A stretch of DNA of 42,151 nt, taken from Burkholderiaceae bacterium. Its GTDB lineage: Bacteria > Pseudomonadota > Gammaproteobacteria > Burkholderiales > Burkholderiaceae_C. Of this stretch, positions 1 through 42,151 are shown one piece after another. The DNA is taken from positions 1-42,151 of the forward strand of contig JANJVX010000195.1 of assembly GCA_024709845.1 (NCBI GenBank), written 5' to 3'. The notes beneath the pieces were generated by a model, which worked only from the letters and a program-made list of their open reading frames with translations, searched no databases and had not been told where the DNA came from. The position numbers and the translations under genes are program-made. How positions within the stretch are numbered: the first letter of the stretch is position 1; each line of letters starts with the position of its first letter.

Positions 1-352
1 CCGTGATGGCGTGCAGCGGCAGCGGGTCCAGGATGCCGGTCAACGGGCCACGAAACCCATCCCGCTCCGCAGGCCCCGCGCCCTGGCGTGCGAGGGCTAA
101 GGCCGCCGTGGCCGTGGGTGCCCAAGCCACCCGGGCGCCCAGTTCCTCGGCCCCGGCCTGCACCTTCAGGCGCAACGGCTCCATGCCACCAAACAGCCGC
201 GCGCAGCCCGACACCTCGGCCACCACGGCATCCTCCAGCAGCGCCACCCGGGGCGTGAACTGCAAGGCCCAGGTGCCGAGGGAGGCCGCATCAATGGGAG
301 AGGGGCTCGGCGGCAGGGAAAGGGGAAGCAACGCGGCCCAATGCCCGGGCAT
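1..352 (-). CDS. imuB: DNA polymerase Y-family protein ImuB (N-terminal part; runs off window)
   Basis: Minus-strand translation from ATG at 352: MPGHWAALLPLSLPPSPSPIDAASLGTWALQFTPRVALLEDAVVAEVSGCARLFGGMEPL..., typical of an ImuB N-terminus; overlaps the imuA 3' end by about 60 bp. Confidence 0.8.
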   Translation of the reverse strand, partial: MPGHWAALLPLSLPPSPSPIDAASLGTWALQFTPRVALLEDAVVAEVSGCARLFGGMEPLRLKVQAGAEELGARVAWAPTATAALALARQGAGPAERDGFRGPLTGILDPLPLHAIT

Positions 353-1082
353 AGGCGGACTCCTTGCGCGATGGTGCAGCCATGGGGGCAGGCAGTGTCC
401 GCAATCTGGGGGGCAGCACGCCTGCCAGGTTCATGGGCATGGCGGCCAGGTACAGGGGCTCGTCGAATGACGCGCCCCTGCGCTTGGGAATACGGACTTC
501 CAACTGCCACCCATCGGCCAGTGCGACACACACCCGCAAGGGTGCCGGTGAGGCGTCGTGCAGCGCGGTCAGGGGCCGGAACAGGAAGACCGGCGCACCG
601 CAGGACTGCGCATGGATCTGCAGGCGGCGAATCTGCCCGGGCCGGGCCTGGGGCAGCCAGGACAGCACGGCGCCCGTGGGGGCGGACTTCACGATCTGCT
701 CGGTGACCCACAGACCGTCCATGGGTGTGGTGGTCCGGACCCAGATCAGCTGGTCCGCCGATACCCCCAGTTGCGCCAGCCCCGGTGCATGCGGAGGCCT
801 GGGCGGCGCGATCAGGTAGATGCGGCCCCCGGACCGCACCAGCGCCGGGAGCGCAGGACCCAGCAGGCGCCATTCACACAGCGCCGCCTGCGGCAGGAGC
901 AGTTCCGTCAGGCTGTGCGTGGGCCAGCCACCGCCGGGCAACTGGGCATCAAGCGCCCCGAAGCCGGTGGGTACGGTGCGCGCTGCGGTGCCCCCGACCT
1001 CACAGCCACGCCAGACAGCATCGGCCACATGGCGCGGGAGCACGCCAGGATCGAAGGGGTTGGGAGCTGCGGGAACGGACAT
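291..1082 (-). CDS. imuA: Translesion DNA synthesis-associated protein ImuA (RecA/SulA-like)
   Basis: ORF 263 aa, VPTGFGALDAQLPGGGWPTHSLTELLLPQ...GEWRLLGPAL-like ImuA signature; followed by imuB; LexA box upstream. Confidence 0.88.
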   Translation of the reverse strand: MSVPAAPNPFDPGVLPRHVADAVWRGCEVGGTAARTVPTGFGALDAQLPGGGWPTHSLTELLLPQAALCEWRLLGPALPALVRSGGRIYLIAPPRPPHAPGLAQLGVSADQLIWVRTTTPMDGLWVTEQIVKSAPTGAVLSWLPQARPGQIRRLQIHAQSCGAPVFLFRPLTALHDASPAPLRVCVALADGWQLEVRIPKRRGASFDEPLYLAAMPMNLAGVLPPRLRTLPAPMAAPSRKESAYARALGRVASPFPAAEPLSH

Positions 1083-1125
1083 GGAAGGCCGCCTGGCGGG
1101 GCGGAATCTCGGAAAGATGTGAATA

Positions 1126-1141
1126 CTGTATAAAACATCAG
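1126..1141 (-). promoter_or_regulatory. Putative LexA/SOS box (CTGTATAAAACATCAG)
   Basis: CTG-N10-CAG within TACTGTATAAAACATCAGTATA, about 44 bp upstream of the imuA start codon. Confidence 0.82.
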
Positions 1142-1336
1142 TATACGCATGCCCTCCAGGCGCGTGAAGTGCTTTCTGCCCCCGGACCTGTGCCCAGCAA
1201 AATTGGTAGCAGCACCGTTTGCGCTGGTGCCGCTCTGGAGCTCTGCAAGGTTGTGTCTGCCCGGGTTTTCCGGAGTGCTGGAGCGGGTTCCATCCGGCGG
1301 CATCGATGGCAGCCCAGCGGCCGGTGAGCTCCCTGG

Positions 1337-1400
1337 TTTTTGAGCCAAATTGGCACTTTGCGCTTTGCAGTAAAGCGCTGGCAGCTATTCATTTAATAGC
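1337..1400 (-). repeat. Dispersed hairpin repeat family 1, copy A
   Basis: Minus strand: GCTATTAAATGAATAGCTGCCAGCGCTTTACTGCAAAGCGCAAAGTGCCAATTTGGCTCAAAAA; shares layout and sequence with the copies at 8754, 10757, 26311, 32794 and 41443. Confidence 0.85.
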
Positions 1401-1461
1401 TATAAAGCAGGTGGGCGGAAGGTGTAGCCATGGCAGACTGCGCGGTGCAAGGAGGATTGCC

Positions 1462-1797
1462 ATGGAAACGCAGGAACCCCTCATGGAACTGAGCGCCGTG
1501 ACCACCACCGTGGCCACGGCGGATGACGCACGGCGCCTGGCGCAGGCGGTGCTGCGGCAGCGCCTGGCCGCCTGCGTGCAGACCGAGCCCGTCACTTCGC
1601 ATTACCGCTGGCAGGGGGCGCTGCACGAAGAAGGGGAGCAGCGCCTGGTCTGCAAGACCACGGCCGCCGCCGTGCCAGCGCTGCTGGCCTTGCTGCGCGA
1701 ACTGCACCCTTACGAGCTGCCGCAGCTGGTGGTGCAGCCGCTGCAGGCCACGGCAGACTATGCGGGCTGGGTGCGGCAGGAGACGCAGGGCGGCTGA
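1462..1797 (+). CDS. cutA: Divalent-cation tolerance protein CutA
   Basis: METQEPLMELSAVTTTVATADDARRLAQAVLRQRLAACVQTEPVTSHYRWQGALHEEGEQRLVCKTT...YELPQLVVQPLQATADYAGWV; CutA1 family pattern. Confidence 0.9.
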   Translation: METQEPLMELSAVTTTVATADDARRLAQAVLRQRLAACVQTEPVTSHYRWQGALHEEGEQRLVCKTTAAAVPALLALLRELHPYELPQLVVQPLQATADYAGWVRQETQGG

Positions 1798-1803
1798 ACC
1801 ACG

Positions 1804-2880
1804 TCAGACCGCCAGGTCGATCTGCTGCACGGTGCCCGCGCCGCCGTCCTCGCGCAGGTAGACACTGGTTGCGCGCACGGCGCCCAGCGCGCTGTTGTCG
1901 GCGGTGCGCAGCGCGAACGGGGTGTCCAGCGCGCCCAGGTGGATTGCGCCCACGCCAGCCTCCTCCAGGGTGTGCAGGCTGCCGGTGCCGTCGGCGGAAG
2001 GCACCCACACGCGCAACTGGCCAAAGACCGTGTCGCTTTCGTCGATCCAGCCGTTGCCATCACCGTCGTGTGCGGCCAGCTCGGTAAAGCCGTTGCCGGT
2101 GGCCGGGCCGAACAGTTCCAGGCCGTTGTCGATGCGCTGGTTCTGGTTGCGGTCCAGCGCCAGGTAGCCGCGCGCGCCAGACAGCATGGGCACGGCCTCG
2201 GTCTGGCCGTCGCCATCGAGGTCGAAGGCAAAACGCAGATCCTGCAATTGCGCGGCCGTGCCGTCGAAATTGATGACCAGCGGGTCCACGGGCACGGCGG
2301 CGTCGCCCAGGCGCAGGCTGCTCCAGGATTCTTCGCGGTGGTAGCGCTGCATCTCCAGCTGCAGGGAGAAGCGGACCGCCTGCCCGTCGCGGGTGCGCAC
2401 CACCCCTTCGGCGCTGAACCGCGTGTATTCCGACTCCTCCAGCACCTCGTGGGTTTCATGGACCAGGCCAAAACCCGCGCCGCGCGGAGGTTCCGGCGCG
2501 GTGGCGTGGCGGGCGGGTGGGTGGGGCAGGTGGACCGGGTCCGTCGGCGTCTCCGGACTGACCACGGCCTGCGCGGCCACGCCGGTCAGGCGTTCGATCA
2601 GATCGCGGACCATGATCAGGTGGGGGGTCAGGTGTGCATCGTTGTCTGCACGCACGGGTGCACCGTTTGCCTGCACGGGCGCGGGAGCCAGAGCGGCTGC
2701 CTGCCGGGCCGCGCCGGAGATGTGCAGGGACGCGGCGCGGGCAAGGGGCTCCTGCGGCGTGGGGGTACCGCCGGATGCCGGGCGCTGCCCCACCCAGAGC
2801 TCCAGCCGCTCGGAGCGTGCGTGCACCCGGCTGGCGCTGTGCTGGGCCTGCAGGTGCAGGGCGGAAGACGCGACTTTCAT
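1804..2880 (-). CDS. Hypothetical protein with EF-hand/VCBS-like DxDGDG repeats
   Basis: Start MKVASSALHLQAQHSASRV at 2880; C-terminal motifs FDLDGDGQTEAVP, LDRNQNQRIDNGLELFG, HDGDGNGWIDESD resemble Ca2+-binding loops. Confidence 0.75.
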   Translation of the reverse strand: MKVASSALHLQAQHSASRVHARSERLELWVGQRPASGGTPTPQEPLARAASLHISGAARQAAALAPAPVQANGAPVRADNDAHLTPHLIMVRDLIERLTGVAAQAVVSPETPTDPVHLPHPPARHATAPEPPRGAGFGLVHETHEVLEESEYTRFSAEGVVRTRDGQAVRFSLQLEMQRYHREESWSSLRLGDAAVPVDPLVINFDGTAAQLQDLRFAFDLDGDGQTEAVPMLSGARGYLALDRNQNQRIDNGLELFGPATGNGFTELAAHDGDGNGWIDESDTVFGQLRVWVPSADGTGSLHTLEEAGVGAIHLGALDTPFALRTADNSALGAVRATSVYLREDGGAGTVQQIDLAV

Positions 2881-2942
2881 GGGCAGGCCTCCGGGGCACA
2901 AATAGACCCATTTCGGCCGAGCCGGAGAAAACTTGAGCGGCG

Positions 2943-5636
2943 TCAGACGGACTGCGGGGCGCCGCCTTCCAGCACCCGCTGCTCGAAGGCTTCCAGGGGC
3001 TCGGGGCGGCCAAACAGGTAGCCCTGGAAGGCACGGCAGCCGTGTTCCAGCAGGAACTGGTAGTGCGCCGTGGTCTCCACGCCTTCGGCGATCACCGCCA
3101 GGCCCAGCATGTGGGCCAGCGCGATGATGGTGTGGGCGATGGCGGCGTCCCTGGGGTCGAGCATCACGTCGCGCACGAATCCCTGGTCGATCTTGATCTG
3201 GTCCAGCGGCAGGCGCTTGAGGTAGCTCAGGCTGGAGTAGCCCGTGCCGAAGTCGTCCAGCGAAAAGCCCACGCCATGCGCCTTGAGCGCCTGCATGGTG
3301 GCAATGACACCGTCCACATCCTCCAGCAGCAGGCTTTCGGTCAGTTCCAGCTTGATGCGTGCGGGGTCGGCGCCGGTGCGCTCCAGGATGGCGAGCACCT
3401 GCGTGACGAAGTCGGCCTGGTGGAACTGGCGCGCGCTGACGTTGATGGCCAGGGTCAGATGGGCCAGCCGGGGGGCGTCCCGCCAGCGTGCCTGCTGGAA
3501 CAGGGCGGTCTCCAGGGCCCATTGGCCCAGGGGCAGGATGAGCCCGGTTTCTTCCGCCATGGGGATGAACAGCGCGGGCGAGACCAGGCCCTTGTCCGGG
3601 TGCTGCCAGCGCAGCAGCACCTCGGCGCCGGTCACGTGGCCGGTGCTGTCCACCTGGGGCTGGTACAGCAGCAGGAACTGCTCCATGCGCAGGCCGTCGT
3701 GCATCTCGGTTTCCAGCCGGGCCCGCTGGTTGATGGCCTCCTGCATGTCGGGGTCGAAAAAGCGCAGCGTGTTGCGCCCGGCATCCTTGGCGCGGTACAT
3801 GGCCAGGTCGGCCTGTTTGAGCACCTCGTCCGCCGAGGAGGGCTGCGGCTGGCACAGCAGGGTGGCACCAATGCTGGCCGTGAAGTGGTGCTCCTGCCCC
3901 AGCAGGTGGCAGGGCAGGCGCACCTGTGCCAGGATCAGTTCGCCAATCGTGCGCACCTGGGCGGCGGCCTCGGTGGCTTCCTGGCCGAGGTTCTGCAGCA
4001 CCAGCACGAATTCGTCGCCGCCCAGGCGGGCCACGGTGTCCTGCTCGCGCAGGCTGGTGCGCAGGCGCCGGCCCATTTCCACCAGCAGCAGGTCGCCCAC
4101 CTCGTGGCCCCGGGTGTCGTTCAGGGTCTTGAAGTTGTCGATGTCCACGAACAGCACGGCCGCGTGGTGTCCGGTGCGGGCGCTGCTGGCCATCACCTGC
4201 TGCAGGCGGTCGGCCAGCAGGCGCCGGTTGGGCAGGCCGGTGAGGGCGTCGTAGAAGGCCAGAAAGCGGGCCTCCTTCTCGGCGGCCTTGCGGGCCGAGA
4301 TGTCGATGTCGATGCAAAACATCTCGGGCGCCTGGCCCGGCACCGCGATCCGGGTATGGCTGGAAAAGACGTCCACCAGCGAGCCGTCCTTGCGCCGCAG
4401 GCGCAGTTCGCCCGCCGGAATGGGCTGGCCTGTGGCAAACATGGCGGCGATGTCCTTGCGCACCGGCTCGCGCATTTCGGCGGGAATGATCAGGTCCAGC
4501 AGGTTCTTGCCCAGGGCCTCCTGTTCGGAGTAGCCGTAGAGGGTTTCCGAGGCCTTGTTCCAGTAGGTGGTCGTGCCGTCGGAGCCATAGCCCTGCACCG
4601 AGATGGAGGGAATGTCGCGCAGCAGCGAGCGAAAGCGCAGTTCGGATTCGCGCAGGGCCTCCTCGGCCTGGGTGCGCTGGGTGATGTCGCGGGCAATGAA
4701 GACCACGGCGGCGTGGCCATGCACCCGGGCGCCCAGGGGGCGGGCCCGGCCCTCGAACTGGCGCACACCCGAGAGCGTGGCCATTTCATACTCGAAGCTG
4801 CGGGTGTCGCCCTGCCGCAGGGTGTCGCGGATCAGCTCCAGAAAGCTGTTGGCCTGCGGCGCCGGCAGAACCTCGTGCAGCTTCTTGCCCAGCAAGGTTC
4901 GGGCAGGGGCGAGCAGGGCTTGCTCGTTGGAGGACAGCACTTCCACATAGCGCCCCTGGTCATCGATCACCAGCAGCTCATCGGGAATGGCGGCGGTAAT
5001 GGCCCGCAGGCGCGCGGCACTGTTGGCCAGTGCCTGTTCGGTGGCCATGCGGTCCTCCACATCGCGCAGCAGCAGGCCCACCAGGGCGGTGGTGGGCAGC
5101 GAGAGCAGAAACAGCGGCAGGGTCAGCGTCTGGTTCATCTGCTGCGCCAGGTCGCCAGGCAGAAGCTGGGCGGTGGCCAGCACCAGGGCATGCAGCACCA
5201 GGCCAAAGGCCAGCAAGGGCACGGGCTTGATGTCCAGGCGGCCGCGCGCATGCGCATGGCGGTAGGCCAGGCCCAGGAGGGCGGACAGGGCGATGGTCCC
5301 GAGTCCCACACTGGTGCCCGCGCCGCCGATCCACAGGCGCGCGGCGGCAGCCATCACGGCGGCAATCGCGGCCACGATGGGGCCGCCAAACACACCGGCC
5401 ATGCTCAGCACCACGGAGCGCACATCAAAGATGGCGCCCGACATCTCGAACACCGGGCTGAAGATGCTGATGGCGGCAATGCCCCCGAACAGCAGGCCGG
5501 AGGTGATGCGTCCGGCCATGGGCTTCTGATGCCACAGGCGGATATGGACCCCATGCAGGAAGCACAGGGTCAGCAGCAGGGCCAGGGCCTTGACCAGCTC
5601 AGTGAACATGAGGCACGTGAACCTGTCCGCAGGCAT
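2943..5636 (-). CDS. Membrane-anchored PAS-GGDEF-EAL protein (bifunctional diguanylate cyclase/phosphodiesterase) with 5TM (5TMR-LYT-like) sensor
   Basis: N-terminal hydrophobic 5TM-like region, PAS domains, RLGGDEFVLVL and EVLLRWQHP...DDFGTGYSSLSYLKRLPLDQIKID. The start could be the internal Met at 5609. Confidence 0.9.
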   Translation of the reverse strand: MPADRFTCLMFTELVKALALLLTLCFLHGVHIRLWHQKPMAGRITSGLLFGGIAAISIFSPVFEMSGAIFDVRSVVLSMAGVFGGPIVAAIAAVMAAAARLWIGGAGTSVGLGTIALSALLGLAYRHAHARGRLDIKPVPLLAFGLVLHALVLATAQLLPGDLAQQMNQTLTLPLFLLSLPTTALVGLLLRDVEDRMATEQALANSAARLRAITAAIPDELLVIDDQGRYVEVLSSNEQALLAPARTLLGKKLHEVLPAPQANSFLELIRDTLRQGDTRSFEYEMATLSGVRQFEGRARPLGARVHGHAAVVFIARDITQRTQAEEALRESELRFRSLLRDIPSISVQGYGSDGTTTYWNKASETLYGYSEQEALGKNLLDLIIPAEMREPVRKDIAAMFATGQPIPAGELRLRRKDGSLVDVFSSHTRIAVPGQAPEMFCIDIDISARKAAEKEARFLAFYDALTGLPNRRLLADRLQQVMASSARTGHHAAVLFVDIDNFKTLNDTRGHEVGDLLLVEMGRRLRTSLREQDTVARLGGDEFVLVLQNLGQEATEAAAQVRTIGELILAQVRLPCHLLGQEHHFTASIGATLLCQPQPSSADEVLKQADLAMYRAKDAGRNTLRFFDPDMQEAINQRARLETEMHDGLRMEQFLLLYQPQVDSTGHVTGAEVLLRWQHPDKGLVSPALFIPMAEETGLILPLGQWALETALFQQARWRDAPRLAHLTLAINVSARQFHQADFVTQVLAILERTGADPARIKLELTESLLLEDVDGVIATMQALKAHGVGFSLDDFGTGYSSLSYLKRLPLDQIKIDQGFVRDVMLDPRDAAIAHTIIALAHMLGLAVIAEGVETTAHYQFLLEHGCRAFQGYLFGRPEPLEAFEQRVLEGGAPQSV

Positions 5637-5756
5637 TGCGGGCAGATGGCGGGAGTCAACGAGGTGCCATCATCCGGCAATTGGCGCCGGGAGTAAACGG
5701 GCAAAGATAGAGAGCCGCGACCATGCGGGCGGGCATGGCGCGCGCGGGGTCCGGGG

Positions 5757-7223
<1,467 letters not shown>

Positions 7224-7251
7224 TGGCGGGTTCGTAGAATCACTGCATTCT

Positions 7252-8724
7252 ATGAAACGCGCACTCCCCCTTCTGGGCCTGCTGGCCTGTCTTGCCGCTG
7301 GCGCTGCCACCGCGCAGCCTGCCCGCTCTTCCCAACCGCCTGCCAAGGGTGCCTCCACGGCCCAGGCCGGGGCGCTGCCTGCACCGGTTGCGTCTCCCCG
7401 GGCGCAGCAATTCGTGCTCTCCAATGGCATGCAGCTGATCGTGCAGCCCGACCGGCGCGCGCCCACGGCCGTGCACATGGTGTGGCTGCGCGTGGGCGCG
7501 ATGGACGAGGTGGACGGCACCTCGGGCGTGGCCCATGTGCTGGAGCACATGATGTTCAAGGGCTCCAAGGTGGTGCCGCCGGGCGATTTTTCGCGCCGCG
7601 TGGCGGCGCTGGGCGGCACCGAGAACGCTTTCACCAGCCGGGACTACACCGGTTACTACCAGCAGATTCCGGCACACCGGCTCGAAGACGTGATGCGCCT
7701 GGAGGCCGACCGCTTTGCCAACAACCATTGGCCCGATGCCGAGTTCCGCAAGGAGATCGAGGTGGTCAAGGAAGAGCGCCGCCTGCGCACCGAAGACCAG
7801 CCGCGTGCCCTGCTGTGGGAGCAGCTCAGCGCCGCCGCCTTCACGGCGTCGCCTTACCGCCGCCCGGTGGTGGGCTGGATGAGCGACCTGGAGGCCATGA
7901 CCCCCGAGGATGTGCGCCAGTTCCACCGCCAGTGGTACGTGCCGGGCAACGCCGCCGTGGTGGTGGCGGGCGATGTGGATGTGCAGCAGGTGCGCGCGCT
8001 GGCCGAAAAGTACTACGGCAGCATTCCGCCGCGTGCCCTGCCCGAGCGCAAGCCGCGCACCGAGCCGCCACAGCGCGGCCTGCGGCGCATTGCCGTCAAG
8101 GCGCCCGCCGAGCAGGCCTATGTGGCGCTGTCTTTCCGTGTGCCTGGCCTGAGTGCGGCCGATGCGCCCACGGCCGATGACCGGGACGCGCTGGCGCTGG
8201 TGGTGCTCTCGGCCGTGCTCAGCGGCTACGACGGCGCGCGGCTGGAACGCGCGCTCAGCCAGGGGCCGCAGCGCGTGGCCGACAGCGCGGACAGCTCGGC
8301 CTCGGTGGTCGGGCGGGGGCCTGCCCAGTTTGTTCTGACGGGGGTGCCAGCGCAGGGCAAGACCGCGCAGCAGGTGGAGGATGCCTTGCGCGCCGAGGTG
8401 GCGCGCATCGCCCGCGATGGCGTGACCCCGGCCGAGCTCGAACGCGTGAAGACGCAGTGGGTGGCCAGCAAGGTGTATGGCCGGGACTCGCTCCACAGCC
8501 AGGCCAACGAGCTGGGCAGCTACTGGGTGCAGGGCTTTGTGCTCGATGCCGAAGACCGCATCCTGGCGCAGTTGCGCGCCGTGACGCCCCAGCAGGTGCA
8601 GTCGGTGGCGCAGCGCTATTTTGGGGACGACCAGCTCACCGTGGCCACCCTGCTGCCGCAACCGCTGGCCACCGCCGCGCCGCGCACGCCTGCCGCCGCA
8701 GGGGGCACGGGCTCCCGCCATTGA
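7252..8724 (+). CDS. M16 family zinc metallopeptidase (catalytic subunit type)
   Basis: MKRALPLLGLLACLAAGAATA signal peptide; HVLEHMMFKG (HxxEH) motif; M16 domain layout. Confidence 0.92.
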   Translation: MKRALPLLGLLACLAAGAATAQPARSSQPPAKGASTAQAGALPAPVASPRAQQFVLSNGMQLIVQPDRRAPTAVHMVWLRVGAMDEVDGTSGVAHVLEHMMFKGSKVVPPGDFSRRVAALGGTENAFTSRDYTGYYQQIPAHRLEDVMRLEADRFANNHWPDAEFRKEIEVVKEERRLRTEDQPRALLWEQLSAAAFTASPYRRPVVGWMSDLEAMTPEDVRQFHRQWYVPGNAAVVVAGDVDVQQVRALAEKYYGSIPPRALPERKPRTEPPQRGLRRIAVKAPAEQAYVALSFRVPGLSAADAPTADDRDALALVVLSAVLSGYDGARLERALSQGPQRVADSADSSASVVGRGPAQFVLTGVPAQGKTAQQVEDALRAEVARIARDGVTPAELERVKTQWVASKVYGRDSLHSQANELGSYWVQGFVLDAEDRILAQLRAVTPQQVQSVAQRYFGDDQLTVATLLPQPLATAAPRTPAAAGGTGSRH

Positions 8725-8747
8725 CACCGCAGAAAAGCAGAACACCC

Positions 8748-10094
8748 ATGAACGCTATTAAATGGATAGCTGCTCGCGCTTTATTGGTAAGCGCTGGAGC
8801 GGTTTTTTATGCTCAATCCGCCTGGGCCTTGCTGCCCATCCAGCACTGGCAGGAGCCCAGCGGGGCGCGGGTCTGGCTGGTGGAGAGCCCGGCCATTCCG
8901 ATGGTGGATATCCAGATCGACTTCGACGCCGGCAGCCGCCGCGACCCGGCCGCGAAGGCCGGGCTGGCCCGTGCCGTGGCCAGCATGGTCTCCAAGGGGG
9001 TGCGCGCCGGGCGGGGGGCTGCGGCGCTGGATGAAAACGCCCTGGGTGAGGCCTGGGCCGATCTCGGGGGGCAGTTTGAGGCCAGCGCCGGCAACGATGC
9101 CCTGAGCTTTTCGCTGCGCTCGCTGACCGCCCCCGACCTGCTCGACAAGGCCGTCCACCTGGCCGCGCGCCAGATGGCCGAGCCCGCCTGGCCGCAGGAC
9201 GTGTGGGAGCGCGATCGCGCGCGCTGGAGTGCCTCCATCCGCGAGGCCGATACGCGCCCCGGCACGGTGGCGGGCAAGGCCTATGCCGAGGCGGTGTATG
9301 GCACCCATCCGTATGGGCAGCGCGCCACCGAGGCGACCCTGGCGCGCATCCAGGTGGCCGATATGCAGCAGTTTCACGCCCGCTACCTCGATGTCTGCCG
9401 CGCGCGCGTGCACATCGTGGGCGCGGTCGAGCGCGCACAGGCGCGCCTGCTGGTGGCGGCCTTGCTGTCGCGCCTGCCCGCGGCCAGCCGCTGCGAACCC
9501 CTGCCCGCCGTGCCCGAGGTGCAGGCGCTGGCGGCCCCGGTGCAGAAGGACATTGCTTTTGCCTCGGCGCAGTCGCATGTGCTCATCGGCCAGCCCGGCT
9601 TCAAGCGCAGCGACCCGGACTTTCTCGCGCTGCTGGTGGGCAACCACATCCTGGGCGGTGGCGGCTTTGTCTCGCGCCTGACGGAAGAGGTGCGCGAGAA
9701 GCGCGGCCTGAGTTACAGCGTCTACAGCGGCTTCGCCCCCGGCCTGCACGCGGGCGCCTTCACCGTCGGCCTGCAGACCCGGCCCGACCAGGCGGCGCAG
9801 GCCGTGCAGGTGGTGCGCGAGGTGCTGGAGCGTTTCGTGGCCGAGGGGCCCACCGAAGAGGAACTGCGCGCTGCCAAGGACAACCTGGTGGGCGGCTTTG
9901 CGCTGCGCATCGACAGCAACCGCAAGTGGCTGGGCCAGGTGGTGAACATTGCCGCCAACGGGCTGCCGCTCGACTATCTGGAGGGCTGGACAAAGCGCGT
10001 GGAGGCACTCACCGTGGCCGACATCCGCGCCGCCATGGCGCGCAAGCTCCAGCCCGCGCGCATGGTCACCGTGGTGCTGGGGGCCCAGCCATGA
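8748..10094 (+). CDS. M16 family peptidase-like protein (apparently lacks HxxEH)
   Basis: ORF after the first M16 gene; LLPIQHWQEPSGARVWLVESPAIPMVDIQIDFDAGSRRDPAAKAGLARAVASMV...EEVREKRGLSYSVYSGF; no HxxEH seen. Confidence 0.9.
   Translation: MNAIKWIAARALLVSAGAVFYAQSAWALLPIQHWQEPSGARVWLVESPAIPMVDIQIDFDAGSRRDPAAKAGLARAVASMVSKGVRAGRGAAALDENALGEAWADLGGQFEASAGNDALSFSLRSLTAPDLLDKAVHLAARQMAEPAWPQDVWERDRARWSASIREADTRPGTVAGKAYAEAVYGTHPYGQRATEATLARIQVADMQQFHARYLDVCRARVHIVGAVERAQARLLVAALLSRLPAASRCEPLPAVPEVQALAAPVQKDIAFASAQSHVLIGQPGFKRSDPDFLALLVGNHILGGGGFVSRLTEEVREKRGLSYSVYSGFAPGLHAGAFTVGLQTRPDQAAQAVQVVREVLERFVAEGPTEEELRAAKDNLVGGFALRIDSNRKWLGQVVNIAANGLPLDYLEGWTKRVEALTVADIRAAMARKLQPARMVTVVLGAQP
8754..8808 (+). 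repeat. Dispersed hairpin repeat family 1, copy B (inside the M16 signal-peptide coding region)
   Basis: GCTATTAAATGGATAGCTGCTCGCGCTTTATTGGTAAGCGCTGGAGCGGTTTTTT; hairpin GCGCTT-N7-AAGCGC. Confidence 0.85.
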
Positions 10095-10753
10095 GCCGGC
10101 GCCTCACGCCCGCGCAGGCCGCCGCCGCCATGCGCCAGCCCCCTGCGGCCGCGCCTGCGGCGGCCCCCCAAAAACCCAAGAAGCCGCCAGCGCCGCAGGG
10201 CACGGGCGAGGTGCGCATCATTGGCGGCCAGTGGAAGCGCACGCGCTTGCCGGTGCCGCAACTGCCCGGCCTGCGCCCCACGCCTGACCGCGTGCGCGAG
10301 ACGCTGTTCAACTGGCTGGGCCAGGACCTGACCGGCTGGCGCTGCCTCGATGCCTTTGCCGGCACCGGCGCGCTGGGGCTGGAGGCGGCCTCGCGCGGTG
10401 CGGCCAGCGTGCAACTGGTGGAGCAGGACGCGGGCCTGGTCGCCCGGCTGGGCCAGTTGTGCCAGCGCCTGCAGGCCAAGGCCGTGCAGGTGCGGCGTGG
10501 AGACGGCATGGCGGCGCTGCAGCAGTGCGCGCCGGCCAGCCAGGACCTGATCTTCCTCGACCCGCCGTTTGAAAGCCCGCTGTTCCAGTCCGCGCTGCAG
10601 GCCGCCGCCCGCGCGCTGGCCCCCAAGGGCTTTGTCTACCTGGAGGCGCCCACGCAGTGGACTGCCGAGACGCTGGCGCCGCTGGGCCTGGCGCCGCACC
10701 GCCACCTGAAGGCCGGCGCGGTGCATGCGCACCTGTTGCAGCCGCTGACCTGA
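10091..10753 (+). CDS. rsmD: 16S rRNA (guanine(966)-N(2))-methyltransferase RsmD
   Basis: VRIIGGQWKRTRLPVPQLPGLRPTPDRVRETLFNWLGQDL...LDAFAGTGALGLEAASRGA...LIFLDPPFE; ATGA overlap with the upstream gene. Confidence 0.94.
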   Translation: MSRRLTPAQAAAAMRQPPAAAPAAAPQKPKKPPAPQGTGEVRIIGGQWKRTRLPVPQLPGLRPTPDRVRETLFNWLGQDLTGWRCLDAFAGTGALGLEAASRGAASVQLVEQDAGLVARLGQLCQRLQAKAVQVRRGDGMAALQQCAPASQDLIFLDPPFESPLFQSALQAAARALAPKGFVYLEAPTQWTAETLAPLGLAPHRHLKAGAVHAHLLQPLT

Positions 10754-10756
10754 ATT

Positions 10757-10811
10757 GCTATTGATTAAATAGCTGCTTGCGCTTATTGGCAGAGCGCTAG
10801 AGCCGTTTTTT
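10757..10811 (+). repeat. Dispersed hairpin repeat family 1, copy C (rsmD-coaD intergenic)
   Basis: GCTATTGATTAAATAGCTGCTTGCGCTTATTGGCAGAGCGCTAGAGCCGTTTTTT. Confidence 0.88.
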
Positions 10812-10842
10812 GCATTATTTTTCGCTCCACAGGAATCCGTCC

Positions 10843-11331
10843 ATGACCCAGAACGTTCTTGCCGTCTACCCCGGCACCTTCGACCCGATCACGCTGGGCC
10901 ATGAAGACCTGGTGCGCCGCACGGCGCAACTGTTCGACCGGGTGATCGTGGCCGTGGCCATCGCCCACCACAAGAAAACCCTGTTCACCCTGGACGAGCG
11001 CATGGACATGGCCCGCGAGGCGCTGCGCGACTGCCCGCAGGTGAGCGTGGAACCCTTCGAGGGCCTGGTGACCGAGTTCACCGCCGCGCGCGGTGGCTCG
11101 GCCATGGTGCGTGGCCTGCGCTCGGGCACCGACTTTGACTACGAATTCCAGCTCGCGGGCATGAACCGTGCGCTGATGCCGCGCATCGAGACGGTGTTCC
11201 TCACGCCCAGCAGCCAGTACCAGTTCATCAGCAGCACGCTGGTGCGAGAGATCGCCACGCTGGGGGGGGATGTGACGCAGTTCGTCTCACCCGTGGTGCA
11301 CGCACGGCTGATGGACAAGCTGGGGCGCTGA
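10843..11331 (+). CDS. coaD: Pantetheine-phosphate adenylyltransferase
   Basis: VLAVYPGTFDPITLGHEDLVRR...MVRGLRSGTDFDYEFQLAGMNRALMPRIETVFL; CoaD signatures. Confidence 0.96.
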   Translation: MTQNVLAVYPGTFDPITLGHEDLVRRTAQLFDRVIVAVAIAHHKKTLFTLDERMDMAREALRDCPQVSVEPFEGLVTEFTAARGGSAMVRGLRSGTDFDYEFQLAGMNRALMPRIETVFLTPSSQYQFISSTLVREIATLGGDVTQFVSPVVHARLMDKLGR

Positions 11332-11343
11332 GAACCGGTTCTC
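11330..11343. repeat. 14-bp perfect palindrome GAGAACCGGTTCTC at convergent gene ends
   Basis: Read directly; overlaps the coaD stop and lies between convergent coaD and the EAL gene. Confidence 0.6.
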
Positions 11344-11362
11344 GGAACCTGTTGACGTTCTC

Positions 11363-13105
11363 TCAGGCCAGACTCGCACGTTCGGGTCGATATCCGGCAA
11401 AAAAGCGTTCTGCCTCGGGGGCAGGTACGGGGCGGCTGCACAGATAGCCCTGGAACTGCTCGCAGCCGAGCTGGCGAAGAAGCTCCAGTTGTTCGCGGTG
11501 TTCGACCCCTTCGGCGATCACATGCATGCCAAAGCTGTGCGCCATGGCGATGATGGCCCGGGTGATGGCCACGTCGCCCGCATCTCCGGGAATGTTGCGC
11601 ACAAAGCCCTGGTCGATCTTCAGGGCGTCGAGTGGATAGCGCTTGAGGTAGGACAGGCTGGAATAGCCGGTCCCAAAGTCGTCCATCGACAGTTGCACGC
11701 CCAGGGCCTTGCAACCCTGCATCAGGCCCAGGGTGCTGGTTACGCTGTGCAGGGCGATGCTTTCGGTCACTTCCAGCTCCAGCACGTGGGGGGGGAGCCC
11801 TGTGTCGTGCAGTACGGTGCGCACCAGGGAGGGCAGGTCCTCGCGGGCAAACTGGCGCACCGACAGATTGACGGCTACATGGAAATCATCGCGCCCCTGG
11901 CTGCGCACCCATTGCGCCGCCTGCGCAGCCGCGGTGCGCAGCACCCATTCGCCGATGGGGATGATGACGTCGCTTTCTTCGGCCACGGGGATGAATTCCC
12001 CGGGTGAAACCCAGCCAAGCTCCGGGTGCTGCCAGCGCAGCAAGGCTTCAAAACCCACGAGCGCGCCATCGCTGATGCGGATCTGTGGCTGGTAGAACAG
12101 GCGCAGTTCGCCCTGGTCCAGCGCCCTGTGCAGGGCGTTGTTCAGGCGCAAGCGGCGCACGACCTGCTGGGACTGTGCCGCGTCAAAAAGTTGCCAGCTT
12201 CCGGGGCCGCGGGGTTTGGCGTGGTACAGCGCCGCCTCGGCCTGGCCGACCAGCGTGGCGTGCTGGATCTCGCTGTCCTGGTGTTCGCTGGCACCGGCGC
12301 AGGCGCTCAGGAAAAGGTTTTGCCCATTGACCTCCAGCGGTTGCGTGACTGCGGCGAGGATGGCCTGCACGCGCTGGATCAGTGCATCGGGCTCCAGATC
12401 GGCAAGGCAGACCAGGAACAGGTCGCCCGAGAGGCGGCCGACAAATCCATGCTCGGGGGGGTGGGTGAATGGCAGCTGTTGCACCAGTGCGCACAGGCGT
12501 TGTGCCGTCTCGCGCAGCACGGTGTCGCCTGCGGGGCGGCCCAGGGATTCGTTGATCTTGGCAAAGCCATGCAGGCCCACGCACACCACGGCGCAGCCCC
12601 GCCCGTTTTCGCGGCTGCGCTGCAGCACCTGGGCCATTTGCGCCTCGAAGGCTTCTTTCAGGGGCAGGGCGGTCAGCGCATCCAGTCCGCCGCCGGCGGC
12701 GGCCGCACTGTGCAGGTGGGCCTGCGCCAGGCGAAGGCTGGCGCTGCGCGCCAGGCGGCTCTGCAGGGTGGTGAGCAGTTCCTCGCGCTGGTAGGGCTTG
12801 GTGAGGTAGTCGTCGGCGCCCACGTTCATGCCGGCGCGGATGTCGCTGCGGTCGGCCTTGGCCGACAGCATGATGATGGGTGTGGTGCACAGTTGCATGT
12901 CCGTGCGCATGGCCTGCACCAGGCCGAATCCATCCAGGTGAGGCATCATCACGTCGGTGATGAGCAGGTCCGGCGTGTTCTGGCGTGCCAGGGCCAGGGC
13001 CTCGTTGCCATCGCTGGCGACCAAGACGTCATAGCCCTCCATTTCGAGCAGCCATTGCAGGTTTTGGCGCAGCGCGGGCTCGTCTTCTGCGATCAGGATT
13101 TTCAT
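11363..13105 (-). CDS. Response regulator with REC, degenerate GGDEF and EAL domains (probable c-di-GMP phosphodiesterase)
   Basis: MKILIAEDEPALRQNLQWLLEMEGYDVLVASDGNEAL...; RLSGDLF in place of GGDEF; FEALLRWQHPELGW and DDFGTGYSSLSYLKRYPLDALKID intact. Confidence 0.9.
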   Translation of the reverse strand: MKILIAEDEPALRQNLQWLLEMEGYDVLVASDGNEALALARQNTPDLLITDVMMPHLDGFGLVQAMRTDMQLCTTPIIMLSAKADRSDIRAGMNVGADDYLTKPYQREELLTTLQSRLARSASLRLAQAHLHSAAAAGGGLDALTALPLKEAFEAQMAQVLQRSRENGRGCAVVCVGLHGFAKINESLGRPAGDTVLRETAQRLCALVQQLPFTHPPEHGFVGRLSGDLFLVCLADLEPDALIQRVQAILAAVTQPLEVNGQNLFLSACAGASEHQDSEIQHATLVGQAEAALYHAKPRGPGSWQLFDAAQSQQVVRRLRLNNALHRALDQGELRLFYQPQIRISDGALVGFEALLRWQHPELGWVSPGEFIPVAEESDVIIPIGEWVLRTAAAQAAQWVRSQGRDDFHVAVNLSVRQFAREDLPSLVRTVLHDTGLPPHVLELEVTESIALHSVTSTLGLMQGCKALGVQLSMDDFGTGYSSLSYLKRYPLDALKIDQGFVRNIPGDAGDVAITRAIIAMAHSFGMHVIAEGVEHREQLELLRQLGCEQFQGYLCSRPVPAPEAERFFAGYRPERASLA

Positions 13106-14757
13106 GGTGTGCTCCCGGTGAGCGGCAAGGTGATGGTGAAGCAGCTTCCTGCGCCGACCTGACTTTGCAGCGTGATGGTGCCGCCATGGCGCTGCACCGC
13201 CTGCTGGACGATGGCCAGACCCAGCCCCGTGCCCGGAATGGCCCCCACGTTGCTGGCGCGCTGAAAGCCCTTGAACAGACCGGCCTGGTCGGCCTCGGGG
13301 ATGCCAATGCCCTGGTCGCTCACCACGATCTCCAGGTTGTGGGCTTTCTGGCGCGCGCGCAGCAGGATGTTGCCGCCCTGGGGGGAGTACTTGAGTGCAT
13401 TGGTCAGCAGATTGCTCAAAATGTGGCGCAGCAACCCTGCATCGAGCAGGTGGGTTTGGGTCTCTTCGGGCAAGTCCAGTTGCCACTGGACGCGTTGGTA
13501 GGCCGTGGTCATGGCGCTGCGCAGCTCGTCCAGCAGCGACTGGCAAAACGGCGCCAGGGCCATGGGGGCCGGGCGAAATTCCAGCTGGCCTGCATCATGC
13601 CGCCCGATGAGCAGCACGTTGTCGAGCAGGTGCGTCATGCGCTGCACGGCATCCTCAATTTTGTCCAGGGTGGTCTGCTTCTGCAGGGCTGTCATGCGCG
13701 CCTCGTAGTGCTGCAGCAGTTCCACCGAGCCGTGGATGGTCGCCAGGGGGGTTCGGAATTCGTGCGACGCCATCGAGATGAACCGCGCCTTGAGGTTCGC
13801 GATTTCGACCTGGTTCTCGATGGCCTGGCGTTGTGCCGCCTCGGCGCGCAGGCGGGCTGTGGCATCCACCACGAACATCAGCGTGGCAGGGCGCCCTTCC
13901 CACTCCAGGGTGACGGCCGAGAGTTCGAGCGAACGGACTTCGCCGGACGGGGTGACGATCCGGAAGCCATAGTGCTCTTCGACCGGCTCGCCATGCAGGC
14001 GCCGCTGGTGGCGATCGATCATGGCGGATACGTCTTCGGGGTGAACGGTGGAGGTGAAGGGGTGGCTGAGCAGGTATTCGTGTGAATATCCGACAATGCG
14101 TTCGAGCGCCGGATTGACAAAGACCATGTGTCCGTCCTGCACCACCACCACGCCAACGCCGACCTTTTCGATCACGCTGCGGTAGCGCTCCTCGGATTTG
14201 CGCAGCGCATCCAGGGCTTGGTGGCGTTCGATGGCGCTGCCCAATTGGTGCGCGACGAAGTTCAGGATGTCCGCGTCTTCGGGGGTGTAGAACTGCGTTC
14301 CGCTGTAGTCCTGCACCGCCACCACGCCGCCGATGCGTCCGCGGATGGTGATGGGAACGCCCAGCCAGGAGTTGAAGCTGGCGTCTCCGCGCACGCTGGT
14401 CACTTCTCCGCTGTGTGCCAGCCGGGCAAGGCGCTCTTGGTCGACGATCTGGGGTTGCCCGGTGCGCAGGACGAAATCCGTCAACCCCCGGCGCACCGGG
14501 ACATTGCTCTGCTGCAAGGCATTGCCGTCGCGTTCATCCACATAGTAGGGGAAGTGGTTGGTTTGCTGCGTAGCGTTGTGCAGGCACACATAGCAATTGG
14601 GAGCGTGGATCAGTTCGGCCAGCAGGAAGTGGATGTCGCGCAAGAAGTCGTGCAGGGTCAGCCCGGCGCTGGCGCGCTCGGCCATGCGGAAGAACACGTT
14701 CTGCAGCAGGGCAGCGCGCAGCGCGTCGGCGGAAGGGGGTGGGGTGGTTTCCGTCAT
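13102..14757 (-). CDS. GAF-PAS sensor histidine kinase
   Basis: GAF-like N-terminus, PAS, SMASHEFRTPLATIHGSVELL H-box, NLLTNALKYSPQGG N-box, VSDQGIGIP, GTGLGLAIVQQAV; ATGA overlap with the next gene. Confidence 0.92.
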   Translation of the reverse strand: MTETTPPPSADALRAALLQNVFFRMAERASAGLTLHDFLRDIHFLLAELIHAPNCYVCLHNATQQTNHFPYYVDERDGNALQQSNVPVRRGLTDFVLRTGQPQIVDQERLARLAHSGEVTSVRGDASFNSWLGVPITIRGRIGGVVAVQDYSGTQFYTPEDADILNFVAHQLGSAIERHQALDALRKSEERYRSVIEKVGVGVVVVQDGHMVFVNPALERIVGYSHEYLLSHPFTSTVHPEDVSAMIDRHQRRLHGEPVEEHYGFRIVTPSGEVRSLELSAVTLEWEGRPATLMFVVDATARLRAEAAQRQAIENQVEIANLKARFISMASHEFRTPLATIHGSVELLQHYEARMTALQKQTTLDKIEDAVQRMTHLLDNVLLIGRHDAGQLEFRPAPMALAPFCQSLLDELRSAMTTAYQRVQWQLDLPEETQTHLLDAGLLRHILSNLLTNALKYSPQGGNILLRARQKAHNLEIVVSDQGIGIPEADQAGLFKGFQRASNVGAIPGTGLGLAIVQQAVQRHGGTITLQSQVGAGSCFTITLPLTGSTP

Positions 14758-16646
14758 GTGGCCTCGTGCTGTGTGCCCAAGGGCAGCACCACCGTGAAGC
14801 GGGTACCGTGATTGACGGAGCTTTCCACTTCGATCCGCCCCTGGTGCAATTGCACGGCTGTCTTGACGATGGCCAGCCCCAGGCCGGTGCCGGCGATGTG
14901 CCCCACGTTGCTGGCGCGGTGAAAGCTGTCGAACAAGTGATCGATTTCCGCAGCAGGGATGCCAATGCCCTGGTCCTGCACCACGAAGACCAGCTCCTTG
15001 TTGTTTGGGGCATGTGCCGTGAATCGAATTTCCCCGCCCTGGGGCGAGTATTTGAAGGCGTTGGTGAGCAGGTTGGAAAAAATGTGGCGCAGCAGCTTTT
15101 CGTCGGCCAGCACCGGTTCCGGCAGAAGGCTCCAGTCGGTGTGCAGTGTGCACTGGGAACTGCGCCACTGGGCCTGGACATCGTCCACCAGGGTTTGGCA
15201 CCAGGTTTTCAGATTCAGGGGGGCGGGCTTGAATTCGAGCATGCCTGCGTCGGAGCGTCCCAGCATCAGCACACGGTCCAGCATGTGGGTCATGCGGTGC
15301 ACGCTGTCCTGGATGGTGTGCAGGACGTCCTGGCGATCCTTGCCGGAAAGGCGCTCGCTGTAATGTGTGAGCAGCTCGACGGAGGAAAGAATGGCTGCCA
15401 ACGGGGTACGGAATTCGTGGCTGGTCATGGCCACAAAGCGTGAGCGCAGCTCATTCAGCTCCTTTTGCTGGGCCAGCGCCCGGTGGGTCTCCAGTTCGGC
15501 CTGCCGCCGTTCGGTGATGTCCAGCAGCGTCCAGATCACACCGGCGTCGGGCTGGAAGGGTTCCACGCATTGGCCATCCATTTGGACCCACAGCATGCGT
15601 CCATCGCAGCGGCGCAGGGCGCGCTCGTGGGAATAGGTGCTGTGTGCGGCCAGTGCGGCGTGCTGAATGCGGCCCAGTTCCTCCCATTCGGTATGGCTGT
15701 CGTACAGAAACTCCGTGCTTTTTCCCAGCAGCTGAGTGTCTGTGTAGCCCAGCATGTCGGCAATGCGCCGGTTGGTCCACTGGATCGTCCGGCCCTTGAC
15801 CAGCGCCATGCCGACCAGGGCTGTATTCAAAAGTGCTTCGCGTTCGGCCCAGGTCCGCTGCAATGCGGCATCGGCCACCTTGCGCTCGGTAATATCGGAA
15901 AAAAAGGTCAGGGTGGCGCCTGCGCCGTCCCAGGGGACCAGGGTCACACCGATGTCGAGCCATCGCACCATGCCGTCCGGCATGAGCAGACGAATCTCGT
16001 AGCGGTTGGGTACATCTTCTCCGGCGAGGCGCCGACGTCTGCGTTCGTCGACCATCGCACGGTCATCCGGATGGATGAGATGCAAATAGCCCTTGCGCAT
16101 CAGCTCTTCCTTGTCCATGTGCAAGAGCTCGGCGGCCCGCCGGTTGACGAATGCGAAATGCCCGTCCTGAACCACGAGCATGCCTTCGCCTGAGTGCTCG
16201 ACCACCAGGCGGTAACGCTCTTCCGAATGCCGCAGCGCCTCGACCATGGCGCGCTGTTCGGTCACTTCGGTGAAATAGGTGAGGGTGGCAGGTTTCCCCT
16301 CCCAGGGCACGACCCGGGGGCGTACGCTGAGCCAGCGCACCACGCCGTCCTGCCCAATGTGGCGCAGTTCCTCGTTGGCATGGGGATCGGGGTGGCTCTG
16401 CAGTGCGGCGCGCAGTGCCAGGGCGCGGGGCTGGTCTTCCGGATGCAGCCAGACCACGGGATCGGCCCCCATGAGCTTGTGAAGGGGGATGCGCAAGATG
16501 TCGACCGCCATGCGGTTGGCGAACACCACCCGGTCGTCCTGCACCACGAACAAGCCCTCTGCCAGGTTTTCGACCACCTGGCGGCATTGCTCCTGCGAGT
16601 TGTAGCCGGGCAGGTCGACCGAGGAGGTGGTGGAGGGGCTGGTCAT
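14754..16646 (-). CDS. Multi-PAS sensor histidine kinase
   Basis: Three PAS-like segments; AMTSHEFRTPLAAILSSVELL H-box; HATPase motifs NLLTNAFKYSPQGG, VQDQGIGIP, GTGLGLAIVK. Confidence 0.92.
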   Translation of the reverse strand: MTSPSTTSSVDLPGYNSQEQCRQVVENLAEGLFVVQDDRVVFANRMAVDILRIPLHKLMGADPVVWLHPEDQPRALALRAALQSHPDPHANEELRHIGQDGVVRWLSVRPRVVPWEGKPATLTYFTEVTEQRAMVEALRHSEERYRLVVEHSGEGMLVVQDGHFAFVNRRAAELLHMDKEELMRKGYLHLIHPDDRAMVDERRRRRLAGEDVPNRYEIRLLMPDGMVRWLDIGVTLVPWDGAGATLTFFSDITERKVADAALQRTWAEREALLNTALVGMALVKGRTIQWTNRRIADMLGYTDTQLLGKSTEFLYDSHTEWEELGRIQHAALAAHSTYSHERALRRCDGRMLWVQMDGQCVEPFQPDAGVIWTLLDITERRQAELETHRALAQQKELNELRSRFVAMTSHEFRTPLAAILSSVELLTHYSERLSGKDRQDVLHTIQDSVHRMTHMLDRVLMLGRSDAGMLEFKPAPLNLKTWCQTLVDDVQAQWRSSQCTLHTDWSLLPEPVLADEKLLRHIFSNLLTNAFKYSPQGGEIRFTAHAPNNKELVFVVQDQGIGIPAAEIDHLFDSFHRASNVGHIAGTGLGLAIVKTAVQLHQGRIEVESSVNHGTRFTVVLPLGTQHEAT

Positions 16647-16729
16647 TGTGTCGGGTGGGTGAGGTGTGCGGCGCGATTCAGGCGCGCTTTCGTGGGGGTG
16701 TGGGCAAGGCAGGTGGGTTCACGCCCTCT

Positions 16730-17125
16730 TCAGGCCGCGTGCGGGGTCTGTGTAGGGCGCAGTGCCCGGGTGATGCGCTCTTGCAGCAGGGCGGCCGAGA
16801 ACGGTTTGACAATGAAATCGCTGATCCCTGAGGCCAGTGCAATGCGAACCTGGTCGACGGCGTTTTCCCCGGTGATCATGATGAACGGCAGATGCTGCGT
16901 TTTGGGGTTCTCGCGCACACGCAGCAACAACTCCAGTCCATCGATTTTGGGCATGTTCCAGTCGCACAGGACCAGGTCGTAGTGCAGGGTGCACAGCGCT
17001 TCCCATGCTTCCTGGCCATTGTGTGCCGCAGTGACCTGGTGGTAGCCCATGGCGCGGAGCAGGCGGCACTGGGTGTCGCGCATGATTTGCTGGTCCTCGG
17101 CCAGCAGGATCCTGGTTTCGTGCAT
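16730..17125 (-). CDS. Single-domain response regulator (CheY-like)
   Basis: MHETRILLAEDQQIMRDTQCRLLRAMGYHQVTAAHNGQEAWEALCTLHYDLVLCDWNMPKIDGLELL...MITGE...FIVKPFSAALL. Confidence 0.92.
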   Translation of the reverse strand: MHETRILLAEDQQIMRDTQCRLLRAMGYHQVTAAHNGQEAWEALCTLHYDLVLCDWNMPKIDGLELLLRVRENPKTQHLPFIMITGENAVDQVRIALASGISDFIVKPFSAALLQERITRALRPTQTPHAA

Positions 17126-17349
17126 CGTTGCTTCCTCATCCGTGGCTGGGGCATGGCCGCCGAAGTCGCAAAGGGGTGGTAGCGGCATTAAATGCAGGCA
17201 CGGCGAGCTCTGTCAAGCGGACCGCGCCGCTGTGTCAGCAGGGGTGGCTGATCAGGTCTTCCGACCTGGTGTCATCGCAGGTGCGCCAGTGCGACGGTGC
17301 GTTCGGCCGTTGTGCAGGCGCAACGTGGCAGGGCGGGGGCGTTCACTCC

Positions 17350-18435
17350 TCAGTTCGCACGCTGCTCCACCACCGTGTCATGCACGAAGCGCAATTTGCG
17401 CAGTGCGCCCGGCGACAGGGCGAACGGGTAGGCGTCCTGCTGGCCCAGGCTGCGGTTCAGGCTGTTGAGCAGCAGGGTCAGTGGCACCCACTGGCGCACC
17501 ATGGTGTCAAACCCTGGCGCGGGGGTGGCGAAAGGATCGGCCACATGCTCGCGCAGGGGGGGCGGGGTGCCGGGTTCCGGCACGCTCAGGCTGGTGGCGT
17601 AGGCGGCGGCGGTTTCCAGCAGGTCCACCATGTGCAGGTAGTGTGCCCAGGTTTCTGCCCAGTCTTCCCAGGGGTGGGCCGCGGCATAGGCGCTCACATG
17701 CTGCGGGTGCCAGTCAGGGGCGGGTTGGCGGGCGTAATGCGCCTGCAGCGCGGCGGCGTAATCCATCCGTTCGTCACCGAACACGGCCCGGAAAGCATCC
17801 AGCCGCCCGCCGCCCTGCACCAGCCTGTCCCAATAAAAGTGGCCTGACTCGTGGCGTAGGTGGCCGATCAGCGTGCGGTAGGGCTCATGCAGGGCCACGC
17901 GCAGGCGGGCGCGTTCATCGTCGTCGGCCTCGGCCACGTTCAGCGTGATGGTGCCGCCGTGGTGGCCGGTGACGATGGCGGGCGTGCCGGGCAGGTCGGC
18001 CAGGAAGGCGTAGGCCGGCCCGGCACCGGCCGGGGCATGCTCATCCGTGGGTTGCAGGCCAAGCCTGGCCAGGGTGTAGAAGAGCTGACGCTTGGCGCCC
18101 TCGATGCGGGCCCAGCGCAGGCGGTGCGAGGGGTCTGAAAGATCGGGCAGGCGCTGTGTCTGGCGGCAGGCCACGCACAGCAGATGCGGGCTGGCGGCGG
18201 GAACGGCAAAGTTGCAGGCTCCCCAGGTGCTCTGGTTGTAGCACGGGCGGTAGAGCGCGCCCGGTGTTTCGCTGCCGAGTCTGCGCCACAGGCCACTGCC
18301 GGCTTCGGGGGCGGGGGTCAACGCACCCAGCGTGAGCTGGTCGGGCAGAAATGCCAATGCGCTGCCGCAGTGCATGCACTGCACGTTGTCAAAAAAAACC
18401 AGGTGGCCGCAATGGCCGCAGTTGTAAACCCGCAT
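17350..18435 (-). CDS. Putative zinc-ribbon / zinc-binding metallopeptidase (COG4307-like)
   Basis: MRVYNCGHCGHLVFFDNVQCMHCGSAL zinc ribbon; LIGHLRHESGHFYWDRLV HExxH-type motif. Confidence 0.85.
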   Translation of the reverse strand: MRVYNCGHCGHLVFFDNVQCMHCGSALAFLPDQLTLGALTPAPEAGSGLWRRLGSETPGALYRPCYNQSTWGACNFAVPAASPHLLCVACRQTQRLPDLSDPSHRLRWARIEGAKRQLFYTLARLGLQPTDEHAPAGAGPAYAFLADLPGTPAIVTGHHGGTITLNVAEADDDERARLRVALHEPYRTLIGHLRHESGHFYWDRLVQGGGRLDAFRAVFGDERMDYAAALQAHYARQPAPDWHPQHVSAYAAAHPWEDWAETWAHYLHMVDLLETAAAYATSLSVPEPGTPPPLREHVADPFATPAPGFDTMVRQWVPLTLLLNSLNRSLGQQDAYPFALSPGALRKLRFVHDTVVEQRAN

Positions 18436-18514
18436 GGGCAGAGCTTACCTGTTGTGGGCCATGCCAATGTGCAGGCCCGCACTGGGGCGGGCTCTTGCAC
18501 AGAGCGGACGTGGG

Positions 18515-18850
18515 CTATGGGCGTACCACGATGCTGTTGCGCACCTCGCGCACATGGCGCGTGGTGCGGGCAATGTTCTCGGCGCGGTCGCGCTCCTGCT
18601 GCGACTTGGCGAAGCCCGACAGTTGCACCGTGCCGTTGAGCGTTTCCACGCTGATGGCGGTGGCCGAGACGGTTCTGTCCTCGGCCATCTTGGCCTTGAC
18701 GGCGGTGGTGATGGCGGCGTCGTCGACGTAGGCCCCCACGGTCTGCTGTTCGCGCACCACCGAGCAGCCGGTGGTTGCAATGGTGGCGCCCGCCAGCAGG
18801 GCAAAGGCCATGGAGCGTGCGTATTTCAGGGCTTGTTGTGGCGTGTTCAT
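18515..18850 (-). CDS. BON-domain lipoprotein
   Basis: MNTPQQALKYARSMAFALLAGATIATTGCSVV lipobox; DDAAITTAVKAKMAEDRTVSATAISVETLNGTVQLSGFAKS BON pattern. Confidence 0.9.
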   Translation of the reverse strand: MNTPQQALKYARSMAFALLAGATIATTGCSVVREQQTVGAYVDDAAITTAVKAKMAEDRTVSATAISVETLNGTVQLSGFAKSQQERDRAENIARTTRHVREVRNSIVVRP

Positions 18851-18891
18851 GGGAGGATCCTTGTGGGTGTGGAAGTTGGGGTGAGGGGCGT

Positions 18892-19056
18892 TCAGCCCCG
18901 TTTGATCAGGCCAAAGACAAAGGTCAGCACGGCCATGACGATGAAGATGAAAAAGAGAATCTTGGCGATGCCGACGGCCCCGGCGGCGATGCCGCCAAAG
19001 CCGAAAAGGGCCGCAATCAGTGCGATGACCAGAAAAACAACTGCGTAGTGCAACAT
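18892..19056 (-). CDS. DUF1328-family small membrane protein (54 aa)
   Basis: Manual minus-strand translation: [54 protein letters not shown]; below the length cut-off of the supplied ORF track. Confidence 0.9.
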
Positions 19057-19193
19057 GTTTTACTCCTTGGTGGGGCGCACAGGCCGTATTGCCGTGCACT
19101 TGTCTGCACTGTAGGGTGGCCAAACCGCTGGGCTTGCAGGTGCGAAGGGGGTTAGATTGTCAGCGCAGCGCAGGGGCCGCCGTAGGAAACCGC

Positions 19194-20570
19194 CTACTCC
19201 GGCCGCGCCGGACTGCCTGCGGCAGGGGCGGGTGTGCTGGAAGGCAGGATGGCGGCGACCAGCGTGCCCTCGCCGGGCCTGGAGGTGATGGTCAGCCGGC
19301 CGCCCACGGCCTCCACGCGCTGGCGCATGCCCAGCAGGCCGTGCCGGCTGCGTTCGATGCGGGCAGGGTCGAACCCCTGGCCATCGTCGCGAATCTGCAC
19401 CGCCACATGCCGGGGGTGCTGATGCACCGTCACCAGCACCTTGCGTGCCTGTGCGTACTTGCCGATGTTGGTGAGCGACTCCTGCACCATGCGATAGACC
19501 GTAAGCTGGGTGGCTTCGGGCAGCGTGACCGTTTCCAGGCTGGTCTGCACCTCGATGCCGGCACCCCGGGAAAACTCGTGCGCCAGGATTTCCAGGGAAG
19601 CTGTCAGCCCGAGGTTCGAGAGGGATGAGGGACGCAGGTCTTCGATGATGCGGCGTTTGAGCGCAATCACGCCGTTGAGGGTTTCGCTCAGATGCCGCAG
19701 GCGATCAACCACCTCCGTGCCCTGGTCGCCAAGCCGTGACTTGAGACGCGCCACATCCAGCTTGGCTGCGGTGAGCAGCGCGCCGAGCTCGTCGTGCAAC
19801 TCGCGCGCCAGGTGGCCGCGTTCATCCTCACGCACCTGCTGCAGGTGGTTGGCCAGGTCGTTGAGCGTGGCAGTGCGCTCACGCACCAGGTCTTCGAGCC
19901 GGGAGCGCTCTGTTTCGAGCACCGCCTGCTCGCGTTCGGTGGCCTGCTGAAGCGCACGCGTCTGGCGCAGGTAGAGGTGAAAGGCGAGCAGACCGATGGC
20001 CGTCACCAGGGCGATGCCCAGGCGCGAAAGCCAGAGCGACTGGGCGATTTCCGCCTGGCTGCGTGCCACCCGCGCGGTATTGCGCTCCACCAGTGTGCGG
20101 GCATGCTGGCGAATGGCGTCCATGTTCTGTTTGCCCACGTCGGTGCTGATGACGAACTTCCAGGCGTCCTCCTGTCCCTTGCGCCGCAGGCTCAGGCTCA
20201 GGTCGAGTTCGGACATCTTGCGTGCGACCTGTTGCGACAGCTGCAGGTAATCGTCCAGGTCTTGCGAGGACTCTGCGAACTGACTGCGCAGCTCTTCCAG
20301 ATTGGCATGGATGGTGGCATTGGCGCTTTGGTAGGGCTCCAGGTAGCGTTCGTCGCCGGTGAGCAGGTAGCCGCGCAGACCGGTTTCAGCGTCCAGCATG
20401 CTTTGCAGCAGGCGGCTGACCGACGTCCGGGCCTTCTGCCATTCGTTCAGCTCATTCAGGGCTGCGTGGGATCGGTGGTAACCCGCTTCGTTGATGCCGA
20501 TCAGCGTGAGTGCCGCCAGCATGGCCAGGGGCAGGCTGACGGCGATTCTGTGCAATGAAGTCCAGCGCAT
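19194..20570 (-). CDS. CHASE3-type sensor histidine kinase (HisKA_3 / NarX-like)
   Basis: N-terminal TM, AETGLRGYLLTGDERYLEPY CHASE3 pattern, second TM, HLARELHDELGALLTAAKLDVARLK HisKA_3. Confidence 0.92.
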   Translation of the reverse strand: MRWTSLHRIAVSLPLAMLAALTLIGINEAGYHRSHAALNELNEWQKARTSVSRLLQSMLDAETGLRGYLLTGDERYLEPYQSANATIHANLEELRSQFAESSQDLDDYLQLSQQVARKMSELDLSLSLRRKGQEDAWKFVISTDVGKQNMDAIRQHARTLVERNTARVARSQAEIAQSLWLSRLGIALVTAIGLLAFHLYLRQTRALQQATEREQAVLETERSRLEDLVRERTATLNDLANHLQQVREDERGHLARELHDELGALLTAAKLDVARLKSRLGDQGTEVVDRLRHLSETLNGVIALKRRIIEDLRPSSLSNLGLTASLEILAHEFSRGAGIEVQTSLETVTLPEATQLTVYRMVQESLTNIGKYAQARKVLVTVHQHPRHVAVQIRDDGQGFDPARIERSRHGLLGMRQRVEAVGGRLTITSRPGEGTLVAAILPSSTPAPAAGSPARPE

Positions 20571-20674
20571 GGAATTTCTCCGTGGTCAGCGCGGAATGCG
20601 CAAATCGGGATAATGAAACAGTCCACCAATTCCATGCAGGCGCGGCCGATGGCTTGCGCACGGAGAGTTTGTCA

Positions 20675-21307
20675 ATGATCAATATCGGCATTGTCGATGA
20701 CCACGCCATCGTGCGCTCGGGACTGCGCCAGTTTCTGTCCGAGCATGTGGATTTGCGCGTCGTGGGCGAGGCGGCCAACGGGCGCGAGGCCATCGACCTG
20801 ATCCGCAATGCCGAGGTCCATGTGCTCATCATGGACCTGGCGATGCCCGGACAGAGCGGGCTGGATGCACTGGCCATGCTGCGCGCCAAGGCGCCGAAGA
20901 TGGGCATTCTCATACTCAGCGGCTATCCGGAGGAGCATTACGCCATCAGCATGATCCGCCAGGGTGCCAGCGGCTACCTGAACAAGGAGTGTGACCCGGC
21001 CGAAATTGTCGAGGCCATCCGCACGATCGCGCTGGGGCGGCGATATGTGACGCCGGGGGTGGCCGAACTGCTGGCGCAGCAACTGAACCGCAAGGACGAC
21101 GCGCCGGTGCATGAACAGCTCTCCGAGCGTGAGTTCCAGGTGTTCCTGAAGCTGGCACGCGGAGAGACGGCAGGGGACATCGCCAAGTCGCTCTCGCTGA
21201 GCGTCAAGACGGTGAGCACCTACCGCACGCGCCTGATGGAGAAGATGGGCCTGTCGTCCAACAGCGACCTGACCTATTACGCCCTCAAGAACCGGCTGAT
21301 CGACTGA
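20675..21307 (+). CDS. LuxR/NarL-family response regulator
   Basis: MINIGIVDDHAIVRSGLRQFLSEH...LIMDLAMPGQSG...LSEREFQVFLKLARGETAGDIAKSLSLSVKTVSTYRTRLMEKMGL HTH; divergent from the CHASE3 kinase. Confidence 0.95.
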   Translation: MINIGIVDDHAIVRSGLRQFLSEHVDLRVVGEAANGREAIDLIRNAEVHVLIMDLAMPGQSGLDALAMLRAKAPKMGILILSGYPEEHYAISMIRQGASGYLNKECDPAEIVEAIRTIALGRRYVTPGVAELLAQQLNRKDDAPVHEQLSEREFQVFLKLARGETAGDIAKSLSLSVKTVSTYRTRLMEKMGLSSNSDLTYYALKNRLID

Positions 21308-21361
21308 TCTGAATGCCCCGCGCTTGAACCAGGTCCCTGCGAGGCGAGTGGGCAGGGCATC

Positions 21362-21760
21362 TCATCGCGTTTCGGGCAGGCTGTGGCTCTGGGTGATGCA
21401 GTAGTCGATCAGTGCGTCGATCTCGTTGGATTTGTCAAACACCGCATCCACGCCCAGTTGTGCACAGCGCATGCGCACATCGGGCGTGGCGTAGTTGCTG
21501 AGCACCACCAGGCGCTGATGGGGCATGCGGGTCTGGCACGCCGCCAGAACCCCCAGGCCACTGCCCTGGCGCAGAAACAGATCGATGATGGCGATGTCCC
21601 ATTGCTCCGGGTGCGCTGTCAGCCAGTGTTTGCCCTCGTCTTCGGTGTCGGCCACTCCCACGGCCTCGATGAAGGCAAGCTCTTCCAGCGTACCGATCAG
21701 GTTCTCGCGGATGGTGGCGTTGTCTTCAACGATGTAGGTCTTGAGCTTCACGGGATGCAT
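21362..21760 (-). CDS. Single-domain response regulator
   Basis: MHPVKLKTYIVEDNATIRENLIGTLEELAFIEAVGVADTEDEGKHWL...WDIAIIDLFLRQGSGLGVL...VVLSNYATPDVR. Confidence 0.88.
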   Translation of the reverse strand: MHPVKLKTYIVEDNATIRENLIGTLEELAFIEAVGVADTEDEGKHWLTAHPEQWDIAIIDLFLRQGSGLGVLAACQTRMPHQRLVVLSNYATPDVRMRCAQLGVDAVFDKSNEIDALIDYCITQSHSLPETR

Positions 21761-21854
21761 CCATTGCGGTGCCGGGCGGCATCGAAGATCCAATGTACGG
21801 TCTGTCCGGCGCTGATTGTGCCAGCGCACACACGCACCGGCCGTAGGCCGATTC

Positions 21855-22619
21855 CTACCCCGCGCTGCCGTGCGCCTGCCCGCATACCGGGCAGGCGGGG
21901 TTGCGCGTGGTGCGCAGCGAGCTCCATTCCATGCCGCGTCCGTCGAGCATCAGCAGGCGCCCGGCCAGCGAGGGCCCAACGCCCGCCACCAGCTTGAGTG
22001 CCTCGGCTGCCTGCATCGCACCCACCACGCCCACCAGCGGCGCGAACACGCCCATGGTGGAGCAGGCCACTTCCTCGAATTGGGCCTGCGGATCGAAGAG
22101 ACAGGCATAGCAGGGGGCCGTGGCATCGCGCGGGTCCACCACGGTGATCTGCGCGTCGAATCGGATCACGGCACCGGCCACCAGCGGTATGCCCTGGCGC
22201 ACGCAGGCGGCGTTGACGGCCTGGCGCGTGGCGTAGTTGTCGCTGCAGTCGAGCACCACGGTGGCCTCCCGCACCAGCCGTTCGAGCAGGGACGCGTCTG
22301 CGCGCTGCTGGATGCAGGTGACCCGTGCCTCGGGGTTGATGGCATGCACGGCCTGTGCCGCCGAAGCCACCTTGGGCTGGCCCACGCGGTCCTGGGTGTG
22401 GGCGATCTGGCGCTGCAGGTTGGTCAGGTCCACCACGTCGTGGTCCACCAGCGTGAGGTGGCCCACCCCGGCCGAGCCCAGGTACAGCGCGGCTGGCGAG
22501 CCCAGTCCCCCGGCCCCGATCACCAGCGCGTGCGCGGCCAGGATGCGCTCCTGGCCCTCGATGCCCACCTCGTCGAGCAGGATGTGGCGGGAATAGCGCA
22601 GGAGCTGGTCGTCGGTCAT
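21855..22619 (-). CDS. moeB: HesA/MoeB/ThiF-family adenylyltransferase
   Basis: MTDDQLLRYSRHILLDEVGIEGQERILAAHALVIGAGGLGSPAALYLGSAGVGHLTLVDHDVVDLTNLQRQI...CYACLF...CPVCG. Confidence 0.85.
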   Translation of the reverse strand: MTDDQLLRYSRHILLDEVGIEGQERILAAHALVIGAGGLGSPAALYLGSAGVGHLTLVDHDVVDLTNLQRQIAHTQDRVGQPKVASAAQAVHAINPEARVTCIQQRADASLLERLVREATVVLDCSDNYATRQAVNAACVRQGIPLVAGAVIRFDAQITVVDPRDATAPCYACLFDPQAQFEEVACSTMGVFAPLVGVVGAMQAAEALKLVAGVGPSLAGRLLMLDGRGMEWSSLRTTRNPACPVCGQAHGSAG

Positions 22620-22640
22620 GGTGCGGTGGGCCTGGGACAG

Positions 22641-22668
22641 AAAAAAGGGCCGGTACACGACCGGCCCC
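22641..22668 (-). terminator. Rho-independent terminator downstream of the S41 peptidase gene
   Basis: Minus strand GGGCCGGT-CGTGT-ACCGGCCC followed by TTTTTT; hairpin 22647-22667, U-tract 22641-22646. Confidence 0.85.
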
Positions 22669-22690
22669 GGTGGGCGAAGGCGGGGACGGC

Positions 22691-24127
22691 TTACTGTTCC
22701 TTCTTCTCTTCCTTGCGCTCGGTCTGGGTCTTGCTGACCAGCACGGGCTTGCCGCGCAACTGGTTCAGCGCCTGGGCGAGCTGGAAGTCCTTGTCGGTGC
22801 CGAATTCGGGCAGCCTGCGGTCGGCGGCGGGCTTCTTGGCCTCTTCCTCCAGGCGCTTGCGGGCTTCCTCGCGGGCTTTCTCGCGTTCGGGATCCTTCTT
22901 CTCCTCGACCTGGCCATTGCCCAGGTGCTTTTCGAGGTCGGCTTCACGCATGCGCAGGGCGGCGAACGGGCTGCCTTCGGCGGTTTCGTCGAGCATCACG
23001 TCGGGCACGATGCCCCGCGCCTGGATCGATTTGCCGCTGGGCGTGTAATAGCGCGCCGTGGTCAGCTTGATGCCGGTGTCAGGCCCCAGGGGGCGCACGG
23101 TTTGCACCGAGCCCTTACCGAAGGTCTGGCTGCCCATGATGGTGGCGCGCTTGTGGTCTTGCAGGGCGCCCGCCACGATCTCGCTGGCCGAGGCCGAGCC
23201 TTCATTCACCAGCACCACCAGCGGCACGGTTTTGAGGGCCGCAGGCAGGCGCTTGAGCGGATCCCCCCCACCCCGGCGGGCATAGAACTCGGGGGACGCC
23301 TTGAAGGTGGCCTTGCTTTCGGCCAGCTGGCCGTTGGTGGAGACCACGGTCACGTCCGGCGGCAGGAAGGCGGCGGAGATGGCGACGGCGGCATCCAGCA
23401 GACCGCCCGGGTCATTGCGCAGATCGAGCACCAGACCCTTGAGCTTGGGGTCCTGCTTGTACAGCTCTTCCGCCTTGCGCACGAAATCGTCCACCGTGCG
23501 CTCCTGGAACTGCGAGAGGCGGATCCAGCCGTAGCCTGGCTCGATCATCTTGCCCTTGACGGACTGCGTCTTGATTTCTTCGCGCGTGATGGTCACGGCA
23601 AAGGTGCGGTTCTCGTCCTTGCGGAAAATGGTGAGCGTGACCTTGGTGTTGGGCTCGCCGCGCATGCGCTTGACAGCGTCGCTCAGACTCAGGCCCTTGA
23701 CGGCGGTTTCGTCGATCTTGGTGATGAGGTCGTTGGTCTTGAGGCCAGCCCGGAAGGCGGGAGAACCCTCGATGGGTGAGACCACCTTGATGAGCCCGTC
23801 TTCCTGCGTGATCTCGATGCCCACCCCGACGAAGCGGCCCGTGGTGCCTTCGCGGAATTCGGCGAACGACTTCTTGTCGAAATATTGCGAGTGCGGGTCA
23901 AGGCTGGAAACCATGCCGGAGATGGCGTCGGTGATCAGCTTCTTGTCGTCCACCGGCTCCACGTAGTCGGTCTTGACCAGGCCGAAGACGGCCGAAAGCT
24001 GCTGGATTTCCTCCAGCGGCAGCGGCGCCATGGCGCCGCGCGCCACGGTCTGCAGCGACACCGTGGTCAGCACCCCGGCAAGCGCGCCAACAGACACCCA
24101 ACCTGCAATTTTCAGTTTCTGGCCCAT
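22691..24127 (-). CDS. S41 family C-terminal processing peptidase
   Basis: PDZ plus protease domain: VLDLRNDPGGLLDAAVAISAAFLP, VLVNEGSASASEIVAGALQDHKRATIMGSQTFGKGSVQT. Confidence 0.95.
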   Translation of the reverse strand: MGQKLKIAGWVSVGALAGVLTTVSLQTVARGAMAPLPLEEIQQLSAVFGLVKTDYVEPVDDKKLITDAISGMVSSLDPHSQYFDKKSFAEFREGTTGRFVGVGIEITQEDGLIKVVSPIEGSPAFRAGLKTNDLITKIDETAVKGLSLSDAVKRMRGEPNTKVTLTIFRKDENRTFAVTITREEIKTQSVKGKMIEPGYGWIRLSQFQERTVDDFVRKAEELYKQDPKLKGLVLDLRNDPGGLLDAAVAISAAFLPPDVTVVSTNGQLAESKATFKASPEFYARRGGGDPLKRLPAALKTVPLVVLVNEGSASASEIVAGALQDHKRATIMGSQTFGKGSVQTVRPLGPDTGIKLTTARYYTPSGKSIQARGIVPDVMLDETAEGSPFAALRMREADLEKHLGNGQVEEKKDPEREKAREEARKRLEEEAKKPAADRRLPEFGTDKDFQLAQALNQLRGKPVLVSKTQTERKEEKKEQ

Positions 24128-24170
24128 ACAAACACCTCTGACCGACTCAATATACACCTTGGAAGGGCCG

Positions 24171-24198
24171 GGCCCGCGCGGGTTCCCGCGCCGGGCCT
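24171..24198. repeat. GC-rich inverted repeat upstream of the S41 gene
   Basis: GGCCCGCGCGGG-TT-CCCGCGCCGGGCC: 12-bp stem with one bulge; terminator role uncertain. Confidence 0.5.
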
Positions 24199-24244
24199 TG
24201 TTTTCGCGCCGCTGGGCCGGTGCGGTGCGAGATTTACCGCAGCT

Positions 24245-24988
24245 TTACGCTTTGCCCTGGCTCGCTACGGCGGCGGCGGCCCGGGCTGCTGCCTCGGCAT
24301 CGCCCAGATAGTAGTGGCGGATGGGCTTGAGGTCGGCATCCAGTTCGTATACCAGCGGAATGCCGTTGGGAATGTTCAGGCCGACGATGTCGCCGTCCGA
24401 GATGTTGTCGAGGTACTTGACCAGGGCGCGGATCGAGTTGCCATGGGCCGCCAGCAGAATGCGCTGGCCCGAGCGGATGGCGGGGGCCATGGTGTCGTTC
24501 CAGAACGGCAGCACACGCGCCACGGTGTCTTTCAGGCACTCGGTCAGCGGCACCTGGCTGGCATCGAGGCCGGCGTAGCGGCGGTCGCCGCGCTCGCAGC
24601 GCGGGTCGCCCGCTTCCAGGGCCGGGGGCGGGGTGTCATAGCTGCGGCGCCACACCAGGACCTGCTCGTCGCCGTATTTCTGGGCCGTCTCGCCCTTGTT
24701 GAGGCCCTGCAGTGCGCCATAGTGGCGCTCGTTCAGGCGCCAGCTTTTCTGCACGGGCAGCCAGGTGCGGTCCATCTCGTCCAGGGCATACCACAGGGTG
24801 TGGATGGCGCGCTTGAGCACGCTGGTGTAGCACAGGTCGAACTCGTAGCCCTCGGCCTTGAGCAGCTTGCCTGCCGACATGGCCTGCGAAACGCCGGTGG
24901 GGGTGAGGTCCACATCGGTCCAGCCGGTGAAGCGGTTTTCCAGGTTCCAGGTGGATTCGCCGTGGCGGATCAGAACGAGTTTGTGCAT
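24245..24988 (-). CDS. gpmA: 2,3-bisphosphoglycerate-dependent phosphoglycerate mutase
   Basis: [32 protein letters not shown]...[32 protein letters not shown]. Confidence 0.97.
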
Positions 24989-25059
24989 GGTTTCCCTAGA
25001 GCGAGCGGGTCAAAACCCATCATTCTAAAATCCCGGTGTTTGCCAACCCAAGGAATAAC

Positions 25060-25467
25060 GTGAAATTCTTCGTCGACAACTGGTATTTGTTCGTTCTCGC
25101 GCTCGCCTCGGGCTCCATGCTGCTGGTGCCCGCGCTGCGGGGGGCCAGCTTTGGCGGGCTGACGGCAGCCAATGCGGTCTTGCTGATCAACCGCGAAAAA
25201 GCCGTGCTGATCGACGTGTGCGGCGCCGATGAATTTGCCGCCGGGCATGCCGGTGGTGCCAAGAATGTGCCGCTCGATGAGCTGGAAGCGCGTCTGCCCA
25301 GCGTCGTGAAAAACAAGGCCGTGCCGGTGGTCATGGTGTGCGCCAGCGGCGGCCGTGCGGCCCGCGCGGCCGTCATCGCGCGCAAGCTGGGTTACGAAAA
25401 GGCCCAGGTGCTGGCTGGCGGCCTCAAGTCCTGGAAAGAAGCCGGTCTGCCGGTCGAGAAAGCCTGA
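25060..25467 (+). CDS. Rhodanese-like domain membrane protein (GTG start proposed)
   Basis: VKFFVDNWYLFVLALASGSMLLVPAL TM segment; AVLIDVCGADEFAAGHAGGAKNVPLDEL...VMVCASGGRAARA. Confidence 0.9.
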   Translation: MKFFVDNWYLFVLALASGSMLLVPALRGASFGGLTAANAVLLINREKAVLIDVCGADEFAAGHAGGAKNVPLDELEARLPSVVKNKAVPVVMVCASGGRAARAAVIARKLGYEKAQVLAGGLKSWKEAGLPVEKA

Positions 25468-25479
25468 AGAGGAGGCCCC

Positions 25480-25740
25480 ATGCAAACCGTCAAGATGTAC
25501 ACCACCGCCGTCTGTCCCTACTGCACCCGTGCCAAGCAGGTTCTCAAGGCCCGGGGCGTGGAGCAGATCGAGGAAATCCGCATCGACACCGACCCCGTGG
25601 CGCGCGCGCACATGATGGAAACCACGGGTCGGCGCACCGTGCCCCAGATCTTCATTGGCGACACCCATGTGGGTGGCTGTGACGATCTCATGGCCCTGGA
25701 TGCGCGCGGGGGGCTGACCCCTCTGCTGGGCGCTGCATAA
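25480..25740 (+). CDS. grxC: Glutaredoxin 3
   Basis: MQTVKMYTTAVCPYCTRAKQVLKARGVEQIEEIRID...TGRRTVPQIFIGDTHVGGCDDL; CPYC motif. Confidence 0.96.
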   Translation: MQTVKMYTTAVCPYCTRAKQVLKARGVEQIEEIRIDTDPVARAHMMETTGRRTVPQIFIGDTHVGGCDDLMALDARGGLTPLLGAA

Positions 25741-25754
25741 TCCTGCCCCATGTG

Positions 25755-25790
25755 CCCGCTGCGGGAACGGTTTTTCGCAGCGGGTTTTTG
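25755..25790 (+). terminator. Rho-independent terminator downstream of grxC
   Basis: CCCGCTGCG-N12-CGCAGCGGG-TTTTTG, perfect 9-bp stem with U-tract. Confidence 0.88.
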
Positions 25791-25846
25791 TTTGATGGGC
25801 CCTGCGCCGTGCCGGGCCCCGTTTGAGCTGAAAGAGTCCCCCTACC

Positions 25847-26305
25847 ATGGCCGATCAAGAAAATCCCGTGTTCCAGATCCAGCGCGTCTACCTCAAGGAC
25901 CTGTCGCTCGAACAGCCCAACTCGCCCGCCATCCTGCTGGAAGCCGAGCAGCCCAACGTGGACATCCAGATTGGCGTGGAAGCGGCTCCTGCCGCCGAAG
26001 GCATTTTCGAAATCTGCGTGACCGCCACCGTGCACACCAAGATCAAGGACAAGACCGTGTTCCTGATCGAGGCCAAGCAGGCCGGCATCTTCGAGATCCG
26101 CAACGTGCCCGAAGACCAGATGGGGGCCGTGATCGGCGTGGCCTGCCCGCAGATCATCTACCCCTACCTGCGCGGCAACGTGGCCGACACCATCAACCGC
26201 GCCGGTTTCCCGCCCGTGCACCTGGCGGAGATCAACTTCCAAGGCATGTACGAGCAGCAACGGGCCCAGGCTGCCGAGGCGCCCTCGTCGCAGCTGCCCC
26301 AGTAA
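25847..26305 (+). CDS. secB: Protein-export chaperone SecB
   Basis: [36 protein letters not shown]...[34 protein letters not shown]. Confidence 0.97.
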
Positions 26306-26310
26306 ATTTA

Positions 26311-26363
26311 AGGTCTTTTTGACCTCAAGCGCTTTTCAGTCAAGCGCGAGCAGCTATGAAAAT
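26311..26363 (-). repeat. Dispersed hairpin repeat family 1, copy D (spans secB-gpsA spacer and gpsA start codon)
   Basis: Minus strand: ATTTTCATAGCTGCTCGCGCTTGACTGAAAAGCGCTTGAGGTCAAAAAGACCT; hairpin GCGCTT-N7-AAGCGC plus GGTC-AAAAA-GACC. Confidence 0.85.
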
Positions 26364-27366
26364 CGTAGTGATTGGTGCCGGTGCCTGGGGCACGGCCATG
26401 GCCATCAGCGCCGCCGCGCACCCTGCGGGCCATGCCGTCACCTTGTGGGCGCGCGATGCCGCGCAGGTGGCCGACATGCAGGCCGTGCGCAGCAATGCGC
26501 GCTACCTTCCCGGCATCGGCCTGCCGCCTTCCCTGACCGTGGCCGGTGGCGATGTGGCAGCGCTGGCGCACGCCGCCGACCTGGTCATCGTGGCCACGCC
26601 CATGGCGGCTCTGCGCGGCATGCTGGCGCAACTGCGCGGCTGCACCGTCCCCGTGGCCTGGCTGTGCAAGGGCTTCGAGGCGGCTGCAGAAAATTCTGAC
26701 TCTTTTGGCCTGCTGGCGCACGAGGTGCGTGCGCAGGTTGCTCCTGATTTGATCGCGGGCGTGCTCAGCGGCCCGAGTTTCGCGCAGGAAGTGGCGCGAG
26801 CCCAGCCCACGGCCCTGGTGGCCGCCAGCGAGCATGCCAGCGTGCGCGACGCCCTGGTGCGCGCCTTCCACAGCCCCAGCCTGCGCGTGTACGCCAACGA
26901 CGACATCGTGGGCGTGGAGGTGGGCGGCGCCGTGAAGAATGTGCTGGCCATTGCCACCGGCCTGTGCGACGGCCTGCAACTGGGTCTGAACGCCCGCGCG
27001 GCTCTCATCACCCGCGGTCTGGCCGAAATGACGCGCCTGGGCTTGGCCCTGGGCGCGCGCGTGGACACCTTCATGGGCCTGTCGGGCCTGGGCGACCTGG
27101 TGCTTACCGCCACCGGCGACCTCTCGCGCAACCGCCGCGTGGGCCTGCTGCTGGCGCAGGGCCAGACGCTGGCGCAGGCCGTGGCCTCGCTGGGCCATGT
27201 GGCCGAGGGGGTGTACTGCGCCCGCACCGTGGTGCAGCGTGCCCGCCACCTGGGGGTTGAAATGCCCATCAGCGAAGGCGTGGTGGCCCTGCTGGACGGC
27301 CGCTTGCGGCCCGCCGAGGCCGTGGCCGCTCTGATGGAGCGCGAGCCCAAGGGCGAAGGCTCCTGA
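26356..27366 (+). CDS. gpsA: NAD(P)H-dependent glycerol-3-phosphate dehydrogenase
   Basis: [22 protein letters not shown]...[36 protein letters not shown]...[21 protein letters not shown]. Confidence 0.97.
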
Positions 27367-27373
27367 AGTGAAA

Positions 27374-27497
27374 CAACCCCCTATGTCGCTACGCTCCTTC
27401 CCCCTTCTCTAGCATCGCTGCGCGATGCGGAAGGGGGACGCCACCAGCGCGGCGGGCCGCCCTTGCGCGGTGGCCGCTGGTCTGGGCCACGCCCGTT
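27374..27497 (+). repeat. Structured repeat family 2, copy 1
   Basis: CCCCCTATGTCGCTACGCTCCTTCCCCCTTCTC...GATGCGGAAGGGGGACGCCACCAGCGCGGCGGGCCGCCCTTGCGCGGTGGCCGCTGGTCTGGGCC; strong similarity to 31491-31603. Confidence 0.9.
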
Positions 27498-27541
27498 GCA
27501 TGCGACACGGGTGGTGCACGTGCCATGAAAAACCGATACGT

Positions 27542-28150
27542 TCAGGCCAGGGTCGTCGGTACCTCGCGCCACTCGCCGGGTGCCAACCCCTCCAGGCTCC
27601 AGGGCCCGATGCGCATGCGCACCAGGCGCAGCGTGGGCAGGCCCACGGCGGCGGTCATGCGGCGCACCTGGCGGTTGCGGCCTTCGCGGATGGTCAGCTC
27701 CAGCCACGCGGTGGGAATGCTCTGGCGAAAGCGCACGGGCGGGTTGCGCTCCCACAGCGCGGGCGGTTCCAGTGCGCACGCCTGCGCGGGCAGGGTGGGA
27801 CCGTCCTTGAGTTGTACGCCCTCGCGCAGCTGGCGCAGCTGCTCTTCGGTGGGCGTACCCTCCACCTGCACCCAGTAGGTCTTGGCCAGCTTGTGGCGCG
27901 GGTCGGCGATGCGTGCCTGCAGGGCGCCGTCGTTGGTCAGCAGCAGCAGGCCTTCGCTGTCGCGGTCCAGGCGCCCGGCCGGGTAGACGCCGGGCACATC
28001 CACAAAGTCTTTGAGCGTGGCGCGGCCTTCGCTGTCCGGGCTGAACTGGGTCAGCACGTCAAACGGCTTGTTCAGCAGCAGCAGGCGCGGCATGGCCGGC
28101 GGCGCCTTGGCAGCACGGCGGGCAACGGGGCGGCGGGGCGGTGACGCCAT
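27542..28150 (-). CDS. Pseudouridine synthase (RsuA/RluE family)
   Basis: [17 protein letters not shown]...[45 protein letters not shown]...[25 protein letters not shown]. Start could be 28093. Confidence 0.93.
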
Positions 28151-28157
28151 CGGCCGC

Positions 28158-28763
28158 TCACCCGCGCAGCAAGGCGAGGTAGGCGCTGCGGGTTTGGGGC
28201 GCCACGGTGTCCAGCACCTGTTCGTGCGAGGTCTGGTGCCGGGCCAGCATGCGCGCCGACGCAATGGTCTTGGACTTGCAGAACCAGTGGCAGGTGTGTT
28301 GCATCAGAAACAGCTCGGCCGAGAGGGTGTAGGCCTTGTCGCGCAGCGAGCGGCCGGCCTCGTTGCGCACGGCCCGTTCGATGCCCTCGGCGTGCAGCTG
28401 CAGGGCTTTGCGCATGTCGAACGTTGCACCGGGCAGCCACTGGTCGGCAAAGGGCAGTGCCAGCGCGAGCGTGCTGACGCGGGCCTGCGCAGGGTCCACG
28501 CGCGCGAACTCGGCGGCAAAACGGGTGAACTGCTCGCTCAGTTGCAGCTCGGTGGTGCGCAGCAGGCTCCAGACCTGCTCGCGCCGTTCGGTGTCGCTTT
28601 CGCCCAGCGCGCGCAGGTAGCCCTCGGTGAGGTTCTCCATGAGCTTCTCGATCTGGTAGTGCCCCAGGTAGCTGGCCAGCAACACAATGCGCTGGCGCTG
28701 CTGCTTCGCATTCAGCATGAAGATGCCGATGGCGATGAGAAAGCCGAGAAAGAGGATGTCCAT
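28158..28763 (-). CDS. Conserved hypothetical protein, N-terminal TM segment
   Basis: [55 protein letters not shown]...; complete ORF between rluE-like and panC. Confidence 0.8.
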
Positions 28764-28789
28764 GGCGGCAGCTTCGTTTACCCGGTCTT

Positions 28790-29647
<858 letters not shown>

Positions 29648-29668
29648 TCAGAAAGGGAGGGCTGGGTT

Positions 29669-30559
29669 TTACCAAGCGTGCACCGCATTGTCGGGGAAGC
29701 GCCCCTGCTTGACCGCCTGCACATAGGCCTCCATGGCGCCGCGCACGCTGTCGGCGTCCTGCATGAAGTTGTGTACGAACCGGGCCATCTTGCCCAGGTT
29801 CATGCCGAGCATGTCGTGCAGCACCAGCACCTGGCCGGCGGTGCCGTTGCCCGCGCCGATGCCGATGGTGTGGCAGTGCGGCAGTTCCAGGGTCAGCTCG
29901 GCCGAGAGCTGTGCGGGCACCATCTCCAGCACCAGCATGGAGGCGCCGGCGTCCTGCAGCTCGTGCGCCTGGCGGCGCATGGTCAGCGCGGCCTCGTCGG
30001 TCTTGCCTTGCACGCGGTAGCCACCCAGGGCGTGCACCGTCTGCGGCGTCAGGCCTAGGTGGGCGCAGACGGGAATGCCGCGCTCGACCAGGAAGCGCAC
30101 GGTTTCGGTGGTCCAGCCGCCACCTGCGAGCTTGACCATGTGCGCGCCGGCGCGCATCAGGGCCGAGGCGCTGCGCAGGGCCTGCTCGCGCGACTCGTGG
30201 TAGCTGCCGAAGGGCAGGTCGGCGATCAGCCAGGCCGTGCCCTGCACGCGGTAGAGCCCGCGCGCCACGCTTTCGGTGTGGTAGACCATGGTCTCCAGCG
30301 TCACGCCCACGGTGCTGGGCAGGCCCTGGCAGACCATGCCGAGCGAGTCGCCCACCAGCAGGCACTCCACCCCGGCGGCGTCGGCCACGGCGGCGAAGGT
30401 GGCGTCGTAGGCGGTCAGCATGGTGATTTTTTCGCCGGCGTCGCGCATCTGCTGCAGGCGCGGCAGACTCACGGGGCGGCGCTGGGGCAGCGGCGAGGCC
30501 GGTGGCAGCGTGCCGTAGGGGGTGCCGGCGTTGGCGGAGGGCTTGGAGGTTTCGGTCAT
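29669..30559 (-). CDS. panB: 3-methyl-2-oxobutanoate hydroxymethyltransferase
   Basis: [58 protein letters not shown]; PanB signatures. Confidence 0.97.
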
Positions 30560-30623
30560 GGGGCCATCCTTGCAAAGTCCATGGGAGCCGCGAGTCTAGT
30601 CGAAGCCGCTATGCTTCGGTCCC

Positions 30624-31490
30624 ATGACGTATTTTGCTGACCCTTCCAACGATTCCTTGCGTTCCCAGGTGCTGCTGGACGTGGCCCGCGCCCTGCAGGA
30701 GGACGTGGGCGGCGGCGACCTGACCGCTGGCCTGATCGATCCCGCGCGCCGCGCTCGCGCCCGCGTGCTCGCGCGCGAGAGCGCCGTGATCTGCGGCGCC
30801 CCCTGGGCCGACGCCGCGCTGCGCGCGCTCGACCCCGAGGCGCGCATCACCTGGCATGTGGCCGAGGGCCAGCGCTGCGCGCCCGACCAGGTGGTGCTGG
30901 AGGTCGAGGCCGGTGCCCGCGCGCTGCTGAGCGCCGAGCGCACCGCGTTGAACTTCCTGCAACTGCTCTCGGCCGTGGCCACCAAGACGGCCACCTACGT
31001 GGAGGCCGTCAAAGGCACGCGCGCCCAGATCGTGGACACGCGCAAGACCCTGCCCGGCCTGCGCCTGGCGCAGAAGTACGCCGTGCGCACCGGCGGCGGC
31101 ACCAACCACCGCATCGGCCTGCACGACGCGGTGCTCATCAAGGAAAACCACATCGCCGCTGCGGGGGGCGTCACGGCCGTGCTGCGCGCGGCCGAGGCAG
31201 TGGCCGCGCGCGCGCAATTCATCGAAATCGAGGTGGAAACGCTCGCGCAATTGCAGGAGGCCCTGGACGCCGGTGCCAAGATGGTGCTGCTCGACAACAT
31301 GCCCCTGCCCATGCTGCACGAGGCCGTGCGCCTCAGCGCGGGCCGTGCCATCCTCGAAATCTCGGGCGGCGTGACCCTGGAGAGCGTGCGCGCCCTTGCA
31401 GAAACCGGCGTGGACCGCATTTCGATTGGCACCCTCACCAAAGACGTGAAGGCCACTGACTTTTCCATGCGCCTGCAGGAACTAGAGTGA
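30624..31490 (+). CDS. nadC: Nicotinate-nucleotide diphosphorylase (carboxylating)
   Basis: LSAVATKTATYVEAVKGTRAQIVDTRKTLPGLRLAQKYAVRTGGGTNHRIGLHDAVLIKENHI; NadC signatures. Confidence 0.97.
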   Translation: MTYFADPSNDSLRSQVLLDVARALQEDVGGGDLTAGLIDPARRARARVLARESAVICGAPWADAALRALDPEARITWHVAEGQRCAPDQVVLEVEAGARALLSAERTALNFLQLLSAVATKTATYVEAVKGTRAQIVDTRKTLPGLRLAQKYAVRTGGGTNHRIGLHDAVLIKENHIAAAGGVTAVLRAAEAVAARAQFIEIEVETLAQLQEALDAGAKMVLLDNMPLPMLHEAVRLSAGRAILEISGGVTLESVRALAETGVDRISIGTLTKDVKATDFSMRLQELE

Positions 31491-31603
31491 CCAACTCCCT
31501 GTGGCGCTTCGCGCCTTCCCCCTTCTCGCGCGCGATGCGCGGGAAGGGGGACGCTCCCAGCGCGGCGGGGCGGCCCTTGCGCGGGAGCCCTGGCCTGGGC
31601 CGC
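31491..31603 (+). repeat. Structured repeat family 2, copy 2
   Basis: CTCCCTGTGGCGCTTCGCGCCTTCCCCCTTCTCGCGCGCGATGCGCGGGAAGGGGGACGCTCCCAGCGCGGCGGGGCGGCCCTTGCGCGGGAGCCCTGGCCTGGGCCG. Confidence 0.9.
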
Positions 31604-31652
31604 TGCTGTTTCAAGCAGCGTGGGTGCTACAAACGCGGAATGGATAACTGAC

Positions 31653-32771
31653 ATGAATACCACGATTACTCTGAAGGAAGTCGATTACGAGCAGCCCGAG
31701 GGCGGCTCGGTCTGTTCCACCAAGCACGCCTGGGCGCGCGTGCCCGCCGAGCCCTCGCCGGACGAGCGCGCCGCGCTCAAGGACAAGATCCGCCGTTTGC
31801 TCAAGGAAAAGAACGCGGTGATGGTGTCGCACTACTACGTGCACCCGGATCTGCAGGATCTGGCCGAGGAGACCGGCGGCATCGTCAGCGACTCGCTGGA
31901 GATGGCGCGCTTCGGTCGCGACCACGCGGCGCAGACCCTGGTGGTGAGCGGCGTGCGTTTCATGGGCGAGACGGCCAAGATCCTCTCGCCCGAGAAGACC
32001 ATCCTCATGCCCGACCTCGACGCCACCTGCTCGCTCGACCTGGGTTGCCCGATCCAGGAGTTCAGCGCCTTCTGCGACCAGCACCCCGACCGCACCGTGG
32101 TGGTCTACGCCAACACCAGCGCCGCCGTGAAGGCGCGCGCCGACTGGCTGGTGACGTCGAGCTGCGCGCTCGACATCGTCCGTGCGCTGAAAGACCAGGG
32201 CCACAAGATCCTCTGGGCGCCCGACCGCCACCTGGGCGACTACATCCGCCGCGAGACCGGCGCCGACATGGTGTTCTGGAACGGCGCCTGCATCGTGCAC
32301 GACGAGTTCAAAGCCTTCGAGCTGGAAGCCTTGAAGAAGGAGCACCCGAACGCCAAGGTGCTGGTGCACCCGGAAAGCCCGGCCGACGTGATCGCCCTGG
32401 CCGACGCCGTGGGCTCCACCTCCGCCATCCTCAAGGCCGCGCAGACCCTGGACGCCCAGGAGTTCATCGTCGCCACCGACAACGGCATGATGCACAAGCT
32501 GCGCGCGCTCAACCCCGGCAAGGTGTTCTACGAAGCGCCCACCGCCGGCAACAGCGCCACCTGCAAGAGCTGCGCCCACTGCCCCTGGATGGCCATGAAC
32601 GGCCTGGCGGGCGTGGCACAGGTGCTGGAGACGGGCAGCAACGCCATCCACGTCGACCCCGCCCTGATTCCGCGCGCGCGCCTGCCTATTGATCGCATGC
32701 TGGCCTTTACCGCCGCGCTGCGCAACGGCCAGCCCACGGCGGGACTGGTGCCGCATATCGGAGCCGCCTGA
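31653..32771 (+). CDS. nadA: Quinolinate synthase
   Basis: [85 protein letters not shown]; NadA signatures. Confidence 0.97.
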
Positions 32772-32793
32772 CCCCGCAGGGTGGGAGAGTGTT

Positions 32794-32848
32794 GCTCTCT
32801 TTATTATAGCTAACGGCGCTTATGAATAAAGCGCTGGAGGCCAATTTG
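32794..32848 (+). repeat. Dispersed hairpin repeat family 1, copy E (includes pabBC start codon)
   Basis: GCTCTCTTTATTATAGCTAACGGCGCTTATGAATAAAGCGCTGGAGGCCAATTTG; GCGCTT-N7-AAGCGC hairpin. Confidence 0.82.
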
Positions 32849-34606
32849 ACCATTGATTCACTGATCGATTTCAGCGACCCGCGCGACAGCGCCGCGCCGC
32901 GCCTGCGCTGCGCCTTTGCCGCACCGCGCCAGGTGCTGGAGGCCCATGCGCCGGGCGAGGTGCGTGCCGTGCTCGATGCCGTGCAGGCAGCCGCTGCGCA
33001 GGGCGCCTGGTGCGTGGGCGGGCTGCGCTACGAGGCTGCCAGCGCATTCGACCCCGCGCTGCGCACCCACGCCCCGGACGGGCCGCTGGCCTGGTTCGCC
33101 GTGCACGATGCGCCGGCGCCCTGGCCCGATGCGCTGCCCGCAGGCACCCACGCACTGCACTGGGAGAGCGAACCCGGGCGCGCGCGCTTCGACGCCGTGC
33201 TGGCGGCGATCCACCGCGACATTGCCGAGGGCGCCTACTACCAGGTCAACCACACCGCGCAGCTCAGCGGGCGCTTGGAGGGTAGCGCGCTGGCGCTGTT
33301 CGCCGCGCTGCAGCGCGCCCAACCGGGCGGCTATGCGGCCTGCATCGGCATGGGCTGTGAACAGGTGCTGTCGGTTTCGCCCGAGCTGTTTTTCGACTGG
33401 CATGCCACGCCCGATGGCAGCGGCGACATCCTGACCCGGCCCATGAAGGGCACGGCCCCGCGCGGCGCCACGCCCGCCGAGGATGCGGCGCAGGCCGCGC
33501 AATTGCGCGCCTCGCCCAAGGAACGCGCCGAGAACGTGATGATCGTGGACCTGCTGCGCAACGACCTCTCGCGCATTGCCGAGCCGCACAGCGTGCACGC
33601 GCCCCGGCTGTTCCATGCCGAGCCGCTGCCCGCCGTCTGGCAAATGACGTCCGACGTGCAGGCGCGCACCCGCCGCGGCACCCGGCTCTCGGGTGTGTTC
33701 GCGGCGCTGTTCCCCTGCGGCTCGGTCACGGGCGCGCCCAAGGCGCGCGCCATGCAGGCCATCGCCGGATTCGAGGACGGGCCCCGCGGCTTCTACTGCG
33801 GCGCCGTGGGCCTGGTGCGGCCGGGCGCGGATGGCGGCATCCGCGCCACCTTCAACGTGCCCATCCGCACCGTGGTGCTGCGCGGAGCGCAGGCCACGTG
33901 CGGCATTGGCAGCGGCATCACGGCCGACGCCACGGCCGACGCCGAGTGGAACGAATGGCGCCACAAGCGGGCCTTCCTGGAGCGCGCCAGCATGCCTTTC
34001 GACATCCTGGAAACCCTGCGGCTCGATGGTGGCCGGTTCCGCCACCTGGACGAGCACCTCGCGCGCATGCGGCTGGCCGCCGCGCATTTCCACCACCCCT
34101 GGGACGGCGCCGCCGTGCAGCAATGCCTGCACGACCTGGCAGCCGCCCATGCGCAAGGGGCCTGGCGCGTGCGCCTGCTGCAGGGGGCGGCGGGCGCGCC
34201 GCGCGCCGAGGCCTTTGCGCTGCAGCCCACGCCCGAGCCTGTCGTGCTGCGGCTGGCCGACCGCCCGCTGGCCGAGGCGCACGGTGAATTCGTGCGCCAC
34301 AAGACCACGCGGCGTGCGCACTACGCCGCCTTCGCCCCGGCCGTGCCGGGCGTGTTCGACACCGTGCTGTGGAACGCGGCGGGCGAGATCACCGAGGGCA
34401 CCTTTGGCAACATCGCCCTGCTGCTTGACGGCCGCTGGGTCACGCCGCCGCTCGCCTGCGGCCTGCTGCCCGGCGTGGGCCGCGCCGTGGCGCTGCGCGA
34501 GGGGCGCGTGCACGAGGCCGTGGTGCGCCTGGAAGACCTGCCGCGCGTGCAGGGCTGGGCCTTCATCAACAGCCTGCGCGGCTGGCTGGCGGCGGAACTG
34601 GCTTGA
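32822..34606 (+). CDS. pabB: Aminodeoxychorismate synthase component I fused to 4-amino-4-deoxychorismate lyase (PabB-PabC fusion)
   Basis: Chorismate-binding domain (DILTRPMKGTAPRG, VMIVDLLRNDLSRIAE, FPCGSVTGAPKARAM), then class IV aminotransferase-like C-terminus (FDILETLRLDGGRFRHLDEHLARM...NAAGEITEGTFGNIALLLDGRWVTPPLACGLLPG). Confidence 0.94.
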   Translation: MNKALEANLTIDSLIDFSDPRDSAAPRLRCAFAAPRQVLEAHAPGEVRAVLDAVQAAAAQGAWCVGGLRYEAASAFDPALRTHAPDGPLAWFAVHDAPAPWPDALPAGTHALHWESEPGRARFDAVLAAIHRDIAEGAYYQVNHTAQLSGRLEGSALALFAALQRAQPGGYAACIGMGCEQVLSVSPELFFDWHATPDGSGDILTRPMKGTAPRGATPAEDAAQAAQLRASPKERAENVMIVDLLRNDLSRIAEPHSVHAPRLFHAEPLPAVWQMTSDVQARTRRGTRLSGVFAALFPCGSVTGAPKARAMQAIAGFEDGPRGFYCGAVGLVRPGADGGIRATFNVPIRTVVLRGAQATCGIGSGITADATADAEWNEWRHKRAFLERASMPFDILETLRLDGGRFRHLDEHLARMRLAAAHFHHPWDGAAVQQCLHDLAAAHAQGAWRVRLLQGAAGAPRAEAFALQPTPEPVVLRLADRPLAEAHGEFVRHKTTRRAHYAAFAPAVPGVFDTVLWNAAGEITEGTFGNIALLLDGRWVTPPLACGLLPGVGRAVALREGRVHEAVVRLEDLPRVQGWAFINSLRGWLAAELA

Positions 34607-34686
34607 GCCCCACGGCGCGGGCCGCGCAGGGGCGCGGACATGGCAAGATTCGGATTACAGTTTGAATCACTACAGAGGGGGGATGC

Positions 34687-35379
34687 ATGGCCCAGGATGA
34701 CATCAGCTTCACGGACTTGATTGCCTCGTCCATCCACGACATGAAGAATTCGCTGAACGTGCAGATCAGCGAACTGGAAAAGATATCCGACCAGTGCAAG
34801 AAGGTCGGTGACCTGCAGGCGTATGAAGACCTGGGCGGCGTCATCTACCAGGCCAACCGGATGAACTCCAACCTGATCCAGCTGCTCAGCCTGTACAAGC
34901 TGGACAAGGCGATCTATCCGGTCGATATTGCCGAATGCTCCATCGCCGAGGTGATCGAGGATGTGCTGCTGCAGAACAAGTCGGTCATGGACTTCAAGAA
35001 CATCTCCGTGGCGATGGACTGCAGCGGCGACTGCCTCTGGTATGTGGACCGCGATCTGGTGGCTGGCGTGCTGCTCAATGCGCTGAACAATGCTTACCAA
35101 TACACGCAGGACAAGATCCGGGTGGCTGCGCAGATCAAGGACGGCTGGCTGGAATTGCGCATCGAGGACAACGGGAAGGGCTATCCACCGTTCATGCTGC
35201 GCGATGAGGCCACGGCCACGGCCAAGGGGGTGAGTTTTCTGACCGGCAGCACCGGCCTGGGTTTTTATTTTTCCTCCCAGGTGGCCCACATGCACAAGAA
35301 TGGCGAGCGGCGGGGCATGCTCATCATCGAGAACGGCGGCGCCTACGGGGGTGGCTGTTTCGTCGTCCGGTTGCCCTGA
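34687..35379 (+). CDS. Sensor-less histidine kinase (HATPase_c)
   Basis: SSIHDMKNSLNVQISELEKI H-box-like; LLNALNNAYQYT N-box; IEDNGKGYP; GSTGLGFYFSSQV. Confidence 0.88.
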   Translation: MAQDDISFTDLIASSIHDMKNSLNVQISELEKISDQCKKVGDLQAYEDLGGVIYQANRMNSNLIQLLSLYKLDKAIYPVDIAECSIAEVIEDVLLQNKSVMDFKNISVAMDCSGDCLWYVDRDLVAGVLLNALNNAYQYTQDKIRVAAQIKDGWLELRIEDNGKGYPPFMLRDEATATAKGVSFLTGSTGLGFYFSSQVAHMHKNGERRGMLIIENGGAYGGGCFVVRLP

Positions 35380-35400
35380 ACGGCGGGAGGAAGACCATCC

Positions 35401-37020
35401 ATGACAGCATCGCTGACACAGGCCAGGATACTGGTCGTAGACGACTTTCAGGGCATGCGCACCATCCTGCGCGACATCGTGCGCGCCATGGGCGTGACGC
35501 GCGTGGACACTGCTGCCAACGGCAAGGAGGCGCTGCAGATGCTGCGCGGCAGCCGCTACGACGTGGTGATCTGCGACTTCAATCTGGGGCCGGGGCTCAA
35601 TGGCCAGCAGGTGCTGGACGAGGCGCGCCTGCACGACTACATCGGTGTCTCCACCATCTGGGTCATGGTCACGGCCGAGAAGACCGCAGAGATGGTGATG
35701 GGGGCGGCCGAGGTCAAGCCCGATGAGTACCTGCTCAAGCCCATCAACCAGAGCATCCTCGAAGGCCGGCTGGAGCGGCTGATTGTCAAGAAGCAGGCTT
35801 TGCGCGGCATCGAGGAAGCCATCAAGGCCAAGGACTACACGCTGGCGATCCAGCGTTGCGACCAGTTGCTGAATGCGGATGCGGCCAAGCCCCAGGAGAT
35901 TCTGCGTATCAAGAGCGATCTGCAGCTCAAGGTGGGCGACTACGACAGTGCCAAGGGGCTGTTCGAGTCCATTCTGGCGGCCCGCAGCGTGCCCTGGGCG
36001 CGCACCGGCCTGGGCAAGGTGTATTTCCACAAGGGCAACTACGAAATGGCCCGGAACACCTTCCAGCAGGTGCTGGACGAGAACCGGATGTTCATCGAGG
36101 CGTCCGACTGGCTGGCCAAGACCTGCGATACCATGGGCGAGCGGGTGCGTGCCCAGCAGGTGCTGCTCGAAGCCGTCAAGCTCTCGCCCAATTCGGCCAG
36201 CCGCCAGAAGGTGCTGGGCGAGACGGCGCACAAGAATGGTGATCTGGGCGTGGCGCAGGCCGCGTTCGAGAAAACCATCAAGATCAGCGAGTTCTCCTCC
36301 AACAAGAATCCCGGGGCCTATGTGGCGCTGGCCAAAGTGCTTTCGGACAATGACGCCCCCGACGAGGCGCTCAAGGTGCTGTCACGCACCAAGGGGGTTT
36401 TCAAGGACAGCACCGATGTGGCCATCCAGGCCGCAGCGGTCGAAAGCGCGGTGTACAGGAAGACCGGGCAGCACGACCTGTCCGATGCCGCCATGGCCCA
36501 GGCCGAGCAGTTGCTCGCCAGCCAGCCCGGCAAGCTCAGCCAGGACGCCGCGCTGGAGGTGGCACAGGCCATGTTTGCCCTGGGCCGCAAGGACAAGGCC
36601 TTTGGCCTGATGCGGGACCTGGTGAAAAACCACCATGAAGATCTTCAGCTGTCGAACCGGGTGGAGGCGCTCTTCGAGCAGGCACAGATGGGCGCGGAGG
36701 GCCGCTCGCTCATTGCCGAATCCCGGGAGGAAGTCATTCGCATCAACAACCAGGGCGTGCTGCTGGCCAAGCAGGGCGATTTCGCCGAAGGTGCCCGGCT
36801 GTTACGCACGGCCTTGCAGAACCTGCCGGGCAGCGAGGTGGTGATGATGAACCTCTGCGGCCTGCTGATCGGACAGATGCGCGCGCAAGGCAAGAGCGAC
36901 GCCCTGATGGGCGAGGTGATGGAGCTGCTCGAACGCGTGCGCGAACTCAATCCCATGAACGAGAAGTACCGGCAGTACATGAACGCTCTGCACCCACCGG
37001 GCGGGCGCGGCGGCAGTTGA
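35401..37020 (+). CDS. Response regulator with C-terminal TPR repeats
   Basis: RILVVDDFQGMRTILRDIVRAMGVTRVDTAANGKEALQML...VVICDFNLGPGLNGQQVL...YLLKPINQSILEGRL, followed by TPR-like helices. Confidence 0.93.
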   Translation: MTASLTQARILVVDDFQGMRTILRDIVRAMGVTRVDTAANGKEALQMLRGSRYDVVICDFNLGPGLNGQQVLDEARLHDYIGVSTIWVMVTAEKTAEMVMGAAEVKPDEYLLKPINQSILEGRLERLIVKKQALRGIEEAIKAKDYTLAIQRCDQLLNADAAKPQEILRIKSDLQLKVGDYDSAKGLFESILAARSVPWARTGLGKVYFHKGNYEMARNTFQQVLDENRMFIEASDWLAKTCDTMGERVRAQQVLLEAVKLSPNSASRQKVLGETAHKNGDLGVAQAAFEKTIKISEFSSNKNPGAYVALAKVLSDNDAPDEALKVLSRTKGVFKDSTDVAIQAAAVESAVYRKTGQHDLSDAAMAQAEQLLASQPGKLSQDAALEVAQAMFALGRKDKAFGLMRDLVKNHHEDLQLSNRVEALFEQAQMGAEGRSLIAESREEVIRINNQGVLLAKQGDFAEGARLLRTALQNLPGSEVVMMNLCGLLIGQMRAQGKSDALMGEVMELLERVRELNPMNEKYRQYMNALHPPGGRGGS

Positions 37021-37101
37021 CGGCGGCTTGGCCCACGCCGCACAGGCCGGGGGCTTCACGCCCATGCCCGAACGGCGCATCCAGGCGCCGCTGACGCCGT
37101 T

Positions 37102-37284
37102 TCAGGCCTGTGGCGCGCCGTCGCCGCTGGTGCCGTAGACGACGTTGTGGGTGGCCAGGTAATCCCGGATCAGGCGTCGCACCACTTGCGAAGGGGTGAT
37201 GTCCTGCTCGGCACAAAGTTGCTCGAAGGCCCTTTTTTTGGCAGGGTCAATCAGCAGGGTCAGGCGTGCGGTTTTCGGTTCCAT
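37102..37284 (-). CDS. Ribbon-helix-helix (CopG-like) small protein, 60 aa
   Basis: MEPKTARLTLLIDPAKKRAFEQLCAEQDITPSQVVRRLIRDYLATHNV; RHH pattern. Confidence 0.8.
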   Translation of the reverse strand: MEPKTARLTLLIDPAKKRAFEQLCAEQDITPSQVVRRLIRDYLATHNVVYGTSGDGAPQA

Positions 37285-37460
37285 GTGTCGTGCATGCTAA
37301 TAACATGTGTTTTGTAGGGGAATCAAAAGCACATCGAATGGCAATGATGACCCCGTCGTGGGACAATCATAACGAGCCAGGAACCGGATCTGCAGCGCCC
37401 CAGGGGGCTTGCGTCCACAGTTTGCCGCATTGGCAGGCGCAACGCCCCCCGCAAGACACA

Positions 37461-40400
37461 ATGAAAACACCCTCCGGTCCGGTGCTTTTGGCACGTCAAC
37501 GCCTGCCTGGCGTACTGGTGGGCGTGGTGCTTGTGCTGCTGGCCTGCGCCATTTACTGGGCACATCTGCTGGGGGACCAGTCGGACCGGCTCCGCTCCAC
37601 CGAGGACCAGACCCGCCTGCGCGCCGTGCAGATGTCGGCCACGCTGGCCTCCCAGGTCGGCACACTGGTCGCCGGGCTGGAGTACCTGGCGCACAGCCTG
37701 GCCACCACGTACGAAGTCGATCCCGGGCACGCCTTTCCGCTGGCCGTGCGCGCGGCCCTGCAGACGTTTCCGGCGGGCAGCATCGTGCAGGTGGCCGTGG
37801 CGGATGCGTCGGGGCGCATGACCTATTCCAGCCTGGCCGATCACCAGCGGCCAGACGTCCGCACCGTCTTCATTTCCGACCGTGCCCATTTCAAGGCGCA
37901 CACCCAGGATGGACCTGTGCGGCTGTTCATCAGCCAGCCGGTGCTGGGCCGGGTGTCTGGACAATGGACCATTCAGTTTTCCTATCCCGTCCGGCAGCAG
38001 GGCCGCTTTGACGGCGTGGTGGTGCTGTCCATCTCCCCGGCCTACATCGCGGGCGGATTCCGCGCGCTGTTTGGCGACAGCAGCGACGTGGCGCTGCTGG
38101 TGCGAGACGACGGCAGCTACCTGGCGCGCTCGCACCTGCTGGACAAGGTGCAGGGCCAGCAGGTCCCCAAGGAGCGCGAGTTTCTCTCCGCACCGAAGGC
38201 ACGGCAGGGGGAATACCGGGCGGTGGACCCGATCGACGGCGTGGAACGGCACTACGCCTGGACGCGGCTGGCGGACTATCCGCTCATCGTCAGCGTCGGG
38301 CTGGACCGCGAGCATGCGCTGGCGGCCACGCGCAGCGCCATTCACGACAGCCGGTGGCGCAATGGGGCGGGCAGCACCATCATCGTGCTGGCGCTGCTCT
38401 GGATTGCGGGTCTGTTCTTCCGCGTGCAGCAAGACCGTGCGCTGCTGCAGGAGAACCGCCAGCGCTACATGCTGGCGCTGGAAGGCGGCTCCCTGGGCGT
38501 GTGGGACTGGAGCCTGTCCACCCGGCGCATGGGCATTGACCAGCGCCTGGCCGAGATTCTCGGACTGGCCCCGGACGCCGTCGCATCCACCCTCGAAGAG
38601 GTGCAGCGCCTGGTGCACCCGGATGACTGGCCTGGCATGCAGGCCACGCGTGAGCAGCTGCGTGATGGCCGGATCGACAGTTTCGAGGCCGAACTGCGCA
38701 TGCGCCACAGCGATGGACACTGGCGCTGGGTGAATGTGCGCGGCAAGGTGAGCCTGCGTGATGCCCAGGGGCGCGCGACGCGCGTGTTCGGCACGTTCAC
38801 CGACGTATCGGCGCGGCGCGAGAGCGAGGCGGCGCAGGCTGAACTGCAGGCACGGCTGGGCAAACTGGTGGCGCAGGTGCCGGGCACCGTGTACCAGTAC
38901 CGCCTGCATTCCGACGGGCACAGCAGTTTCCCCTACGCCAGTCCGGGGATCGGCGATGTCTACGATGTATCGCCGGAGGTGGCGATGCAGGACGCCGGGC
39001 CTGTCTTCGCGCGCATCCACCCCGAGGATCTGCCGCGTGTCAGCGACAGCATCATGGCGTCGGCGCGCGACCTCACGCCCTGGGTCTGCGAGTACCGGTT
39101 CGTGCGCGCCAGCGGCGAGGTCCGCTGGCTGGCGGGCCATGCCAACCCCGAGCGCGAGGCCGACGGCGGCACGCTGTGGCACGGTTACATCCACGACATC
39201 ACGGACCAGCATGCCGCCCATGAAGCCTTGCGCCGCAGCGAAGAGCGGCTGCGCCTGACCACCGCCGCGGTGCGCGACGGGCTGTGGGAGTGGGACACCG
39301 CCAGCGGCACCATGGCGTTCGATGCGCGGTGCCAGGAAATTCTGGGCCACGAACGGCAAGCCGGCCGCATGGACTTTGCCGACTGGCGCGAGTTGATCCA
39401 TCCGAACGACCGCCACGGGGTGCTCAGCCTGCTGCAGCGCCAGGTGGAGCTGGGCGAGCCCTTCGGGACCGAACTGCGCCTGCGCCAGGCAGGCGGCGGA
39501 TGGTGCTGGGCCGAGATTCGCGGGCAGGTCACGCCGTCGGGCCTGAGCAACGGCGTTCTGGTGATTGGCACGCTGACCGACATTGGCCAGCGCATGGCCG
39601 ATGCACGCCTGCGCCGTGCCTTGCTGGACAACGCGGGCGCGGCCTTGCTGGTCATCGGGCCCGACCGTGTCATCCATCTGGCCAACCAGCGCGCCGTGGA
39701 CACCTTCTCCGAAGACGGCCTGCCCTTGACCGGACGCAGCGTGCGCTTTCTGCACCGCGACGAGGCCGCTTATCAGGAGTTTGGCCATTACTACGAGCAG
39801 GTGCGCACTGTGGGTGAGGCCCGGACCGAATACCTTCTGCGCACCGCCCAGGGCGAGCTGCGCTGGTTTGCCATCCGGGGCACGCTGCTGGATGCCGAAC
39901 ATCCCGAGAGCGACCTGATCTGGACCCTGGTGGACACCACCGAGCGCAGGCGCTCGGAAGAAGCCCTGGCCACGGCGCAGGCCCACCTGCTGGAGGTGAT
40001 CGAGCATGTTCCGGGGGGCGTTCTGGTGCAGAACCCCGCCGGGACCGTGGTGGTGGCCAACGAGGAAGCCTGCGAGCTGCTGGCGCTGCGCACGCCCGCT
40101 GCCGCCCTGGTGGGCCTGGACGCCGGGTCCTTGCACGGCCGGATGACGCCGGAGCTCCTGAGCCATTGGCTGGCCGCTCCGCAAGGCAGCAGCGTGCTGG
40201 ACCTGCACGACGGCCGCACTTTCAAGTTTGAACGGATTGCCCTGCACCATGCGGGCGAGGACATGGGACGGCTGTGGATCGTGCGTGACATCACCGAACG
40301 CCGCCGCCATGAGCAGACCCTGCAGTACCTGGCCACCACCGATGCGCTGACCGGCCTGGCCAACCGGCGGGCTTTCATGGCGCAGCTCGACGCCGAACTG

Positions 40401-40817
40401 GCGCAGGTGGCGCAGGGCGGTGCACCGGGCATGCTGGTCATGCTCGACCTGGATCATTTCAAGCATGTCAACGACACCTATGGCCACGCCGCCGGGGACA
40501 AGGTGCTGGTGCATCTGGCGCAGATTCTGCGCGGCCAGGCGTTGCGCCAGGGCGACCTGGCAGGGCGCTTGGGCGGAGAGGAATTCGCGGTGCTGCTGCC
40601 CCGTACCCGTGCCGACGAGGCGGCGGCCATCGCCGAGCGTCTGCGCCTGGCGCTGGAGCAAAGCCGCATCGATTCTGGCGAGGGCCGCGTGATCACCATC
40701 ACCCTGAGCGCCGGACTTGCCCCGCTGGAAGGCCCGGCCGGACACAGCCTGGCACAGGCCGATGCCGCCCTGTACCGGGCCAAGAACAGCGGCCGCAACC
40801 GCATCGAGTTGGCCTAA
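37461..40817 (+). CDS. Diguanylate cyclase with periplasmic dCache-like sensor and multiple PAS domains
   Basis: MKTPSGPVLLARQRLPGVLVGVVLVLLACAIYWA TM; extracellular segment; second TM WRNGAGSTIIVLALLWIAGLFF; several PAS/PAC; LAGRLGGEEFAVLLPR. Confidence 0.93.
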   Translation: MKTPSGPVLLARQRLPGVLVGVVLVLLACAIYWAHLLGDQSDRLRSTEDQTRLRAVQMSATLASQVGTLVAGLEYLAHSLATTYEVDPGHAFPLAVRAALQTFPAGSIVQVAVADASGRMTYSSLADHQRPDVRTVFISDRAHFKAHTQDGPVRLFISQPVLGRVSGQWTIQFSYPVRQQGRFDGVVVLSISPAYIAGGFRALFGDSSDVALLVRDDGSYLARSHLLDKVQGQQVPKEREFLSAPKARQGEYRAVDPIDGVERHYAWTRLADYPLIVSVGLDREHALAATRSAIHDSRWRNGAGSTIIVLALLWIAGLFFRVQQDRALLQENRQRYMLALEGGSLGVWDWSLSTRRMGIDQRLAEILGLAPDAVASTLEEVQRLVHPDDWPGMQATREQLRDGRIDSFEAELRMRHSDGHWRWVNVRGKVSLRDAQGRATRVFGTFTDVSARRESEAAQAELQARLGKLVAQVPGTVYQYRLHSDGHSSFPYASPGIGDVYDVSPEVAMQDAGPVFARIHPEDLPRVSDSIMASARDLTPWVCEYRFVRASGEVRWLAGHANPEREADGGTLWHGYIHDITDQHAAHEALRRSEERLRLTTAAVRDGLWEWDTASGTMAFDARCQEILGHERQAGRMDFADWRELIHPNDRHGVLSLLQRQVELGEPFGTELRLRQAGGGWCWAEIRGQVTPSGLSNGVLVIGTLTDIGQRMADARLRRALLDNAGAALLVIGPDRVIHLANQRAVDTFSEDGLPLTGRSVRFLHRDEAAYQEFGHYYEQVRTVGEARTEYLLRTAQGELRWFAIRGTLLDAEHPESDLIWTLVDTTERRRSEEALATAQAHLLEVIEHVPGGVLVQNPAGTVVVANEEACELLALRTPAAALVGLDAGSLHGRMTPELLSHWLAAPQGSSVLDLHDGRTFKFERIALHHAGEDMGRLWIVRDITERRRHEQTLQYLATTDALTGLANRRAFMAQLDAELAQVAQGGAPGMLVMLDLDHFKHVNDTYGHAAGDKVLVHLAQILRGQALRQGDLAGRLGGEEFAVLLPRTRADEAAAIAERLRLALEQSRIDSGEGRVITITLSAGLAPLEGPAGHSLAQADAALYRAKNSGRNRIELA

Positions 40818-41428
40818 GCGGCCGTGCCACCCAGCGCATAGCGCTGCTGCTGTGCCACGAAGCCGTCAAAGGCGGCGAGCAGCGGCCGGAAGCGCTCGCC
40901 ATCGCCCTCCAGGTGCGCCAGTGCGGCGCAGGCCGCCTCCAGGGTGGAGTGCTGGTCGGCACGGTGCGCCTTGCGGATGTGGTAGCGCGATGCAGGCAGG
41001 CCTTGCAGAGACAGGCGCGGCAGCTGCTGCAGCAGCGGGTTGCACCGGAGCATCTTGCGGCTTTGGCGCCAGGTGCCGTCGAGCACCACCAGGCGCAGCC
41101 GGGCCGGGTCGCTCAGGCTCCCGGGCTCCAGCGGGGGAGGGCGCAGGGCGTGGCCCGGCGGCGGCGTGTCCGGGTAGAGCAGCACCGCCTGGCGTGGACC
41201 GGCCAGCAGGGTGCGCAGCGTGGCTTCGTCAAAGACATCGCCCGCCACCATGCGGCTGTGCGGCAGGCACAGATGCAGGAGCCGGGCGCTGCCCTTGGCC
41301 TGCGCCACCTCCTGCGGGTGCTGCAGGATCAGCACCTCCACCGTGTGCTGCATCGGGGTGACCCATGGGCAGATGCAGCCGCGCAGCGGGCGCAGGCAGG
41401 CGGGGCAGTGGGGGCGTGTGGGGGGCAC
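40814..41428 (-). CDS. tapT: tRNA-uridine aminocarboxypropyltransferase (DTW domain)
   Basis: CPACLRPLRGCICPW cysteines; VEVLILQHPQEVAQAKGSARLLHLCLP; VVLDGTWRQSRKML (DGTW); convergent stop overlap with the cyclase gene. Confidence 0.88.
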   Translation of the reverse strand: MPPTRPHCPACLRPLRGCICPWVTPMQHTVEVLILQHPQEVAQAKGSARLLHLCLPHSRMVAGDVFDEATLRTLLAGPRQAVLLYPDTPPPGHALRPPPLEPGSLSDPARLRLVVLDGTWRQSRKMLRCNPLLQQLPRLSLQGLPASRYHIRKAHRADQHSTLEAACAALAHLEGDGERFRPLLAAFDGFVAQQQRYALGGTAA

Positions 41429-41442
41429 TGCAGTGCAGGTTT

Positions 41443-41508
41443 GCTATTAAAAGAAGAGCTTACAACGCTTGATGGCAGGGCACTGCAGCCTTGTTTTGCC
41501 TAAAAGAC
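41443..41508 (+). repeat. Dispersed hairpin repeat family 1, copy F (degenerate)
   Basis: GCTATTAAAAGAAGAGCTTACAACGCTTGATGGCAGGGCACTGCAGCCTTGTTTTGCC; same layout as copies A-E but degraded hairpin. Confidence 0.6.
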
Positions 41509-41867
41509 TACAGCCGTTCCTTGACGTAGGAGGGCCGGTCCATGTCCACGATCTCCACGCTCAGCTGCACCAGCAGCCCGGTGGGGCGGGGGGTGAGCCG
41601 GCGCAGCACGGCGGCAATGCGCTCGGAGAAGTCCTGCTTGGCCTCGGGCGTGCGGCCCGAGAGCAGGCGCAATTGCGCGTGCACAAAACCGCGCTGCTCT
41701 GGCGCCGTGCCGATGGCGAAGCTGTCGTGCACCACGCAGCGGCTCTTGAGGTCGGCCTCGTCGGCGATCTCCGGGCTGGCGGTGACCGCCTGGTTCAGCG
41801 CGGCCAGCACCTGGGCTTCGGGAAAACCGGCCAGGTTGGCGGAGTATTCGATGGTGAGGTGGGGCAT
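41508..41867 (-). CDS. 5-carboxymethyl-2-hydroxymuconate delta-isomerase family protein
   Basis: MPHLTIEYSANLAGFPEAQVLAALNQAVTASPEIADEADLKSRCVVHDSFAIGT...FVHAQLRLLSGRTPEAKQDFSERI. Confidence 0.9.
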   Translation of the reverse strand: MPHLTIEYSANLAGFPEAQVLAALNQAVTASPEIADEADLKSRCVVHDSFAIGTAPEQRGFVHAQLRLLSGRTPEAKQDFSERIAAVLRRLTPRPTGLLVQLSVEIVDMDRPSYVKERL

Positions 41868-41868
41868 C

Positions 41869-42151
41869 TCAGTCCTTTTGCGTTGGGACGTGGTCGCGCA
41901 GTTCGGTCTGGCGGTTGTTGGCGTCCACAAACACGAGCTGCGGGCGGTGCGCGGCCACGTCGGCCTCGGGCACCTGGGCGAAGTCGGCGATGATGAGCAG
42001 GTCGCCCACGGAGGCGCGGCGCGCGGCCGAGCCGTTGACCGAAATCATGCCGCTGCCGCGCTGGCCCTTGATGGCGTAGGTGATGAAACGCTCGCCGTTG
42101 TTGATGTTCCAGATGTGCACCTGCTCGTTCTCGCAGATGTTGGCGGCGTCG
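41869..42151 (-). CDS. panD: Aspartate 1-decarboxylase (C-terminal part; start outside window)
   Basis: [60 protein letters not shown]; PanD pattern. Confidence 0.93.

Follow-up and report, generated by a model that had tools for sequence, protein, structure and literature searches.

REP elements and their RAYT transposases (Nunvar 2010, PMC2817692; REPINs, Bertels and Rainey 2011, PMC3116915) are among the closest described systems to the repeat reported here. Both are short palindromic sequences of high copy number and mainly extragenic location, both adjoin a single-copy gene for a Y1-type tyrosine transposase, and both vary in sequence by lineage together with the host. The present element differs in having no GTAG/GTGG head, a unit of about 60 bp and, next to the stop codon of the RAYT gene, mostly a single copy instead of two inverted ones; in addition, some of its copies encode conserved predicted signal peptides. 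REPs inside open reading frames are known, and most of those in N-terminal coding regions may be misannotated (PMC3733652). Palindromic elements of Rickettsia (Ogata 2000, 2002, reviewed in PMC10969869), about 150 bp long and found in unrelated metabolic genes, likewise lie in frame within unrelated protein-coding genes, but they are not reported as export signals in that review. What sets the present case apart from these elements and from REPs in open reading frames is that unrelated genes repeatedly show the repeat in a single frame, at a single position and with a single apparent function, and that this arrangement is conserved between genera.

Two further descriptions concern related hosts. 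BRE (PMC3110155), 75–91 bp long and about 69% G+C in Bordetella, is dispersed, mostly intergenic and also present in Polaromonas, Rhodoferax and Acidovorax. We set it aside as the identity of our repeat on length and G+C content, the latter being about 45% in our element; the sequences were not compared directly. PMC5217627 (2017) lists two motif pairs without names: GCTTAT(N)5AAGCG, with 114 copies in Acidovorax ebreus (94% intergenic), and ATAGCT(N)22CAAAAG, with 125 copies in Polaromonas naphthalenivorans (81% intergenic). Compared by eye, each of the two agrees with copies or with the consensus of the present repeat. They were given as potential novel motifs only and were linked neither to RAYTs, nor to each other, nor to signal peptides. 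In the literature that we searched, there was no report of repeat-derived bacterial signal peptides or of a RAYT link of this repeat.

Results

An M16-family gene begins with a copy of the repeat

The window, that is, the whole stretch of 42,151 nucleotides analysed here, derives from a Simplicispira/Acidovorax-like member of the Comamonadaceae. Its M16 gene pair comprises the following features.

7429–8724 (+), upstream adjacent M16 peptidase (Pfam PF00675, 5.8e-23; PF05193, 1.3e-33; HVLEH)
8748–10094 (+), M16-family protein P0001, 448 aa (Pfam PF05193, 8.1e-33; PF00675, 9.3e-07)
8748–8828 (+), predicted signal peptide MNAIKWIAARALLVSAGAVFYAQSAWA (translation; ..SAWA conserved in close orthologues)
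8754–8812 (+), repeat copy B, codons 3–22 of the M16-like gene in frame 0 (72.4 bits)

P0001 carries both M16 domains, but inspection of its protein sequence revealed no HxxEH zinc-binding motif, so that the criterion for a catalytic M16 peptidase is not met. Since the upstream protein does possess such a motif, the two look like an inactive/active pair, and P0001 is likely the non-catalytic partner of its probably catalytic neighbour, as inferred from sequence alone. The upstream frame is open from 6571 and its true start is uncertain. Two short tandem-repeat tracts (6712–6843 and 6904–7029, with GGAGCT and ACAGGCGGY units) lie between an FtsY-like gene and this first M16 gene. Elsewhere in the window (13102–16646), a neighbouring gene pair contains stretches that are 78–80% identical (13193–13449 and 14851–15110), and a tandem duplication is likely.

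By inspection, not by SignalP, MNAIKWIAARALLVSAGAVFYAQSAWA shows basic residues (K5 and R10), a hydrophobic centre with a mean h-region hydropathy of 1.69, and then A-W-A ahead of the predicted cleavage site. An earlier note on this DNA had described the leader of an M16 peptidase as an apparent export signal with an AWA-like cleavage site, codons 3–20 of which were exactly a dispersed repeat. The sequence and translation held as described, and the features of a signal peptide are present, with export and cleavage inferred and without experimental data. Small corrections apply: the M16 family was confirmed but the zinc motif is missing, the repeat spans codons 3–22, and copy B is a typical, not an exact, match to the consensus.

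Against a repeat profile built from 62 other copies of two genomes, from which the leader itself was excluded, 8754–8812 (+) scored 72.4 bits. Because the profile copies had been picked by an exact 16-mer, we also scored only the bases outside this 16-base seed, which still yielded 41.7 bits. Back-translating the leader peptide 20,000 times according to the gene family's codon usage gave scores that averaged −9.8 bits and reached at most 33.6; the highest score under uniform codon usage was 54.6 bits. The score of the actual leader against these synonymous controls, together with the match outside the seed, places the relation at the DNA level. Thus, the M16 leader and the dispersed repeat are homologous as nucleotide sequences, and the synonymous randomisation rules out that they merely converged on a hydrophobic peptide.

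The repeat is a REP-like, RAYT-linked element

The repeat unit consists of a core, ATAGCTGCTNGCGCTT-N7-AAGCGCTRGAGGC, followed by a T-rich end, and contains the stem GCGCTT-N7-AAGCGC within a longer imperfect palindrome. The stem is not kept in all copies, and RNAalifold retained only 3 pairs. The exact 16-mer seed occurred 36 times in the 3.04-Mb partial genome, versus none for a reversed control pattern. With the pooled profile, six copies were detected in the window, copy B and those listed below, while ten shuffles of the window gave no match above 5 bits.

1342–1400 (−), intergenic repeat copy (profile score 57.8)
10757–10815 (+), repeat copy between a Cons_hypoth95 methyltransferase gene (rsmD-like) and a cytidylyltransferase-like gene (coaD-like) (74.9)
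26311–26369 (−), repeat copy between secB and a glycerol-3-phosphate dehydrogenase gene (62.6)
32794–32852 (+), repeat copy that covers the start of a pabBC-like gene, a chorismate-binding/aminotransferase fusion (47.6)
41443–41501 (+), weak intergenic repeat copy (26.8)

The copy at 10757 is kept at about the same place in many Acidovorax-clade loci. It is absent in Rhodoferax and Polaromonas, and therefore the M16 leader copy is the more lasting one. The copy at 32794–32852 is found at the same place in many pabBC-like orthologues; in the window, it may supply the GGAGG (32836–32840) and the TTG start (32846) of this gene, where the ribosome-binding role is inferred. An ATG at 32822, inside the repeat, was rejected as the general pabBC-like start: it is not kept, and its frame contains stops in several orthologues.

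Genomes of relatives contain up to 306 exact seeds, and at least 141–150 matches to the repeat model were found in Polaromonas and Rhodoferax. The majority of copies are intergenic. We detected the repeat in 15 genera of Comamonadaceae and in no other family sampled. Rhodoferax and Polaromonas possess a lineage-specific consensus, and their genus-specific versions (loci L220–L249 and L250–L279; for example TATGCGC and TGCGCAAAAGGC) suggest whole-population turnover within lineages. An apparent strand bias along complete genomes was rejected as an artefact of a strand-sorted list.

Most genomes of the family encode a single Y1_Tnp protein of about 233 aa that matched PF01797 above the cut-off and reached 77–79 bits with NF047646 (NCBI REP-associated tyrosine transposase), just below the cut-off of 80. 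In most loci examined, a repeat-like stretch in reverse orientation starts within about 10 bases of the RAYT-like stop codon. The scores of these stretches mostly exceed the shuffle maxima (6.9 versus −12.3 in the window's own genome) and rise to 57 bits in one genome (G006), so that the adjacency itself is shown. The stretch that overlaps the stop codon is often more degenerate than the dispersed copies (L477, L488, L489 and others). A second copy upstream of the RAYT-like gene was found in a minority of loci and is not always inverted. Since the consensus shows GATAGC/AATAGC in place of the GTAG/GTGG head, and since the flanking pair is usually incomplete, we call the element REP-like and RAYT-linked and not a GTAG REP. 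Its amplification by a vertically inherited, single-copy RAYT-type transposase is likely; this is inferred from linkage, without transposition data.

Repeat-encoded N termini recur in other genes

Searching with the leader peptide, we obtained many more in-frame places beyond the M16 gene. We fetched 20 of them, and most of the interpretable ones proved to be secreted proteins with a repeat leader, always in the same phase (Pfam names GspD secretin, SCO1-SenC, Chalcone_3, SIMPL and cupredoxin). A second search added DUF1775 and an ABC_trans_aux lipoprotein. While Chalcone_3, SIMPL, cupredoxin, DUF1775 and ABC_trans_aux are single cases each, the repeat leader was present in phase 0 in 25/30 loci for GspD and in 28/30 for SCO1, in both far above synonymous controls. 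M16, SCO1 and GspD each show the N-terminal layout expected of Sec signal peptides, in which a basic n-region is followed by a hydrophobic h-region and then by a c-region with AxA or a lipobox, as judged by inspection and hydropathy, not SignalP. GspD leaders end in ..HAQ or ..YAQ on inspection, and in the SCO1 lipoprotein the repeat continues into the lipobox (..IFSAC, ..LLTAC; ..SAC/TAC). Occurrence in several gene families is thereby shown.

Since the repeat also stands in frame 0 at the N terminus of DUF1289, not a typical secreted protein, in two genera (L509, L164), N-terminal fusion does not always mean export. Moreover, leader copies are rare. Among 150 copies sampled from four genomes that had not been chosen for coding, about 2%, or roughly three, were predicted signal peptides in this frame (M16, one in G041 and one in Polaromonas), so the element as such has no specialisation for this role. 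Its recruitment as a leader, with export inferred, is rare per copy, yet recurrent.

The leaders appear to be translated and constrained as protein

Frame 0 is open in all distinct leaders (59 M16, 23 GspD, 27 SCO1), compared with 51% of 176 dispersed copies. The hydropathy of the h-region is likewise raised in M16 (1.76), GspD (1.35) and SCO1 (1.94) versus 0.84 in dispersed copies. Compared with dispersed copies, the leaders are least diverse at codon position 2 (relative diversity M16 0.71, GspD 0.44, SCO1 0.59) and, in M16 and SCO1, most diverse at codon position 3. A coding-type constraint is thus shown. An ATG precedes the repeat in 54/55 distinct repeat-type M16 leaders, and in 36/55 an SD-like motif stands before this start (control rate 0.02). 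ATG or GTG codons at codons 13–32 occur in 30/55, mostly within the 3' part of the repeat and too late for a normal signal peptide. RNA folding of the leader region was not better than that of shuffles (z −0.29), and Rfam gave no match.

The M16 leader is old

M16 orthologues were gathered from whole genomes and named contigs. Repeat-type leaders, in an identical frame and at an identical distance of +6 nt from the ATG, were present in Simplicispira, Acidovorax, Giesbergeria, Diaphorobacter, Extensimonas, Rhodoferax, Polaromonas and Curvibacter, and unrelated leaders in most Ramlibacter and several other lineages. Frame and position are fixed, and the leader is old and common to distant genera, not a recent insertion. 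By the synonymous test, 65/112 tree rows were of the repeat type, a count that takes in eroded, low-scoring leaders. In the tree of the mature protein, the two leader types are strongly clustered, yet 16 changes are needed. Early capture with repeated loss or erosion is therefore likely but not proved; likewise, a single ancestral capture for M16 is an inference that these 16 changes leave without proof.

The M16 leader score tracks the density of exact seeds in the genome (Spearman 0.83, n=50 genomes). This is indicative only, since the correlation is not corrected for phylogeny and the profile and the count share the seed. In one clade (G002, G005, G008), which has 0–3 exact copies per genome, the DNA match is gone and a similar M16 leader peptide stays. 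Where data exist, the match has been lost or almost lost in M16 and GspD; for SCO1, this holds in G002 and G008. As nearly all other members of the genus keep the DNA match, erosion is the simplest reading. The own-genus repeat consensus fits the leaders best in Rhodoferax OV413 and in two Polaromonas leaders, not in G041 or L049; that leaders track genus-specific repeats is possible, but no more than a lead.

The main reading of the earlier note, a dispersed non-coding element exapted as an export signal, is supported by these results in that the DNA homology holds, with export itself inferred in the absence of experimental data. Two observations had been named that would refute it. For the first, translation starting downstream of the repeat, the evidence favours the upstream start, on sequence grounds only; the second, the same leader peptide without repeat DNA in distant orthologues, was met only in the small clade above. 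The two comparisons it had proposed were made: distant genera share the repeat leader while most Ramlibacter differ, and other proteins starting with the translated repeat were found, in the same frame.

Discussion

The M16 leader is very likely a captured copy of a REP-like dispersed element that became a Sec signal peptide, where export and cleavage are inferred. In this view, an imperfect palindrome of about 60 bp would have been amplified in Comamonadaceae genomes, probably via a RAYT-type transposase. One of its six frames would encode roughly A-I-K-x-I-A-A-x-A-L-L-x-S-A-G-A-x-F, a lysine and then a hydrophobic segment, by chance. A copy positioned directly after a start codon in that frame, or one displacing an older leader, would supply the Sec n- and h-regions, and the c-region (AxA or lipobox) would mostly come from the host gene. 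The M16 capture would have preceded the divergence of many Comamonadaceae genera, after which the peptide would have been kept by selection on the protein; like captures would have taken place in several other secreted-protein genes. Transposition and the order of these events are inferred. A bolder reading holds that transposase-maintained repeats are a standing supply of signal peptides, from which new copies keep founding leaders that evolve in concert with the lineage-specific repeat via gene conversion or re-insertion. We regard this version as unlikely.

Among the rival explanations, the one that survives best is that the repeat acts at these genes as a DNA or RNA element (hairpin, RAYT binding, translation control), with the signal peptide as a tolerated by-product. 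In its favour, synonymous positions are conserved too, and codons that are rare in these G+C-rich genomes (ATA, GTA, TTA) recur in distant orthologues. The uncorrected correlation between leader score and genomic copy number, and the fit of the Rhodoferax and Polaromonas leaders to their own consensus, point the same way. However, constraint peaks at codon position 2 in M16, GspD and SCO1 alike, frame-0 stops are lacking, hydropathy is raised, the leader RNA folds no better than shuffles, and the clade G002, G005 and G008 keeps a similar peptide after the DNA match has gone. This alternative is unlikely.

Descent in the opposite direction, with the intergenic copies as offspring of a signal-peptide-coding sequence, is very unlikely. 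In its favour, half of the dispersed copies have retained an open frame 0 and mild hydrophobicity. Against it, many dispersed copies carry a TGA stop in this frame at the loop (GCTTGA; for example in the consensus of G000, G041 and G030), copies are linked to the RAYT-like gene as is usual for REPs, and leaders occur in at least 8 unrelated families with no obvious source. Also very unlikely is a downstream start that would place the repeat in the 5' untranslated region, a reading put forward for numerous REPs at N termini elsewhere: the misannotation warning (PMC3733652) and a GTG or ATG past codon 12 in about half of the orthologues speak for it, but the pre-repeat ATG, its SD-like motifs and the always open frame 0 speak against it, and a later start would strip the signal peptide from proteins that need one.

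We therefore return to the captured REP-like element as the preferred origin of the leader. We found no documented instance in which a known non-coding repeat had given rise to bacterial signal peptides; repeats at N termini have mostly been ascribed to annotation error (PMC3733652). Here, at least three conserved secreted proteins apparently owe their export signals to a single element, among them GspD, the secretin of type II secretion, and an SCO1-family protein, and several others apparently do so too. The sequence itself reveals the direction, the frame and the source in DNA. With this case, the repeat origin of a targeting signal becomes directly testable. The supply of signal peptides would be one concrete benefit that such repeats may bring to their host.
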